Positions 1 to 64,000 of a stretch of 64,000 bases of DNA are shown here, piece after piece. The stretch lies in the NCBI RefSeq assembly GCF_000144645.1, contig NC_014377.1, positions 1,054,001-1,118,000 of the forward strand. The letters are read 5' to 3'. The DNA is from Thermosediminibacter oceani DSM 16646 (GTDB taxonomy: Bacteria > Bacillota > Thermosediminibacteria > Thermosediminibacterales > Thermosediminibacteraceae). The notes below the pieces were generated by a model that was not told the DNA's origin, ran no database searches, and saw nothing but the letters and a program-made list of their open reading frames with translations. The position numbers and the translations under genes were made by a program. Each line of letters opens with the position of its first letter. The stretch's first letter is position 1.

Positions 1-1013
1 GAGCAACTCCGACGATTGCGCCTTATGCGAGAAGTTATATTAGGTATATTTTAATAGGTGCGCCTTATATGATGGCATCTTTCGTGCTCAATAATATTCT
101 CCGCTTCCAGGGCAGCGCCTTTTTCGCGATGCTGGGGATAGCAACCGGCAGCATCCTCAATATCGTCCTAGATCCTATATTTATTTTCGTGTTTAAAATG
201 GGTACCGGCGGAGCTGCACTGGCTACAATAATAAGTCAATTTATCAGTTTCTGCATACTTTATTACAATTCCAGGATAGGAGGCAATATTAGAATTAAGT
301 TCAAAAATTTTACGCCAAAATGGGAAATCTACAGGGAAATTCTCAAGGGCGGTTTGCCGTCTTTCATCCGGCAGATTCTCGGCAGCACATCGATGATCTG
401 CATGAATTTCAGCGCGCGTCCTTATGGCGATGCGGCAATAGCCGCCATGGCTATCGTAGCGCGCATCTTCCAGTTTGCAATGTCGGCAGTAATCGGCTTT
501 GGACAGGGATTTCAGCCGGTATGCGGGTTTAATTACGGTGCCAGAAGATACGACCGGGTACTGAATGCATTCTGGTTTTGCGTTAGAACTGCTGCTGTTT
601 TCCTGACATCGGTTGCTGTTTTCGGATTTATGTTTTCTTATCAGATCATATCAATTTTTCGAAAGGAAGATCTGGAGGTAATCAATATAGGCATAAGGGC
701 GCTGAGATTTCAATGCCTCACATTTCCTCTCTCATCTTGGATTATTATGACAAATATGCTGCTGCAGACGATAGGAAAGGGATTCCAGGCTTCTGTTGTA
801 TCCGCTTCCCGGCAGGGGTTGTTTTTCATCCCGGCCGTTATAATCCTCCCTCGTTTGTTTGGATTGCTTGGGGTACAAATTAGCCAGTCCGTTTCAGACG
901 TTTTTTCCTTCTTGCTCGCTGTTCCTATGGCGCTCGGCACATTGAGGGAACTGGAAGCACTGCATAATGAAGAAAAGCGAAGATCTCATGCTACTCACCT
1001 GGCGAGCACTTAG
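1..1013 (+). CDS. MATE-family efflux transporter (5' end outside window)
   Basis: This is the C-terminal part of a multidrug and toxic-compound extrusion (MATE) transporter, an integral membrane exporter normally driven by Na+ or H+. The frame is open from base 3, so the true start lies upstream of the window and the ATG at 69 is internal. About 336 residues are visible, with roughly eight hydrophobic spans and the MATE-like segment LRFQGSAFFAMLGIATGSI followed by LDPIFIF. A typical MATE protein is about 450 residues, so only the first third is missing. The substrate cannot be inferred. A strong terminator follows at 1041. Confidence 0.85.
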   Translation, partial: ATPTIAPYARSYIRYILIGAPYMMASFVLNNILRFQGSAFFAMLGIATGSILNIVLDPIFIFVFKMGTGGAALATIISQFISFCILYYNSRIGGNIRIKFKNFTPKWEIYREILKGGLPSFIRQILGSTSMICMNFSARPYGDAAIAAMAIVARIFQFAMSAVIGFGQGFQPVCGFNYGARRYDRVLNAFWFCVRTAAVFLTSVAVFGFMFSYQIISIFRKEDLEVINIGIRALRFQCLTFPLSSWIIMTNMLLQTIGKGFQASVVSASRQGLFFIPAVIILPRLFGLLGVQISQSVSDVFSFLLAVPMALGTLRELEALHNEEKRRSHATHLAST

Positions 1014-1040
1014 GTATGGTTACAGATATTCATGAAATCA

Positions 1041-1075
1041 ACTGGCGTTTGCTTTCGAGTAAACGCCAGTTTTTA
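1041..1075 (+). terminator. Intrinsic terminator after MATE gene
   Basis: A perfect 10-bp stem (ACTGGCGTTT at 1041-1050 with AAACGCCAGT at 1061-1070) encloses a 10-base loop and is followed at once by a T-run. It lies 27 bases after the stop codon of the transporter. Confidence 0.85.
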
Positions 1076-1279
1076 TGTGAAGGTTTAATGGGAAGACAAG
1101 AGCAATTAAGATCTGGAAAGTTATAGATGAGCAAATTTTGGATTGAGCGGGGAGAGGAATTTGAGTAATCCAAAAAAAGGACTGAATTTTACCCAAAATA
1201 TTTGGACTTGATCTACTTATGCTATTCATAAAAAATAATAATAATTAGTTAAAATTTATAAAGATAAAATAAGATTTGT

Positions 1280-1308
1280 TTGACAAAAAATAAAAATCGT
1301 GTTATATT
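1280..1308 (+). promoter_or_regulatory. SigA-type promoter of corrinoid/methyltransferase cluster
   Basis: TTGACA at 1280-1285 and TATATT at 1303-1308 are separated by exactly 17 bases, a near-consensus vegetative promoter. Transcription from it would give a leader of about 240 bases before the corrinoid gene. Confidence 0.75.
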
Positions 1309-1559
1309 ATTATGGGATTCATAAATATATTAAATTGTGAGCATAATTAGACAAATTCAACTTAATCAGGGAACAATAAAAGCCATGTCCTTGCAAAAAG
1401 AATTTTTTCAAAATTATTGTTTTTCCATCCAATAACACTGTGCCATCCCCCTTATCAGAAAAAATTAAAATGATTTTAAGCTTGAAATCCGCTTATAATA
1501 GCGGATTCAAGTCATGCAATTATTTATTAAAGAAAAATTAAAAGGAGGTATCTACCAGG
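1309..1559 (+). other. Long 5' leader with stem-loop upstream of corrinoid gene
   Basis: No gene is visible here. The leader holds a near-perfect hairpin with arms CTTGAAATCCGC (1481-1492) and GCGGATTCAAG (1501-1511), with one bulged base and an 8-base loop. No T-run follows, so it is not an ordinary terminator. A weaker TTATTG/CAATAA hairpin sits near 1415-1435. I did not recognise a known riboswitch class, and a cobalamin aptamer was looked for without success. The ribosome site AAAGGAGGT at 1541-1549 closes the leader. The stretch 1076-1279 shows nothing recognisable. Confidence 0.4.
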
Positions 1560-2198
1560 ATGGCAAGCTTAGAAGAATTAGCACAGGCTGTATTGGATGG
1601 TGATGAAACACAAGTTGTAGAACTTACAAAGAGTTTATTGACCAGTGGAGTAAGCCCGAAGGATGTCATCGACAAGGGTCTGATGGCGGGCATAGACAAG
1701 GTTGGTGAACTGTTCAAGAACAACGAGATGTTTGTGCCGGAAGTCCTGCTGTCTGCCGCGGCGCTGAAAGCCGGAATGGAGCTGGTGTTAAAGGAGAGCC
1801 AGCAAGGAGCTGAGGTGACTACTAAGGGTACAGTCGTAATGGGCACTGTTGAGGGCGACCTGCACGATATTGGTAAAAACTTGGTATGCATGATGCTGGA
1901 AAGCAACGGTTTCAAGGTTTACGACCTGGGCGTGGATGTGAAACCGGACAAATTTATTGAGGCCGTAAAGCAGTATCAGCCGGATATTGTAGGTATGTCT
2001 GCTCTGCTGACTACCACCATGGTCAATATGAAAACTACCATAGATGCTCTGGCTGCAGCTGGACTGAGAGACAAGGTAAAGATACTCGTCGGTGGAGCGC
2101 CCGTCAACCAAAAATTTGCCGATGAGATCGGCGCTGATGGATACGCACCCGATGCTGCTGCAGCAGTCGAAGTTTGCAGAAAATGCCTGGCTGGGTAA
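1560..2198 (+). CDS. Corrinoid (cobalamin-binding) methyltransferase protein, MtaC/MtbC type
   Basis: This is a small methyl-carrier protein whose cobalamin shuttles methyl groups between a substrate:corrinoid methyltransferase and a second methyltransferase. The 212 residues show the family's two parts: an N-terminal helical cap (about 1-85) and a Rossmann-like B12 domain (about 90-212). The B12 signature D100-L-H102-D-I-G105 is intact, and His102 would be the lower axial cobalt ligand. The C-terminal segment GGAPVNQKFADEIGADGY is typical. A strong AAAGGAGGT lies before the ATG. Its neighbours, a deleted mtaB and a methyl-THF methyltransferase, suggest methanol or a related methyl donor as the original substrate, which is inference. 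Confidence 0.9.
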   Translation: MASLEELAQAVLDGDETQVVELTKSLLTSGVSPKDVIDKGLMAGIDKVGELFKNNEMFVPEVLLSAAALKAGMELVLKESQQGAEVTTKGTVVMGTVEGDLHDIGKNLVCMMLESNGFKVYDLGVDVKPDKFIEAVKQYQPDIVGMSALLTTTMVNMKTTIDALAAAGLRDKVKILVGGAPVNQKFADEIGADGYAPDAAAAVEVCRKCLAG

Positions 2199-2300
2199 TA
2201 AGACTGATTTACTAATTAGGGGTGGTAAGGCCTGCAGGATGGCCTAAAACAGGGTGAGCCTACATAAAAAATGGATTTTTAAAAAAGAGGGGGAACCCAT

Positions 2301-2921
2301 ATGGATTACAAGCCGGTTAAAACGTTTAGCGAACTGGCGATAAAATCACTTGATGACTTCGTATACGGGGTTGCGCCCAATCCCGTGAAAGCAAAAAACG
2401 GGATGGTAATAGGCGGAGGATCCGTTTATCCTGAGATAAATATGACCCTTCCACCGATGAAAATTGATCAGAGCACTATTTCTGAAGTTTATAGGCAGTA
2501 TTCGGAAATGATAGAAGGTATTCTCAAGAGGGCGAAGGACCTTTACGCTCCCGGCATCATTGTGGAAGTGGAGCTGCTCCCGGAGACCACGATGAAGCCA
2601 GAATGGGGCTTCGAGATCAATAAGATCTTACTGGATAAGATGAGGGAGTACCAGGAGAAGTACGGCCTGAAGAGCCTTCTAAGGTGTACTCCGAATGACG
2701 TCAGAGAGATGATCAGACCGCCGTTTATGAGGCGCGGTGATATGGAAAAAGGTGAAGTGACGGTACTTCCGCGTGAGAAAAAGTGGCTGGACATCATTAG
2801 TTCTCAGATTGAAAGAATACCCGACGATGAAGAGAAGTTCTGGCACGAAATTCAGAAGGAACTTGATCTCACGAAGTGGAGACCTGAGGAATATGATTTA
2901 GAGGTCTCTACGACGAAATAG
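2301..2921 (+). CDS. Internally deleted methanol:corrinoid methyltransferase (MtaB-like remnant)
   Basis: The first ~145 of 206 residues match the N-terminus of MtaB, with KNGMVIGGGSVYPEINMTLPP, then YAPGIIVEVELLP and LLRCTPNDVREMIRPP. After residue ~145 the protein jumps to a stretch (GEVTVLPREKKWLD, then ERIPDDEEKFW) that resembles the extreme C-terminus of MtaB as I recall it. MtaB is normally about 460 residues, so roughly 250 are missing in frame. The missing part should include the zinc ligands (one Glu and two Cys in the archaeal enzyme). Only one Cys remains, so it is probably catalytically dead. An RBS-like GAGGGGG precedes the ATG, so it may still be translated. MtaB identity is fairly sure; the deletion interpretation is inference. 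Confidence 0.7.
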   Translation: MDYKPVKTFSELAIKSLDDFVYGVAPNPVKAKNGMVIGGGSVYPEINMTLPPMKIDQSTISEVYRQYSEMIEGILKRAKDLYAPGIIVEVELLPETTMKPEWGFEINKILLDKMREYQEKYGLKSLLRCTPNDVREMIRPPFMRRGDMEKGEVTVLPREKKWLDIISSQIERIPDDEEKFWHEIQKELDLTKWRPEEYDLEVSTTK

Positions 2922-2949
2922 ACATTAAAGCATAAAAGGAGGATATTAG

Positions 2950-3750
2950 ATGCTAATTGTCGGGGAGTTGATAAATTCAAGCCGTAAATCAATCGCCCAA
3001 GCTTTAGAAGCCCGGGATGAAGCGTACCTTAAGGATCTGGCCAAAAAACAAGCAGAGGCCGGAGCCCATATAATAGATATAAACTGTGCCATTTTCATGG
3101 AAAAAGAGCCTGAAGTAATGGAATGGCTGGTAGGTATTATACAGGAAGCTGTGGATGTACCCTTATGCATTGATACCCCTAACGTCGCGGCCATGGAAGT
3201 CGGGCTATCCCGCCACAAAGGTAGGGCCATGATAAATTCTATTTCCGCCGAGAAAAAACGGTGGGAAGAAATGCTCCCGCTGGTGAGCAAATATAAACCC
3301 ATGGTCATCGCCTTGTGTATAGATGATGCTGGCATGCCAAATTCGGTTGAGGATCGCCTGCGGGTGGCTGATAAACTAATACCCGGCTTAGTAGAGGCAG
3401 GTATTTCCGAAGAGGATATCTATCTTGATCCGCTGATTAAGCCGTTAGGGGTCAGTGGTACTGCTGCGGTTGAGGTGCTGGAAACTACACGGGCTTTGCG
3501 GGAGAAATATCCCAAGGTACATGTAATCAGCGGTCTTTCTAACGTCTCTCATGGATTGCCGGTAAGGAAAGTTCTAAATCGGGCGTTTGCCGTGATGTGT
3601 GCGGAAGCGGGTATGGATGCTCTCATCGCGGACCCCTTAGATCGCCACCTCATGTCTTTAGTCTTCGCGGCAGAAGCATTGGCGGGACGGGATAAACACT
3701 GCCTGAATTATATTAAAGCATCCCGTGCAGGTAAAGTAGTGGCAGAATAA
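2950..3750 (+). CDS. Methyltetrahydrofolate:corrinoid methyltransferase (AcsE/MtgA family)
   Basis: The 266-residue TIM-barrel protein is expected to transfer a methyl group between N5 of methyl-tetrahydrofolate and the cobalt of a corrinoid protein. Four pterin-binding residues known from the Moorella enzyme occur at matching positions: Asp75 (in LCIDTPN), Asn96 (AMINS), Asp160 (YLDP) and Asn198 (SGLSNVS). Length and full collinearity fit the family. AAAGGAGG precedes the ATG at 2950. Being next to the corrinoid gene, it likely either hands methyl groups to THF (MtgA-like, substrate demethylation) or takes them for acetyl-CoA synthesis (AcsE-like). Sequence alone does not decide the direction. 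Confidence 0.88.
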   Translation: MLIVGELINSSRKSIAQALEARDEAYLKDLAKKQAEAGAHIIDINCAIFMEKEPEVMEWLVGIIQEAVDVPLCIDTPNVAAMEVGLSRHKGRAMINSISAEKKRWEEMLPLVSKYKPMVIALCIDDAGMPNSVEDRLRVADKLIPGLVEAGISEEDIYLDPLIKPLGVSGTAAVEVLETTRALREKYPKVHVISGLSNVSHGLPVRKVLNRAFAVMCAEAGMDALIADPLDRHLMSLVFAAEALAGRDKHCLNYIKASRAGKVVAE

Positions 3751-3773
3751 TTAAATTACGAAAGTAACTAGTT

Positions 3774-3807
3774 GGCCGCGGCAGAAGTAGCTGCCGTGGC
3801 CTTTTTT
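3774..3807 (+). terminator. Intrinsic terminator after methyltransferase gene
   Basis: An 11-bp GC-rich stem (GGCCGCGGCAG with CTGCCGTGGCC, one G-U pair) has a 6-base loop and a T6 run. It ends the transcript of the corrinoid cluster. Confidence 0.9.
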
Positions 3808-3932
3808 GTGCAACGTCTTACAAATGGTCATGCTGTTAATAATGATTTAAATAAAAACTAGATTTTTCCAGAGAAACAGTTAAAAACAGGCATTTTGCAA
3901 TTATTTACCTTATTGAAATTTTATTTTGGTTA

Positions 3933-3961
3933 TTGTGGAATATTTTCAAAATTGGTATAAT
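3933..3961 (+). promoter_or_regulatory. Probable promoter of MetF/MetV-like gene
   Basis: An extended -10, TGGTATAAT (TATAAT at 3956-3961), lies 17 bases downstream of the weak -35 TTGTGG (3933-3938). It shows that the reductase gene is a separate transcription unit. The rest of the gap 3808-4118 is AT-rich; apart from a weak AGTAATC/GGTTACT hairpin near 3985-4007 nothing else is recognised. Confidence 0.6.
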
Positions 3962-4118
3962 TAAAGATAGGATGTTCTTTCGGGAGTAATCACAAAAAAG
4001 GTTACTTTTCCTGAAACAAATAAAAAAATTTTCTCATCAATAAGATTCCCTGGCAGAAAAAACATTTGAGGATTATGAGAAGTATTTATTTTTTAATTTA
4101 GTGAAAGGAGAGGTAACA

Positions 4119-5684
4119 ATGCAGAACCGTTTTAAGGAGTCCCTGCTAGACAAAAACGTTTTTTCCGTTACCTGGGAACTGGTGCCGGGTAGGGGAGCCA
4201 GGGAAAAGACGCAGGAAGAGGCTATAATGGCAGCAGAGCAGGCAGCTAAGGGAGGAAAAATACATGCTCTCACTCTAACCGATAACCCGGGTGGAAATCC
4301 GGCTATTCTGGCGGACTATCTAGCAACTGAAGTAATTAAAAAAGGTATCGAGCCTCTGGTTCATTTCACCTGCAAAGATAGAAACCGCAACCAGATCGAA
4401 AGCCAGCTGTATGCCCTAGATCGGGCCGGGGTCAGAAATCTTCTTGTAATGACGGGAGACTACACCGTTTCGGGTTATGCGGGCCGCCCTAAGCCGGTCT
4501 TTGACGTTGACCCCATCCATGTTCTCGACCTTATTTCACAAATGAACCGCGGGCTTGAGTATCCGGGAATAAAAGGAACTATAAAGCATCAGCCCAGTGA
4601 TTTTTTTGCCGGTGCTGTTGTTTCACCCTTTAAAGCTACGGAAGCAGAACAAATGGTTCAGTATTATAAATTAAAGAAAAAGGTAAAAGCTGGAGCCCAA
4701 TTCATTGTTACCCAGCTGGGTTATGATGCCCGAAAATTCCATGAAGTAATTCAATTTATCCGGCAGCAGGGGTGGAATATTCCGGTTATCGGTAATATCT
4801 ACATCCTGCCTCTAGGTACGGCAAGAGTAATGAACAAAAATAGGATTCCCGGTTGCGTCGTTACGGACAAACTGGTAGCCGAGTTGGAGAAAGAAGCTCA
4901 GGCTCCGGATAAAGGACGCCAGGCCCGCCTGGACAGAGCAGCAAAGATGTATGCCTTTATGAAAGGAATGGGTTACGATGGCGTGCACATAGGTGGTCAC
5001 GGCGTCAAATACGAAGATGTAGAGTATGTTATTGAAAAAGGGGAAGAACTCAGCAAAAACTGGATGGACTTCATTCATGAATTTGATTTTCCGATCCCCG
5101 GCGGTTTCTATTACTACGAAAAGGATCCCAAGACCGGTCTCAACACTCCCAATCCGGTCGACCGCAAAAACAGGCCTCTTGACGCCCCGGTGGAATTTAT
5201 TTACCGCCTGTCCACATTTACGCATCGTATGATGCTTGAGCCCGGGACACCTCTGTGGAAACCAATGCAGGCAATAGCCAGAATGGTTGACGGGACTTCA
5301 TTAGAGAGACCATACCATGCCTTCGAACACCTCATGAAAGTTTGCCTGTACGATTGCCAAAATTGTGGCGACTGTGCTTTGATGGATGTGGCATATGTCT
5401 GTCCCATGTCTCAGTGTCCCAAAAACCAGCGGAACGGGGCTTGCGGAGGCAGCTACATGGGCTGGTGTGAGGTTTATCCCAATAAGAAAAAATGCGCTTA
5501 TGTCCGTGCTTACGCCCGTCTGAAGCGTTTTGGAAAAGAGCACGAGCTGGATGGCAATATTATACCGCCGCCCAACTGGGACCTCTATCAGACCTCTTCC
5601 TGGCTCAACTATTATTTGGGCCGCGACCATTCTGCGAGTCGCTTTGGAATAAAGCGTTACGAAAAAAAGAAAGATAAAAAATAA
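4119..5684 (+). CDS. Methylenetetrahydrofolate reductase fused to C-terminal MetV-like domain
   Basis: Residues ~1-300 form the MetF TIM barrel (FSVTWELVPG, LTLTDNPGGNP, VHFTCKDRNRNQIESQLYAL), which reduces methylene-THF to methyl-THF. Residues ~390-475 carry a cysteine-rich MTHFR_C/MetV module (CQNCGDC, CPMSQCPKN, NGACGGS, WCEVYPNKKKCAYVRAY). In several acetogens MetF and MetV are separate subunits; here one 521-residue chain holds both. A GTG at 4101 is in frame, but AAAGGAGAGG (4104-4113) sits 5 bases before the ATG at 4119, so 4119 is chosen. It would supply the methyl-THF used by the methyltransferase just upstream. Confidence 0.85.
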   Translation: MQNRFKESLLDKNVFSVTWELVPGRGAREKTQEEAIMAAEQAAKGGKIHALTLTDNPGGNPAILADYLATEVIKKGIEPLVHFTCKDRNRNQIESQLYALDRAGVRNLLVMTGDYTVSGYAGRPKPVFDVDPIHVLDLISQMNRGLEYPGIKGTIKHQPSDFFAGAVVSPFKATEAEQMVQYYKLKKKVKAGAQFIVTQLGYDARKFHEVIQFIRQQGWNIPVIGNIYILPLGTARVMNKNRIPGCVVTDKLVAELEKEAQAPDKGRQARLDRAAKMYAFMKGMGYDGVHIGGHGVKYEDVEYVIEKGEELSKNWMDFIHEFDFPIPGGFYYYEKDPKTGLNTPNPVDRKNRPLDAPVEFIYRLSTFTHRMMLEPGTPLWKPMQAIARMVDGTSLERPYHAFEHLMKVCLYDCQNCGDCALMDVAYVCPMSQCPKNQRNGACGGSYMGWCEVYPNKKKCAYVRAYARLKRFGKEHELDGNIIPPPNWDLYQTSSWLNYYLGRDHSASRFGIKRYEKKKDKK

Positions 5685-6054
5685 TGAAAAAGAGATACTT
5701 TTTAGGCAAAATTCCCTTATAAGTGCTAATATCTAATTTATATAAGTTATCTCGGATTTTCATGCTGTGTGTTTGAAATATATAGGGAAACATTCCTGCT
5801 TTTAAAAGCAGTTTTTTCTTTTTAGAGGAATTTTGAGAAATACGCTGAATATTTACCTCTAATCAAGGAGGATTGATAAAGTTATAGAATTGTTTTTAAT
5901 ACAGCTTTAATTTGGTTGTGACAAAACTATAAAACATGAAAGGAGTCGATGTTTTGGAGACCGTTTTTAACAAAACCAGGCGGGTTATAAGGGAATCTTT
6001 AAATGCTGGGTAAACGAATGCAAATGGAGGTTCAATATAAGCAGGGAGGAAAAA
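5685..6054 (+). other. Intergenic region with terminator and possible leader peptide
   Basis: A terminator lies at 5796-5817. Further on, AAGGAGG near 5865 and AAAGGAG at 5939-5945 look like ribosome sites with only tiny frames after them. The second could start a 19-codon frame from TTG at 5954 to the stop at 6013 (begins METVFNKTRR, ends ESLNAG). I recognise no function, and no convincing promoter for yifB is visible. Confidence 0.3.
5796..5817 (+). terminator. Intrinsic terminator after MetF/MetV-like gene
   Basis: CTGCTT-TTAA-AAGCAG (5796-5811) forms a short perfect stem followed by T6. It lies about 110 bases after the reductase stop codon. Confidence 0.65.
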
Positions 6055-7587
6055 ATGTTAGCCACATTAAAAAGTTGTGCGATATACGGCCTTGACAGCT
6101 TCCTGGTAGACGTGGAAGTCGATATTTCAAGCGGTCTTCCGGCCTTTGACATAGTGGGGCTGCCGGATACAGCTGTCAGGGAGTCACGGGAGAGGGTAAG
6201 GGCAGCTTTAAAAAATCAGAATTTTGATTTCCCCATAAAAAGGATCACCCTGAATTTAGCACCCGCTGACATAAAAAAAGAGGGACCTCATTTTGACCTG
6301 CCCGTTGCTCTCGGCATTCTGGCTGCCACTGAACAACTTCCGGCTGGTTCCCTGCGGGGATATTCCATAGTAGGTGAATTATCTCTTGATGGAAGAGTAA
6401 GGCCTGTAAACGGAGTTCTACCCATGGCGATAGAGGTCAAACAGAAAAACTTGAAGGGGATCGTGGTGCCCTTTGAAAATGCTGAAGAAGCTGCTGTCAT
6501 AAATGGGATAGAAGTTATCGGTGTGAGGAATCTGAAAGAAGCAGTGGACTTTTTTAAGGGCGAGTTTAGGCCGGAAAAATTTAAACCCAATACACGTGGT
6601 ACAATCACCCGGGATTTTGAAGGTGATTTTTCAGAAGTAAAAGGTCAGGAAGTTCTAAAAAGGTGCCTTGAGATAGCGGCAGCCGGCCACCACAATGTGC
6701 TTATGGTGGGCTCTCCCGGCTCCGGAAAGACCATGATAGCGAGGCGCATTCCCACGATCCTGCCCTCAATGACCTTTGAGGAATCCCTGGAATTGACCAA
6801 GATTTACAGTATCGCCGGGCTCTTATCGGGAAGGGCATCTTTAATTGAAAGCAGGCCTTTCAGGGCACCTCATCACAGCATTTCTGCTGTGGGCCTGGTG
6901 GGTGGAGGGAGAATACCAAAACCCGGCGAAGTTAGCCTGGCCCATCACGGAGTTTTATTCCTGGATGAACTGCCCGAATTTTCCAGAGAGATTTTAGAAC
7001 AGCTCCGCCAACCGCTGGAAGATGGCAAGATAACCATAGCCAGGATAAACGCAACGGTCACCTATCCCGCCAGGTTCATGCTAATTGGGGCGATGAACCC
7101 CTGCCCGTGCGGGTATTTCGGTGATCCTTTCCATGAATGTTCCTGTCCACCTCATAAGATACATAAGTACTTAAGCAAAATTTCCGGCCCTCTTCTTGAC
7201 AGGATAGACCTACAGGTGGAAGCCTCACCTATAACCTTTTCAGATTTCGAAAAGGTGGATTCTACCGATTCTACCACGATAAGAAAGAGGGTCGAACTGG
7301 CAAGGGCTATTCAACTCGAACGTTATAAAGGCCGAAATATTTTTTATAATTCCCAGCTCACACCCGCCATGATGAATACATACTGCAAGCTGGGCAAAGC
7401 CGAAAAACTTCTCATGAAGGAAGCCTTCCACAGGTTGAAGCTCAGCGGTAGGGCCTATAACAGGGTGTTGAAAGTAGCGAGAACCATAGCCGATCTGGAT
7501 CAAAGCGAAAATATAAAGGAAAGACACCTGGCTGAAGCTCTGCAGTATAGAAACCTAGACAGGTATTTTCAAAATTTAAGATATTGA
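6055..7587 (+). CDS. YifB/ComM-family Mg-chelatase-like AAA+ ATPase
   Basis: The 510-residue protein is a ComM/YifB-type hexameric AAA+ helicase-like ATPase. In other bacteria ComM promotes branch migration during natural transformation. An N-terminal Lon-protease-like domain (about 1-170) precedes the AAA+ core, with Walker A GSPGSGKT at 219-226 and Walker B LFLDELPEF. The Cys cluster MNPCPCGYFG...CSCPP and a C-terminal Mg_chelatase_C helix bundle complete the usual layout. AGGGAGG precedes the ATG. It lies two genes upstream of dprA, another transformation gene, which supports a role in DNA uptake or recombination. Confidence 0.93.
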   Translation: MLATLKSCAIYGLDSFLVDVEVDISSGLPAFDIVGLPDTAVRESRERVRAALKNQNFDFPIKRITLNLAPADIKKEGPHFDLPVALGILAATEQLPAGSLRGYSIVGELSLDGRVRPVNGVLPMAIEVKQKNLKGIVVPFENAEEAAVINGIEVIGVRNLKEAVDFFKGEFRPEKFKPNTRGTITRDFEGDFSEVKGQEVLKRCLEIAAAGHHNVLMVGSPGSGKTMIARRIPTILPSMTFEESLELTKIYSIAGLLSGRASLIESRPFRAPHHSISAVGLVGGGRIPKPGEVSLAHHGVLFLDELPEFSREILEQLRQPLEDGKITIARINATVTYPARFMLIGAMNPCPCGYFGDPFHECSCPPHKIHKYLSKISGPLLDRIDLQVEASPITFSDFEKVDSTDSTTIRKRVELARAIQLERYKGRNIFYNSQLTPAMMNTYCKLGKAEKLLMKEAFHRLKLSGRAYNRVLKVARTIADLDQSENIKERHLAEALQYRNLDRYFQNLRY

Positions 7588-7655
7588 TATTTATTTCCCG
7601 GGACATAGCAAAAACATCCAAATAATGACAATTTTGTATGCAAATCCAACAGACT

Positions 7656-7684
7656 TTGACCTTAAAGGCAATATGTGCTATTAT
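7656..7684 (+). promoter_or_regulatory. Promoter of cobO-dprA-topA-trmFO unit
   Basis: TTGACC (7656-7661) and TATTAT (7679-7684) are 17 bases apart, with the cobO start codon 25 bases further on. Confidence 0.7.
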
Positions 7685-7709
7685 TTTTTTATTAAAGGAG
7701 TGAATAGTT

Positions 7710-8237
7710 ATGAAGTCTAAAAAAGGTCTGGTACTGGTTTACACCGGAAACGGCAAGGGAAAGACTACAGCCGCTATGGGTCTTGCATTAAGAGCCATAG
7801 GACACGGCGAGAAGGTTTATATGATACAGTTTATGAAGGGGAACCCCGACTACGGTGAAGTGAGGGCTACAAGTTACCTGCCGAATTTTCATCTGGTTCA
7901 AAAGGGAAGGGATTGTTTTGTCAAAAAAGGCGATCCGCATCCCGAAGATCTAAGGCTTGCCCGAGAAGGGGCTGAACTGGCACGGCAGGTCATCGCCGGA
8001 GGCGAGTACGATCTCGTCATACTCGATGAGATCAACGTGGCTGTGGATTTCGGCCTTGTATCAGAAGAGGATGTATTGAGCTTGATAGATTTAAAGCCGG
8101 AAAAAACAACCTTGGTTTTAACAGGACGCTATGCTTCGGAAAAATTAATGGAAAAGGCTGACATGGTCAGCGAAGTCAGAGAAATAAAACACCATTTCAA
8201 GAAAGGAATAGGTGCACAACCTGGTATCGAATACTAA
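7710..8237 (+). CDS. cobO: Cob(I)yrinic acid a,c-diamide adenosyltransferase (CobO/BtuR type)
   Basis: This enzyme transfers the adenosyl group of ATP to the cobalt of reduced corrinoids, making adenosylcobalamin precursors in the cytoplasm. The 175 residues begin with the family's P-loop, YTGNGKGKTTAAMGLALRA (GNGKGKT at 13-19), and include VILDEINVA for the Walker B strand and LTGR near the C-terminus. Length and motif order match CobA/CobO. AAAGGAG lies before the ATG. It sits apart from other cobalamin genes but fits the corrinoid chemistry at 1.5-5.7 kb. Confidence 0.92.
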   Translation: MKSKKGLVLVYTGNGKGKTTAAMGLALRAIGHGEKVYMIQFMKGNPDYGEVRATSYLPNFHLVQKGRDCFVKKGDPHPEDLRLAREGAELARQVIAGGEYDLVILDEINVAVDFGLVSEEDVLSLIDLKPEKTTLVLTGRYASEKLMEKADMVSEVREIKHHFKKGIGAQPGIEY

Positions 8238-8282
8238 TACCGATATAGAATATAAGAATACTAATATTATTGAGGGATTATA

Positions 8283-9362
8283 ATGGCAGAGCTGGAGCTG
8301 CTTGTGGCTCTGAATATGATACCCAATCTGGGTGCCGTGCGAATCAGAGAGTTATTAAATTATTTTCAAACTTACTCCGATTTTATGAACGCAACAAGAA
8401 CTCGGTTGCTGGAGGTCCCGGGGATAAGCGAAAAGATATGCGACGTTATTCTGGAATACAAAAAAAGGGTAAACCCTTATGAAGAGATAAAAAGGGCAGC
8501 TAAACTCGGAGCAAAATTTTTAACTCTGGATGACGAAAGATATCCACAGCTGTTAAAGGAAATTTACGATCCGCCGCCCGTACTTTATGTCCTTGGAGAA
8601 GTGGCGGTTCTTAACCTCGAGGCCGTAGCGATTGTGGGGACCAGGAAACCAACCCCTTACGGCAGAAAGATTGCGGAACAAATGGCGCGGGAGCTGGCAT
8701 CACTCGAAATAAATGTGGTCAGCGGAATGGCCCGGGGAATTGATTCCATCGCCCATAAAGGCGCGCTCGAAGCCGGGGGGACGACCACGGCGGTTTTAGG
8801 ATGCGGCATAGACATAGTTTATCCTCCGGAAAATTACAATCTTATGGCAGAAATAATTAAAGCGGGCTGTGTGATAAGCAGTTTTCCTATGGGTTTCAGG
8901 CCCCTGCCTTCGAATTTTCCAGCGCGAAACCGCATCATAAGCGGTCTTTCTAAAGGAACGCTGGTGGTAGAGGCCGCTGAAAAAAGCGGATCCTTGATTA
9001 CCGCTGATTTTGCTCTGGATCATGGCAGGGAGGTTTTTGCGGTACCAGGCAGTATCTTCAGCCCTTACAGCCGGGGAACCCATAAGCTTATAAAACAGGG
9101 AGCAAAGCTGGTCGAAAACGTAGACGATATCCTGGAAGAACTAAATTTGAGAAAAAGCGCTGGAGTTGATATGGAAAAAGGTTCTGTGATCAGCCTGGAG
9201 GAAATGGAAGTGCTGAATCTGATTGATTATCATCCTACAAACGTAGAGGTCGTCGTCCAGAAGACCGGTAAAGCCCCTCAAGAAATTAATGCGATCATAA
9301 CCCGTCTCCAGCTGAAGGACTTGATAGCGTCTCTGCCGGGAGGATATGTCATGAGAGTTTGA
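8283..9362 (+). CDS. dprA: DNA-processing protein DprA
   Basis: DprA binds incoming single-stranded DNA and loads RecA during natural transformation. The 359 residues show an N-terminal helix-hairpin-helix region (about 5-65), a Rossmann-like core with VAIVGTRKPTPYGRK, GMARGIDSIAHKGAL and FPARNRIISGLS, and a small C-terminal winged-helix domain (about 300-359). A GAGGGA ribosome site lies just before the ATG. The order dprA-topA-trmFO matches Bacillus. With yifB/comM nearby this suggests retained transformation capacity, but no com pilus genes are in the window. Confidence 0.95.
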   Translation: MAELELLVALNMIPNLGAVRIRELLNYFQTYSDFMNATRTRLLEVPGISEKICDVILEYKKRVNPYEEIKRAAKLGAKFLTLDDERYPQLLKEIYDPPPVLYVLGEVAVLNLEAVAIVGTRKPTPYGRKIAEQMARELASLEINVVSGMARGIDSIAHKGALEAGGTTTAVLGCGIDIVYPPENYNLMAEIIKAGCVISSFPMGFRPLPSNFPARNRIISGLSKGTLVVEAAEKSGSLITADFALDHGREVFAVPGSIFSPYSRGTHKLIKQGAKLVENVDDILEELNLRKSAGVDMEKGSVISLEEMEVLNLIDYHPTNVEVVVQKTGKAPQEINAIITRLQLKDLIASLPGGYVMRV

Positions 9363-9371
9363 GGTGATGAT

Positions 9372-11456
9372 ATGGCTAAATCTCTGATAATTGTTGAGTC
9401 TCCAGCTAAAGCAAAGACTATCAGCCGATTCCTCGGGAAAGAATATAGAGTTGCTGCATCCATGGGCCATGTACGGGATCTGCCGAAAAGCAAGCTGGGA
9501 ATCGATATAGAAAAAGGCTTTGTACCGAAGTATATAACCATCCGCGGCAAGGGGTCTATAATCGAAAACTTGAGAAAAGAGGCTGCAAAAGCTCAGAAGG
9601 TCTTGCTCGCCACCGACCCCGATAGGGAGGGTGAAGCTATATCTTGGCACTTGGCGCACCTTCTCGACATTCCACCCGAGACCCCTTGCAGGGTGGAGTT
9701 CCACGAAATAACGAAGACCGCTGTTTCCGAATCCCTGCGGCACCCCCGAAAGATAAACATGAATCTAGTGGATGCCCAGCAGGCGAGGAGGATATTGGAC
9801 CGTCTGGTAGGGTATAAGATAAGCCCGATTCTGTGGCGCAAGGTTAAATGGGGATTAAGTGCCGGACGGGTTCAGTCGGCGGCGGTCAGGATGATATGCG
9901 ATAGAGAAAAAGAGATAGCTGAATTTGTACCGGAAGAATACTGGACAATTGAGGCGGAACTTGCAGATCGACCTGACGGCAGTAGCTTTAAGGCGAAACT
10001 CCATTCTCGGGGCAATGAAAAAATAAACCTGAAGAACAGGGAACAGGTGGAAAAAATTGTGGCCGATCTGCAAGATCAGGTATTTGTGGTCATGGAGATT
10101 AAAAGAGGCGAAAGGCGCCGCAACCCCGCACCTCCTTTCACTACCAGTACCATGCAGCAGGAAGCGGCCAGAAAGCTGGGTTTTACCGCCAAGAAGACTA
10201 TGATGATAGCCCAGCAACTTTACGAAGGCCTTGATATCAAGGGGGAGGGCACCGTTGGTCTCGTAACTTATATAAGGACCGATTCAACCCGGATCTCTGA
10301 ACAGGCTCAGAAAGAAGCAAAAGAATATATTAAAGCCAATTACGGCTCCGAGTATGTAGCGGAAAGCATGTCGGTTAAAAAGGCCAAAAAAAACATACAG
10401 GATGCCCATGAGGGCATAAGGCCGACTTCGGTTTTCCGCCATCCTGACTCTATTAAGGATTCCTTAACTTTAGACCAGTACAAGCTTTATAAGCTGATAT
10501 GGGAAAGGTTTTTAGCAAGTCAGATGGCACCGGCGGTATACGATACCGTTTCGATAGATATAAAAGCCGGCTCTTACATTTTCAAAGCTTCCGGTTCGAC
10601 TCTCAAATTTACGGGTTTTATGGCCGTGTATATAGAAGGAGCCGATGAGGAAACCGAAAAAGACGAAGGGACTCTGCCCATTCTCGAACAAGGGCAAAAG
10701 CTTACGCTCTTAAAAATTATGCCCGAACAGCACTTTACGCAGCCGCCACCGAGATTTACTGAGGCTATGCTGGTAAAGGCGCTTGAAGAAAAAGGTATCG
10801 GCCGTCCGAGCACCTATGCGCCAATAATCGACACTATACAAAAAAGAGGTTATGTAAAAAAAGAAAAAGGAAGGTTTAAACCGACGGAACTAGGGCAACT
10901 TGTGACGGAAATATTAAAGGAGTACTTTAGCGATATAGTTGACCTGGATTTTACTGCGGAAATGGAAAACCAGCTGGATAAAATAGAAGCAGGAGAAGAG
11001 AATTGGCAGAAAATTATCGAGTCCTTCTACAGACCCTTTGAGGAAAAGCTCAAGATAGCCGAAGAGAAAATTGAGGAAGTGAAAATTGAAGATGAAGTTA
11101 CCGAGGAAAAATGCGAGCTTTGCGGCAGAAATATGGTAATAAAACACGGCAGGTACGGGAAATTTATGGCGTGTTCGGGATTCCCTGAATGCAAAAATAC
11201 AAAGCCATTACTCGAAGAAACCGGCGTAAAATGCCCTGTATGCGAAGGGGTAATCGTCGTCAGAAAGTCCAAGAAGGGGCGAAAGTTTTACGGCTGCAGC
11301 AATTATCCCAATTGCGAATTCGTAACGTGGGATCCGCCCAGCGAAACCCCGTGCCCGCGCTGCGGGGGTTTGATGGTTGTAAAGTCAACAAAGAGCGGCA
11401 AGATAACGGCATGCACTAACACGGAATGCGGTTACAAAGACCAGGTTGAGGGGTGA
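9372..11456 (+). CDS. topA: DNA topoisomerase I (type IA)
   Basis: The enzyme relaxes negative supercoils by cutting one strand. The 694 residues contain the Toprim domain ([14 protein letters not shown] with Glu9; [13 protein letters not shown] with Asp82 and Asp84), the catalytic tyrosine at 300 in [10 protein letters not shown], and two to three C-terminal zinc-ribbon modules from about 575 onward ([35 protein letters not shown]). It starts 9 bases after dprA with AGGTGATG as ribosome site, so it is co-transcribed. It is a typical full-length Firmicute TopA. Confidence 0.97.
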
Positions 11457-11460
11457 AATT

Positions 11461-12774
11461 ATGGAAAAAGTAAAAGTAATAGGCGGAGGTCTGGCAGGAT
11501 GTGAAGCGGCCTGGTATATTGCGAATATGGGCTTTAAAGTTGAACTGTACGAAATGAGACCGGTAAGGTCGACGCCTGCCCATCATACCGATAAGCTGGC
11601 CGAGCTGGTGTGCAGCAATTCCTTGAGGTCCAATGAACTGACCAATGCTGCGGGGCTTTTAAAAGAAGAGATGCGCCTTTTGGGGTCGCTTATTATAAAA
11701 AAAGCTGAGGAAAACAGCGTCCCTGCGGGAGCGGCCCTTGCCGTAGACAGGGAAAAATTTTCTAGCGCTGTGACTTCTGCCATCCAAGAACACCCGCTGA
11801 TTGAAGTCTGCAGGAAAGAGGTGGATCATATACCGGAACCTCCTGCGATAATAGCAACAGGCCCCCTCACTTCGGATTCCCTATCCAAAGCGATTAGCCA
11901 ACTGCTGGGCAAGGAATACCTTTACTTTTACGATGCCGCCGCCCCGATTATTACGGCGGACTCCATAGATTGGAATATCGCTTTTTGGGGCTCCAGGTAC
12001 AACAAAGGCGATGAAGATTATGTGAATTTGCCCATGACCGAAGAAGAGTACATGGAGTTCTACAATGAACTGATAAACGCAGAAGTTCACCCTCTGAAGG
12101 AATTTGAAAAACCCGTATTTTTCGAGGGATGCATGCCCATCGAGGTAATGGCAAGGAGAGGGCCGAAGACATTGCTTTTCGGCCCGCTAAAACCCGTTGG
12201 GATAATAGATCCGAGAACCGGTAAACAACCCTATGCCGTTGTTCAGCTGAGGAAGGAAAATAGAGAAGGTACCCTTTTTAATATTGTAGGCTTCCAGACC
12301 AGCCTGAAATGGCCGGAACAGAAAAGGGTATTCAGCAAAATTCCGGGGTTGAAAGATCCGGAATTCGTCCGATACGGTTTTATACACAGAAATACGTTTA
12401 TCATGAGTCCCAAATTTATGCAGCCCTGGCTTGAGCTGAAAACGACCTCCGGGTTGTTTTTTGCCGGGCAGATTACCGGAGTCGAAGGATATATAGAATC
12501 GGCAGCGTCGGGCATAGTTGCGGGTGTAAATATGGTACGCCGGTTGAAAGGGCTGGACCCCATTACATTTCCCTTGGAAACTGTTGTGGGATCCCTTTGC
12601 CATTATATAACTTCAGCTGACCCCAAGAATTTCCAGCCGATGAAGGCCAATTTTGGAATACTTCCACCGCTAGAGGAGAAGGTTAAATCGAAAAAAGAGC
12701 GAAACCATCGACTTGCCCAACGCTCTATAAAGATTTTGAGGGAATTTATTGCTGTTAATAAATTGATGGTATAA
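11461..12774 (+). CDS. trmFO: Methylene-THF--tRNA (uracil-54-C5)-methyltransferase TrmFO
   Basis: TrmFO makes ribothymidine-54 in tRNA using methylene-THF and FADH2. The 437 residues begin with the FAD dinucleotide fold ([15 protein letters not shown]), followed by the signature CSNSLRSNE and a C-terminal [18 protein letters not shown] at 11446 is in frame, but GAGGGGTG lies just before the ATG at 11461, which is taken as the start. The ATG is 4 bases after the topA stop, implying translational coupling. In B. subtilis the same gene (gid) follows topA. Confidence 0.96.
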
Positions 12775-12829
12775 TTTGGCTATTCAAAAAAATTTAACAT
12801 AAAATTTAAAAATAATTTAGAATTTAATC

Positions 12830-12858
12830 TTGCATAAAAACAAATGTTGTGGTAGTAT
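12830..12858 (+). promoter_or_regulatory. Probable promoter of xerC-hslVU-codY
   Basis: TTGCAT (12830-12835) and TAGTAT (12853-12858) have a 17-base spacer and lie 30 bases before the xerC start. The AT-rich 113-base gap after trmFO supports a separate promoter here. Confidence 0.5.
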
Positions 12859-12887
12859 AGTATTTGTTCACCGCGAGGTAGATAAAT

Positions 12888-13784
12888 GTGGAAAACCATG
12901 CGATTGACAGTTTTCTAACTTATATTAGTGCAGCGAAAAACCAATCGCCGAACACCTTAAAAGCCTATGCTAACGACTTGGGGCAGTTTATCGAATATTT
13001 GGAACAAAATAAAATATCTAAAACGAAGACCCTAAACGACATCACCCATCTAGACATTCGCGGATTTTTAGCCTATCTTAAGGAAAGCGGCGCATCCAAA
13101 AAAACTATCGCGCGTAAGCTCTCTGCCATAAGGAGCTTTTTTAGGTACCTTAGCACAGAAGGCCTGGTTTCAGAGGACCCGACAAAGATGGTTCAAGGGA
13201 TGAAATTACCCAAAAAATTGCCTCTCTTTTTGTATCCGGCTGAGATTGAGGCTTTGCTTTCGGCGCCCGGGCAGGATGTGCTGGGCATCAGGGATAGAGC
13301 AATAATGGAACTTTTGTACGCTACCGGAATGAGGGTAAGTGAACTTGTTTCACTAAAACTCAAAGATGTCAATCTGGGTGCGAACTTCATTATAGTGTTC
13401 GGTAAAGGTTCGAAGGAGAGGGTGGTGTTTTTCGGGTCAAAAGCTGCTGAAAGTCTTGAAGAGTACTTGAGAAAAAGCAGGCCGTACCTTGTAAAAAATT
13501 TAACGTGCGATTATTTGTTTTTAAACAAGAATGGGACCAGGTTGACCGATAGAAGCGTAAGAAGGATAATAGATAAGTACGTTAAATTATTGTCGTTGAA
13601 CGCCAAAATCAGTCCTCACACTCTAAGACATACTTTTGCAACCCATATGCTGAATAACGGAGCGGATTTAAAGACTGTTCAGGAGTTGCTGGGCCATGTG
13701 AGCTTGTCTACGACGCAGATCTACACTCATGTTACAAAAGAAAGGCTGAAAGAGGTCTATGACAAAGCCTTTCCTCACTCGTGA
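12888..13784 (+). CDS. xerC: Tyrosine recombinase XerC (CodV-like)
   Basis: This site-specific recombinase resolves chromosome dimers at dif. The 298 residues comprise an N-terminal SAM-like core-binding domain (about 1-90) and a catalytic domain with all six active-site residues: Arg149, Lys175, His244, Arg247, His270 and the nucleophile Tyr279. The start is GTG with GAGGT 8 bases upstream; an overlapping ATG at 12886 is out of frame. It heads the xerC-hslV-hslU-codY block, the same order as codV-clpQ-clpY-codY in B. subtilis, so orthology to CodV is likely. Confidence 0.93.
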
Positions 13785-13800
13785 AAAGGGGGAAAGCCGG

Positions 13801-14331
13801 ATGTTCTCCGCTACCACCATAGTAGCTGTTGTTAACAAAAAGGGAGCCGCCATAGCCGGCGACGGTCAGGTGACTTTTGGGGAAAATACCATAATGAAGC
13901 ATCACGCGAAGAAAATAAGAAAAATATATAACGGCCGGGTACTCGCAGGTTTTGCGGGTTCTGTGGCCGACGCGGTGACCCTTTTCGAAAAGTTTGAAGG
14001 AAAACTGGAGGAATTTCACGGTAATCTGGTAAGGGCCGCTGTAGAACTTGCAAAGGAATGGCGTACCGATAGAATGCTGAGAAAACTGGAAGCTCTGCTG
14101 ATTGCGGCTGATAGGGAGCACATACTTATAATTTCGGGTAACGGCGAAGTTATTGAACCCGATGATGGCATAGCGGCTATCGGTTCGGGAGGGCCGTACG
14201 CTCTGGCGGCTGCTAGGGCTCTTGCCCGCTTTACCGATTTACCTGCTGAGAAAATCGTGGAAGAAGCTTTAAAAATAGCTGCAGATATTTGTGTATATAC
14301 GAATGACTTCATATCCGTTGAAGCTCTGTAA
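13801..14331 (+). CDS. hslV: ATP-dependent protease subunit HslV (ClpQ)
   Basis: HslV forms the proteolytic double ring of the HslUV protease. The start at 13801 is chosen over an in-frame upstream ATG at 13759, because AAAAGGGGG (about 13785-13791) precedes it and the protein then begins [10 protein letters not shown], the normal HslV N-terminus. The nucleophile would be a threonine of the TT pair, exposed by processing. Other family marks are [23 protein letters not shown] and [15 protein letters not shown]. Length (176) is normal. It lies 16 bases after xerC and 14 before hslU. Confidence 0.95.
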
Positions 14332-14345
14332 GGAGGGGGGTTCTC

Positions 14346-15755
14346 TTGGAGGATTTAACTCCCAGGAAAATAGTGGAAGAATTAGATAAATACATAGTTG
14401 GTCAGGAAGAAGCTAAAAAGTGTGTTGCGATAGCCCTTCGCAATAGATACAGGAGGCAAAAGCTATCAAAAGAACTACAAGAAGAGATAATGCCCAAGAA
14501 TATCCTGATGATAGGACCTACCGGAGTGGGCAAGACCGAAATTGCGCGGCGGCTCGCAAAACTCGTGAACGCTCCGTTTGTCAAAGTCGAAGCGACGAAA
14601 TTCACAGAAGTTGGCTACGTGGGGCGCGATGTGGATTCAATGGTAAGAGACCTGGTGGAAACATCTATCAGAATGGTGAAAATGGAAAAAATCGAACAGG
14701 TAAAAGACAGGGCCCGGGAACTGGCGGATTTGAGGATAGCGGAAATCCTGCAGCCGGATCCGGTAAAGACTACCAACTTTAGGAATCCACTGGAGGCCCT
14801 TTTTGGAAACTTATCGAAAGTAGATTTCGATGAGAAAGATGAAGAATACGAGTCCAGGATAAAAATTGCCAGGGAAAAGCGAAAGGCTCTCCTCGAGGAT
14901 ATAAAATCAGGTAAGCTTGATAACGAAATGATAGAGATAGAAGTGGAAGACAATTCACCACCGGTCTTAGAGGTGTTTTCAAACTCCGGCATTGAGGAGA
15001 TGGGAATAAACTTCCAGGATTTGTTTGGTGGCATTCTCCCCAAGCGCAGAAAGAAGAAAAAGCTAACGATTGCAACAGCGAGGAAGATAATGACGCAAGA
15101 AGAAGCCCAAAAGCTAATTGATATGGACGAAGTCGTAACCGAAGCCATAAAGAGAGCCGAAGAGACCGGGATTATCTTTATAGACGAAATAGACAAAATA
15201 GCTGGCAGAGAGCAAAGTACGGGCCCCGATGTATCGAGAGAAGGGGTTCAGAGGGACATACTTCCAATCGTGGAAGGATGTACAGTTGTAACCAAATACG
15301 GCCCTGTAAAGACAGACCATATCCTGTTTATTGCAGCCGGCGCCTTCCACGTTTCAAAGCCCTCGGATCTTATACCGGAATTACAGGGAAGATTCCCAAT
15401 TCGCGTTGAGCTCAAGAGCCTATCCAAGGAGGATTTAAAAAGGATTTTGGTTGAACCCAAGAATTCCTTGATAAAACAGTATAAGGCTTTATTGGAAACT
15501 GAAGGTATAAAAATCCATTTTACGGAAGATGCTATTGATGAAATAGTAAGCTCGGCAGTATACGTAAACCAGCAGAACGAAAATATAGGGGCAAGGAGAC
15601 TTCACACGATCATGGAAAAGCTCCTGGAAGATATATCTTTCAATGCTTCAGAAATTAGGGCCGAAGTCAGTGAAGTTGTCATAGACAGGAGCTACGTCAG
15701 TGAAAAATTAAGGGATATAGTGAAGGATAAGGATTTGAGTATGTACATTTTATAA
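14346..15755 (+). CDS. hslU: HslU (ClpY) ATPase subunit
   Basis: HslU is the AAA+ unfoldase that feeds substrates to HslV. The 469 residues begin [17 protein letters not shown], with Walker A GPTGVGKT at 57-64 and Walker [11 protein letters not shown] near 275. A charged insertion (I) domain occupies about 110-230, and the C-terminus includes [20 protein letters not shown]. The start is TTG, directly after a very strong AAGGAGGGGGG. Translation is likely coupled to hslV. Confidence 0.96.
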
Positions 15756-15805
15756 CCGAGTTTATAACTAATTTTATAAAAAATCGTAAAAGGAGGAAAT
15801 ATATA

Positions 15806-16591
15806 ATGAGCAGGGATTTGTTAGAAAAAACAAGGAGGATCAATAAATTATTACAAAGATCGGCGGGATACCCCGTAGACTTTAATGAGGTTTGCAAAAT
15901 CCTAAGCGAAGTGCTGCATGCTAACGCTTATGTTGCCAGCCGTAAGGGGAAGGTTTTGGGCTATGCTCTCTTAAACGACTACGATTGTGACGTGTTCCAG
16001 AACCGGGTTCTCGAAGAGAGAATGTTCCCGAAGGACTATAACGACAAATTGTTGGAAATCCATGAGACAAGGCCAAACATACCTCAGGATGAGCTCGAGT
16101 GCGTTTTTGATCGTGATTCCCGGTGCCCCCATCCCGAAAAGCTCGTTACAATCGTACCGATAAACGGTGGCGGAGAGAGATTGGGTACACTCGTTTTAGC
16201 GAGATTCGGTGAGAAGTTTACCGACGACGACCTGGTGCTCGCAGAATATAGCGCAACAGTAGTTGGAATGGAGATACTAAGATCAAAAACTGAAGAAATT
16301 GAGGAGGAAGCCCGTAAAAAAGCGGTTGTCCAGCTGGCGATTGGAACATTGTCTTTCTCCGAACTGGAGGCTGTGCAGCACATATTTGAAGAGCTGGACG
16401 GTAACGAGGGTCTACTGGTGGCGAGCAAGATCGCCGATAGGGTAGGAATAACGCGATCTGTCATAGTTAACGCTTTAAGAAAGCTTGAAAGTGCAGGAGT
16501 TATTGAATCAAGATCCCTCGGTATGAAGGGAACCTATATAAAGGTGCTTAATGATAAGCTATTAGAAGAACTTAAAAAAGTCCGTTCATAA
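15806..16591 (+). CDS. codY: GTP-sensing pleiotropic repressor CodY
   Basis: CodY represses nutrient-acquisition genes, and often motility genes, when GTP and branched-chain amino acids are plentiful. The 261 residues have an N-terminal GAF domain (about 1-155), a helical linker, and a C-terminal winged helix-turn-helix with the nearly invariant [20 protein letters not shown] (206-225) and [17 protein letters not shown] precedes the ATG. In B. subtilis codY lies directly before the fla/che operon, as here; an IS element has since entered the junction. Its own terminator hairpin was the IS target. Confidence 0.97.
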
Positions 16592-16592
16592 A

Positions 16593-16615
16593 ATGCGTGA
16601 AAAAATTTCACGCAT
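16593..16615 (+). repeat. Target-site duplication of IS copy A (codY terminator stem), left
   Basis: The 23-base stem-loop (10-bp arms ATGCGTGAAA/TTTCACGCAT, 3-base loop) sits 1 base after the codY stop and lacks a T-run here. An identical copy lies at 18211-18233 on the other side of the IS. Confidence 0.9.
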
Positions 16616-16627
16616 CAGCTTGTAGAC

Positions 16628-16667
16628 AAAGCCGCTTTTAGGATGCATAACCTAAAAGCGGCTTTTT
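16628..16667 (+). terminator. Inward-facing hairpin at IS copy A distal end
   Basis: A perfect 15-bp stem (AAAGCCGCTTTTAGG with CCTAAAAGCGGCTTT) ends in a T5 run when read on the plus strand. Transcripts leaving codY into the element would terminate here, replacing the T-run separated from the original terminator. Confidence 0.65.
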
Positions 16668-18098
16668 GTTGAAGGCGAAGAAAATTTTTAAGAAAAACGA
16701 ATGTAAAGCGGGGACTGTTGGCGGAAACGTTCCCCGTCTTTTCTTCCATAAAGCCAGCTTTTTTAAATTCATGCATGCGAAAAGAAGCGTGAGGTAATGT
16801 CCAACTTTCCTCAAGCCTCGTAGATTTGTATAGCGCATGCCATGCTTTTCCTTCGCATCGGCAAATACCCGCTCGATGGTCTGGCCGCGCATTTTGTATA
16901 GTTCTTTACCCCATTGGGTGTGTCTTATATCTTCCGCTATTTCTATGTAATGCTCCCATATATGCCGAGTTATGATTTTTGTGTAATTTTTACTTTTGGT
17001 GCACTGTAGGCGCATGGGACATTTACAGCATATTTGGGGGTTGCTCCTATATTCCCGGTATCCCGCCCGGTTGGTGGTGCTGTATTCTAATATTTGGTTG
17101 TTGGGGCATATGTAACAATCATAATATTCGTCATAGACGTATTCGCGTTTTTTAAAGTAGCCATCTTTGGTCATCGGCCTCTTGTAGGGCATAACGGGAA
17201 GCGCTCCTGCCTCAATGATTTCTCTGCATATCCCGGGGGTTTTGTAGCCTGCATCAACCACTACCGCCTCTATTTTAGAAAATTTATCGTTTACTTCTTG
17301 AAATAAATCGGAGAATACCTGGCTGTCATGAACATTTCCAGGTGCTATTTTGACACCAAGGACAAAGTTGTTCCGGTCACAGGCTACAGAAGCTGTGTAG
17401 GCAAAGCAGCGCTCTTTTTCCCCTTTTTGAAACATCCCACTTTCAGGATCTGTGGTGCTTACCCTGACTTTTTTAGAGCTATTTTCTCCTTTGTTGTTAT
17501 CGTCATCATCATCTTCTTCTTCAAAGGGCTTTTTACCGTTTGCTTCCCGTTCGGCGTTGATTTCTTTTAAAAGTTCTTTCTTATATTTTTGAGTCCGTTG
17601 CTTAGCGACTTTCTCGATATATTTATTCTTATTGGCACTGGCTTTTATGTGAGTAGCATCGATAAATACTGCATCTGTTTTAACAAACCCGCATTCTATT
17701 GCTTCCATCAACACCCGCTCGAATATCTTTTCAAATAGATCACTTTCCTTAAACCGCCGTTCATAGTTTTTTCCAAAAGTTGAAAAGTGAGGTATTTTTT
17801 CTTGTAATCCATAGCCTAAAAACCAACGGTAAGCTACATTGACTTCTACTTCTCTGATGGTTTGGCGCATGGAGCGGATTCCATACAATGCTTGGAGCAT
17901 GAGTAGCTTAATTAACACTACCGGGTCAATACTAGGTCTTCCTGTATTTTCGCTATATAGGTCTTTTACTTCTTCATATATGAAACTAAAGTCGATGCTT
18001 TCTTCTACAGCTCTAAGGAGATGGTCTTGAGGCACCAGGCTATCGATGCTTACTAATTCTACTTGCTTTATTATTTCTCTATTTTTCTTCGTTAACAT
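16638..18098 (-). CDS. IS1182-family DDE transposase (copy A)
   Basis: The transposase is 486 residues from the ATG at 18098; a GTG 15 bases further upstream is also in frame. The GTGGGG just before suits the ATG. It has an N-terminal DUF772-like domain (PSIDPVVLIKLLMLQALYGIRS), DDE acidic residues in VFIDATHIKASAN, VVVDAGYKTP and ERVFADAKEKHGM, an acidic linker EEEDDDDDNN, and zinc-ligand-like cysteines (CYICPNN, CCKCPMRLQC). The stop codon lies inside the terminal hairpin. The frame is intact, so the element may be active. Confidence 0.93.
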   Translation of the reverse strand: MLTKKNREIIKQVELVSIDSLVPQDHLLRAVEESIDFSFIYEEVKDLYSENTGRPSIDPVVLIKLLMLQALYGIRSMRQTIREVEVNVAYRWFLGYGLQEKIPHFSTFGKNYERRFKESDLFEKIFERVLMEAIECGFVKTDAVFIDATHIKASANKNKYIEKVAKQRTQKYKKELLKEINAEREANGKKPFEEEDDDDDNNKGENSSKKVRVSTTDPESGMFQKGEKERCFAYTASVACDRNNFVLGVKIAPGNVHDSQVFSDLFQEVNDKFSKIEAVVVDAGYKTPGICREIIEAGALPVMPYKRPMTKDGYFKKREYVYDEYYDCYICPNNQILEYSTTNRAGYREYRSNPQICCKCPMRLQCTKSKNYTKIITRHIWEHYIEIAEDIRHTQWGKELYKMRGQTIERVFADAKEKHGMRYTNLRGLRKVGHYLTLLFACMNLKKLALWKKRRGTFPPTVPALHSFFLKIFFAFNKKPLLGYAS

Positions 18099-18210
18099 TT
18101 CATCGCCCCACAATATTTTTGTATCTTCTTTAATTTTACTAAAAAGCTGATGATTTTTGTACTACCTTTTGCAAAAAAAGACTGTCGACAGTTACTTTGT
18201 CGACAGTCTG

Positions 18211-18241
18211 ATGCGTGAAAAAATTTCACGCATTTTTTTTT
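18211..18241 (+). terminator. Original codY terminator, displaced by IS (right target duplication)
   Basis: The same 23-base stem-loop as at 16593 is followed here by nine T residues counting its last base. Before the insertion this was the codY terminator. It now separates the IS from the flagellar leader. Confidence 0.88.
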
Positions 18242-18258
18242 ATAGTACAAAAGTATGA

Positions 18259-18287
18259 TATGCAATTTTATCCAAGTATGTTATAAT
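18259..18287 (+). promoter_or_regulatory. Promoter of fla/che operon
   Basis: A perfect TATAAT lies at 18282-18287. The -35 at 17 bases (TATGCA, 18259-18264) is weak, so an activator or another factor may contribute. Transcription would begin near 18294, just before the riboswitch. Confidence 0.55.
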
Positions 18288-18303
18288 ATTGACACAAATA
18301 GAC

Positions 18304-18399
18304 AGGATATACCTTAAAAGGAAAACTTATCCGAAAAGAAAGTCGCAAAGCTCTAGGGTTAAAGCATTTCAATGTTAGCCTGACAAGTTGCTGAAGGTA
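18304..18399 (+). promoter_or_regulatory. Cyclic di-GMP-I (GEMM) riboswitch aptamer
   Basis: The segment fits the GEMM-I layout: P1 TACCTT (18310-18315) with AAGGTA (18394-18399), a first hairpin GGAAAACTT...AAG capped by a GAAA-containing loop, the junction GTCGCAAAGC, a second hairpin around GGGTTAAAGCATT/AATGTTAGCC, and the closing GTTGCTGAAGG. The same class stands before the flgB operon in Clostridioides difficile, where it turns transcription off. A terminator follows at 18416. It would tie flagellar gene transcription to c-di-GMP. Confidence 0.85.
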
Positions 18400-18415
18400 A
18401 TGGAGAAAGGCAAAT

Positions 18416-18439
18416 CTATCCTAGTCAGGATAGTTTTTT
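18416..18439 (+). terminator. Riboswitch-controlled terminator in fla/che leader
   Basis: CTATCCT (18416-18422) pairs with AGGATAG (18427-18433) over a 4-base loop and is followed by T6. The left arm could instead pair with AGGATA at 18304-18309, at the 5' edge of the aptamer, which is a plausible alternative fold. The region 18440-18543 shows no further signal apart from the flgB ribosome site. Confidence 0.85.
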
Positions 18440-18543
18440 AAATATATTTCGAAAATTTTAAGTGATAGAAGGAAAATAGAAGTTTTTGGCGAATACAAAA
18501 GGTGGAAAATGGTAATTGATGTCGAAAAGAGAAGGTGAGCAAA

Positions 18544-18954
18544 TTGGTAGGTCTTTTTGAAACTGCAAACCTGCTCCAGAAAATTATGGATGCTAAGTGG
18601 ATGAGGCATGAGGTGCTGGCAAATAACATAGCCAATGTGGATACCCCCAACTTTAAAAGATCAGATGTGGTTTTCGAAGAACTACTACAAAAATACCTTA
18701 AAGAGAGTAACTCCAGATTGCCCCTTAAGACCACCAGTGAAAAGCACATATCCAATTTAAAGCCCACGTTTGATTTAAAACCTGAAATAGTTATGCAGCA
18801 CGACAGAGTTTTGAGAAATGATGGAAACAATGTGGACATAGACAAGGAAATGGTCGAGCTTGTCGAAAATACATTGTCTTATAATATAATGGCCGAACAG
18901 GTTCAGAGACAGTTTTCGCTGCTTAGATCAGCCATAACGGAAGGGAGGAGGTAA
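18544..18954 (+). CDS. flgB: Flagellar basal-body rod protein FlgB
   Basis: FlgB is part of the proximal rod that crosses the cell wall. It shows the rod-family N-terminal signature MRHEVLANNIANVDTPNFKR and a C-terminal heptad helix (LVENTLSYNIMAEQVQRQFSLLRSAI). The start is either GTG at 18535 or TTG at 18544; GAAGGTGAG at 18531-18539 best serves the TTG, giving 136 residues. It is the first gene of the fla/che operon and lies about 100 bases after the riboswitch terminator. Confidence 0.93.
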   Translation: MVGLFETANLLQKIMDAKWMRHEVLANNIANVDTPNFKRSDVVFEELLQKYLKESNSRLPLKTTSEKHISNLKPTFDLKPEIVMQHDRVLRNDGNNVDIDKEMVELVENTLSYNIMAEQVQRQFSLLRSAITEGRR

Positions 18955-18956
18955 AG

Positions 18957-19400
18957 ATGGAAATTTTCAGGTCTTTGGAAATAAGCGCTTCCGGTTTGAC
19001 CGCTCAGAGGCTTCGCATGGATGTAATATCCAATAATATCGCTAATGTTAATACAACCCGGACTGAAGAAGGTGGTCCTTACAGAAGGCAGAGGGTGATT
19101 TTTCAGGAGAGGAAACGCGGGCTTACTTTTAAGGATGTGATTTCCGGAATGTCGTCTACACAACCAGGGGCGGGAGTCAGGGTCGTAAGTATTGAAAAAG
19201 ACCCGAGCCCCTTCAAACTGGTATACGACCCTTCCCACCCCGATGCAGATCAAATGGGATACGTGCGCATGCCGAACGTTAATATTGTTACCGAAATGGT
19301 GGACATGATTTCGGCTACTAGAAGTTACGAAGCGAATATAACCGCTATAAATTCGGCAAAAGGCATGATAACCAAGGCTCTGGAAATAGGAAGAATCTAA
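18957..19400 (+). CDS. flgC: Flagellar basal-body rod protein FlgC
   Basis: FlgC is a rod subunit stacked on FlgB. The 147 residues include ASGLTAQRLRMDVISNNIANVN near the N-terminus and MVDMISATRSYEANITAINSAKGM at the C-terminus, the helical pair that builds the rod. It begins 2 bases after flgB with GGGAGGAGG as ribosome site. Confidence 0.97.
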   Translation: MEIFRSLEISASGLTAQRLRMDVISNNIANVNTTRTEEGGPYRRQRVIFQERKRGLTFKDVISGMSSTQPGAGVRVVSIEKDPSPFKLVYDPSHPDADQMGYVRMPNVNIVTEMVDMISATRSYEANITAINSAKGMITKALEIGRI

Positions 19401-19415
19401 AGAGGAGGGGCGCCT

Positions 19416-19700
19416 TTGATTATAAGGAGTATTGGTGGAGAGTCAAACAACATTGTCGGGGCGTCAAAAAAACAGGCGGATAACTCCTTTAATGATATAC
19501 TGGCAAAAGCCTTTGAGACAGTAAACGGGTATCAGAAGGGTTACGACGATGCGTTAAAAAAATTGATAGCCGGAGAAGACATAAGCGTCCATGAGGTTAT
19601 GATAGCTGCAGAGAAAGCAAAGCTATCCCTGGAATTGGCGGTGCAGGTAAGAAATAAGGCAATTGAAGCGTACCAGGAGATAATGAGGATGCAGATTTAA
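19416..19700 (+). CDS. fliE: Flagellar hook-basal body complex protein FliE
   Basis: FliE joins the MS ring to the rod. The small 94-residue protein has the typical C-terminal half HEVMIAAEKAKLSLELAVQVRNKAIEAYQEIMRMQI. The start is TTG with AGGAGGGG upstream. Its position between flgC and fliF is standard. Confidence 0.95.
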   Translation: MIIRSIGGESNNIVGASKKQADNSFNDILAKAFETVNGYQKGYDDALKKLIAGEDISVHEVMIAAEKAKLSLELAVQVRNKAIEAYQEIMRMQI

Positions 19701-19720
19701 TAGATGAAGGTGGAAATTGA

Positions 19721-21274
19721 ATGGAATATGTCAACAAATTAAAGCACCAGGTAAGCGAATTTTGGAATAGTAGGAATAAGGTACAGAAAATCAGCTTGAT
19801 ACTCGGGGCTCTATTGGTGATTTTAACAGCAGGGTTGTTGGGATACTTTATAAGTCGGCCGAGCTACTCGCCCCTTTTTACAAATCTCAGTATGCAGGAC
19901 GCCGGAGAAATTGTAAAAAGGTTGGAAGACATGAAAATTCCCTACAAAATAGCAGATGGAGGTAAGACCATCCTTGTTGAGTCAAAGGATGTATATAAGA
20001 CGAGGTTGAACCTGGCCCAGGAAGGTCTTCCGAAAGGCGGTGTCTTGGGATTCAGCGATATTTTCAACAAGACCAAATTAGGTACTACTGATTGGGAAAG
20101 ACAGCTCCAGTATACCCAGGCACTGCAAGGGGAACTCACCAGAACCATAGAGGAAATGGAACAGGTGGAATCCGCAAGGGTACATATTGTACAGCCCCGT
20201 GAAAGCCTTTTTATAGAGCCGAACGCGCAAAAAGAGCCTTCGGCAGCTGTATTTTTAAAGCTCAAACCCGGCGTCGAGATTGCTGAAGAAGAGATCAGGG
20301 GCATTATAAACTTGGTTGCCCATTCCGTTGAAGGCCTAAAACCCGAAAATATAACTATAGTCGACGAGTTTGGGAGGGTTTTATCAAACATCCCCTTGTC
20401 GGAAGAACAAAACACGAAAGAGGAAATCAACTCACAGCTAGTAATACAGAATAACTTCCAAAAGCAGCTTCAGGCAAACGTGCAGTCGCTGCTTGAACAG
20501 ATATTTGGGCCCGGCAATGTAGCCGTCAGGGTCAATGCCCAGTTGAATTTCGATAAGAAAACCGTAGAAAGCAGATTGTTTACACCTGTAAGCTCCGAAA
20601 CCGGAGATGGAATTTTGCGCAGCGTCCAAGAACTAAGAGAACATTTTTCCGGGACAGGCAGCGTTCCAACAGGGAATCCCGGTACAGGTACAAACATACC
20701 TGGTTATCAGCAACCCAATACCAACGGGACATCAAATTATCAGAAAACGGAAGTTATACGTAACTATGAAATGAATGAATCAAAGGAAAATGTTACGGTT
20801 GCCCCCGGAACCGTTAAAAAGCTAACGGTTTCTGTTGTCGTAAACAGGGATTTAAACGATGAAGAAAAAGATAAAATAGCCACTCTGGTCGGAAATGCAA
20901 TAGGTTATGATATACAGCGTGATCAGATAACGGTTGAGGGCATGACCTTTAATAATCAGCTGGCCGACATATTGTCAAAACAGCTGGCTGAAGAAAATCA
21001 GAGAAGAGAAATGCAGAGATTGCTTATAATAATCAGTGCAATAGCCGCCGCAATCCTATTTATAATAGCCCACCGAATTATTGCTATGAAAAGAAGGCGG
21101 ATGGAAGAAGAAAAACTCGCCTACGAACTGGCGGCGGCCCAGCAGGCTGCTTCACAGTTATCCGATGATGTTTCTGCGGATAATCGGGAGGTATTCAGCG
21201 AGATAGAAAAACTTGCTAGGAAAAGGCCGGAAGATGTGGCCAAAATTCTGAGGACCTGGCTTAACGAAGAATAG
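19721..21274 (+). CDS. fliF: Flagellar MS-ring protein FliF
   Basis: FliF forms the membrane-supramembrane ring on which the flagellum is built. The 517 residues have two transmembrane helices (about 25-45 and 432-451) flanking a large extracytoplasmic region with YscJ-like ring motifs (ESARVHIVQPRESLF, AAVFLKLKPG), and a cytoplasmic C-terminal tail that binds FliG. GAAGGTGG precedes the ATG. Confidence 0.97.
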   Translation: MEYVNKLKHQVSEFWNSRNKVQKISLILGALLVILTAGLLGYFISRPSYSPLFTNLSMQDAGEIVKRLEDMKIPYKIADGGKTILVESKDVYKTRLNLAQEGLPKGGVLGFSDIFNKTKLGTTDWERQLQYTQALQGELTRTIEEMEQVESARVHIVQPRESLFIEPNAQKEPSAAVFLKLKPGVEIAEEEIRGIINLVAHSVEGLKPENITIVDEFGRVLSNIPLSEEQNTKEEINSQLVIQNNFQKQLQANVQSLLEQIFGPGNVAVRVNAQLNFDKKTVESRLFTPVSSETGDGILRSVQELREHFSGTGSVPTGNPGTGTNIPGYQQPNTNGTSNYQKTEVIRNYEMNESKENVTVAPGTVKKLTVSVVVNRDLNDEEKDKIATLVGNAIGYDIQRDQITVEGMTFNNQLADILSKQLAEENQRREMQRLLIIISAIAAAILFIIAHRIIAMKRRRMEEEKLAYELAAAQQAASQLSDDVSADNREVFSEIEKLARKRPEDVAKILRTWLNEE

Positions 21275-21285
21275 AGGTGTTTGAA

Positions 21286-22293
21286 ATGCCCGTATCCAAG
21301 CTCACCGGGAGGCAGAAAGCTGCTATACTCATTGTTGCCCTCGGACCCGAGTTGGCATCTAATATATACCGCTATTTGAAAGAAGACGAAATAGAACAGC
21401 TCACAATGGATATTGCCAGTTTGAGAAAAGTAGGAGAAGAAGAGAGAAGGGCGGTTTTTGAAGAATTTCACCATATGCTTCAGGCTAACGATTACATTTC
21501 CCAGGGCGGGATCGAATACGCAAAAGAAATCCTGGAAAAAGCTTTAGGAACCCAGAAAGCATTTGAAATAATAAACAAGTTGACTTCATCGCTGCAGGTA
21601 AGGCCTTTCGATTTCGTAAGAAAAGCCGACCCTGCCCAGCTAGTTAACTTTATTCAGAACGAGAATTCTCAAACTATAGCTCTCATAATGGCGTACCTGC
21701 AGCCGGAAAAGGCTGCAATGCTCCTGTCTTCACTGCCCCCGGAAAAACAGGTGGAGATAGCAAAACGCATAGCAACAATGGAGAGAATATCGCCCGAGGT
21801 AATCATGGAAATAGAGAAAGTACTCGAACGGCAACTGTCGGCAGTTGTTATGGAAGATTACACAAATGTGGGTGGTATTCAGGCTATAGTAAATATATTA
21901 AATGACGTTGACCGTAGTACTGAAAAGAATATAATCGAAGCACTAGAGATGGAGAACCCGGATCTGGCAGAAGAAATAAAAAGAAGAATGTTTGTATTTG
22001 AAGACATCCTCACCCTGGACAATAGGTCAATACAGCGTATACTGAGGGAAGTTGACAGCCATGACCTCGTATTAGCTCTGAAAGGGGCGAGCGATGAGGT
22101 TAAAAATAAAATTTTTGCCAATATGTCGAAACGCCAGGCTGAAATGATAAAAGAAGACATGCAGTACTTAGGTCCCGTCAGGTTGAGAGATGTGGAGGAA
22201 GCCCAGCAGAAAATAGTGAATATCATAAGGAAACTTGAAGATGCCGGCGAGATAATAATATCCCGTGGGGGAGGAGACGAGATAATTGTCTAA
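21286..22293 (+). CDS. fliG: Flagellar motor switch protein FliG
   Basis: FliG is the rotor protein that contacts MotA and sets rotation direction. The 335 residues contain the N-terminal FliF-binding domain (KLTGRQKAAILIVALGPELAS), the middle ARM repeats (EKAAMLLSSLPPEKQ) and the C-terminal charged torque helix (KGASDEVKNKIFANMSKRQAEM). A GTG at 21277 is in frame, but AGAGGTG lies 6 bases before the ATG at 21286, which is chosen. Confidence 0.96.
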   Translation: MPVSKLTGRQKAAILIVALGPELASNIYRYLKEDEIEQLTMDIASLRKVGEEERRAVFEEFHHMLQANDYISQGGIEYAKEILEKALGTQKAFEIINKLTSSLQVRPFDFVRKADPAQLVNFIQNENSQTIALIMAYLQPEKAAMLLSSLPPEKQVEIAKRIATMERISPEVIMEIEKVLERQLSAVVMEDYTNVGGIQAIVNILNDVDRSTEKNIIEALEMENPDLAEEIKRRMFVFEDILTLDNRSIQRILREVDSHDLVLALKGASDEVKNKIFANMSKRQAEMIKEDMQYLGPVRLRDVEEAQQKIVNIIRKLEDAGEIIISRGGGDEIIV

Positions 22294-23053
22294 AGTTTTA
22301 AAGCAGGCGGAGGTTTTAAGGGAAAGCCCTTTCAGAATAAAAGATATTCCTGTAAAGATTTCCAACCTGACGGATATACAAAGAGAAAGAGTCCAGCTGC
22401 CCATAGAACTGTTTTACAAAGACAGAGCCAGTAAACTTTACGATGATGCCACGAAAAAAGCAATGGAAATAATTGAAAATGCCAAAAAGGAAAGCGAGAG
22501 GTTGATAAATGAGGCGAAGGAAAGGGAGGAACAAATCAAACGGGAAGCCTTTGATAAAGGATATAGCGACGGGTTCAGGCAGGGATCCGAAGATGCTAAA
22601 AAGGAATTAACCGGCCTTTTTGAGGAAAGCCTTCGCCAGTTCAACGAGTTGAGGGAAGTACTTTTAGTTCAAAACAGGGAGTATTTAAAAACTCTGGAAA
22701 AAGAGTGCCTGAAGCTCGCAATTCATATAGCGGAAAAAATACTCAAAAAACACGTGGAAGTGGACAATGAGTATATCCTAGGCCTTGTAAGCGCCGCTCT
22801 TGATAAAGTAGGGGAAGAAAAAGATATTGTCGTTAGAATTAGTGAAAAGGATTACATGAAGCTTGAAGAAAAAATGAAGGAGATTCAGCATAAAGCTCGA
22901 TATAAAAAAATCAATTTCATCAAGGATCCTACTTTATCGGAGGGAGATTGCATAATTCAGGGGAGCTGTTTTGAGCTGGATGCAGGTTTGCGCACCCAGC
23001 TGGATAACCTTCAAACTGCATTAAAGGAAATGGAAGTACTGGAGGATGATTAG
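22286..23053 (+). CDS. fliH: Flagellar assembly protein FliH
   Basis: FliH binds and restrains the export ATPase FliI. The 255 residues show a charged coiled coil (about 50-125: KKAMEIIENAKKESERLINEA) and the C-terminal FliH/VATPase-E-like domain (VRISEKDYMKLEEKM). The start is TTG, overlapping the end of fliG by 8 bases, with GGGGGAGGAGA upstream. The overlap implies coupled translation. Confidence 0.88.
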   Translation: MSKVLKQAEVLRESPFRIKDIPVKISNLTDIQRERVQLPIELFYKDRASKLYDDATKKAMEIIENAKKESERLINEAKEREEQIKREAFDKGYSDGFRQGSEDAKKELTGLFEESLRQFNELREVLLVQNREYLKTLEKECLKLAIHIAEKILKKHVEVDNEYILGLVSAALDKVGEEKDIVVRISEKDYMKLEEKMKEIQHKARYKKINFIKDPTLSEGDCIIQGSCFELDAGLRTQLDNLQTALKEMEVLEDD

Positions 23054-24365
23054 TGAATTTTTTAATTACTACAAAACCCTTATAGACGGTATCGATACAT
23101 TAAAGCCCAGGGGTAAAATATCAAAAATCGTAGGTCTTACGATAGAATCAAAGGGGCCACCGGCGGAGATAGGGGAGATTTGCCGAATAAAAGCTTCCAG
23201 AGAGCCTAAAAAGTTGCTGGCTGAAGTTGTGGGTTTCCGAGATGATACGTTAATCCTGATGCCCCTCGGCGATATGGAAGGCATTGGGCCCGGCGACGAA
23301 GTTGAAGCTACGGGTAAGAAGCTCACGGTACCCGTTGGAGAGCAACTGCTGGGCAGGATACTGGATGGTCTTGGAACTCCGATCGACGGCAAAGGCCCCG
23401 TAAAAAGCCACATTCATTATCCCCTGTTCAATTCCCCGCCAAATCCTGTAGAACGCGCACCGATAACCAGCCCCTTGCCCTTGGGAATAAAGGTAATAGA
23501 TACGCTTCTTACTTGCGGGCGGGGCCAGAGGGTGGGAATTTTTGCAGGTAGCGGTGTGGGGAAAAGCACCCTGCTTGGAATGATTGCCAGAAATACAAAA
23601 GCGGATGTAAACGTAATAGCCCTCATAGGAGAAAGGGGAAGGGAACTCAATAGCTTTCTTATGAAGGACCTGGGAGAAGAAGGTTTAAAAAGGTCTGTGG
23701 TAGTGGTGGCTACATCGGATAAATCACCGCTGATAAGGACAAAGGCGGCATTTACTGCCACCGCTATCGCCGAGTACTTCAGAGATCAGGGGCTTGACGT
23801 AATGCTGATGATGGATTCGGTTACCAGGTTTGCCATGGCGCAGCGGGAAGTTGGACTGGCGGCAGGGGAACCGCCGGTAACCAAGGGATATACGCCTTCG
23901 GTTTTCGCAATACTGCCGAAACTGCTGGAGAGGGCGGGGACATCCAGCGCCGGCTCTATTACGGGGATTTATACGGTCCTCGTAGAGGGCGATGACTTGA
24001 ACGAACCTATATCGGATACCGTAAGGGGTATACTTGATGGGCACATAGTTCTTTCGAGGACTCTTGCAAACAGGAACCACTACCCGGCCATTGACGTGCT
24101 GGCCAGTATAAGCCGTCTAATGAACGATGTTATATCCGATGAACATAGGAAGTTGGCCGCAAAGGTAAAAAGCTTGATTTCAATTTATAACGAGGCAGAA
24201 GACCTTATAAACATCGGTGCTTATGTGAGGGGGAGTAACCCGAAAATAGATGAGGCATTAAAATATATAGATGATATCAGGAACTTTCTGGTTCAGGAAG
24301 TAGATGAAAAAGTCGATTACGAAGAGGCCCTAGCGAATCTAAAGAGCATCTTTGAAAAGGAGTAA
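23046..24365 (+). CDS. fliI: Flagellar export ATPase FliI
   Basis: FliI powers the flagellar type III export apparatus. The 439 residues resemble F1-beta: N-terminal barrel (about 1-95), Walker A GSGVGKST at 168-175, GERGREL, and Walker B VMLMMDSVTRFA, followed by the family's TKGYTPSVFAILPKLLERAG. It overlaps fliH by 8 bases. Confidence 0.97.
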   Translation: MISEFFNYYKTLIDGIDTLKPRGKISKIVGLTIESKGPPAEIGEICRIKASREPKKLLAEVVGFRDDTLILMPLGDMEGIGPGDEVEATGKKLTVPVGEQLLGRILDGLGTPIDGKGPVKSHIHYPLFNSPPNPVERAPITSPLPLGIKVIDTLLTCGRGQRVGIFAGSGVGKSTLLGMIARNTKADVNVIALIGERGRELNSFLMKDLGEEGLKRSVVVVATSDKSPLIRTKAAFTATAIAEYFRDQGLDVMLMMDSVTRFAMAQREVGLAAGEPPVTKGYTPSVFAILPKLLERAGTSSAGSITGIYTVLVEGDDLNEPISDTVRGILDGHIVLSRTLANRNHYPAIDVLASISRLMNDVISDEHRKLAAKVKSLISIYNEAEDLINIGAYVRGSNPKIDEALKYIDDIRNFLVQEVDEKVDYEEALANLKSIFEKE

Positions 24366-24374
24366 TTGCATCCA

Positions 24375-24833
24375 ATGAAGCGGTTTAAATTCAATCTGAA
24401 CACCCCCCTCAGGGTGAAACAGAAAATCGAACAGATAAAGAAACAGCAGTTGATGCAAGCCATAATAACGCTGGAAAGGGAAAAGTATGAGCTGAAGATT
24501 TTGGAAGAGAGCAAAGCTGCCGTAAAGGTCAATTTAGAGCAAAAAATGCGGGAGTCACTAAAGGCAGCAGAACTTCCCTTTTTCGAAGCATGCATTAATA
24601 CCCTTGATTTAAAGGTAAAAAAACAAAAGTACAAAGTTGCCGGCGCTCATGAACGATATAATAAAGCGGTTGATGATTTTATAAGTTCAAAGCAGGAAAG
24701 GGAGATTCTGGAGAAATTGAAAGATAAAAGATTCGGCGCTTATCTTATAGAATCTAACAGAGAAGAACAGAAGATTCTTGATGATATTGCCTCACTCGCT
24801 TATTTCAGGCGGGGAGGAGGATTTAAACTGTGA
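24375..24833 (+). CDS. fliJ: Flagellar export protein FliJ
   Basis: FliJ is the coiled-coil stalk of the export ATPase. The product is almost wholly helical and highly charged (KQKIEQIKKQQLMQAIITLE, then KQEREILEKLKDKRFGAYL), as usual for this poorly conserved family. The start could be TTG at 24366 or ATG at 24375; AAAGGAG (24356-24362) falls between ideal spacings for both, and the ATG matches the family start MKRFKF. Identity rests partly on its place after fliI. Confidence 0.82.
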   Translation: MKRFKFNLNTPLRVKQKIEQIKKQQLMQAIITLEREKYELKILEESKAAVKVNLEQKMRESLKAAELPFFEACINTLDLKVKKQKYKVAGAHERYNKAVDDFISSKQEREILEKLKDKRFGAYLIESNREEQKILDDIASLAYFRRGGGFKL

Positions 24834-25393
24834 ACATGGCTGAAAAAAAATATACCTTGATAGGTGTTGCAGTTGTCCTTATCGCAACTCTGATAGCCGG
24901 AGTTATCTTCTATCTATGGTTTTTTAAAGCGGGAAAGGCAGGACCGGCGTTTAGCAATGCTATCTCGAAAATTCCATTTATAGGAGCAAGATTTTCAACT
25001 CGGACCGCTGAAGAAAAAAATGTTTTGGAGGAGATCGAAAAAGAAAGAAGCATGATACAGGCTGAGTGGGACAAGATCAACACGCAGCTCGAGGAAATAA
25101 GTAAAAAACAGGAAGAGCTGAAAAATAAGGAAATAGAGCTAAAGACAAAAGAAGAGGAACTTAACCTGGCAAAAGCAAAGATGGAAAAAAGCGAGCAGAA
25201 TATGAAAAATATCGCCCAGTACTACGAATTAATGGAGGCCGGCAAAGCCGCAACAATATTCGAATCCATGGAAGACGAAATTGTAATACAGATTTTTAGT
25301 AATATGAACAAGGAATCCGTTGCTGAAATACTGGCCAATATGGACCCCAAGCGAGCGGCGGCAATTACCAAGAAACTATCGGGCCTCCAGTAA
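24830..25393 (+). CDS. MotE-family membrane protein (YlxF-like)
   Basis: The protein has one transmembrane helix (about 12-32), a long charged coiled coil (about 60-125: IEKERSMIQAEWDKINTQLE) and a C-terminal MgtE_N-like helical domain (YYELMEAGKAATIFESM...ILANMDPKRAAAITKKLS). This matches the magnesium-transporter-like flagellar protein found between fliJ and fliK in Firmicutes (YlxF in B. subtilis). Relatives act as chaperones or structural helpers for the motor; the exact role is uncertain. The start is GTG with GGGGAGGAGG 9 bases upstream, overlapping fliJ by 4 bases. Confidence 0.75.
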   Translation: MNMAEKKYTLIGVAVVLIATLIAGVIFYLWFFKAGKAGPAFSNAISKIPFIGARFSTRTAEEKNVLEEIEKERSMIQAEWDKINTQLEEISKKQEELKNKEIELKTKEEELNLAKAKMEKSEQNMKNIAQYYELMEAGKAATIFESMEDEIVIQIFSNMNKESVAEILANMDPKRAAAITKKLSGLQ

Positions 25394-25427
25394 TATAAAA
25401 AACAAAAAGAGAAAGGAGGTGAAGAAC

Positions 25428-26651
25428 GTGTTTGCCGAATCGGCTGCCTTTTTCCCCGTCCTGGCAAGTCAAATGAAGGTCGATTTTAGACAAAGTAATA
25501 TCGACGAAGATCGGTGCGATTTTAAAAACCTGCTGGAACTTTTACAACAGGACTCCGGCGAAAAAAATTTAAGTGCCGATGTTTTAAGTGCTCTGCTCCA
25601 ACTTATTAGCTTTTTATACCAGAATTTAAGAACAACGGGGGAAATCGCATTTAACACCGAAAGCGCTGAGCGTATTGTGCCTGTGATTTTTGCCGAAGCA
25701 AACCGGTTCAATAAGGATATACTCCCGCTATTGAAAAATATAGTAATACAACTTGAAAAGAGCGGCAAGATAGATAACCTTAAAATTCTGCAGCTTTACA
25801 GAAGACTCTGTGATTCAATGCCGCAGCTAAAATCATTAGATTTGCAGGACTTTAAAGACCGTTTGGAACAATTTCTCCAAAAAAGTTTCACACCTGAAAA
25901 ATTCCAGGTAGTCACCAGAGAAAGAAGCGTCGAGGTTCAAAGTAATGGCAAATCGGAACTCTGCAATGCAACAAGCAGCGAAGGAGTATTAAATTTAAAT
26001 AGAAATATTCTAGCAGAAACTACAGCCGGCAGTTACGAATCATTACCTGACGGCCATAGGGTCAAAGCTTTAGAAGACAAAACTGAAATTTTAAATGTCA
26101 GCGTTCAGCACGCTGCGATAAGCATGAGTGCAGATGATAAAGCCTTCACCACCGAAAGGGTAGGAAACGGAAAAATCGCTGAACAAAAGCCGGAGCAATT
26201 TTTCAGAACTGAAATATTCGATAAAGTGGTTGAGAAGGTCCAAATGGCTTTAAAAGGCCAGGTCAGAGAGATGAGTATCAAGCTCAAACCTGAATTCCTG
26301 GGCGATATATTCATAAAGATCGTTGATGACAAAGGGAAATTGACAGCAGAGCTTTTTGTAAAGAATGCTTATTTCAGAGAAACTCTGCAGGCAAATGCTC
26401 ATGAAATTAAAAATCAAATTCAACAGCAGGGTTATGCGATTACCGAAATTAATGTCTATGAATTTTCATCTCAATTCGATATGAGTCAAAAGGGACAGAA
26501 ATTTGAAAATGGTCAATGGCATAACACTTACAAAAAAGCGGGAAACGGGAACATAGGGGGAACAGGGTTTGGAAGAGATGAAGGTATAGACGCGTCGGGA
26601 ACCGCATATTACGAAGTCCTCGGACCAAGTACGATAAATTATGTGGTATGA
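25428..26651 (+). CDS. fliK: Flagellar hook-length control protein FliK
   Basis: FliK measures hook length and switches the export gate via FlhB. The start is GTG at 25428, 6 bases after AAAGGAGGTG; the open frame continues upstream without a ribosome site. The 407 residues have a weakly conserved N-terminal region and a clear C-terminal Flg_hook domain (GQVREMSIKLKPEFLGDIFIKI...AELFVKNAYFRETLQANAHEIKNQIQQQG, about residues 290-365). Position between the MotE-like gene and flgD is standard. Confidence 0.88.
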   Translation: MFAESAAFFPVLASQMKVDFRQSNIDEDRCDFKNLLELLQQDSGEKNLSADVLSALLQLISFLYQNLRTTGEIAFNTESAERIVPVIFAEANRFNKDILPLLKNIVIQLEKSGKIDNLKILQLYRRLCDSMPQLKSLDLQDFKDRLEQFLQKSFTPEKFQVVTRERSVEVQSNGKSELCNATSSEGVLNLNRNILAETTAGSYESLPDGHRVKALEDKTEILNVSVQHAAISMSADDKAFTTERVGNGKIAEQKPEQFFRTEIFDKVVEKVQMALKGQVREMSIKLKPEFLGDIFIKIVDDKGKLTAELFVKNAYFRETLQANAHEIKNQIQQQGYAITEINVYEFSSQFDMSQKGQKFENGQWHNTYKKAGNGNIGGTGFGRDEGIDASGTAYYEVLGPSTINYVV

Positions 26652-26666
26652 AGGGAGGTTCAAAAC

Positions 26667-27056
26667 GTGGACAAGGTTAATTTTACAGCAGCGTCGCAGA
26701 CATATAGCGGCGATGACAATCCAGCAGTTGGCAGAGCTCAACTCGGAAAAGATGACTTTTTGAAGCTGCTGATAACCCAGCTGAAATATCAGAATCCCCT
26801 CGAACCTCTTGACAGCAAGGAATACATAGCGCAGCTTGCCACTTTCTCATCCCTGGAACAGCTGCAGAATTTGAATTCCCAAATATCAGCGATGTCTGCG
26901 GTTAGTTTCATAGGAAAGACCGGTAAAGCCCGTATTGAAGAAGAGTATGTCTCAGGAATCATAAAGGGTGTGACCTTCGACAAAGGCAATTTAAATTTGA
27001 TCATCGGGGATGAAGAAAAGCTGGTCCCTCTGCAGGATGTCTATGAAATAAGGTAA
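26667..27056 (+). CDS. flgD: Flagellar hook capping protein FlgD (short form)
   Basis: FlgD caps the growing hook. The 129 residues contain the signature [20 protein letters not shown] followed by [22 protein letters not shown], and a short beta tail. Gram-negative FlgD is ~230 residues with an extra Ig/tudor domain that is absent here; short forms are common in Firmicutes. The start is GTG with GGGAGG upstream. Confidence 0.92.
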
Positions 27057-27080
27057 AGACGGAATCGGGATGGTGGTTAT

Positions 27081-27470
27081 GTGGACGAATATATAAAAAT
27101 TTCCCCTGATATTCTGTACTCCAACAGGATTGAACCCACGGGGCAAAGCGTAAGAAAAGAGGAAATTTCGCGCGATCCGAGCAGTTTCCAAAAAATTTTA
27201 GAGGAAAAGCTGGACAATCAGCTAAAGATTTCCAAGCACGCGCAGCTGCGCATGAGTTCAAGAAATATAAATTTGACTCCTGAGCAAGTCAAAAAACTCA
27301 ACATCGCCGTGGAAAAAGCTGAGAAAAAGGGTGTCAGAGAATCGCTTATACTTATGAACGACATAGCCTTTATTGTCAGTGTAAAAAACAAGACTATCAT
27401 AACAGCGGTTGATGGGCCCAACCTCAAAGAGAATGTCTTTACAAATATCGATGGTGCCGTAATAATGTGA
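27081..27470 (+). CDS. Conserved flagellar operon protein (TIGR02530-like)
   Basis: The 129-residue protein has the conserved core KISKHAQLRMSSRNINLTPEQ followed by VSVKNKTIITAVDG, the pattern of the small flagellar operon family that lies between flgD and flgE in many Firmicutes. It has no signal peptide or membrane segment. Its role is unknown; hook assembly is suggested only by position. The start is GTG. Confidence 0.75.
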   Translation: MDEYIKISPDILYSNRIEPTGQSVRKEEISRDPSSFQKILEEKLDNQLKISKHAQLRMSSRNINLTPEQVKKLNIAVEKAEKKGVRESLILMNDIAFIVSVKNKTIITAVDGPNLKENVFTNIDGAVIM

Positions 27471-27559
27471 GCCGGACCAAAAGGAGGCTCAGGGCTCCGG
27501 AACGACAGAAGGAGTCCAGGCACCCCGAAATCATCAATTTAAACGGGGAGGTATAAATT

Positions 27560-28774
27560 ATGATGCGGTCAATGTTTTCGGGCGTTACCGGCCTGAGAAA
27601 TCATCAAATAAAAATGGACGTAATAGGCAACAACATAGCCAATGTCAATACGGTCGGTTATAAAAAAAGCCGGGTGACTTTTCAGGATACCCTGAGCCAG
27701 ACCATGAGGGGAGCGTCTTCGGCACAGGGTAATCGCGGGGGAACTAACCCGATGCAGATAGGACTTGGGATGACAATTGCGGCCATTGACACCATACACA
27801 CTCCGACCAGCCTTGAGGCCACGGGGAATATGACTGATCTTGCTATCGAGGGCGACGGCTTCTTCATACTGTCCGACGGCCAGGGTTACTACTATACGAG
27901 AGCCGGCAATTTCGGATTCGATGAACAAGGCAATCTGGTCAATACAGCCAATGGCTTTAAAGTAATGGGGTGGCAGGATTCATCGTCAAAGACGCCGCAG
28001 GATATAAAGCCGATAAATATACAGAAGGGCATGCTGATGCCAGCAAAACCCACAGATATAGTTGTGTTCGCAAAAAATCTAAACAAAGCTGACCAGGTAG
28101 TTACCATCCCGTTCAAGGTCTACGATTCCCTAGGAAGAGCCCATAACCTTACGATCACTTTTACAAATAATGGCGACAATACCTGGGACTATGACATAAG
28201 TTTCGACCCGACACTCATATCTGTATCCAGCGGTAGTGATACGGGCACGCTGGCCTTTGACCCTAACGGCAACCTTTCGGGGGGCAGTACAATAAACTCC
28301 GTTACACTTACAATAGTTGGGGCCAATCCTATTACATTCACTCCTGATTTCTCAAATGTAACCCAGTACGCAAAAGAGACCACCGTAGACCTCTCCTATC
28401 AGAACGGTTACCCGGCTGGTACCCTGCTTGGCATTTCGGTGGATTCTACCGGTACCATAACGGGCGTGTTCGACAACGGCCAGACTATGGAGCTTGCCCA
28501 GGTGGCCCTGGCGGTCTTCAACAACCCGGCGGGGCTAATGAAGGCCGGAAGGAACATGTATACTTATTCCAATAATTCGGGTGAACCGCAGATAGGCCTG
28601 GCTGGCACCGGCGGAAGGGGTACAATATCGCCGGGTTCGCTGGAAATGTCCAACGTGGACCTGGCAGAAGAGTTCACCCAGATGATAATAACCCAGAGGG
28701 GCTTCCAGGCTAATTCCAGAGTAATCACGGCATCTGACGAGATGCTTCAGGAATTGGTTAATATCAAGAGGTAA
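27560..28774 (+). CDS. flgE: Flagellar hook protein FlgE
   Basis: FlgE builds the flexible hook. The 404 residues open with the rod/hook signature FSGVTGLRNHQIKMDVIGNNIANVNTVGYKKSRVTFQD, contain IEGDGFFILSDG and close with VDLAEEFTQMIITQRGFQANSRVITASDEMLQELVNIKR. GGGGAGG lies 8 bases before the first of two adjacent ATGs. The 89-base gap before it is longer than others in the operon and carries a second GGAGG-like stretch without a frame. Confidence 0.97.
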   Translation: MMRSMFSGVTGLRNHQIKMDVIGNNIANVNTVGYKKSRVTFQDTLSQTMRGASSAQGNRGGTNPMQIGLGMTIAAIDTIHTPTSLEATGNMTDLAIEGDGFFILSDGQGYYYTRAGNFGFDEQGNLVNTANGFKVMGWQDSSSKTPQDIKPINIQKGMLMPAKPTDIVVFAKNLNKADQVVTIPFKVYDSLGRAHNLTITFTNNGDNTWDYDISFDPTLISVSSGSDTGTLAFDPNGNLSGGSTINSVTLTIVGANPITFTPDFSNVTQYAKETTVDLSYQNGYPAGTLLGISVDSTGTITGVFDNGQTMELAQVALAVFNNPAGLMKAGRNMYTYSNNSGEPQIGLAGTGGRGTISPGSLEMSNVDLAEEFTQMIITQRGFQANSRVITASDEMLQELVNIKR

Positions 28775-28783
28775 TTTACTCGG

Positions 28784-28807
28784 AGCCCGGGCTCTTTAGC
28801 CCGGGCT
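28784..28807 (+). other. Intercistronic stem-loop between flgE and flbD
   Basis: AGCCCGGGCT-CTTT-AGCCCGGGCT is a perfect GC-rich 10-bp hairpin 9 bases after the flgE stop. No T-run follows, so it is not a standard terminator. It may stabilise the 3' end of the flgE message or serve as a processing site. Confidence 0.6.
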
Positions 28808-28823
28808 GATGAAAAGAGGTGTG

Positions 28824-29021
28824 ATGTTGGTTGAACTTACGAAATTAAACGGCAAGAGGTTTTACCTCAATGCTGAGCTGATTGAGACAATAGAGCCTAC
28901 ACCGGATACCGTAATAAAACTGACTAACGAGAAGACATACATAGTGCGGGAATCGCCCGAAGAAGTGGTGAACAAGGTCATCGAATATAAAAGAAGAATT
29001 GTAAAGGGAAGTGAAGGCTGA
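28824..29021 (+). CDS. FlbD-family flagellar protein (SwrD-like)
   Basis: A small 65-residue protein with LTKLNGKRFYLNAELIETIEPTPDTVIKLTNEKTYIVRESPEEVV, the core of the FlbD/SwrD family, which in B. subtilis raises motor torque. ATG at 28824 or TTG at 28827 are the plausible starts, after AGAGGTG; the upstream in-frame ATG at 28809 overlaps the preceding hairpin. It is directly followed by motA with a 1-base overlap, which fits a stator-related job. Confidence 0.85.
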   Translation: MLVELTKLNGKRFYLNAELIETIEPTPDTVIKLTNEKTYIVRESPEEVVNKVIEYKRRIVKGSEG

Positions 29022-29827
29022 TGGATCGCGCCACAATAATCGGAATAATAGGTGGGCTTATAATTTTCCTGTGGGCCATATACATGGGGGGACCCCTTAG
29101 CGCTTTTATAAATATACCTTCAATGCTGATAGTATTAGGAGGCGTTGTGGCTTCAACTCTGATAAATTACCCCCTCTCAAAACTCATAGAGGTTGTGAAA
29201 ATACTTAAGGTTGTTTTTATAGAAAAACCGATGAGCAGTGAAGAGATAATCCGGACAATAGTAAACCTGGCGGATATAGCTAGGAGAGAAGGGCTTCTTG
29301 CCCTCGAGGATACAGCATCTCAGGTTCAAGACGATTTTATGAAAAGAGGCATAATGCTGGTGGTGGACGGTACCGATCCGGAGCTCGTTAAAAATATCCT
29401 GGAAACGGAACTAGCTTTTCTAGAGGAAAGACACAAAGAAGGCCAGAGCATATTTGAAACTATGGGCGCATTAGCTCCCGCATACGGGTTGATAGGTACC
29501 ATAATAGGTTTAATCCAAATGTTGAATAAAATAGATGATCCCAGTGCCGTAGGCCCGGGGATGGCCGTGGCTCTTATAACCACTTTTTATGGAGCTGTTC
29601 TTGCAAATTTCCTTTTTCTTCCTATTGCCGGCAAACTGAAAGTTAGAAGCAAGCAGGAGATACTGATGAAAGAGGTAATAATAGAGGGCATTCTTTCCAT
29701 ACAGGCCGGGGAAAACCCCAGGATAATTGAAGAAAAACTCAAAGCATTTCTGGCTCCGAAAGTGAGAGAAACGTTAAAAGAAAGGGCCACTTCTTCAGAG
29801 AGCGGTGATAGCCTTGCCTGGCGTTAG
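29021..29827 (+). CDS. motA: Flagellar motor stator protein MotA
   Basis: MotA forms the proton or sodium channel of the stator with MotB. The 268 residues have four transmembrane helices (about 5-25, 30-50, 148-168, 181-203), the cytoplasmic loop between helices 2 and 3, and the conserved ETMGALAPAYGLIGTIIGLI and PGMAVALITTFYGAVLAN. In B. subtilis motAB lie outside the fla/che operon; here they are inside it. Confidence 0.95.
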   Translation: MDRATIIGIIGGLIIFLWAIYMGGPLSAFINIPSMLIVLGGVVASTLINYPLSKLIEVVKILKVVFIEKPMSSEEIIRTIVNLADIARREGLLALEDTASQVQDDFMKRGIMLVVDGTDPELVKNILETELAFLEERHKEGQSIFETMGALAPAYGLIGTIIGLIQMLNKIDDPSAVGPGMAVALITTFYGAVLANFLFLPIAGKLKVRSKQEILMKEVIIEGILSIQAGENPRIIEEKLKAFLAPKVRETLKERATSSESGDSLAWR

Positions 29828-30560
29828 AAGAAGGAACGGAGGGGGTAGCGATAGCCAGCCTCCCGGTGCTCCTCTCTGGATGACCACTTACGGTGACCTT
29901 ATTACTCAGATTCTAATATTTTTCGTACTGCTATTTGCCCTTTCAAATATTGATGCCAAAAAGTTCGATATGGCTATGGCTTCTTTACAGGGCTCTTTTG
30001 GTTTATTAGATGGCGGGACAACGATGATAAATAAAGGTTTTATAGAGGGTGATGCACTCGGTGGGAATTTGTCGGGTGCCGGAGAAAGAAGGGAATTTGA
30101 GAATTTAGAAAACACCTTCCAAGAGATAATAAATGAAAATAATTTAAAAGGGATTAGGGTGGAAAGGGAGGAAAGGGGACTTGCAATAAGATTTATTGAA
30201 GGAGCCCTTTTCGATTCCGGTAAAGCTTACTTGAGAGAGGATGCCAGACAGGTACTGGATAAAATCGCACCTATCTTGAAAAAGATCCAGCGACCAATCA
30301 GAGTTGAAGGGCATACTGACAATGTACCAATCCATAACAGTGAATTTCCCTCAAACTGGGAACTGTCGACAACGAGAGCGGTTAATGTAGTCAGGTATTT
30401 TATTGAAAAACATAATATATCCCCCCATATGATCTCTGCTGCGGGTTACGGAGAATACCACCCTATTGCACCCAATGATTCGGAGAAAAACAGGGCCCTG
30501 AACAGGCGTGTAGACATAATAATATTAAATTCTTCCTCAGGAGCACAGGAGCCCAGGTGA
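29805..30560 (+). CDS. motB: Flagellar motor stator protein MotB
   Basis: MotB anchors the stator to peptidoglycan. The 251 residues have one transmembrane helix (about 28-47: TTYGDLITQILIFFVLLFALSN) with the critical Asp in the TYGD motif, and a C-terminal OmpA-like domain (IRVEGHTDNVPI, NWELSTTRAVNVVRYF). The start is GTG at 29805 or TTG at 29814; the GGTGAT just before favours the TTG slightly. It overlaps motA by about 20 bases. Confidence 0.95.
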   Translation: MIALPGVRRRNGGGSDSQPPGAPLWMTTYGDLITQILIFFVLLFALSNIDAKKFDMAMASLQGSFGLLDGGTTMINKGFIEGDALGGNLSGAGERREFENLENTFQEIINENNLKGIRVEREERGLAIRFIEGALFDSGKAYLREDARQVLDKIAPILKKIQRPIRVEGHTDNVPIHNSEFPSNWELSTTRAVNVVRYFIEKHNISPHMISAAGYGEYHPIAPNDSEKNRALNRRVDIIILNSSSGAQEPR

Positions 30561-30574
30561 ATGGAGGTAAATTC

Positions 30575-31024
30575 ATGCCTGAAGAGACAAACAATTCAAA
30601 AAGCAGGATGCAGTCCGTATTCGGCCTGCTGTTATTAATCGTATTATTCATGATAATTTCTACAGCGACTACATATTTTATTGCAAAAAATTTAATAGCG
30701 GAAGATGGAGAAAAAAAAGAAGAAAAAAAAGAAACTATAACTTATCAGTTGGGTGATTTTTTGACGAATCTCGCCGACAAAGGCTATATTAAACTTTCAA
30801 TCGTATGCATATTGAGTGATAAGGAAACGGAAAAACAGATACAGGCTAAAGAGTATGAAATAAAAGACAGAGTTTATTCCATTCTTCGGTCCAAGACATA
30901 TGACTCCGTAAAGGATAGTAAGGGTATGGAAATTCTCAAAAAAGAATTGAAAGAAAAGATAAATGCGGTGGTGGGGAAGGGGAAAGTAGAAGATGTATTT
31001 TTTACCAACATAATTGTAAACTAG
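30575..31024 (+). CDS. fliL: Flagellar basal-body-associated protein FliL
   Basis: FliL surrounds the stator and raises motor output. The 149 residues start with a short cytoplasmic stretch, one transmembrane helix (about 18-37: VFGLLLLIVLFMIISTATTY) and a periplasmic-type FliL domain (YQLGDFLTNLADKGYIKLSI). ATG at 30575 is chosen because GGAGGT lies 7 bases upstream; a GTG at 30557 is also in frame. Confidence 0.9.
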   Translation: MPEETNNSKSRMQSVFGLLLLIVLFMIISTATTYFIAKNLIAEDGEKKEEKKETITYQLGDFLTNLADKGYIKLSIVCILSDKETEKQIQAKEYEIKDRVYSILRSKTYDSVKDSKGMEILKKELKEKINAVVGKGKVEDVFFTNIIVN

Positions 31025-31041
31025 TTAAGGAGGTCTGTAAT

Positions 31042-32037
31042 TTGTCCGAAATTCTTTCCCAGAGTGAAATAGACGCTCTAATAGCTGCACTAACTACAGG
31101 TGAAATAAAAGCTGAAGAGATAAAAAAAGAAGCTAACGAAAAGAAAATAAAGGTTTACGATTTTAAAAAGCCCAATAAATTTTCGAAAGAGCAGCTCAAT
31201 ACACTCCACCTTATCCATGAAAATTTTTCAAGGCAGCTCATCACTTTTTTTTCAACCCAGTTAAGGACTCTGGTTCAAATAAATGCATCCAGCGTTGACC
31301 AGATGCCGTATTCGGAATTCATATCCTCCATTCCGAATCCGTCCATAATAGGTATTGTCGATTTCCAGCCGCTAAGGGGAGCTATAATTATTGCAATGAA
31401 CGTATCCATGGCTTTTTCAATCATAGACAGGCTTTTAGGAGGGAGCGGTGAATATAAAGATAAACCCAGAGAGCCTACCGAAATCGAGGCTAATATCCTT
31501 CACAGGGTCTATTCAAAACTTGTTAAACTGATGCAAGAAGCGTGGCAGGATATTTTAGAAATTCACCCCGTTTTTGATAAACTTGAAACAAATCCCCAAT
31601 TTGTTCAACTGGTCTCACCCAATGAGGCTGTAGCTTTAATTACAATCAATACGAGGATTGGCAAGACCGATGGGCTGATAAATATCTGCATACCTTATAT
31701 AGTAATTGAACCTGTAATGTCAAGACTTTCTACCAAAATATGGTTATCGAACAGCAAAAAGGAGAGTCCCGAGAGCTTTATAAAAACCATAACCAGAAAG
31801 TTGGAAAATGTAAATGCCGAGATAAGAGCTGAGATCGGCAAAGCTAAAATAACCGTGAGAGAATTTTTAGATCTGGATGTAGGAGATGTAATACAGCTGG
31901 ACAAGCATATTAATAGCGAAGTCGATGTTTACGTATACGATAAACTCAAATACAAAGGTATAATGGGTAAGCGAAACGGAAGGTTTGCGGTAAGAATTAA
32001 TAAAGTTATAAGTGAGAGGGATGAAGCCAATGGATGA
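31042..32037 (+). CDS. fliM: Flagellar motor switch protein FliM
   Basis: FliM is the C-ring protein that receives phospho-CheY. The 331 residues begin with the CheY-binding peptide ILSQSEIDALIAAL, followed by the CheC-like middle domain (FSRQLITFFSTQLRTLVQI) and the C-terminal SpoA domain (VREFLDLDVGDVIQLDKHI). The start is TTG after AAGGAGGT. Confidence 0.97.
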   Translation: MSEILSQSEIDALIAALTTGEIKAEEIKKEANEKKIKVYDFKKPNKFSKEQLNTLHLIHENFSRQLITFFSTQLRTLVQINASSVDQMPYSEFISSIPNPSIIGIVDFQPLRGAIIIAMNVSMAFSIIDRLLGGSGEYKDKPREPTEIEANILHRVYSKLVKLMQEAWQDILEIHPVFDKLETNPQFVQLVSPNEAVALITINTRIGKTDGLINICIPYIVIEPVMSRLSTKIWLSNSKKESPESFIKTITRKLENVNAEIRAEIGKAKITVREFLDLDVGDVIQLDKHINSEVDVYVYDKLKYKGIMGKRNGRFAVRINKVISERDEANG

Positions 32038-33118
32038 AAATCGGATTTTGTCGCAGGAGGAAATAAATGAGCTTTTGAATAAATCCCTTTCTAATCAGGA
32101 TGAAGGGGAATTTCTTTCTCAGGAGGAAATCGATGCCCTAGGTGAAATAGGCAACATATCCATAGGTACTTCTGCTACCACCCTTTATACCCTCTTGAGA
32201 AACAAAGTAACTATAACCACCCCCGATGTAGCTCTCACCACCGTAGAAAAACTGCAAGAGAAATACTCAATACCTTTTATTGCGATTATAGTGGATCATA
32301 CCGAGGGTATCGAGGGAAGCTCTATTTTAATAATGAAGGAAGAAGACGCAAAAATTATCGCTGATCTTATGATGGGAGGGGACGGCAGGAATACCGAGGT
32401 GGAACTCGATGAGCTAAGGTTAAGTGCCGTAGGAGAGGCGATGAATCAGATGATGGGATCCTCGGCCACCTCGCTTTCTACGATGTTGAAAAAAAACATC
32501 AACATTTCCCCTCCAACACTGAAACGAGTAAATTTTGCCGACGAGACGCTCCAAAGTTATTTCAAAAAGGACGAAAAGATTGTGAAGATTTCTTTTAAGA
32601 TGGAGGTGGGAGACTTAATAGAAAGCGAAATCATGCTCCTCATGACAATACCTTTTGCAAAAAAGTTAGTGAGAGAGTTGATGTCCATATCAAAGGGAAT
32701 TCCTTTCGAAACTTCAAAAAGCGATGATACGGATGAACATATTCTTGAAAATGCACCGCCCGAGCCGCAAAAGCCCTTCAATGAGAAAAAAGCAGAAAAA
32801 GTTAGCGTAAAACCTGTGGAACTCGAGGACTTCGGTGAGGCTGAAACTTCTGGTAAGAAATCTTCCCTGGATCTCATCATGGATGTTCCCCTCGAAATAT
32901 CGGTAGAATTAGGGAGGACGGTTAAAAAAATAAAAGAGATCCTGGAAATAGGACCGGGTTCAATAATTGAGCTGGAAAAACTTGCGGGAGAGCCGGTGGA
33001 TATCCTTGTAAACGGCAAGCTTATTGCCAGGGGAGAGGTTGTAGTGATCGATGAAAGTTTTGGGGTCAGAATAACCGAAATTTTAAATTCTATTGAGAAA
33101 GTACATTACTTACAGTAA
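32030..33118 (+). CDS. fliY: FliY, flagellar C-ring phosphatase/switch protein
   Basis: FliY combines a CheC-type phosphatase that dephosphorylates CheY-P with a FliN-type C-ring module. The 362 residues begin with LSQEEINELL, then a second LSQEEIDAL, continue into the CheC domain with EIGNIS and VGEAMNQMMGSSATSL, and end with the SpoA domain (VPLEISVELGRTVKKIKEIL). Two N-terminal CheY-binding-like peptides in tandem are unusual to my knowledge. ATG at 32030 follows GAGGG by 9 bases and overlaps fliM by 8. Confidence 0.94.
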   Translation: MDENRILSQEEINELLNKSLSNQDEGEFLSQEEIDALGEIGNISIGTSATTLYTLLRNKVTITTPDVALTTVEKLQEKYSIPFIAIIVDHTEGIEGSSILIMKEEDAKIIADLMMGGDGRNTEVELDELRLSAVGEAMNQMMGSSATSLSTMLKKNINISPPTLKRVNFADETLQSYFKKDEKIVKISFKMEVGDLIESEIMLLMTIPFAKKLVRELMSISKGIPFETSKSDDTDEHILENAPPEPQKPFNEKKAEKVSVKPVELEDFGEAETSGKKSSLDLIMDVPLEISVELGRTVKKIKEILEIGPGSIIELEKLAGEPVDILVNGKLIARGEVVVIDESFGVRITEILNSIEKVHYLQ

Positions 33119-33136
33119 CCGGGAGGATGAGTGAAA

Positions 33137-33496
33137 ATGGCAGGAATTTTGATCGTCGATGATGCCGCATTCATGAGGATGATGATTAAAGACATACTCA
33201 CAAAGAACGGGTATGAGGTTGCTGGAGAAGCCGAAAACGGCGCTGTTGCTGTAGAGAAGTATAAAGAATTGAAACCCAGTCTAGTCGTGATGGATATTAC
33301 TATGCCGGAAATGGATGGCATAGAAGCAGTGAGGAGGATAAAAAGCATAGACCCTGATGCGAGGATAATAATGTGTTCCGCAATGGGACAACAGGCAATG
33401 GTGATAGACGCAATACAGGCAGGAGCCAGGGATTTCGTCGTTAAACCGTTTCAGCCAGACAGGGTGCTGGAAGCCGTTAAAAAAGCTCTGTCGTAA
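33137..33496 (+). CDS. cheY: Chemotaxis response regulator CheY
   Basis: CheY carries the phosphoryl signal from CheA to the motor. The 119 residues have the acidic pair Asp8/Asp9, phospho-acceptor Asp53 (VVMDITMPEMDG), the switch Ser/Thr in MCSAMG and Lys103 (VVKPF). The start may be ATG at 33137 or GTG at 33131; GGGAGG at 33120-33125 lies between best spacings. It is very close to B. subtilis CheY and in the same operon position. Confidence 0.97.
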   Translation: MAGILIVDDAAFMRMMIKDILTKNGYEVAGEAENGAVAVEKYKELKPSLVVMDITMPEMDGIEAVRRIKSIDPDARIIMCSAMGQQAMVIDAIQAGARDFVVKPFQPDRVLEAVKKALS

Positions 33497-33509
33497 AGAA
33501 GGTTGCAAC

Positions 33510-34061
33510 ATGAAAAAAAAGTACGCTTTTTATGCTTTGATCATTTTAGCAGTATTGTTTTTAGGATTTAAAGGGAGCTTGGCGGCGCCGGGGGATGATG
33601 GCGATCCGATAGATGTAAATAATTTAAAAAAGTACAGTTTTGAAAAACCTATCGATTCACAACAGAATTATTCATCGTGGCAGAGCTTTTTGAAGTTCGC
33701 AGTGTATTTTATTACTTTAGTTTTTGTTTGCATCCTGGCGCTTATAATTACCCGGTGGCTGGCAAGATTAACACCGTATTCGCGCTGGAAGAGCAAGTAC
33801 ATGGAGGTAGTGGATGTACTTCATCTGGATTCCCATAACCGTGTATTTATAATTAAATCTCCGATCGGGCTGCAAGTACTGGCTGCATCAGAAAAGGAGA
33901 TTCGCCTTATCGGAAAGCTGGATGAAAAAACTGCGGAACTAATTTATGAGGCTGAAAATACCGGTAATTTTGAAAACAGGAATTTTGCAAATCAACTTGA
34001 TAATTTTTTAAAGAAAATAAAAAGCTTTCACAGTATTAAAGACGGTGATGCAAAATTATGA
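33510..34061 (+). CDS. fliO: Flagellar biosynthesis protein FliO (FliZ-like)
   Basis: FliO helps assemble the FliP ring of the export gate. The 183 residues have a cleavable-looking signal peptide (about 1-25), a short extracytoplasmic stretch, a transmembrane helix (about 66-87: [21 protein letters not shown]) and a cytoplasmic FliO domain ([20 protein letters not shown]). It lies between cheY and fliP, exactly as fliZ does in B. subtilis. Confidence 0.9.
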
Positions 34062-34822
34062 AGAAAAAAATTAGATGGGTCACGGCGTTTCTCGCGGCTG
34101 TAATTCTCTTGTCAATACCAATAACGGCTTTGGCTGATCCAGAGCCACCTATTCCAATGCTGGATTTTGTAAGATCGGCGCGCAATCCCCAGGAAACGGC
34201 TTTATCGTTGCAGGTCCTACTTATTCTGACAATACTGACCCTGGCTCCGTCCATCCTCATAATGATGACTTCATTTATAAGAATAGTAATCGTGTTTTCC
34301 TTTGTCCGCAGTGGTCTCGGGACTCAGCAGATACCTCCAAATCAAGTTCTCATAGGACTGGCGTTATTCATTACATTTTTCGTCATGGCTCCTGTTTTTG
34401 ACGATATAAACAAAAACGCGATTCAGCCCTATATGAGAGAAGAAATAACCACGCAGGAAGCTTTACAGTTAGCGCAAAAACCGCTGAGGGATTTTATGTT
34501 CAGGCAAACCAGAGAAAAGGATTTAGCCCTATTTCTCTATCATGCCAAACTACAAAACCAGGTAAGAACCCTAGATGATGTTCCAACTTATGTTTTAATA
34601 CCGGCTTTCATTATAAGTGAATTAAAAACCGCTTTCCAGATGGGATTTATAATATTCGTGCCTTTTCTGGTGATAGACATGATTGTGGCGAGCACTCTCA
34701 TGTCCATGGGTATGTTGATGTTGCCGCCCGTTATGATATCACTTCCGTTTAAGATACTGCTGTTCGTTATGGTTGACGGGTGGAATCTTGTTGTAAGTTC
34801 TCTTTTATCGAGTTTTCATTGA
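34058..34822 (+). CDS. fliP: Flagellar export gate protein FliP
   Basis: FliP forms the core of the export channel. The 254 residues begin with a signal peptide and contain [39 protein letters not shown] and [33 protein letters not shown], both family hallmarks. It overlaps fliO by 4 bases. Confidence 0.97.
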
Positions 34823-34846
34823 TAATGATCGGGGTGGGATGACTGA

Positions 34847-35116
34847 TTGACACAGGAGACCGTAATTTATCTTGCCCGTGAGGCCCTTAGCATGGTTATA
34901 CTGGTGTCAGCTCCAATGTTGGGCATTGGAATGCTGGTGGGACTGTTAATTAGTATTTTCCAGGCTACGACTCAGATACAGGAGCAATCCCTGACGTTCG
35001 TGCCCAAGATCGTAGTGGTGATGATGGCTATTTTGATATTCGGGCCGTGGATGCTTAATCTGATGGTAAACTTTACCGAAACTTTATTTAGAGAAATGCC
35101 CAATTTTATCCATTGA
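34847..35116 (+). CDS. fliQ: Flagellar export gate protein FliQ
   Basis: FliQ is a two-helix export-gate subunit. The 89 residues contain ISIFQATTQIQEQSLTFVPKIV between its transmembrane helices, the family signature. The start is TTG, with GGGGTGG upstream. Confidence 0.96.
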   Translation: MTQETVIYLAREALSMVILVSAPMLGIGMLVGLLISIFQATTQIQEQSLTFVPKIVVVMMAILIFGPWMLNLMVNFTETLFREMPNFIH

Positions 35117-35132
35117 GCATCGGTGAATAAAA

Positions 35133-35897
35133 ATGGAATTTATAATAGTAAATTTTTTGCTTGTTTTTTTCAGGATTTTGGGTTTTTTTATCCTAACACC
35201 GGTCTTCGGCAGGCGTGAATTTCCGGTACAGGGCAGATTGGGTGTTTCAGCGCTAATAGCCGTAATCTTATACCCGGTTGTAAATAAAATACCCCTTCCT
35301 GATAACCTGTGGGATACGGTGATCCTTTTTATCAGGGAAACAGCAGTAGGGCTTTCAATAGGGTTCATAACATTTGTAGTATTCTCGGCAGTTTATATAT
35401 GCGGTGAAATAATAGACCTGCAAATGGGCTTCGGTATAGTAAACGTCATAGATCCTCAAACCAACGCCCAGATACCGGTAATGGGGAATTTCTTTTACAT
35501 TCTGACTATCCTCATATTTTTGAGCATTAACGGCCATCATGTTTTGCTAAATGCCTTAATGAAAAGTTATGATATATTACCCCTAGGAGGAGCAGGCTTA
35601 CACGATTCTTTCCTGGAGGGAATGCTTAAGAGCTTTTTTGAAATGTTTGCTGCAGGGGTAAAAATGAGTATCCCTGTTGTTGCAGCAACTTTCCTGGCGG
35701 ATTTTGCCCTTGGCGTTATAGCCAGAACGGTACCCCAGATGAATGTGTTTATTGTGGGACTGCCCTTTAAAATAATTATCGGTTTTATTGCCCTGATTAT
35801 AGCGCTACCGATGTACGTGTTGGCCCTGGATGTTTTATTCAGCGGTAGTTACAAAAGTATACAGCTAATACTGCGAGGAATGTTGAATTCACCATGA
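35133..35897 (+). CDS. fliR: Flagellar export gate protein FliR
   Basis: FliR completes the FliPQR export channel. The 254 residues are highly hydrophobic with about six membrane spans and the conserved FGRREFPVQGRLGVSALIA and VVAATFLADFALGVIARTVPQMNVFIVGLPFKI. Confidence 0.96.
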   Translation: MEFIIVNFLLVFFRILGFFILTPVFGRREFPVQGRLGVSALIAVILYPVVNKIPLPDNLWDTVILFIRETAVGLSIGFITFVVFSAVYICGEIIDLQMGFGIVNVIDPQTNAQIPVMGNFFYILTILIFLSINGHHVLLNALMKSYDILPLGGAGLHDSFLEGMLKSFFEMFAAGVKMSIPVVAATFLADFALGVIARTVPQMNVFIVGLPFKIIIGFIALIIALPMYVLALDVLFSGSYKSIQLILRGMLNSP

Positions 35898-36967
35898 ACT
35901 TACAGCTATTTTCCCAGGAAAAAACAGAGAAAGCGACTCCCCGAAGAAGGCAAAAAGCCAGAGAGCGGGGGCAGGTTTTTTCGAGCAGGGAGCTTAATTC
36001 TGCTTTAATTCTCCTCGCAAGCTTTGTTCTTTTAAAAATTTTCGGGATTTACATATTCGAAAATACCGGTTCGTTTTTAAGGCAGTTTTTTATAGAAAAT
36101 TTAATTAGACAAGATCTCAGTATCAGTGACATTTACGGCATATTTTATTCTTCTATTGTGTTTGTATTAAAGTCGACAGCGCCCGTGGCTGTAGGCATAG
36201 TTTTAGTTGGACTTCTGGTAAATTTTTTACAGGTTGGTTTTGTATTCAGCCTCGAACCTATTTCACCTAAGCTCGACAGAATAAATCCGGTCGAGGGAGC
36301 AAAAAGGATTTTTTCCAAAAGGAGCCTGATCGAGCTTGTAAAAGCATTAGTTAAAATAATCCTGATAATTTACATATTTTATGGTGGGTTCGTTGAAATA
36401 AAAGATACTGTAGCACTGATGCTGGATATGAGCTTTACGGAATCGCTGGGATATTTTACGAGCATGATGTTTAGATTGGGATTGAAGGTAGGCATTGCAC
36501 TTTTGGTTCTTTCAGTTCTTGACTACGGTTACCAGTGGTATGAGTACGAGAAGAGCCTGATGATGTCAAAGGAAGACGTCAAAGAAGAACTCAAAGAAGT
36601 GGAAGGTAATCCGCAGATTAAATCCAGAATACGTCAGGTACAGCGCCAGATGTCGCGAAGGCGCATGATGCAGGAAGTTAAAAAGGCCGATGTGGTAATT
36701 ACAAACCCAACCCACATCGCGATTGCTTTAGGCTATGATGCGTCGGTTCATGCGGCACCTGTCGTCTTGGCAAAAGGAACCGGTGCCATTGCCGAAAAGA
36801 TAAAGGAGATAGCCGAAAGGGAAGATATACCGATTGTCGAAAATAAGCCGCTTGCCCAGACCTTGTTTAAGTCGGTAGAAGTAGGTGATATTATCCCCGA
36901 AGAGTTCTATAACGCCGTCGCCGAAATTCTCGCTTTTGTCTATAGTTTGAAGGGGAGGAGGGTGTAG
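35894..36967 (+). CDS. flhB: Flagellar export gate protein FlhB
   Basis: FlhB controls substrate specificity of export by self-cleavage. The 357 residues start with EKTEKATPRRRQKARERGQV, have four transmembrane helices (about 30-50, 87-110, 140-165, 185-210) and the autocleavage motif NPTH (VVITNPTHIAIALGY). ATG overlaps the fliR stop by 4 bases. Confidence 0.97.
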   Translation: MNLQLFSQEKTEKATPRRRQKARERGQVFSSRELNSALILLASFVLLKIFGIYIFENTGSFLRQFFIENLIRQDLSISDIYGIFYSSIVFVLKSTAPVAVGIVLVGLLVNFLQVGFVFSLEPISPKLDRINPVEGAKRIFSKRSLIELVKALVKIILIIYIFYGGFVEIKDTVALMLDMSFTESLGYFTSMMFRLGLKVGIALLVLSVLDYGYQWYEYEKSLMMSKEDVKEELKEVEGNPQIKSRIRQVQRQMSRRRMMQEVKKADVVITNPTHIAIALGYDASVHAAPVVLAKGTGAIAEKIKEIAEREDIPIVENKPLAQTLFKSVEVGDIIPEEFYNAVAEILAFVYSLKGRRV

Positions 36968-36970
36968 TAG

Positions 36971-39001
36971 TTGAAATCCTACGATGTGGCTGTAGCTTTT
37001 TTTGTGGTTCTGGTTATCGTTATGATGGTAATACCTTTACCTTCGGGGTTACTTGATATACTGCTCTCATTTAATATAACATTTTCCCTGGTAATTCTGC
37101 TGGTAGCCATGAATACGGAGAAACCTCTTAGCTTTTCCATATTCCCATCTTTACTGCTGATGGCTACGCTGTTCAGACTTGCTCTCAATATATCTTCAAC
37201 CCGTCTGATATTGTTAGAAGGTTATGCCGGTCAGGTTATTGAGGCTTTCGGAAATTTCGTGGTCAAGGGCAACGTGCTGGTAGGATTTATAATTTTCCTC
37301 ATCATAGTTATCATTCAATTCATGGTTATTACGCGCGGCGCTGAAAGAGTCGCCGAAGTGGCTGCAAGATTTACTTTGGATGCAATGCCCGGCAAGCAGA
37401 TGAGCATCGATGCAGACCTTAATTCCGGTCTTATCACTGAAGCCGAAGCCAGACAGCGCCGAATGGAAATTCAGCTGGAAGCGGATTTTTACGGGGCTAT
37501 GGATGGTGCCAGTAAGTTTGTAAAAGGCGATGCCATAGCAGGAATTATTATAACGGCCATAAACATCATTGGTGGATTGATTACGGGGATGGTCTTCCAG
37601 GGCCTCGACGCAATGACCGCATTAAACAGATACGTCCTTCTTACCGTTGGGGACGGACTGGTAAGCCAGATACCTGCACTGCTTGTATCTACAGCTACAG
37701 GCATCATAGTGACAAAAGCGGCCAGCGAAGGGAATATGGGGGAAGGTCTCATAAAACAGCTTACTTCCTACCCGAAGATCCTGCTGATAGCCGCCGGTGT
37801 GCTAGCCTTTTTCGCGGTAATTCCCGGTCTGCCGCATATTCCATTTCTGGCCCTTGCGGGAATATTCGGATACATGGGTTTGTCCATACAGAGGATATCC
37901 CAGCGGGAAAATTTGAAGGAGCAGGAAATGCGCAAAGAAAAGGAACTGGAAGAAATCAGAAAGCCGGAGAACATACTGTCATTGTTGCAGGTAGATCCTA
38001 TCGAAGTAGAATTCGGCTACAACATAATACCCCTTGCCGATGTAAACCAGGGAGGGGACCTGCTGGACAGGGTGATTATGATAAGGCGCCAGTGTGCGCT
38101 GGATCTGGGCATGATAGTTCCGATGGTGAGATTGAGAGACAATATCCAATTAAAGCCCAATGAGTACGTTATAAAAATAAAAGGTGTAGAAGCAGCAAGA
38201 GGGGAACTGAAAGTTGACCACTACCTGGTGATGAATCCTACCGGTGGGCCTATAGAAATAGACGGTATTGATACCCGGGAACCCGCTTTCGGATTACCGG
38301 CGAAGTGGATTACTAGCGATAAAAAAGAAAAAGCTGAAATACTTGGGTACACTGTAGTGGACTCTTCATCGGTTATAGCCACCCATCTGACAGAGATAAT
38401 AAAAGCCTATGCCCACGAGCTGATCGGAAGGCAGGAAGTGAAGAATATCCTGGATAATATAAAAGAGCAATATCCTTCTCTTGTCGAAGAACTAGTGCCA
38501 AAAGTTTTGACCCTCGGTGAAATCCAAAAGGTGCTGTCAAATCTACTCAGAGAAAATGTACCAATAAGAGATATGGTTACGATACTGGAGACACTAGGTG
38601 ACTACTCTAACATAACCAAAGATACCGATGTCCTGACGGAATACGTAAGGCAGCGGTTGAAAAGAGTTATAACCAGCCGGTTTATTCCCGATAAAAAGGC
38701 TCATGTAATAACCCTTGACAAGAATGTAGAGGAGCTCATTTCAAACTCGGTTACCCAGACGGAGAACGGTGTGTACATCTCGATCGATCCGGCTACTGTT
38801 CAAAAAATGATAAGCTCGTTGATAGACAACATCAATCAGGTCACAAGGCGCGGGATGCAGCCTATTGTTCTGACCAATCCCCTTGTCAGGAGACATTTTA
38901 GAAAAATTATAGAAACCAGCCTACCACATATACCGGTGCTGTCTTACGGGGAGATAGATCCAAATGTAGAAGTAAGGTCAGTGGGGACGGTGAAAGTGTA
39001 A
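36971..39001 (+). CDS. flhA: Flagellar export gate protein FlhA
   Basis: FlhA is the large ring subunit of the export gate. The 676 residues have eight N-terminal transmembrane helices, the FHIPEP-type loop (RGAERVAEVAARFTLDAMPGKQMSIDADLNSG) and a soluble C-terminal domain from about 330. The start is TTG, 3 bases after flhB. Confidence 0.97.
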   Translation: MKSYDVAVAFFVVLVIVMMVIPLPSGLLDILLSFNITFSLVILLVAMNTEKPLSFSIFPSLLLMATLFRLALNISSTRLILLEGYAGQVIEAFGNFVVKGNVLVGFIIFLIIVIIQFMVITRGAERVAEVAARFTLDAMPGKQMSIDADLNSGLITEAEARQRRMEIQLEADFYGAMDGASKFVKGDAIAGIIITAINIIGGLITGMVFQGLDAMTALNRYVLLTVGDGLVSQIPALLVSTATGIIVTKAASEGNMGEGLIKQLTSYPKILLIAAGVLAFFAVIPGLPHIPFLALAGIFGYMGLSIQRISQRENLKEQEMRKEKELEEIRKPENILSLLQVDPIEVEFGYNIIPLADVNQGGDLLDRVIMIRRQCALDLGMIVPMVRLRDNIQLKPNEYVIKIKGVEAARGELKVDHYLVMNPTGGPIEIDGIDTREPAFGLPAKWITSDKKEKAEILGYTVVDSSSVIATHLTEIIKAYAHELIGRQEVKNILDNIKEQYPSLVEELVPKVLTLGEIQKVLSNLLRENVPIRDMVTILETLGDYSNITKDTDVLTEYVRQRLKRVITSRFIPDKKAHVITLDKNVEELISNSVTQTENGVYISIDPATVQKMISSLIDNINQVTRRGMQPIVLTNPLVRRHFRKIIETSLPHIPVLSYGEIDPNVEVRSVGTVKV

Positions 39002-40126
39002 ATGAGGATTAAGACTTACATAGCAGATAACATACAGGAAGCGCTTTACAAAGTAAAAAGTGAGCTTGGAAAAGATGCAATAATTCTTCAGACAAGGCAG
39101 ATTAAAAAGGGCGGGATTCTGGGATTTCTTTCCAAGACCAAAGTTGAAGTAATAGCCGCCTGTGACGTAAACGCAACGGCAAAACCAATGTCAAACCCCG
39201 TGATATACTCGGTACCTAAAAGGGAAAACAGCCAAGAAAAACTGGAAGATATAAAAAACGAGATAAACGAAGTAAAAGATATGCTGAAAAATCTGTACTC
39301 CCGAGGTGTACATATAGAAAAACCCTTGCCGGACTTACCGTCACCACTGGGTGAAATATACCAAAGGCTTAAATTGATGGAAATAGATAAGGATTTAATA
39401 GATAAGTTTATCGATGGTTTAAAACGAGATTTTCCCGGTGAAAACTTTGACGAAAATGCGGCCAAGACTTATTTAAAAAACCAGATTATATCAATAATAA
39501 AGCCCACGGAGCCAATAAAATTTTTGGAAAGCGAACCATCCAAAATCGTGTTTGTAGGTCCGACCGGAGTTGGAAAAACTACCACGATAGCAAAACTCGC
39601 TGCTTTTTATACGCTAAACCAGGGAAAAAAAGTTGCCCTAGTTACTGCCGACACTTACCGGGTTGGTGCTGTTGAGCAGCTGAAGACCTATGGGGACCTT
39701 CTTGAAATTCCGGTAGAAGTAATATTTGAACCAAAAGAAGCCCCGATTTTATTGAAGAAGCTTTCCGGTTACGACCTAATTTTGATCGACACTATGGGTA
39801 CAAGCCCCAGGAATAAAATGCAGATCAAAAAAATTAAGGGTTTGATAGAAAATATAAAGCCAACAGAAACCCATATGGTAATAAGTGCTACAACCAGAAC
39901 AGGGGATATTTACGAAATTCTGGAGAATTACAAGGAAATAAATTATCAAAAACTTATCTTTACCAAACTTGATGAAACCAGAACCTACGGACTAATATTG
40001 AATGCTATTTATTCTACAAACTGCAGTCCCTCATACCTTACGGTTGGTCAAAACGTTCCAGACGATATAGAGGTTGCCTCGGCTGCCAAAATAGCAGATC
40101 TCATCCTGGAGGGAAGCGATCGATGA
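39002..40126 (+). CDS. flhF: Flagellar GTPase FlhF
   Basis: FlhF is an SRP-type GTPase that sets the place of flagellar assembly. The 374 residues have an N-terminal basic region (MRIKTYIADNIQEALYKVKSELG), a linker, and the NG domain with P-loop [15 protein letters not shown] and ALVTADTYRVGAVEQLKTYG. The G3 motif DTMGT replaces the usual DTAG/DTMG-R form, a minor variant. The ATG follows flhA directly. Confidence 0.95.
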   Translation: MRIKTYIADNIQEALYKVKSELGKDAIILQTRQIKKGGILGFLSKTKVEVIAACDVNATAKPMSNPVIYSVPKRENSQEKLEDIKNEINEVKDMLKNLYSRGVHIEKPLPDLPSPLGEIYQRLKLMEIDKDLIDKFIDGLKRDFPGENFDENAAKTYLKNQIISIIKPTEPIKFLESEPSKIVFVGPTGVGKTTTIAKLAAFYTLNQGKKVALVTADTYRVGAVEQLKTYGDLLEIPVEVIFEPKEAPILLKKLSGYDLILIDTMGTSPRNKMQIKKIKGLIENIKPTETHMVISATTRTGDIYEILENYKEINYQKLIFTKLDETRTYGLILNAIYSTNCSPSYLTVGQNVPDDIEVASAAKIADLILEGSDR

Positions 40127-40995
40127 ACGATCAGGCCAGTAAACTGCGGAGCTTGGAGAAAAGACGGGTTCATCAGGTAAAGGTTTCAAATTCGGTTAGG
40201 GTTATAGCAGTGACCAGTGGTAAGGGTGGAGTGGGAAAAACTAATTTTTCGGTTAACGTATCCATTGCGCTGCAGGAAATGGGTAAGAGCGTCCTATTAA
40301 TTGACGCCGATCTTGGGCTTGCAAATGTCGATCTTTTAATGGGGCTAAATCCTAAGTTTAACTTATTTCATGTGTTAGCAGGTCAGAAATCTATAAATGA
40401 CATCATTTTAGATGGACCCGGAGGAATAAAGATAATCCCCGGCGCTTCAGGACTTTATAATCTCGCCAATCTGTCGCAGACCGAAATCGACGGACTGATC
40501 AAGGCCTTTAATAATATAGATCTGCCCCTAGATATTATAGTTATCGATACCGGTGCAGGTATATCTAAAAACGTTATGAGCCTCGTCCGCGCTTCGAAAG
40601 AGGTTGTTGTGGTAACAACGCCGGAACCCACTTCGTTGACCGATGCATATGCAGTTATCAAATTGGTTCACAAGGATGTCGAAAAAATACATCTTGTCGT
40701 CAATAAAGCCGATAATTTCAAAACCGCAGAGGCAACAGCTCAAAGGTTAACGAATGCTTCTTTAAAGTTCTTGAGCACCTCCATAAATTATTTAGGTTTT
40801 ATACTAGAGGATAAAACGGTTTTTCGTTCAAATATGGAACAAGTCCCTTTTTATGTAAGATTTCCAAGTAGCCTTCCATCGAAATGCGTGATGAATATCG
40901 GTAGGAGACTACTTGAGGGTGAACTCGATTTTCCTGTTAGAGAGCAAACGGTCGGGGGCTGGATAAAAAAATTTTTATCATTTATGAGGAAGTAA
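40123..40995 (+). CDS. flhG: MinD-like ATPase FlhG (YlxH)
   Basis: FlhG regulates flagellar number with FlhF. The 290 residues contain an N-terminal FlhF-activating stretch (QASKLRSLEKR) and the deviant Walker A KGGVGKT at 34-40, then DADLGLANVDLLMGLNP. It overlaps flhF by 4 bases. Confidence 0.94.
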   Translation: MNDQASKLRSLEKRRVHQVKVSNSVRVIAVTSGKGGVGKTNFSVNVSIALQEMGKSVLLIDADLGLANVDLLMGLNPKFNLFHVLAGQKSINDIILDGPGGIKIIPGASGLYNLANLSQTEIDGLIKAFNNIDLPLDIIVIDTGAGISKNVMSLVRASKEVVVVTTPEPTSLTDAYAVIKLVHKDVEKIHLVVNKADNFKTAEATAQRLTNASLKFLSTSINYLGFILEDKTVFRSNMEQVPFYVRFPSSLPSKCVMNIGRRLLEGELDFPVREQTVGGWIKKFLSFMRK

Positions 40996-41016
40996 AAAAC
41001 GGGGGTTTCTAAGTCT

Positions 41017-41655
41017 ATGAAAAATATGCATTTGGAAGTAGGAATGAAAGTCGAGATCGAGGTAATTAGGGATGATCAGAATATAACACTTCCCACAAAA
41101 GTGGAGGATTTTGACGGTGACAGGATTTTGCTGGGAATGCCCTTTTTTGAGGGGAAGCTTTTTTTCCTGAAATCCGATGAGCTTGTCAGAATTTACTACG
41201 CAAAAAACTCTAGCTTTTATTTCGTAAAAGCTAGAGTTGTGGACAAAAAATATGCTCCGATTCCGATTATAGCGGTCGAACTGCTGGGACCTCCGGAAAA
41301 AAACCAGAGAAGGGGTTATTTCAGGTTACAGGTCTCTTTGAACGTAAAGATTAGACCTGAAGGGACAGAAAACTGGATAAATGCTTATGTAATCGATTTG
41401 AGTGCCAGCGGAGCGATGATATATTTCAGAAAGGAAATAGAGAAAGGGCAGATCGTTGAGATAAAATTGCAGCTAGACTCGAAAGAACTCAATTTGAAAG
41501 CAAAAGTCGTTAGGATAACCAAAGATCCTGGTAGGCGCATTAGTCCGTATAATATGGGGGTACAATTCATCGATATAGAGGAGCATATAAGGGACGAAAT
41601 CATAAAATTCGTTTTAAGCGAACAAAGAAAATTACGTAAAAAAGGTTGCATTTAG
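41017..41655 (+). CDS. PilZ-domain c-di-GMP receptor (YcgR/DgrA-like)
   Basis: The 212 residues have an N-terminal YcgR_2-type domain (MHLEVGMKVEIEV...LPTKVEDFDGDRILLGMP) and a C-terminal PilZ domain with the c-di-GMP motif RRGYFR and DLSASGAM (for [D/N]xSxxG). Such proteins brake or bias the motor when c-di-GMP is high. It stands where B. subtilis has cheB, between ylxH/flhG and cheA. With the riboswitch at the operon head it gives a second c-di-GMP input. Confidence 0.9.
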   Translation: MKNMHLEVGMKVEIEVIRDDQNITLPTKVEDFDGDRILLGMPFFEGKLFFLKSDELVRIYYAKNSSFYFVKARVVDKKYAPIPIIAVELLGPPEKNQRRGYFRLQVSLNVKIRPEGTENWINAYVIDLSASGAMIYFRKEIEKGQIVEIKLQLDSKELNLKAKVVRITKDPGRRISPYNMGVQFIDIEEHIRDEIIKFVLSEQRKLRKKGCI

Positions 41656-41688
41656 ATAAATTTTACAGCCAGGAGGTGAATATATAAA

Positions 41689-43656
41689 GTGGATAATCGG
41701 TACTTGAATGTATTTCTGGAAGAAGCAAATGAACATATTCAGAATCTGAATAATGGTCTTTTAGCTCTCGAGAGCGAGCCAAGCCAGGAAATTTTGGATG
41801 AAATTTTCAGGTCAGCTCACACGCTGAAAGGCATGGCGGGTACAATGGGTTTTAATAAAATATCCGAGTTGACCCATGAAATGGAAGACCTGCTGCATGA
41901 AATAAGGAACGGAAGTTTATCGATCACAAACACCATTATAGATGTACTCTTGAAGTGCGTAGATATGCTCCAGGAAATGACAGAACAGATTTCTAAAGAA
42001 GGATGGGAAGGAGAAACCGACATCCGGCCTGCCATAGCCGAAATAAAAAAAGTTATGTCTAATACGTCTAATGACAGCAAAGCTGCGGACGAGTCGGAAG
42101 GAAAAGATGATACAGGTTTTAATGAATTTGAACTTCGACTGATGGAAGAAGCGGCTAATAAAAACTTAAAAACATGGGAATTACACGTGGAACTGGAAGA
42201 AAACTGTCTTCTTAAATCCGCACGGGCTTTCCTGGTGTTCAAAACTCTAGAGAATCTGGGAGAAATAATAAAGACAAAACCTCACATTCAAGATATTGAA
42301 GACGAAAAATTTGATAAAGAATTTTACATTTACATAATATCTTCCAGATCGGAAGAAGACCTCTTAAATGCGGTTAATTCTGTGTCAGAGTTAAAATCGG
42401 TTAATGTAAGGGAAATTAATTTGGGAAATTTCCAGAAAAAGCTGACGGTTGCAAGGGAAACGTCCTCTGTCAAAGAAAGCCCAAAAGAGACAAACAGGAT
42501 CAGAAATACCAGCAAGACGCTGAGAGTGGATATCGAAAGACTGGATAATCTTATGAACCTTGTCAGCGAGCTTATAATTATAAAAACACGTTTAGAAGAG
42601 CTGGATAATTTAACCGAACAGGGGCAAAAAAGAAAAGAAGCCTTAGAATATCTGGAAAGAATAACTTCAAACCTCCACGACGCGGTCATGAAGGTAAGGA
42701 TGGTACCCATTGAAAATGTTTTTAACCGGTTCCCAAGGGTGGTACGCGATCTGTCAAGAGAACTGAACAAAGAAGTCAAGCTGGTAATTGAGGGTGCTGA
42801 AACCGAACTGGACCGGACGGTTATAGATGAAATAGGTGACCCACTGATACATCTGATAAGAAACGCCTTGGATCACGGAATCGAAACGCCATCGGAAAGG
42901 TTAAAAAAAGGCAAACCCAGAGAAGGCACATTAAAGTTGAAGGCCTTTCACGACGGCAATAATGTTGTAATAGAGGTATCCGATGACGGGCGCGGCATCG
43001 ATGTGGAAAAAGTATTGAAAAAAGCCCAGGAAAAAAACATGGTAGATAAATCCCAGGTAAAAAAATTAAAGGAAATTGAAATCCTGAGTTTCCTATTTGA
43101 ATCCGGATTCAGCACCAGTGAGAGAGTGACGGACATTTCGGGAAGAGGAGTAGGGCTGGATGTTGTCAAGACTAAAATCGAATCCCTGGGTGGTTCTGTA
43201 GAAATTAAGACCGCGAAAGATGAGGGTACGACCTTTTCTATACGGCTGCCTTTGACTCTCGCCATAATCCAGGCTCTAATGGTCCAGCTGGGTCAGGAAA
43301 AATACGCCATACCTTTGAGTGCAATTAAAGAAATAGTAATTATACCTAATACGGAACTTAAAAAAGTACATAAACACGAAGTGATACTACTGAGGGGAAA
43401 TGTAATTCCAGTTTTGAGATTGCACGAGATGCTTGACATACCTGATAACTGTCTGAAAAATGAAAATCTCACGGTGGTTATTGTAAAAAAAGGAGAGAAA
43501 GACGTAGGATTAATAGTCGACTCTCTGCTGGGAGAACAGGAGATAGTCATTAAGTCACTGGGCAACTTTTTGAAAAACATAAGATTTATAGCCGGCGCTA
43601 CAATTTTGGGCGACGGTCAGGTTGCACTGATTCTAGATATCAATGCTTTGATTTAA
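41689..43656 (+). CDS. cheA: Chemotaxis histidine kinase CheA
   Basis: CheA phosphorylates CheY in response to receptors. The 655 residues contain the HPt domain with phospho-His44 (IFRSAHTLKGMAGTMGF), a CheY-binding P2 region, the dimerisation helices (VDIERLDNLMNLVSELII), the ATPase (LIRNALDHGIE, DDGRGID, GRGVGLDVVK) and a C-terminal CheW-like domain. The start is GTG after AGGAGGTGA. Confidence 0.97.
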   Translation: MDNRYLNVFLEEANEHIQNLNNGLLALESEPSQEILDEIFRSAHTLKGMAGTMGFNKISELTHEMEDLLHEIRNGSLSITNTIIDVLLKCVDMLQEMTEQISKEGWEGETDIRPAIAEIKKVMSNTSNDSKAADESEGKDDTGFNEFELRLMEEAANKNLKTWELHVELEENCLLKSARAFLVFKTLENLGEIIKTKPHIQDIEDEKFDKEFYIYIISSRSEEDLLNAVNSVSELKSVNVREINLGNFQKKLTVARETSSVKESPKETNRIRNTSKTLRVDIERLDNLMNLVSELIIIKTRLEELDNLTEQGQKRKEALEYLERITSNLHDAVMKVRMVPIENVFNRFPRVVRDLSRELNKEVKLVIEGAETELDRTVIDEIGDPLIHLIRNALDHGIETPSERLKKGKPREGTLKLKAFHDGNNVVIEVSDDGRGIDVEKVLKKAQEKNMVDKSQVKKLKEIEILSFLFESGFSTSERVTDISGRGVGLDVVKTKIESLGGSVEIKTAKDEGTTFSIRLPLTLAIIQALMVQLGQEKYAIPLSAIKEIVIIPNTELKKVHKHEVILLRGNVIPVLRLHEMLDIPDNCLKNENLTVVIVKKGEKDVGLIVDSLLGEQEIVIKSLGNFLKNIRFIAGATILGDGQVALILDINALI

Positions 43657-43670
43657 AGGGGGTTCGTGCC

Positions 43671-44123
43671 ATGGAGGAAGTTCGCCAGTTTGTGGTATTT
43701 AGACTGGGGCAGGAAGAATATGGGGTGGATATACTGCAGGTGAATACGATCGAGCGGATGATGCCTATAACCAGGGTTCCGAAAGCGCCGCATTATGTGG
43801 AAGGAGTTATAAACCTGAGGGGTGAAATAGTTCCGGTAATAGACCTGAGGAAGAGATTCGACCTACCCCCGCTCGAAATTACCGGTGATACGAGAATCAT
43901 TATAGTTATGGTAGATGATTTAACTGTGGGAATGATTGTGGATTCCGCTACGGAGGTTATACAGCTGCCTCAGGAAGCTATCGAACCCTCAACCTCCGTT
44001 GCGGGAAACATCAATTCCGAGTTTTTAGAAGGGGTGGGCAAATTAAACGACAGGCTGCTTATAATATTAAATCTTGAAAAAATATTAAGGCCCGGAGAGC
44101 CCCAGCAGAGGGCCATAATGTGA
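43671..44123 (+). CDS. cheW: Chemotaxis coupling protein CheW
   Basis: CheW links receptors to CheA. The 150 residues are a single CheW domain: FRLGQEEYGVDILQVNTIERMM, VEGVINLRGEIVPVIDLRKRF and SATEVIQLPQEAIEP. It follows cheA by 14 bases. Confidence 0.96.
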   Translation: MEEVRQFVVFRLGQEEYGVDILQVNTIERMMPITRVPKAPHYVEGVINLRGEIVPVIDLRKRFDLPPLEITGDTRIIIVMVDDLTVGMIVDSATEVIQLPQEAIEPSTSVAGNINSEFLEGVGKLNDRLLIILNLEKILRPGEPQQRAIM

Positions 44124-44135
44124 GGTTCGATAAGT

Positions 44136-44774
44136 ATGTTTTCTACTTTTGAGCTGGATGCCCTGAAGGAAGTCGGAAACATAGGGGCTGGAAACGCTGC
44201 GACAGCTCTGTCGATGCTGTTATCTCAAAAGGTACAGATGAAAATACCGGAAATAAAGGTGTTACCCTTTGACGAAGTATCAAAATCAGTAGGTGGGCCT
44301 GAGAATCTGGTTACTGGGATTTTTTTAAGAGTGGAAGGAGACCTAGGCTTTAATATTTTATTCATTATGCAGGCCGGTGATACAACAAATTTACTAAAAA
44401 TTATACTCCACGAATCGAAAGAAACGCTGGAACTGACGGCTATGGAAGAATCAGCCTTGAAAGAAATTGGGAACATAATTGCCAGTGCTTTTATAGCAGC
44501 TCTCTCCGATTTTACAAAGCTGGCTTTAAGGATTTCTGTACCCAGTCTCGCCATAGATATGGCCGGTGCCATACTGAGTTTTCCCTTAAGCCTTTACGGC
44601 TGCATGGGAGACACAGCTTTTTTAATGGAAACCGAATTCGAAGAAGGGCTGGATGGAGTAAAAATTCATTTTTACCTTATACCCGATGATGACAAATCTT
44701 TCAGTACACTTTTAAAGACAATTGGAGTGAGATCTTCCGATGGAAATAATTCGCGTGGGGATGGGGGAATATAA
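44136..44774 (+). CDS. cheC: CheY-P phosphatase CheC
   Basis: CheC dephosphorylates CheY-P and is stimulated by CheD. The 212 residues show both active-site helices: Glu12/Asn15 in LKEVGNIGAGNAATALS and Glu110/Asn113 in LKEIGNIIASAF. The C-terminal tail overlaps cheD by 35 bases. FliY provides a second phosphatase in the same operon. Confidence 0.95.
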   Translation: MFSTFELDALKEVGNIGAGNAATALSMLLSQKVQMKIPEIKVLPFDEVSKSVGGPENLVTGIFLRVEGDLGFNILFIMQAGDTTNLLKIILHESKETLELTAMEESALKEIGNIIASAFIAALSDFTKLALRISVPSLAIDMAGAILSFPLSLYGCMGDTAFLMETEFEEGLDGVKIHFYLIPDDDKSFSTLLKTIGVRSSDGNNSRGDGGI

Positions 44775-45225
44775 GACGGCCAAAGCACCTGCATTGCTCG
44801 TATCTTTAGGGTTGGGATCCTGTGTGGGAGTGGTGTTGTACGACAGTACCAGGAAAATAGGCGGTTTGGCTCATGTAATGCTTCCCGACAGCAGTCTGAG
44901 CAGCAAGAAAGATTTTAATCCGGGGAAATTTGCGGATACAGCCATTGATCTGCTTGTCGCAGAACTTGAAAAGGCAGGAGCAAATTCTAAAAAACTCATA
45001 GCCAAGATAGCGGGTGGGGCCCAAATGTTCCAAATAAAATCGGACAACAATATCATGAAGATAGGAAAGCGCAACGTAGAAGCAGTTAAGAAGAAACTAG
45101 CAAAGATTAAGATAGACATAGTTGCAGAAGACGTCGAAGGAAATTACGGCAGGACCATAGAGTTTTGTTGTGATACGGGCAAGCTGACGGTGAAGACCAT
45201 AGGCCATGGAATAAAAATACTGTAG
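44740..45225 (+). CDS. cheD: Chemoreceptor glutamine deamidase CheD
   Basis: CheD deamidates receptor glutamines and pairs with CheC. The 161 residues contain catalytic Cys28 (GLGSCVGVVLYD) and His45 (GGLAHVMLPDS), plus KIAGGAQMF. Its deep overlap with cheC suggests coupled synthesis of the pair. Confidence 0.96.
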   Translation: MEIIRVGMGEYKTAKAPALLVSLGLGSCVGVVLYDSTRKIGGLAHVMLPDSSLSSKKDFNPGKFADTAIDLLVAELEKAGANSKKLIAKIAGGAQMFQIKSDNNIMKIGKRNVEAVKKKLAKIKIDIVAEDVEGNYGRTIEFCCDTGKLTVKTIGHGIKIL

Positions 45226-45240
45226 ATTTGAGGTGGTCAG

Positions 45241-45978
45241 GTGCAGGAGGCAGTCAGGGCTGAAAATCTCTGGATTGAGTATAAAAATACAGGAGACTCA
45301 AATTTGAAGGAAAGACTTATAGAAGAATACATACCTCTTGTAAAGCATATAGCAGCTCGTCTGGCCATAAATTTACCGCCCTGTGTAGATTACGATGACC
45401 TGGTGAGTGCCGGTATCATCGGGCTTCTACAAGCCATTGAACGCTATGACGTCGGAAAAGGAGTGAGATTTGAGACCTTTGCTTATACCAGGATCAGAGG
45501 GGCGATGCTTGATGAGTTACGCAGGTTAAATTGGATACCTCAAAAAACTATGGAGAAAGCTAAGCTTTTACAAGATGCCTATTCTCAAATGGAACAGGAA
45601 TTGAATGGAAATGTAAAAGATGAGGATATCGCAAGAAAGTTGAACATTACCATAGCTGAACTTCACCAGACTTATAAAGAATTAGCTGCGACAAATTTAG
45701 TTTCTCTTGAGGAAATATTTTCGGTTGCGGTCGAAGATAATGGTGAGCCTGTATCTCATGTCGAAAAAGAAGAGATAAAAAGAATACTAGGGGAAGCAAT
45801 CGATAGACTTCCACCCAAGGAAAAACTGGTAATCGCCCTTTACTATTACGAGGGTCTGAATTTAAAAGAAATATCCGTTGTCCTTAATCTGTCACCGGCC
45901 CGGATCTCACAACTCCATACCAAAGCCATTTTGAGGTTAAGGGGTAGTCTGAGTAGGAAAAGAGCTTATTTCCGGTAA
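45241..45978 (+). CDS. sigD: Flagellar sigma factor SigD (FliA/WhiG family)
   Basis: This sigma-28 factor directs late flagellar and chemotaxis genes. The 245 residues carry region 2 (YIPLVKHIAARL, DDLVSAGIIGLLQAIERYD, RFETFAYTRIRGAMLDELR), region 3 and region 4 (LPPKEKLVIALYYYEGLNLKEIS...SPARISQLHTKAI). The start is GTG. The gene is the normal distal member of the fla/che operon. Confidence 0.95.
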   Translation: MQEAVRAENLWIEYKNTGDSNLKERLIEEYIPLVKHIAARLAINLPPCVDYDDLVSAGIIGLLQAIERYDVGKGVRFETFAYTRIRGAMLDELRRLNWIPQKTMEKAKLLQDAYSQMEQELNGNVKDEDIARKLNITIAELHQTYKELAATNLVSLEEIFSVAVEDNGEPVSHVEKEEIKRILGEAIDRLPPKEKLVIALYYYEGLNLKEISVVLNLSPARISQLHTKAILRLRGSLSRKRAYFR

Positions 45979-45994
45979 TAGGGGGTTAGAGCCA

Positions 45995-47434
45995 GTGGAA
46001 AAATCCCATGCGAGTGTCGGCGGATCCGTTGGTTATACCAAAGAGGATAACATTAACTCCCAGATAAACATCGAGATATCAAAGGACGAGATGAGTGCAG
46101 TAATCTCTTTGTCGCCGCCAAAAGGCGGGGAAATGCTAGGTCTGGAGGATATCATATCTGAATTGAACAAAAAGGGTATTAAATATGGAATAGACGTAGA
46201 AAAAATAAAGGAGATGCTGGATAAGGGTATATTTGGCAGCCGGATCCAGGTTGCAAAAGGATTGGAACCAAAAGCGGGAAGAGATGGAGAAATTAAGTAT
46301 TATTTTGAAGTGCATAAAAATTTAAAGCCTAAAATTGCCGAAGACGGCAGGGTTGATTTTCGAGATCTCGGTTTTATCACGAATGTAGCAAAAGGGCAGT
46401 TGCTAGCAGAAATAATCCCCCCTGAAAAAGGTGTACCGGGCAAGACAGTAACGGGAAAAACGCTGCCTGCAAAAGACGGGAAAGAGGTCAAATTCCGAAC
46501 AGGAAAGAATGTAATTTTGTCCGAAGATAAAAGTAAGATTTTTTCCGGAATTGATGGGCATCCTGTAATATTTGACGGACAGATAAGCGTCTTACCTGTA
46601 ATGGAGATAAGAGGAGATGTAGGGCCTGCTACCGGAAATATAGATTTCGTAGGTGGCGTAAAGATTTATGGAAATATAAAGAGTGGATACAAAGTAAAAG
46701 CCAAAGGTGACGTAGAGGTGGAAGGCTACGTCGAATCCGCTGAAATAATATCGGGTGGGACAGTTTTATTAAAAAGAGGAATACAGGGCATGGGTAAAGG
46801 CTTTGTTAAAGCCGCACAGGATGTTGTGGCAAAGTATATAGAAAACAGCACAGTCGAGGCCGGGCAAAATATTATCGTCTACGAGGCGATAATGCACAGC
46901 TATATTTCAGCAGGGAACAGGATAGAAGTAACCGGTAAAAAAGGCCAGCTGGTCGGCGGCAGTGCAAAAGCCGGGGAAGAAATTATTGCAAAAATCATAG
47001 GCTCCCCAATGGCTACATATACTGAAGTTGAAGTAGGTATAAACCCGAGTCACAAAAAAAAGCTTCAGGAAATTAATGAAAACCTAGAATATATAAAAAG
47101 CAGCCTTGAAAAAATAAAGAAAGCGGTTGAAGTGTTAGAAAAGCTGAGAAATAAAGAATCGTTAACACCAGATAAAATTCAAATGTTGAAAAAGCTGAAA
47201 GACTCAGAAGCAATGCTCCGGCATCAGCAGGAGGATCTCATTAAAGAGAAAGAAAAACTCCAGTATATTATTAAAAGTTCGGTGAAAGCTAAAGTTTCGG
47301 CTTATAACGCCATTTATCCCGGTGTGAATATTGTTATCGGCAACGCGAGTATGAAATTGAAAGATAAGGTTGAACACGCTACTTTTTACAATCATGAAGG
47401 TCAGATAAAATTCGGAACGTACGAAGGCAGGTGA
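45995..47434 (+). CDS. FapA/DUF342-family polymer-forming protein
   Basis: The 479 residues match the FapA (DUF342) family: an N-terminal alpha/beta part (about 1-180), a right-handed parallel beta-helix with repeated short turns (VRPATGNIDFVGG-like block GDVGPATGNIDFVGGVKIYG, about 200-340) and a C-terminal coiled coil (about 345-430: EINENLEYIKSSLEKIKKAV). Relatives often lie beside flagellar or chemotaxis genes; the role is unsettled. The start is GTG. It takes the place of swrB in B. subtilis. Confidence 0.85.
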   Translation: MEKSHASVGGSVGYTKEDNINSQINIEISKDEMSAVISLSPPKGGEMLGLEDIISELNKKGIKYGIDVEKIKEMLDKGIFGSRIQVAKGLEPKAGRDGEIKYYFEVHKNLKPKIAEDGRVDFRDLGFITNVAKGQLLAEIIPPEKGVPGKTVTGKTLPAKDGKEVKFRTGKNVILSEDKSKIFSGIDGHPVIFDGQISVLPVMEIRGDVGPATGNIDFVGGVKIYGNIKSGYKVKAKGDVEVEGYVESAEIISGGTVLLKRGIQGMGKGFVKAAQDVVAKYIENSTVEAGQNIIVYEAIMHSYISAGNRIEVTGKKGQLVGGSAKAGEEIIAKIIGSPMATYTEVEVGINPSHKKKLQEINENLEYIKSSLEKIKKAVEVLEKLRNKESLTPDKIQMLKKLKDSEAMLRHQQEDLIKEKEKLQYIIKSSVKAKVSAYNAIYPGVNIVIGNASMKLKDKVEHATFYNHEGQIKFGTYEGR

Positions 47435-47444
47435 GTTTTTAGCC

Positions 47445-47714
47445 ATGCGTCCGGTTGACTTGCAGGTAGTTATTCCAAAAGTGACAGAGGTGTCTAAGAA
47501 CCAGCAAGTCCTGAAAGACGCTGGTGAAGCAGGACAAAGCATAATGGCCTCACAATTTCAGGAACAGCTTCGGGTTATGAAGCAAAAAGTAAATTTACCT
47601 CCGAAAGCGGAACGGCTTCAGGTCACCCCCGACAGAAGAGAGAATCGTGAAAGGGAAAAAGATAAAAATAGGGAAAAATCTCGGAATGGCCGGCATGTAG
47701 ACCTGAAAATTTAG
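47445..47714 (+). CDS. Small hydrophilic protein at end of fla/che operon
   Basis: The 89-residue protein has no recognisable domain, signal or membrane segment. Its N-terminal half is neutral (VDLQVVIPKVTEVSKNQQVL), and its C-terminal third is very basic and acidic (RRENREREKDKNREKSRNGR), so probably disordered. It begins 10 bases after the FapA-like gene and is the last gene before the operon terminator. Function unknown. Confidence 0.6.
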   Translation: MRPVDLQVVIPKVTEVSKNQQVLKDAGEAGQSIMASQFQEQLRVMKQKVNLPPKAERLQVTPDRRENREREKDKNREKSRNGRHVDLKI

Positions 47715-47725
47715 TATGTAAACTG

Positions 47726-47747
47726 AAGCTTTGAGAAATCAAAGCTT
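47726..47747 (+). repeat. Target-site duplication of IS copy B (operon terminator stem), left
   Basis: The 22-base stem-loop AAGCTTTG-AGAAAT-CAAAGCTT lies 11 bases after the last operon gene and lacks its T-run. The identical copy with the T-run is at 49343. Confidence 0.9.
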
Positions 47748-47749
47748 CA

Positions 47750-47785
47750 GACTGTCGACAAAGTAACTGTCGACAGTCTTTTTTT
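47750..47785 (+). terminator. Inward-facing terminator at IS copy B left end
   Basis: GACTGTCGACA (47750-47760) pairs perfectly with TGTCGACAGTC (47768-47778) across a 7-base loop, followed by T7. It stops transcripts entering the element from the flagellar operon before they reach the transposase. The mirror-image structure is in copy A at about 18173-18208. Confidence 0.85.
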
Positions 47786-47859
47786 GCAAAAGCTAGTACA
47801 AAAATCATCAGCTTTTTAGTAAAATTAAAGAAGATACAAAAATATTGTGGGGCGATGAA

Positions 47860-49320
47860 ATGTTAACGAAGAAAAATCGAGAAATAATAGAGCAGGTAGA
47901 ATTAGTAAGCATCGATAGCTTAGTACCTCAAGACCATCTCCTTAGGGCAGTAGAAGAAAGCATCGACTTTAATTTCATTTATGATGAAGTAAAAGACCTA
48001 TATAGCGAAAATACAGGAAGACCTAGTATTGACCCGGTAGTGTTAATTAAGCTACTCATGCTCCAAGCATTGTATGGAATCCGCTCCATGCGCCAAACCA
48101 TCAGAGAAGTAGAAGTCAATGTAGCTTACCGTTGGTTTTTAGGCTATGGATTACAAGAAAAAATACCTCACTTTTCAACTTTTGGAAAAAACTATGAACG
48201 GCGGTTTAAGGAAAGTGATCTATTTGAAAAGATATTCGAGCGGGTGTTGATGGAAGCAATAGAATGCGGGTTTGTTAAAACAGATGCAGTATTTATCGAT
48301 GCTACTCACATAAAAGCCAGTGCCAATAAGAATAAATATATCGAGAAAGTCGCTAAGCAACGGACTCAAAAATATAAGGAAGAACTTTTAAAAGAAATCA
48401 ACGCCGAACGGGAAGCAAACGGTAAAAAGCCCTTTGAAGAAGAAGATGATGATGACGATAACAACAAAGGAGAAAATAGCTCTAAAAAAGTCAGGGTAAG
48501 CACCACAGATCCTGAAAGTGGGATGTTTCAAAAAGGGGAAAAAGAGCGCTGCTTTGCCTACACAGCTTCTGTAGCCTGTGACCGGAACAACTTTGTCCTT
48601 GGTGTCAAAATAGCACCTGGAAATGTTCATGACAGCCAGGTATTCTCCGATTTATTTCAAGAAGTAAACGATAAATTTTCTAAAATAGAGGCGGTAGTGG
48701 TTGATGCAGGCTACAAAACCCCCGGGATATGCAGAGAAATCATTGAGGCAGGAGCGCTTCCCGTTATGCCCTACAAGAGGCCGATGACCAAAGATGGTTA
48801 CTTTAAAAAACGCGAATACGTCTATGACGAATATTATGATTGTTACATATGCCCCAACAACCAAATATTAGAATACAGCACCACCAACCGGGCGGGATAC
48901 CGGGAATATAGGAGCAACCCCCAAATATGCTGTAAATGTCCCATGCGCCTACAGTGCACCAAAAGTAAAAATTACACAAAAATCATAACTCGGCATATAT
49001 GGGAGCATTACATAGAAATAGCGGAAGATATAAGACACACCCAATGGGGTAAAGAACTATACAAAATGCGCGGCCAGACCATCGAGCGGGTATTTGCCGA
49101 TGCGAAGGAAAAGCATGGCATGCGCTATACAAATCTACGAGGCTTGAGGAAAGTTGGACATTACCTCACGCTTCTTTTCGCATGCATGAATTTAAAAAAG
49201 CTGGCTTTATGGAAGAAAAGACGGGGAACGTTTCCGCCAACAGTCCCCGCTTTACATTCGTTTTTCTTAAAAATTTTCTTCGCCTTCAACAAAAAGCCGC
49301 TTTTAGGTTATGCATCCTAA
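47860..49320 (+). CDS. IS1182-family DDE transposase (copy B)
   Basis: The 486-residue transposase is identical to that of copy A except for four residues, all in the first ~170 (K/E, S/N, E/D and K/E changes). It keeps the same DDE motifs (FIDATHIKASAN, VVVDAGYKTP, ERVFADAKEKHG) and acidic linker. The ATG at 47860 follows GTGGGG by 7 bases; a GTG at 47845 is also in frame. The stop lies in the right-end hairpin. Confidence 0.93.
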   Translation: MLTKKNREIIEQVELVSIDSLVPQDHLLRAVEESIDFNFIYDEVKDLYSENTGRPSIDPVVLIKLLMLQALYGIRSMRQTIREVEVNVAYRWFLGYGLQEKIPHFSTFGKNYERRFKESDLFEKIFERVLMEAIECGFVKTDAVFIDATHIKASANKNKYIEKVAKQRTQKYKEELLKEINAEREANGKKPFEEEDDDDDNNKGENSSKKVRVSTTDPESGMFQKGEKERCFAYTASVACDRNNFVLGVKIAPGNVHDSQVFSDLFQEVNDKFSKIEAVVVDAGYKTPGICREIIEAGALPVMPYKRPMTKDGYFKKREYVYDEYYDCYICPNNQILEYSTTNRAGYREYRSNPQICCKCPMRLQCTKSKNYTKIITRHIWEHYIEIAEDIRHTQWGKELYKMRGQTIERVFADAKEKHGMRYTNLRGLRKVGHYLTLLFACMNLKKLALWKKRRGTFPPTVPALHSFFLKIFFAFNKKPLLGYAS

Positions 49321-49342
49321 AAGCGGCTTTGTCTACAAGCTG

Positions 49343-49374
49343 AAGCTTTGAGAAATCAAAGCTTTTGTTTTTTT
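49343..49374 (+). terminator. Original fla/che operon terminator, displaced by IS (right target duplication)
   Basis: The 22-base stem-loop (8-bp arms AAGCTTTG/CAAAGCTT) is followed by TTGTTTTTTT. It must have terminated the flagellar operon before the insertion. Confidence 0.85.
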
Positions 49375-49395
49375 AAACGGCCATTTTTTCTTTAC

Positions 49396-49424
49396 TTGAC
49401 TTTTACCTGTGTTTGGAGTATATT
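49396..49424 (+). promoter_or_regulatory. Promoter of iscR-iscS-iscU-mnmA
   Basis: TTGACT (49396-49401) and TATATT (49419-49424) are 17 bases apart, 50 bases before the regulator's start. The regulator probably controls this promoter itself, as IscR does; I did not see a clear palindromic operator. Confidence 0.7.
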
Positions 49425-49473
49425 ATTTACAGAAAACCAACTAAAACGATAGGAATTAAGGAGCGAATCTAAA

Positions 49474-49926
49474 TTGAAACTATCTACAAAAGGTCGGTAT
49501 GGACTTAAAGCCATGTTTGACCTGGCTATCAATTACGGTGAAGGTCCCATCCCCCTAAAAAGCATAGCTGATCGGCAGAATATATCCGAGCATTATCTGG
49601 AACAGCTCATAATGATTTTAAGGAAGGCCGGGCTCGTAAAAAGCGTCCGGGGTGCTCAGGGTGGGTATATGCTGGCCAAAAAGCCGGCGGAAATTACCGT
49701 AGGCGACGTACTTAGGGTTCTTGAAGGACCTATCGGACTTGTGGACTGCGTACTGGAACAGGACCCGCTGGAATGTGATAAAGCCGAAAACTGTATAATG
49801 CGCATTGTATGGGAGAAAATAAGAGACAGTATGATTGCTGCTATGGATTCAATAACGCTCCAGGATATGTGTAACGAAGCCGAGAAGCGCAAAGCAGAGT
49901 CGCAAAATTACATGTATTATATTTAA
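49474..49926 (+). CDS. Rrf2-family, IscR-like Fe-S-sensing regulator
   Basis: The 150 residues contain an N-terminal winged helix (MKLSTKGRYGLKAMFDLA...ISEHYLEQLIMILRKAGLVKSVRGAQGGY) and three cysteines at 92, 101 and 107, placed like the [2Fe-2S] ligands of IscR (92, 98, 104). The cysteines separate it from CymR-type members. The start is TTG after AAGGAG. It leads directly into iscS, which supports feedback control of Fe-S assembly. Confidence 0.88.
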   Translation: MKLSTKGRYGLKAMFDLAINYGEGPIPLKSIADRQNISEHYLEQLIMILRKAGLVKSVRGAQGGYMLAKKPAEITVGDVLRVLEGPIGLVDCVLEQDPLECDKAENCIMRIVWEKIRDSMIAAMDSITLQDMCNEAEKRKAESQNYMYYI

Positions 49927-49952
49927 AATAATTAAATTAAGGAGATGGGTTT

Positions 49953-51128
49953 ATGAGAAGGATATATATGGATCATGCCGGTACTACCCCTATGAGAAAA
50001 GAAGTGCTCGAAGCCATGCTCCCGTATTTTACCGAGAAATTCGGTAATGCATCGACTGTATACTCATATGGTAGGGAGGCAAAGGCGGCTATTGAGGAAG
50101 CTAGAGAGAAGGTAGCACATCTTGTAGGAGCCGATCCAAGGGAGATATTCTTTACCAGCGGCGGTACCGAATCGGACAACTGGGCTCTCAGGGGTATTGC
50201 CCATGCAAATAAAGATAGGGGTAACCACATCATAACAACATCAATAGAACACCATGCTGTACTCCATACCTGTGAAGACCTCGAAAAAGAGGGTTTTAAA
50301 CTTACCTACCTCCCGGTTGACAAATACGGTTTGGTAAAGGTCGAAGATGTGATAAACGCCATAACCGATGAGACCATACTTGTTTCGATCATGCACGCCA
50401 ACAATGAGATCGGAACGATAGAACCCATATCGGAAATAGGCCAAGCTTTGAAAAAGCTGGACAAGAAGGTTTATTTCCATACCGATGCGGTGCAAACCGT
50501 AGGCAAAATCCCTGTAAAAGTTGACGAATTGGGTGTGGACCTTTTAAGCATCTCAGCTCATAAAATATACGGCCCCAAAGGCGTAGGAGCTTTATATATC
50601 CGTAAAGGCACAAAAATCAAGCCGTTCATGACGGGAGGAGCCCAGGAGAACAAGCGAAGGGCCGGTACGGAAAACGTTCCCGGTATAGTAGGCCTGGGCA
50701 AAGCTGCGGAGCTAGCCGAGCAGGAACTCGAGGCCCAATACAAAAAGCTATCGCACTTGAGAGACAAGTTGATTAATGGCATTATGGAGAAAATTCCCCA
50801 TGTGATATTGAACGGACACCCGACCCAGCGCCTGCCTCATAACGTGAATCTATGCTTTGAGTATATAGAAGGCGAATCGCTCCTGCTCAATCTGGATATG
50901 AAGGGCATCTGTGCTTCCAGCGGTTCCGCCTGCACATCGGGTTCCCTTGAACCGTCGCACGTTCTTCTGGCTATAGGATTGCCGCATGAAATAGCTCACG
51001 GTTCTTTGAGACTCACTCTAGGAAGGGATAATACCGAGGAAGATGTGGACTACGTGCTCGAAGTTCTCCCGGGCATAGTAGAAAAGCTGCGTCAGATGTC
51101 GCCATTATTTCCCAAGGAAGGGAGGTAG
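49953..51128 (+). CDS. iscS: Cysteine desulfurase IscS/NifS
   Basis: IscS takes sulfur from cysteine for Fe-S clusters and tRNA thiolation. The 391 residues contain the PLP lysine at 204 ([12 protein letters not shown]), the loop cysteine at 327 ([17 protein letters not shown]) and [11 protein letters not shown]. It lies 27 bases after the regulator and 7 before iscU. Confidence 0.96.
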
Positions 51129-51134
51129 CGAAAG

Positions 51135-51527
51135 ATGTATAATGAAAAAGTAATGGACCATTTTACAAACCCCAGAAACGTGGGAGAAATACCCGATGCG
51201 GATGGAATCGGAGAAGTAGGGAATCCCGTCTGCGGGGACATGATGAAAATATATATAAAAGTTAAAGATGATGTAATTGAAGACATAAAGTTCAAGACCT
51301 TCGGCTGCGGGGCTGCTATAGCCACCAGCAGCATGGTTACTGAAATGGTTAAGGGCAAGACTATCGAAGAGGCTTTAAAGGTTTCAAACAAGGCGGTGGC
51401 GGACGCTCTGGGGGGATTGCCGCCCGTCAAGATGCACTGTTCAAATTTAGCCGCCGACGCCCTGCATGCAGCCATAGAGGATTACAAAAAGAAAAAGGAG
51501 AGCAAAAATGTCGTTGAACAAAAATAG
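51135..51527 (+). CDS. iscU: Fe-S scaffold protein IscU/NifU-N
   Basis: This is the scaffold on which clusters are built. The 130 residues have the three ligand cysteines Cys33 (GNPVCGDMM), Cys58 (TFGCGAAIA) and Cys102 (KMHCSNLA), plus Asp35. The C-terminus overlaps mnmA by 20 bases. With no hscA/hscB in view, this is the short iscS-iscU form common in Clostridia. Confidence 0.96.
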   Translation: MYNEKVMDHFTNPRNVGEIPDADGIGEVGNPVCGDMMKIYIKVKDDVIEDIKFKTFGCGAAIATSSMVTEMVKGKTIEEALKVSNKAVADALGGLPPVKMHCSNLAADALHAAIEDYKKKKESKNVVEQK

Positions 51528-52602
51528 AGTAGTTGTTGCAATGAGCGGTGGAGTGGATAGCTCCACCTGCGCTTATTTATTAAAAAAACAGGGTTACGAA
51601 GTCATAGGTATAACGATGCAGATCTGGCAGGACCCTTCCGAAGATTATACCTACCGGGAAGGGGGCTGCTGTTCCATAGGTGCCGTGTATGATGCACGTA
51701 AAGTGGCCGAAAAGCTCGGGATTCCGTATTACGTTTTGAATTTCAAAGAAGAATTTAATCAGAAAGTGATAGAGTATTTTATTGAGGAATACCTGAGGGG
51801 CAGAACTCCGAACCCGTGTATAGCATGCAACAGGTACATCAAATTCGAGGCTCTTTTGCAGAAGGCAATGGAAGTCGATGCCTATTACCTAGCTACCGGT
51901 CACTACGCAAGGATAGAATACGATAGCGCATCAGGCAGGTACCTTTTGAAAAAGGCCGTAGATAAAAGTAAAGATCAATCTTATGCCCTTTACAATTTAA
52001 CACAGGGTCAGCTCGAACACCTGATCATGCCCTTGGGATATTTTACAAAAAGCCAGATTCGAGATATTGCAAAGGAAGCCGGCCTACCCGTCGCTGAAAA
52101 GCCCGATAGTCAAGAAATCTGCTTTGTGAACGACGACTACAAAGAGTTTTTAAAAGAAAAAGCCTCCGGAAGGATAAAACCCGGTCCGATTGTGGATAAA
52201 AACGGGAGAATACTGGGACAACACAAAGGGATCGCCTTTTACACAATTGGTCAGAGGCGCGGCCTCGGAATTTCGGCCGGAAAGCCGCTTTACGTGATAG
52301 ATATTGACCGTAAAAGAAATGCCGTGGTAGTCGGCGAAGAAAAGGACCTTTTGACAAAGGAATTTACCGCCGACCACGTAAACTGGATAGCTTTTGATGT
52401 GCTGGACGATAAAAAGCGGGTTTTCGCCAAAATACGCTACAATTTCGACGAAAAGCCCGCCCAAATTATGCCTTTGAATTCCGGTATGGTAAAGGTGGTT
52501 TTTGACGAGCCTCAAAAGTCTGTAACTCCAGGACAGTCGGTTGTGTTTTACGACGGCGATGTGGTTTTGGGCGGCGGGATTATAAGTGAGAGAATCCAGT
52601 AA
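51508..52602 (+). CDS. mnmA: tRNA-specific 2-thiouridylase MnmA
   Basis: MnmA thiolates U34 of Lys, Glu and Gln tRNAs with sulfur from IscS. The 364 residues have the PP-loop AMSGGVDSS, the two catalytic cysteines in NPCIACNRYIKF and SQEICFV, and HKGIAFYTIGQRRGL. AAAGGAG lies 7 bases before the ATG, inside iscU. The linkage to iscS explains its sulfur supply. Confidence 0.97.
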   Translation: MSLNKNRVVVAMSGGVDSSTCAYLLKKQGYEVIGITMQIWQDPSEDYTYREGGCCSIGAVYDARKVAEKLGIPYYVLNFKEEFNQKVIEYFIEEYLRGRTPNPCIACNRYIKFEALLQKAMEVDAYYLATGHYARIEYDSASGRYLLKKAVDKSKDQSYALYNLTQGQLEHLIMPLGYFTKSQIRDIAKEAGLPVAEKPDSQEICFVNDDYKEFLKEKASGRIKPGPIVDKNGRILGQHKGIAFYTIGQRRGLGISAGKPLYVIDIDRKRNAVVVGEEKDLLTKEFTADHVNWIAFDVLDDKKRVFAKIRYNFDEKPAQIMPLNSGMVKVVFDEPQKSVTPGQSVVFYDGDVVLGGGIISERIQ

Positions 52603-52628
52603 TACACCCTAAAAAGGTGTATTTTTTT
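52602..52628 (+). terminator. Intrinsic terminator after mnmA
   Basis: ATACACC and GGTGTAT form a 7-bp stem with an 8-base loop, followed by T7. It begins at the mnmA stop codon. Confidence 0.85.
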
Positions 52629-52677
52629 GTTTTTTTGGAGAAAATATGGATAGAGTTTGTTTAAGAAGGTGAAGAAC

Positions 52678-52848
52678 TTGAACTGTCCTTTGTGCGGAGG
52701 AAACTCTACCGGCAAAGTGGGTACCAATCAGTATTATTGCTGGGACTGTTTTGTGGAATTTTCAATTAACAAAAATAAAGTAATGGTTTTCGAATTAAGT
52801 GATGACGGCAGTCTCGTACCTTACGGAAAAAAAGAGAAAATGAACTAA
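52678..52848 (+). CDS. Small zinc-ribbon protein
   Basis: The 56-residue protein has two CxxC pairs (CPLCGG and YYCWDC) that can bind one zinc, followed by a short beta-rich tail. GAAGGTGA lies just before TTG at 52678; an in-frame TTG at 52657 has no ribosome site. No function is known to me. It may be transcribed by read-through from mnmA. Confidence 0.6.
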   Translation: MNCPLCGGNSTGKVGTNQYYCWDCFVEFSINKNKVMVFELSDDGSLVPYGKKEKMN

Positions 52849-52910
52849 TCGAATTTGGCCGTATCAATGGTCTATATATATCATCATATTATATATCATG
52901 ATAGAGGGAG

Positions 52911-52936
52911 AGAGGCTTTTAGGCCTCTATTTTTTG
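52911..52936 (+). terminator. Intrinsic terminator before oxidoreductase gene
   Basis: AGAGGC-TTTTAG-GCCTCT (52911-52928) forms a 6-bp stem followed by ATTTTTTG. It ends the small zinc-ribbon transcript. AT-rich alternating sequence with repeated TATATAT/ATCAT precedes it. Confidence 0.65.
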
Positions 52937-53028
52937 TTTGTGATTGCAAATACTTTTCACTAAATAGCAATAAAGTAAAAACCGGTGATTGAGTATAATA
53001 ATAATATCCTAAAAAGATATATTCGAAC

Positions 53029-53057
53029 TTGACGCAACAAAACGATAGAGCTATTAT
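53029..53057 (+). promoter_or_regulatory. Promoter of oxidoreductase gene
   Basis: TTGACG (53029-53034) and TATTAT (53052-53057) have a 17-base spacer and lie about 50 bases before the start codon. Another TATAAT at 52994 has no matching -35. Confidence 0.7.
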
Positions 53058-53108
53058 ATTTAAAAAGCTTATTTGTGAAAAGAATAACATTCTCAAGGGG
53101 GTTTTCAA

Positions 53109-55049
53109 ATGAATTTAAAATTCAATGAGCTTTTAAAACCAATTCAAATTGGGTCAATGCAACTTAGAAACAGGATTGTCATGCCTGCCATGGTTACAAA
53201 TTACGCTGCTGCTGATGGTGCAGTTACTGACCGCTTTAAATCTTATCACCAGGTGAGAGCAAAAGGTGGAGTTGGCTTAATTATTATTGAAGCTACGTAT
53301 GTACATCCAAGCGGTAAAGGCTTTAAGAACCAAGTTGGTATTTACAAAGATGAATTAGTGGCTGGCCTTAGAGAATTAACTGAAGCAGTGCATGAGTATG
53401 GCGCCCGAATCGCTGTGCAACTTTATCATGCCGGAAGGCAGACAACTTCGAAAGTTACTGGAATGAGTGTAGTTGCCCCTTCACCTATTCCATGCCCGGT
53501 CAAGCATGAAACGCCTAAGGAATTATCTATAGATGAAATAAAAGAGCTGGTAGAAGCCTTCGGTCAAGCCGCGAGGCGCGCTAAAGAAGCGGGGTTCGAT
53601 GCCATAGAGATTCACGGCGCTCATGGTTACCTAATTAATCAATTTTTATCGCCGTATAGCAATAAACGAACTGACGAATACGGTGGGACTTTTGAGAACA
53701 GGATGAGGTTTCCGTTAGAAGTTGTTAAGAGAGTGAGGGAAGAAGTCGGAGCAGATTTTCCAATTATATACCGCATTAGTGCTGAAGAATACGTCACCGG
53801 AGGACTTACAATTGAAGACACTAAAGTATTTGCCCGGAAATTGGTAGAAGCAGGAATTAATGCTTTGCACGTTTCGGGTGGAGTTTATGAATCCTCGGCA
53901 ATGATTATTCAACCCGCCGCTATTTCCCAAGGCTGTTTTGTAGAAAATGCGGCAGCTATAAAGAAAGCAATAAATGGGAAGGTACCTGTAATTGCTGTCG
54001 GTAGGATCAAAGATCCGGTTATGGCTGAACAAGTTATTCAGGAAGGCAAGGCTGATTTAGTGTCTATGGGGAGGGCGTTATTAGCAGATCCAGAACTGCC
54101 TAAAAAAGTATCTGAAGGCAGGATTCAAGAAATAAGAAAATGCATTGGCTGCAATCAGGGCTGTGTTGATCGCTTGTTCCAAGACCTTGATATTTCCTGC
54201 ATTTCAAATGCGTTAACCGGGCATGAAACCGAATTTGATGTGGGAAGTCCAGCGAATAAAATGAAAAAGGTGTTAGTAATCGGTGGTGGACCTGGTGGAT
54301 TGGAAGCAGCCAGAGTGGCAGCTTTACGAGGGCATGAAGTGATTCTTTATGAAAGAGAAGACGAATTGGGTGGGCAGATGCAAATTGCTGCCGTACCACC
54401 TCACAAAGAAGAGATAAATGATTTGGCTGATTTTCTTATCAATCAGGTAGAAAAATCTGGCGCTATAATTGTAAAGGGCAAGGAAGCAGATTTGAAGACA
54501 ATTCAAGAGATTAAACCTGATGTGGTAATCGTAGCCACAGGAGCTGAACCGGTAATTCCTGAAATTCCTGGCATTGTTCAAGAAAATGTCATCACAGCGC
54601 ATGATGTTCTTAGAGATTCGGCTAATGTGGGTAAGAAAGTAGTTGTTATTGGCGGTGGAATGGTAGGTTGTGAAACCGCAGAATTTTTAGCTGATCGTGG
54701 AAAAGAGGTTACGGTTGTGGATATATTGGACGAGGTAGCGGCAGATGTTGGGGCCCCGACAAGAGGTTTGTTACTAAATCGAATGGCTGAAAAGAAAATT
54801 AAAATATTGACAAAGAGTAAAGTCAAAGAGATATCAGGGGACAGAGTCATTATAGAAGGTGAAAATGGCATAACAGAAATATCGGGTATAGATACAGTCG
54901 TAATTGCGGTGGGATCGAAGCCTAAGGATGATTTATTAAAGCTAATCGAAGCTGAGGGTATACCTTTGTACTCCATTGGCGACTGTGTCAAGCCGAGAAG
55001 GTTCATGGATGCCATTCACGAAGGTTTTCGCAAAGCTTATAGCTTGTAA
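53109..55049 (+). CDS. NADH:flavin oxidoreductase / 2,4-dienoyl-CoA reductase-like enzyme
   Basis: The 646 residues combine an old-yellow-enzyme FMN barrel (about 1-340: QLYHAGRQ, AGFDAIEIHGAHGYLINQFLSPYSNKRTDEYGG), a 4Fe-4S cluster (CIGCNQGCVDRLF with a further Cys) and an FAD/NAD(P) domain (VLVIGGGPGGLEAARVAALRGHEV, VVVIGGGMVGCETAEFLADRG). Relatives reduce enoyl-CoAs or alkenes. The substrate here is unknown. It has its own promoter and terminator. Its AT-rich third codon positions look slightly different from its neighbours, which may hint at transfer. Confidence 0.9.
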   Translation: MNLKFNELLKPIQIGSMQLRNRIVMPAMVTNYAAADGAVTDRFKSYHQVRAKGGVGLIIIEATYVHPSGKGFKNQVGIYKDELVAGLRELTEAVHEYGARIAVQLYHAGRQTTSKVTGMSVVAPSPIPCPVKHETPKELSIDEIKELVEAFGQAARRAKEAGFDAIEIHGAHGYLINQFLSPYSNKRTDEYGGTFENRMRFPLEVVKRVREEVGADFPIIYRISAEEYVTGGLTIEDTKVFARKLVEAGINALHVSGGVYESSAMIIQPAAISQGCFVENAAAIKKAINGKVPVIAVGRIKDPVMAEQVIQEGKADLVSMGRALLADPELPKKVSEGRIQEIRKCIGCNQGCVDRLFQDLDISCISNALTGHETEFDVGSPANKMKKVLVIGGGPGGLEAARVAALRGHEVILYEREDELGGQMQIAAVPPHKEEINDLADFLINQVEKSGAIIVKGKEADLKTIQEIKPDVVIVATGAEPVIPEIPGIVQENVITAHDVLRDSANVGKKVVVIGGGMVGCETAEFLADRGKEVTVVDILDEVAADVGAPTRGLLLNRMAEKKIKILTKSKVKEISGDRVIIEGENGITEISGIDTVVIAVGSKPKDDLLKLIEAEGIPLYSIGDCVKPRRFMDAIHEGFRKAYSL

Positions 55050-55068
55050 TCCGAAAGCTTTATCGAAA

Positions 55069-55110
55069 AAGTGGCTGCTTAAAAATGTGGAAGCAGCCAC
55101 TTTATTTTTT
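55069..55110 (+). terminator. Intrinsic terminator after oxidoreductase gene
   Basis: AAGTGGCTGCTT and AAGCAGCCACTT form a 12-bp stem with a 10-base loop and a T-rich tail. The following stretch to 55289 is AT-rich with nothing recognised. Confidence 0.9.
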
Positions 55111-55289
55111 GAATCACCTGAGCTTCCATGGCGAACAAAAAAGGTGGATTAATAAATATAAAGCTATAAATAAGGAAATAATAAGGCTAAAGGAAGAGTT
55201 TTAAGAATTTGTTAGATACGTTATCGAGATTGATGTAGTGTGTTGTTTATTTTTCTTATTCGAGATGTGATAAACGGAGGTAATTCATC

Positions 55290-55463
55290 ATGAGGTCCGG
55301 ATTTATGGGTGGGCTTTTTGCAGGCATTTTAGCCGGTACTTTGATGACGATACTATTCGGCCCTTCATCGGCGGTGCGAGCAGGTAAAAAGCTTTCTAAA
55401 ATTTCCAGGTGCTTAAAAAAGAAGACCGAGGGAATGCTCAAAAAGGTAAAAGATAGAGAGTGA
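55290..55463 (+). CDS. Small membrane protein (YtxH-like)
   Basis: This 57-residue frame has a clear ribosome site (ACGGAGGT) 8 bases before its ATG. It encodes a glycine-rich transmembrane helix (FMGGLFAGILAGTLMTILFG) followed by a lysine/arginine-rich tail (AGKKLSKISRCLKKKTEG), like YtxH-type small membrane proteins. It lies 6 bases before the AI-2E-family gene and is probably co-transcribed. Function unknown. Confidence 0.65.
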   Translation: MRSGFMGGLFAGILAGTLMTILFGPSSAVRAGKKLSKISRCLKKKTEGMLKKVKDRE

Positions 55464-55469
55464 TGGGAA

Positions 55470-56519
55470 ATGCGCGTTAAATTCTTTCATGACCGGATAT
55501 TTATATACCGGCTTTTTTTATTTACCGTTCTAATTTTGCTGGCGATTCTCATTTACAGGGTGAGGAACAAACTTTCTAATGTATTGCTTCCCTTTGGAGT
55601 CGGTATATTGATCGCCTATACCCTTAACCCGGTGGTCTTATTCTTAACGGCAAAGGGCTTTAAGAGAAACGTAGCCGTGGCACTAATATACTTCATACTC
55701 TTATGTTCCCTGGCGGTGGCCATGATTTACCTAGTACCGGTAATTATAACAGAGCTGAACCTACTGATTGATGCGGTCCCCTTTTATGCCAGGGAAGTTC
55801 AGTATTTTGTATATGAGTTCAGGAAAAACTATATGAGCAGCTTACCTGCGGGAATCCAGGAAGTTATAGACAGGAATATTGATCAAATGGAGAGCATACT
55901 GCTGGATCTTTTACAAAACCTGGTGAGCATACTGCTGGGCTGGTTTTCAGGGCTGTTCAGCTTCATCCTGGGACCGATACTTGGTTTTTATATACTGAAA
56001 GACCTCGATAGGTTGAAAAACAGCATGACCAGGTACATTCCTGCCGAACATCGTGATCGTGTTTTTCATTGGGTGCGAAAAGTAGATTCCACGCTGGGAC
56101 GTTACGTAAGAGGACAGTTAACCGTAAGCCTGATTGTAGGGATATTGACGAGCTTGGCTCTCTACAGCCTGGGGATAGATTTTGCTCTACTGATAGGCAT
56201 TCTTGCGGGGATAACGAACATAATTCCATACTTTGGGCCCGTAATAGGAGCTGTACCGGCGGTTGCCATAGCTTTACTGAAAGAACCCGGTAAAGTGCCG
56301 TGGGTGGTTTTAGCCTTTGCTTTAATACAGCAGGTGGAAAGCGGTATAATATCTCCCCACATTGTGGGTGAAAACCTGGGGTTGCATCCGATTACGGTTA
56401 TCCTTTCTTTGTTGATAGGAGGAACTTTTTTCGGAGTCTGGGGGCTAATCCTCGCAGTACCGGCAACGGCACTGCTTAAAGCCATAATGATAAGCATCCT
56501 AGAGAAACTCGAGACCTGA
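55470..56519 (+). CDS. AI-2E-family transporter (PerM/YtvI-like permease)
   Basis: The 349-residue membrane protein has seven to eight transmembrane helices, the early LLPFGVGILIAYTLNPVV and the late GITNIIPYFGPVIGAVPA and VIGP-type segment GGTFFGVWGLILAVPATALLKA, all typical of the AI-2E (PF01594) family. Members export diverse solutes or exchange Na+/H+; the substrate is unknown. The ATG follows the small membrane gene closely. Confidence 0.92.
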   Translation: MRVKFFHDRIFIYRLFLFTVLILLAILIYRVRNKLSNVLLPFGVGILIAYTLNPVVLFLTAKGFKRNVAVALIYFILLCSLAVAMIYLVPVIITELNLLIDAVPFYAREVQYFVYEFRKNYMSSLPAGIQEVIDRNIDQMESILLDLLQNLVSILLGWFSGLFSFILGPILGFYILKDLDRLKNSMTRYIPAEHRDRVFHWVRKVDSTLGRYVRGQLTVSLIVGILTSLALYSLGIDFALLIGILAGITNIIPYFGPVIGAVPAVAIALLKEPGKVPWVVLAFALIQQVESGIISPHIVGENLGLHPITVILSLLIGGTFFGVWGLILAVPATALLKAIMISILEKLET

Positions 56520-56535
56520 TGAAATATTTTTTCTA

Positions 56536-56565
56536 TTGACAATGGACTAAAGCGTGTGTTATAGT
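56536..56565 (+). promoter_or_regulatory. Promoter of lysine riboswitch-lysA unit
   Basis: TTGACA (56536-56541) and TATAGT (56560-56565) lie 18 bases apart, about 20 bases before the first riboswitch helix. Confidence 0.7.
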
Positions 56566-56583
56566 TAACCAAAAAATACGAAT

Positions 56584-56864
56584 ACCTCATCTCGGAATGA
56601 GTTGAGGTAGAGGCGCGACAGACCAAGAGTACCCTTGTAGAGGCGCGAGAGGCCGAAGATGCATGGGGAAAGGGGTCGTCGCCGAAGTGCAATCCGATTC
56701 TCGTAGGATTGTGCTGGGCCTATATCGAACAGGTATAGGACTGTCACCAAAAAACTTCCCCGGTTTTTTGGTGAAGCGCTACTTCATTCTTGGGGAGAGA
56801 GGAGGTATTTGCCTAGAGGAGAGCGAGACAGCCGGCAAATATCTGCGGTTGTCTTTTTATTTTA
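56584..56864 (+). promoter_or_regulatory. Lysine riboswitch (L box) with terminator
   Basis: The region carries the L-box landmarks in order: GAGGTAGAGGCGCGA, AAGAGTA, GGGGAAAGGGGTCGTCGCCGAAG, a hairpin with arms GCAATCC/GGATTGTGC-like, GCTGGG, GGACTGTCACC, and a strong P5 hairpin CACCAAAAAAC/GTTTTTTGGTG (56748-56776). The 11-base TAGAGGCGCGA is repeated 30 bases downstream at 56638, inside the P2 arm. ATTTGCC (about 56807) can pair with GGCAAAT (56834) as an antiterminator. Lysine binding should cause termination at 56827, shutting lysA. No protein gene is seen in 56520-56920. Confidence 0.9.
56827..56864 (+). terminator. Riboswitch terminator before lysA
   Basis: GACAGCCG (56827-56834) pairs with CGGTTGTC (56846-56853) with one G-U pair, followed by a T-rich tract. 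It overlaps the GGCAAAT arm of the antiterminator, so the two folds exclude each other. Confidence 0.8.
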
Positions 56865-56920
56865 CAATACGGTGAATATCTACGGTTTTATTTTTTCATT
56901 TATGAAAGGAGCAAAATAAG

Positions 56921-58249
56921 ATGCTGGTCGGCAACATCAGCATTAACAGCAAGGGGCATCTGGAAATATGCGGATGCGACGCTGTAGACCTTGCAAGGGA
57001 ATTCGGGACGCCCCTTTACGTTATGGATGAGTCCCACATAAGGCAAAATTGCAGGCTTTATAGAGAAACACTCAATTCCCTACACCCAGACAGCGGTGTG
57101 ATCTATGCGGGAAAGGCCTTTTTGACCATGAACATGTGCAGGATAGTGGAACAGGAAGGACTATATCTCGATGTGGTTTCTGGTGGAGAACTATATGTGG
57201 CGATTAAAGCCGGGTTTCCCGCAGAGAAGATATACTTTCACGGTAACAACAAGTCCTACGAGGAATTGAAAATGGCTATCGATTATAATGTAGGGCATAT
57301 AGTCGTTGACAATTTTCATGAGATGGAAATGCTAAACGATCTTACAAAAAAGCTGCGTCACAGGGTGAATATATTGTTACGCATATCCCCGGGGATAGAG
57401 GCCCATACCCACGACTATATAAAGACCGGACAGCTGGACTCCAAATTTGGTTTCGGCCTTGAAAACGGTCAGGCGATGATGGCAGTAGACAGAGCCCTCG
57501 GGATTAAGGGCGTAAGGCTGGTAGGATTCCACTGCCACATAGGATCACAAATATTTGAAACAGAGCCCTTTGAATTGGCGGCGGAACTCATGATGAAATT
57601 TGTGAAATCGGTTAAATCACGGTTCGGGCATGGAATAAGGCAGCTCGATTTTGGAGGCGGGTTTGGAGTAAAATATACCGAGGAAGATAAACCACTCCAT
57701 CCGCGAGAATACCTGATGACATTGGTGGAATCGGTGAAGCGATGGGCCCGGGAACTGAACGTGGCCGTTCCCAGGATACTGGTAGAGCCGGGAAGGGCTA
57801 TTGTGGGGCCTGCTGGGATTACTCTCTATACTATTGGAGCCATAAAGGATATTCCAGGTGTGAGGAAATACGTCAGTGTGGATGGAGGAATAAGCGACAA
57901 TATAAGGCCGGCCCTCTACGGTGCAAGATACTCAGCGGTTCTGGCCAATAAGGCCGGCATGCCTGTAGAAGAGACTGTTTCGATAGCAGGCAAGTGCTGC
58001 GAATCCGGTGATATGCTCATTTGGGACATAAAATTACCGAGGGTGAGCACTGGGGATATTCTAGCAGTTTTCTGCACGGGTGCATATCACTACTCAATGG
58101 CTAGCAATTACAATATGATACCGCGACCAGCGGTGGTTTTCGTAAGGGACGGCATTGCCCGGCTGGTAGTGAAGAGGGAAACGTACAAGGACCTGCTCAG
58201 AAACGAGATATTCGAACCAGGAAAAAAAGCGATCTCTTCGGTCATGTAG
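56921..58249 (+). CDS. lysA: Diaminopimelate decarboxylase
   Basis: LysA makes lysine from meso-diaminopimelate, the last step of lysine synthesis. The 442 residues are a fold-III PLP enzyme: Lys65 in YAGKAFLTM binds PLP, HCHIGSQI and GGGFGVKY follow, EPGRAIVGPAG holds the phosphate-binding part, and GKCCESGD supplies the cysteine and active-site residues. AAAGGAG precedes the ATG. The lysine riboswitch upstream confirms the pathway. Confidence 0.96.
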   Translation: MLVGNISINSKGHLEICGCDAVDLAREFGTPLYVMDESHIRQNCRLYRETLNSLHPDSGVIYAGKAFLTMNMCRIVEQEGLYLDVVSGGELYVAIKAGFPAEKIYFHGNNKSYEELKMAIDYNVGHIVVDNFHEMEMLNDLTKKLRHRVNILLRISPGIEAHTHDYIKTGQLDSKFGFGLENGQAMMAVDRALGIKGVRLVGFHCHIGSQIFETEPFELAAELMMKFVKSVKSRFGHGIRQLDFGGGFGVKYTEEDKPLHPREYLMTLVESVKRWARELNVAVPRILVEPGRAIVGPAGITLYTIGAIKDIPGVRKYVSVDGGISDNIRPALYGARYSAVLANKAGMPVEETVSIAGKCCESGDMLIWDIKLPRVSTGDILAVFCTGAYHYSMASNYNMIPRPAVVFVRDGIARLVVKRETYKDLLRNEIFEPGKKAISSVM

Positions 58250-58255
58250 TTTTAG

Positions 58256-58277
58256 GTGCGCGAGAGCGCACTTTTTT
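58256..58277 (+). terminator. Intrinsic terminator after lysA
   Basis: GTGCGC-GAGA-GCGCAC is followed by T6, 6 bases after the lysA stop codon. Confidence 0.88.
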
Positions 58278-58300
58278 CATTTAAACAAAAATGGTATAAT
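58272..58300 (+). promoter_or_regulatory. Extended -10 promoter of M50 protease-scpAB unit
   Basis: TGGTATAAT (TATAAT at 58295-58300) is a perfect extended -10 box; the -35 region is only a T-run that overlaps the lysA terminator. Confidence 0.5.
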
Positions 58301-58335
58301 GCTGTTGGGAAATATTATGCGAAAGGATGTTTAAA

Positions 58336-58950
58336 ATGCCGTATTTTTCAGGTCCGGAAATGCTGATCAGAATTCCAGCCCTCTTAATCGCTATTACTTT
58401 TCACGAATATGCTCACGCGAGGGTCTCTTACGCCCTAGGAGATCCTACTCCGAAATGGACCGGCAGATTGACTCTAAACCCGCTATCCCACCTGGACCCG
58501 ATCGGACTACTCATGTTGTGGATATTTAAATTCGGATGGGCAAAACCTGTAATGGTGGACCCCGGGTATTACAGGAACCGCAAAACCGGTATGATACTTA
58601 CATCAATGGCAGGGCCTCTCACGAACTTACTGCTCGCCTTAATAACATTGGCACTGCTTAAATTGGATATTTTTTCGGGACTTTCGGCGAGCTTTATTGA
58701 GATGCTTTTCTTTTATAATTTAATCCTAGCCGTTTTTAACCTGATACCTTTACCCCCTCTTGATGGGTCCAAGATACTGTCCGGTTTTTTGCCCGGAAGT
58801 TTGAGCGATACATTTGCCCAGCTGGAGACTTACGGGCCATTAATCCTTATATTCCTCGTTTACTTCAACATCATAGATATTATACTTGACCCCCTCATAT
58901 TGGTAGTTTTAAACATTTTGGACTCTATAACCAGTTTGTTGATCTTTTAA
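58336..58950 (+). CDS. Site-2 protease family (M50) membrane metallopeptidase
   Basis: The 204-residue membrane protein has the zinc motif HEYAH at 23-27, LTLNPLSHLDPIG, and a later NLIPLPPLDGSKIL that supplies the third ligand Asp. About five hydrophobic spans are visible. It matches the small YwhC-like branch of M50 proteases found next to scpAB in Firmicutes; the substrate is unknown. ATG at 58336 is preferred because GAAAGG lies 9 bases before it; ATG at 58327 is too close. Confidence 0.88.
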   Translation: MPYFSGPEMLIRIPALLIAITFHEYAHARVSYALGDPTPKWTGRLTLNPLSHLDPIGLLMLWIFKFGWAKPVMVDPGYYRNRKTGMILTSMAGPLTNLLLALITLALLKLDIFSGLSASFIEMLFFYNLILAVFNLIPLPPLDGSKILSGFLPGSLSDTFAQLETYGPLILIFLVYFNIIDIILDPLILVVLNILDSITSLLIF

Positions 58951-58972
58951 GTGGCAAAAAAGGGTGAATTGC

Positions 58973-59719
58973 GTGGCGTTAAACGTAAAACTCGAAGCCT
59001 TTGAAGGTCCGTTGGACCTTCTTCTCCATCTTATAGAAAAGAACCAGATTAACATTTACGATATACCCATATCGGAACTGACGGATCAGTATCTGAGCTA
59101 TCTGGAAGGACTTGAAAAACTAGATATAAACCTGGCCAGCGAATTTTTGCTAATGGCCGCCACTTTACTTAGTATCAAATCCAGAATGTTGCTTCCGACT
59201 ATGAAGATCGATGATGTTCAGCTGGAGATAAGCGCCGTAACGGACGAAGAGGATCCGAGGACTGAGCTGGTGGACAGGCTGATGGAATATAAAAAATATA
59301 AAGAAATAGCAATGATTCTGAAAGAAAAAGAGGAGAATGAGAGCAGGATTTTCAAGCGCAAACCGGAGGATTTATCCTTTTTATGGGAAGATGATTTTGT
59401 CCTCTCGAAGATAACCTTTGACGATCTAATATCCGCCTTTTCACGAATTATAAAGAATCAGAAGCTTACCGAAAATCTAAATCCCCGGAAGATATTAAAG
59501 GAACCTTTGCCCCTGAATGTAAAAATAGAACAGGTTTATGGAATAATTTCCAGGAGAAAAAAGGTATCTTTTAAGGAATTGTTCAGGGAAAATGCTTCTA
59601 AACTAGAACTAATAGTTACCTTTCTTGCAGTACTTGAGCTGATAAAATTAAACAAAATAAAAGCGTATCAGAACGAGGTATTCGGCGAGATAACGGTCGT
59701 TTTAAAGGAGGAAGCCTGA
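58973..59719 (+). CDS. scpA: Segregation and condensation protein ScpA
   Basis: ScpA is the kleisin of the SMC-ScpAB condensin. The 248 residues open with LEAFEGPLDLLLHLIEKNQINIYDIPI and contain LLMAATLLSIKSRMLLP; the C-terminal winged helix (VTFLAVLELIKLNKIKAYQ) contacts SMC. The start is GTG at 58973 after AAGGGTGA; an in-frame GTG at 58964 lies within that site. Confidence 0.95.
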   Translation: MALNVKLEAFEGPLDLLLHLIEKNQINIYDIPISELTDQYLSYLEGLEKLDINLASEFLLMAATLLSIKSRMLLPTMKIDDVQLEISAVTDEEDPRTELVDRLMEYKKYKEIAMILKEKEENESRIFKRKPEDLSFLWEDDFVLSKITFDDLISAFSRIIKNQKLTENLNPRKILKEPLPLNVKIEQVYGIISRRKKVSFKELFRENASKLELIVTFLAVLELIKLNKIKAYQNEVFGEITVVLKEEA

Positions 59720-60237
59720 TGGACAGAGAACGGGCTATGGGGATTTTGGAGGGTATATTGTTTTCCGCCGGCGACCCGGTGGCGGTAGAAGATCTGGTAA
59801 AGGCACTGGAAGCCCCAAAAGAGGAAGTTATGCGCCTGATAAATGACATGAAACAGGAATATAATTCAAAAAAAAGAGGAATCATGATATCTGAGGTGGG
59901 TGAAAAGGTTAGATTAACTACCAAGCCCGACATTTATCCTTATATTGAAACGATATTTAAACCCAGGGTAAAAAGCCAGCTTTCCAGGGCTGCTCTGGAA
60001 ACCCTGGCGATAATAATGTTCAAGCAGCCGATAACGAAAACCGAAATTGAAGCGATAAGAGGCGTTAATGTGGAAAAAACCCTAAACAGCTTATTAGAAA
60101 AGAATCTTATATGCGAAATGGGACGCCTGGAGGCGCCGGGACGGCCCATTTTATACGGCACCACTCAGTATTGCCTGGAATACTTCGGCTTGAACTCTAT
60201 TGAGGAATTGACCAAACTCGAATTAAGCGTAAAATAA
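59719..60237 (+). CDS. scpB: Segregation and condensation protein ScpB
   Basis: ScpB dimers bind ScpA and bridge the condensin. The 172 residues consist of two winged helices, with the signature LSRAALETLAIIMFKQPITKTEIEAIRGVN and GRLEAPGRPILYGTT. The ATG overlaps the scpA stop by one base, giving tight coupling. Confidence 0.96.
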   Translation: MDRERAMGILEGILFSAGDPVAVEDLVKALEAPKEEVMRLINDMKQEYNSKKRGIMISEVGEKVRLTTKPDIYPYIETIFKPRVKSQLSRAALETLAIIMFKQPITKTEIEAIRGVNVEKTLNSLLEKNLICEMGRLEAPGRPILYGTTQYCLEYFGLNSIEELTKLELSVK

Positions 60238-60247
60238 GGGGATTAAA

Positions 60248-60818
60248 GTGCTGGTTTTATTAGTAATCGGCTTAACCGTTTTGCTTATTGTGTTTATTCC
60301 CGTATCCTACAATATAATTTTCAGCTGGAAAGATTCACAAAAAAGAATATATATAAAAATATCGATTTTAGGACTTATAGTAATACAGAGGAATTCGTTA
60401 ATCTCTTCAGGTACCAGAAGGGGAGCCGCAAAATCGACGTCAAATAATCATTCTATGACGTCCCAAAGAATACTGCGCTATATTTTTAAAATCGCCAAAA
60501 TAAAAAAAAATAACGCTTCGAATAAAATACGGATTCGGTGATCCTGCTCTTACCGGCATATCCGCAGGGATGATTTGGGGCCTAGCTCATTTTGTATTAT
60601 ATCGCTTTTTTGGCCTGTATAATTCCTGTTTTTCGCTGGATATACAGCCGGATTTTAACGAAAATCCAACTACGGAGCTGTATTTAGAAAGTATAATAAA
60701 TGCAAGAATAGGTCATATTATTATCGCAGGGCTATTATTGCTGACATCAAGGTTGAAGCACAAAAAAGGTGAGGGAGCGAAAGCGAGATGGACGGACATC
60801 CTATTGAAAACCTCATGA
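60248..60818 (+). pseudogene. DUF2953 membrane protein, split by a frameshift at an A9 run
   Basis: The first frame (GTG 60248 to stop 60541, 97 residues) has a membrane helix (LVLLVIGLTVLLIVFIPVSY) and a basic region. The second part (to 60818) continues with YGFGDPALTGISAGMIWGLAHFVLYRFFG, then QPDFNENPTTELYLESI, the DUF2953 core. The two join in one frame if one base is removed from the nine A residues at 60502-60510, giving ITLRIKYGFGDPALTG across the join. The gene normally lies beside ytfJ. It is a pseudogene, a slippage-dependent gene or a sequencing error. The end overlaps ytfJ by 31 bases. Confidence 0.75.
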
Positions 60819-61207
60819 AAACGGCCATGGAAAGCATAAAGGACATGGTAAATGTCAACACCATAATAGGAGATGCCGTGGAAACCCCGGACGGCAATGT
60901 TATTATCCCGGTATCTCGGGTCACCTTTGGTTTTGCTGCAGGGGGGAGCGAGATGCCGGTAAAAGACGGTCAGGATAAAGATAAAAATCAGGAACCGCAG
61001 AAAATGCCTTTTGGAGGCGGCAGCGGAGCGGGTGTTTCGGTGCAACCCGTTGCTTTTATGGTGGTAGGGCAGGGACAGGTTAGACTACTGCCGGTATATC
61101 AAGACGCAATGTGGGAGAGGGTTATAGATGCAGCTCCGCAAATACTGGATCAGTTAAAATCAGTATTGAAAAAAAATCACGAGCCCATGGTGGTCCAGCC
61201 AAAGTAG
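60788..61207 (+). CDS. ytfJ: Sporulation protein YtfJ (GerW family)
   Basis: The 139 residues match GerW/YtfJ: an N-terminal helix (MKTAMESIKDMVNVNTIIGDAVETPDGNVIIPVSRVTFGFAAGG), a variable charged loop, and GGGSGAGVSVQPVAFMVV. In B. subtilis it is made in the forespore and needed for germination with some nutrients. Its presence points to a spore-forming lineage. GTGAGGGAGCG precedes the ATG. Confidence 0.92.
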   Translation: MDGHPIENLMKTAMESIKDMVNVNTIIGDAVETPDGNVIIPVSRVTFGFAAGGSEMPVKDGQDKDKNQEPQKMPFGGGSGAGVSVQPVAFMVVGQGQVRLLPVYQDAMWERVIDAAPQILDQLKSVLKKNHEPMVVQPK

Positions 61208-61276
61208 ACTGGGCCTTATTTATTTGTTAAAATAAAAAAAACGAGTATTATCATTTCCCGGGAGAGGAGTTTAGGA

Positions 61277-61681
61277 ATGGAACTTCAGGAGGCTATGAAC
61301 CTGATATGGGAAAACAGAAAATACGAGACAGCGGACCCTAAGGAAGCCATAAGCCACCTAAACGAGGAAGTTGCCGAATCCCTTAAAGCACTTTTAAGGG
61401 GTGAAACGGCAAAAGCCAAGCGGGAACTTGAAGATGCACTGTCGTGTCTTTTAATTGCCCTCAAGGTTATGGGTATAAATCCCGACGAAGCCGTCATGCG
61501 GCAGGTAAATCAAATGAAACAACGGCAAGATAAATTAATGATATTTAAGAAAGAGAGAGTGGAGATATACGTTAACGGCATTTTAAAAGGAGGCTGGTCG
61601 ATAGGCAGCGAAGAGGATATTAAGGAAGCGGAGAAAATAGCCAAGGAATTCGGATGCAATATTTTGTATGAAAATAATTGA
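61277..61681 (+). CDS. MazG-like nucleotide pyrophosphohydrolase
   Basis: The 134 residues resemble a short all-alpha MazG-type NTP pyrophosphatase: HLNEEVAESLKALLRG carries the EExxE metal site, and AKRELEDALSCLLIALKVMGINPDEAVM the second acidic pair ExxD. The C-terminal 40 residues are of unknown type (VEIYVNGILKGGWSIGSEEDI). Such enzymes clean up damaged nucleotides. GGGAGAGGAG precedes the ATG. Confidence 0.75.
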   Translation: MELQEAMNLIWENRKYETADPKEAISHLNEEVAESLKALLRGETAKAKRELEDALSCLLIALKVMGINPDEAVMRQVNQMKQRQDKLMIFKKERVEIYVNGILKGGWSIGSEEDIKEAEKIAKEFGCNILYENN

Positions 61682-61691
61682 AACCACTGTA

Positions 61692-61759
61692 AATCCCTCC
61701 AGCTTTTTGCGGAATTTTAAACACGCTTTCTACAAAAAATAACCTTAGCTGGAGGGATT
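61692..61759 (+). promoter_or_regulatory. Long inverted repeat masking the dacF-like ribosome site
   Basis: AATCCCTCCAGCT (61692-61704) is the exact complement of AGCTGGAGGGATT (61747-61759). The right arm contains the GGAGGG ribosome site for the ATG at 61763. In RNA the two arms would form a 13-bp stem around a 42-base AT-rich loop and block translation. Position and content suggest a translational control element; no known riboswitch class was recognised. Confidence 0.6.
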
Positions 61760-61762
61760 ATT

Positions 61763-62896
61763 ATGTTCAAGAAGTGCGTTTCAGCCACTATGGTCTTTGT
61801 TATACTGTTTACTTCGGGCTTTTTTATTTCTGGTTCAGAAGCAAAAGAGTTAAATCTATCCTTGAATGCCCGCGCGTATGTACTTATGGACCCTGTTTCC
61901 GGCAGGATTCTGGTAGAAAAAAATTCTGAAATCAGACTTCCGATGGCAAGTACTACTAAAATAATGACGGCCATCGTGGCTCTGGAAAAAGGTGACCTTA
62001 ACTCTACTGTTACCGTAAGTCGTAAAGCGGCATCCGTAAGAGGCTCTTCCTTTCACCTGGAGCCTGGAGAAACTATGTCTCTGGAAAGCATGCTTTACGG
62101 ACTGTTGCTACCATCAGGCAATGACGCTGCGGTAGCAATTGCAGAACATATAGGAGGAGACGTTAAAACTTTCGTGGAGCTTATGAATTTAAAAGCCCGG
62201 GAAATAGGTGCTTTTAACACCCATTTTAAAAATCCCCATGGGCTGGACGAGCCCGGGCATTTTACTACGGCGAAGGACCTGGCTTTAATTACGCGCTACG
62301 CTTTAAATATTCCAAAGTTCAGAGAAATAGTGAGAACGAAAGACATAATAATCACCGAGGGAAGGCGTCCGAGGCATATATACAATACCAACCGATTGCT
62401 CAGGGTCTCCGAAGAGATAGATGGCGTGAAAACGGGTTATACGGGAAAGGCCGGCAGGTGTCTTGTGGCGACAGCAGAGAGAAATGGCATGCGCCTTATA
62501 TCGGTAGTACTTGACGCCCACGACCACTTTTCCAATACACTCAAGCTTTTAAACTACGGTTTTAGTACCTACAGGTTAAATAAGTTGGTCCAAAAAAATA
62601 ATATTTACGCTGCCGTTCCTTTGAAAGGCGGCATCATCAACAAGGCGGTCCTTATTGCCGGAGAAGATGTGGCCTTACCCATGCGGGATGGTGAAAAGGC
62701 TCATTTAAAACTTGTTATACCTTCTTTCGTACCGGCTCCAGTCTTTAAAGATCAGGTCGTGGGTGAGATACAGGTGTTCATAGATGGTGTTTTAGTCCGC
62801 AGAGTCCCACTTTTATCGATTCAGGATATCAGGAAAAAGACGTTTTTTGACAGGTTTTACAGGATAATGATGGAATGGGTTACCTCTGGCGTATAG
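61763..62896 (+). CDS. D-alanyl-D-alanine carboxypeptidase (DacF-like)
   Basis: A low-molecular-weight penicillin-binding protein that trims the terminal D-Ala of peptidoglycan. The 377 residues have a signal peptide (about 1-27), the serine-protease-like motifs S63-T-T-K66 (MASTTKIMTA), S118-G-N and K223-T-G (GVKTGYTGKAG), a C-terminal PBP5-type domain, and a final amphipathic helix (FFDRFYRIMMEWV). In B. subtilis the related DacF is sporulation-specific; the neighbour ytfJ supports this. A run of ten T bases follows the stop but the stem before it is weak. Confidence 0.93.
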   Translation: MFKKCVSATMVFVILFTSGFFISGSEAKELNLSLNARAYVLMDPVSGRILVEKNSEIRLPMASTTKIMTAIVALEKGDLNSTVTVSRKAASVRGSSFHLEPGETMSLESMLYGLLLPSGNDAAVAIAEHIGGDVKTFVELMNLKAREIGAFNTHFKNPHGLDEPGHFTTAKDLALITRYALNIPKFREIVRTKDIIITEGRRPRHIYNTNRLLRVSEEIDGVKTGYTGKAGRCLVATAERNGMRLISVVLDAHDHFSNTLKLLNYGFSTYRLNKLVQKNNIYAAVPLKGGIINKAVLIAGEDVALPMRDGEKAHLKLVIPSFVPAPVFKDQVVGEIQVFIDGVLVRRVPLLSIQDIRKKTFFDRFYRIMMEWVTSGV

Positions 62897-62970
62897 GCTT
62901 TTTTTTTTACTATGAAAAATACTTGGGATAAGAAGGATTGCAAATATGCATGTCGAATTAATAAAAGCCC

Positions 62971-63095
62971 ATGAAAAGCACCTGCATAGACGAAAACGGA
63001 CAGATTATAGGAAATCGCGTGCGATGGGGCTGTAAAGGCTCTTGTCAAGCTGATGGAAATTGTTGCGAAATACAGCTGGTATCTTGACTAACTGT
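62971..63095 (+). pseudogene. Possible relic of an IS110-family transposase
   Basis: In one frame this stretch reads CIDENGQIIGNRVRWG, and in another, just downstream, AVKALVKLMEIVAKYSWYLD. Both fragments resemble consecutive N-terminal pieces of IS110-type transposases as I remember them, separated by frameshifts. No ribosome site or complete frame is present. The rest of the gap 62897-63115 shows nothing else. Confidence 0.3.
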
Positions 63096-63115
63096 TTTAT
63101 TGGGGGGTTATAAAA

Positions 63116-64000
63116 ATGGCTAAAGTTGTAGTCGTAGGTGGAGGATGGTCGGGGTGTGCCGCTGCTCTGGCAGCCAAAAAAGCCGGAGCGGAAGTAGTAC
63201 TACTTGAAAGGACGGACATGCTGCTGGGGACCGGCCTGGTAGGCGGTATTATGCGAAATAACGGCAGATTTACGGCTACCGAAGAAATGATTGCTATGGG
63301 AGCCGGAGAGCTATTTCATGTTACGGACGCGGCAGCTAGGCATAAAAACGTTGAATTTCCCGGTCATAAGCATGCAACTCTTTATGACGTGGCTAAAGTA
63401 GAGCCGGCGGTGAGAAAAGTACTGTTGGACGCCGGAGTAGAGGTTCACACTAGAAGCCGTGTGAAAGATGTTGAAATGGATGGAAACAGAATAACGGCTG
63501 TTATAACCGATAACAACGAAAAGTTCCATGGTGATGTTTTTGTCGAATGTACCGGCACTGCCGGACCTCAGAGCAATTGTACCAAATACGGCAACGGGTG
63601 TGCTATGTGCATAATACGGTGTCCCAGTTACGGTGGGCGTGTGAGCATAGCCGCAAAGGCCGGTGTAAAAGAGATGATGGCAAAAAAAGCCGATGGCACT
63701 TACGGAGCTATGAGTGGTTCCTGCAAATTGCTCAAAGCGTCATTATCTCCGGAAATAGTCGATAAGCTCAACTCTACCGGCGTTGCAGTTATTCCTGTCC
63801 CGAAAGATGTTAGAGAAGATGAATATATACTCACAAAAAAAGCATGCCAGCAGTATGCTTTGAAGGAGTTCATTGAGAACGTGGTACTTTTGGAAACAGG
63901 GCACGCCAAATTGATGGCCCCGTATTTTCCGCTGGACCGGTTGCGCAAAATACCGGGATTTGAAAATGCTCGTTTTGAGGATCCATACGCAGGTGATATT
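63116..64000 (+). CDS. FAD-dependent oxidoreductase (3' end outside window)
   Basis: The frame stays open to the window end, giving 295 residues of a longer protein. It begins with a dinucleotide fold (KVVVVGGGWSGCAAALAAKKAGAEVVLLER), has LVGGIMRNNGRF, and a second glycine-rich stretch CTGTAGPQSN. A cysteine cluster C-T-K-Y-G-N-G-C-A-M-C...RCPSYGGR could bind a metal or Fe-S cluster or serve as a redox pair. GGGGGG lies 8 bases before the ATG. The family is probably the FAD/NAD(P) succinate-dehydrogenase/HdrA-like group; the substrate is unknown. Confidence 0.7.
   Translation, partial: MAKVVVVGGGWSGCAAALAAKKAGAEVVLLERTDMLLGTGLVGGIMRNNGRFTATEEMIAMGAGELFHVTDAAARHKNVEFPGHKHATLYDVAKVEPAVRKVLLDAGVEVHTRSRVKDVEMDGNRITAVITDNNEKFHGDVFVECTGTAGPQSNCTKYGNGCAMCIIRCPSYGGRVSIAAKAGVKEMMAKKADGTYGAMSGSCKLLKASLSPEIVDKLNSTGVAVIPVPKDVREDEYILTKKACQQYALKEFIENVVLLETGHAKLMAPYFPLDRLRKIPGFENARFEDPYAGDI

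Follow-up and report, generated by a model that had tools for sequence, protein, structure and literature searches.

An in-frame internal deletion in the mtaB gene of Thermosediminibacter oceani is probably a recent loss of function

Thermosediminibacter oceani DSM 16646 carries an mtaB gene whose catalytic middle has been deleted in frame; the allele is very likely a recent loss of function. The intact gene encodes the methanol:corrinoid methyltransferase (MT1). The window, that is, the whole stretch of DNA analysed here (64,000 nucleotides), covers positions 1054001–1118000 of the finished T. oceani chromosome (2,280,035 bp). The catalytic middle of mtaB was lost in one deletion of 792 bp, which we propose to have joined two very short stretches of matching sequence. 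The fused remnant stays in frame and is probably translated, and it would be unable to bind zinc or to form the barrel. Methanol entry by the MT1 route would thus be lost, with the partner genes undecayed: T. oceani can most likely no longer use methanol by this route. On this reading, the locus is a case of ordinary gene decay caught early.

The mtaB remnant

The remnant is an open reading frame of 206 codons on the forward strand (positions 2301–2921), encoding 206 amino acids. It has no premature stops or frameshifts and is preceded by a good ribosome site. It belongs to the Pfam MtaB family PF12176, with a score of 160.9 bits (cut-off 25), and the match consists of two stretches in a single frame, covering profile positions 1–141 and 407–460 of 460 only. 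The NCBIfam equivalog NF040651 matches residues 6–136 only and scores 94 bits, where its cut-off is 720. Complete MtaB proteins have about 460 residues, and the remnant does not encode a complete TIM barrel.

The nearest intact MtaB is that of Thermosediminibacteraceae MAG bin 27 (genome G019, locus L005), which is 92 per cent identical to the remnant across the retained part. The N-terminal block (2301..2740, forward strand; profile positions 1–141) shows 94.5 per cent amino acid identity to L005 over 146 codons. The C-terminal block, including the stop (2745..2921, forward strand; profile positions 407–460), shows 87.5 per cent. Compared with the L005 tail, this block is 84 per cent identical over 64 residues and is a genuine MtaB tail, as a preliminary description made from the sequence had supposed. 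Both blocks match one orthologue and lie between the same two genes, so the two-block likeness is not due to chance.

The deletion

Relative to L005, the remnant lacks exactly 264 residues, or 792 bp, a multiple of three; an alignment with 15 intact MtaBs likewise gives 264 missing residues. Comparing the two sides base by base with L005 and with L006 (genome G016, Bacillota MAG ZC4RG34) places the junction at 2740..2744 (forward strand), where 264 codons are gone in frame: the window tracks the N-terminal side of L005 to 2740 and its C-terminal side from 2741. The microhomology at the junction (ATG/TATG, common to both sides) is at most 4 bp. The preliminary description, which expected two aligned blocks with a gap between them, was right about the in-frame internal deletion and the absence of the zinc ligands; its estimates of the missing length (about 250 residues) and of the junction (about 2735) are corrected here.

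The missing block corresponds approximately to profile positions 142–406. It takes most of the TIM barrel and all three of the residues E164, C220 and C269 (Methanosarcina barkeri numbering), which are the zinc-binding ones in M. barkeri MtaB (structure 2i2x). Their counterparts in L005 are E170, C226 and C272. All three align within the gap, and the remnant therefore lacks the Glu/Cys/Cys ligand set of MtaB. The loss of the zinc site suggests a loss of activity. Among the 140 residues invariant in intact MtaBs, 89 fall in the gap. The catalytic core is disrupted relative to the intact orthologues L005 and L006, as in a pseudogene or decaying gene.

Structure prediction with AlphaFold gave a mean pLDDT of 67 for the remnant, against 84.5 for an intact orthologue by the same method; the input alignment was shallow (16 sequences), which makes this confidence a weak argument on folding. 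Residues 1–42 and 142–149 (the junction) score below 50, and blocks within residues 1–40 of the intact orthologue, predicted from the same relatives, score 80–91. The TM-score to PDB 2i2x is 0.42 for the remnant and 0.89 for the intact orthologue. The model retains a strand–helix–strand unit and the C-terminal helices. It argues for an incomplete, partly disordered fold and so favours a recent loss of function.

Partner genes and transcription unit

The remnant lies between a corrinoid protein gene and a methyltransferase II gene, the gene context of MtaB. Both neighbours had been described as intact, and domain matches bear this out. Upstream, at 1560..2198 (forward strand), is an mtaC-type corrinoid protein of 212 aa (PF02607 and PF02310), 85 per cent identical to its L005 orthologue, with a branch dN/dS of 0.18 and neutrality rejected. 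Downstream, at 2950..3750 (forward strand), is a methyltransferase II of the pterin-binding, methyl-THF:corrinoid type (266 aa; PF00809, and NF005719 above cut-off), 89 per cent identical to that of L005.

A promoter-like site, TTGACA-17-TATATT, lies upstream of mtaC at 1280..1308 (forward strand). It matches the consensus at 11 of 12 positions, both hexamers recur unchanged in the two relatives carrying the cluster, and it probably acts as a promoter. An intrinsic terminator with an 11-pair stem and a T run, also conserved in both relatives, follows the methyltransferase II gene at 3774..3801 (forward strand). The presence and conservation of these two signals indicate that mtaC, mtaB and the methyltransferase II gene form one unit. 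About 50 bases ahead of mtaC there is a hairpin at 1481–1511 (CTTGAAATCCGC...GCGGATTCAAG) that the two cluster-bearing relatives also conserve. It is possibly a leader element; a scan of the leader against Rfam matched no known RNA element.

Outside the lesion, at 4101..5684 (forward strand), lies a gene for methylenetetrahydrofolate reductase (MTHFR) with a C-terminal DUF5981 domain (PF02219 and PF12225; synteny), which marks the cluster site in relatives. This MTHFR–DUF5981 (MetV-like) gene is a fusion; a separate pair of MTHFR and DUF5981-like genes is found in the Wood–Ljungdahl cluster, at about 800.6–801.7 kb of the genome. The MATE transporter gene upstream of the unit has an open frame.

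The rest of the T. oceani genome

A search of the complete genome, proposed in the preliminary description, found no other mtaB; an MttB-type methyltransferase was also sought in the genome and none was found. The genome carries an acetyl-CoA synthase cluster, AcsE, AcsV, FolD, a CO dehydrogenase gene and RACo-type activators. The Wood–Ljungdahl genes and the corrinoid activators being intact, MT1 is the only broken step found. A URO-D/corrinoid fusion is present as well; it resembles the CmuA that a published study reports from the strain (PMC4197683).

Two RACo-type activator genes (L091:8109–9881 and 11428–13188, at approximately 786–791 kb of the genome) are near-identical, at 576 of 583 residues. 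They have the same orientation and flank a methyltransferase gene (10346–11161).

The published list of growth substrates for the strain does not include methanol and is silent on whether methanol was tested (PMC3035372). In the literature searched, no paper treated mtaB in Thermosediminibacter, and none named the zinc ligands of MtaB.

Distribution and history of the cluster

MtaB was found in three of 22 genomes of the order, and the two besides T. oceani, the family relatives that have the cluster (L005 and L006), carry intact, full-length orthologues. In all three genomes the cluster is next to the same MTHFR gene. Six other family relatives, G020 (same genus), G014, G015, G017, G018 and G021, keep the MTHFR gene and have no orthologues of the cluster; the stretches fetched around this gene in the six showed no DNA trace of it. 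Methanol use has therefore probably been lost repeatedly in the family. Synonymous distances to L005 are alike for mtaC, mtaB, methyltransferase II and MTHFR (0.44–0.69). This similarity favours a cluster that was inherited from a common ancestor and has since been lost repeatedly; horizontal import is on the same grounds not favoured, transfer of the cluster as a block being a less likely alternative. In G020 (L117:3544–9034), the MATE transporter gene is on the opposite side of the MTHFR gene and inverted compared with T. oceani, and an ORF of 568 aa (an S41-type peptidase by eye) occupies the place upstream of MTHFR that the mta genes hold in T. oceani.

A short MtaB form common to relatives was considered and rejected, as none was found among the genome-contig matches or in the samples of the order, class and phylum. 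In the phylum sample, 31 of 398 genomes match MtaB; beyond T. oceani the only short matches are G207 and G291, both at contig ends. All MtaBs of the phylum and class samples that are not cut by a contig end are full length except that of T. oceani. A profile scan of genome contigs gave 18 relatives, and in 17 of these mtaB is a single unbroken frame, 461–475 codons long. The exception is L017 (MAG Bacillota CTSoil_078), where an mtaB between mtaC and a methyltransferase gene (4998–5961) has an internal deletion of roughly 140–160 codons by eye, out of frame. This deletion may be a fault of the MAG assembly.

Selection in the retained blocks

Compared pairwise with L005, the N-terminal block has a dN/dS of 0.062 and the C-terminal block one of 0.078, values like those of the neighbouring genes. 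Under a two-ratio codon model with a fixed tree, the branch of the T. oceani remnant has a dN/dS of 0.070 (acceptable range approximately 0.03–0.16) against a background of 0.108, a difference that is not significant (2dlnL 0.90). Neutral evolution is rejected as an average over the whole branch (2dlnL 33.7). All 51 invariant residues in the retained parts are kept. These parts show no decay, as expected either of a very recent deletion or of a remnant under continuing constraint, and the codon-model result fits both alike. If the remnant has drifted freely since the deletion, the low branch average would make the event late, and the free time would be at most roughly one-tenth of the branch that leads from the split with L005. 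Our inference of recency carries this condition.

Alternative explanations

The preliminary description put forward two possibilities: that methanol use has recently decayed, or that a non-catalytic role is retained. The former is supported by the unique deletion, the loss of zinc site and barrel, the lack of another mtaB, the absence of accumulated substitutions and the repeated absence of the cluster in relatives; for the latter no positive evidence emerged. A point against recent loss is that the remnant has no stop, frameshift or excess of amino acid changes, as in a gene still under selection. The N- and C-terminal parts of MtaB might then bind MtaC as a scaffold or regulator, the short protein being kept by selection, with the open frame, the good ribosome site, the low branch dN/dS and the complete set of retained invariant residues all in its favour. 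Since the lack of decay could also reflect continued selection, such a role keeps some weight. We nevertheless regard it as improbable: such a protein occurs in none of the other genomes sampled, the remnant is without most of the barrel and is predicted to be partly disordered, and the low dN/dS, averaged over the whole branch, may mostly reflect the time before the deletion. A more specific form, in which the 206-residue core-less MtaB is kept as an MtaC-binding adaptor, a minimal non-catalytic MT1, enabling the corrinoid protein and methyltransferase II to function with another methyl donor enzyme, is more improbable still.

Where the loss arose is a separate matter. The deletion might have arisen during laboratory culture of the type strain, and so be real in the sequenced DNA and absent in nature. 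This would agree with substitutions that do not exceed the orthologue rate, with the single T. oceani genome in our sample and with the growth substrate list; that the other Thermosediminibacter genome has lost the entire cluster points instead to natural loss in the genus, and we consider a laboratory origin rather unlikely. It overlaps with the preferred explanation, and the two likelihoods are not additive. An error in the published assembly is the least credible account. The genome is finished, at 65x coverage from Sanger, 454 and Illumina reads, with a stated error rate below 1 in 100,000 (PMC3035372). The junction sequence is single copy within the window, and the homology between its two sides is too short for a repeat collapse.

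Significance and comparison with known systems

A recent loss-of-function allele of mtaB would be a natural, clean knockout of the only mtaB, in a genome still carrying the downstream steps. An annotation that sees corrinoid protein, MtaB and methyltransferase side by side would mistakenly assign methanol use to T. oceani. Stepwise loss of a methyl-entry module of acetogenesis is visible here within one bacterial family, and the setting is a deep-sea, heat-loving bacterium. Knowledge of the methanol enzymes is unchanged; this is an ordinary but well-preserved pathway loss.

Among the closest systems are those of MAG bin 27 and MAG ZC4RG34, which have the same gene order, promoter, terminator and place at the side of MTHFR as T. 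oceani; they differ in their full-length mtaB (470 aa in L005 and 468 aa in L006). The M. barkeri MtaB (PDB 2i2x, chain A) is of the same family as the remnant over both retained blocks and is likewise partnered by a corrinoid protein and a methyltransferase II, whereas the remnant is without the 264 central residues, the zinc ligands and most of the TIM barrel. In Moorella thermoacetica the methanol genes are mtaA1B1C1 (PMC13391211). Moorella MtaBs (L007, L008 and L010) are 79–84 per cent identical to the remnant in the N-terminal block, and in Moorella, as in T. oceani, mtaB has a corrinoid protein and a methyltransferase II of the pterin type next to it. Moorella differs in having an intact mtaB and in placing methyltransferase II first in the gene order, and its methyltransferase II is only about 52 per cent identical to that of T. 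oceani.
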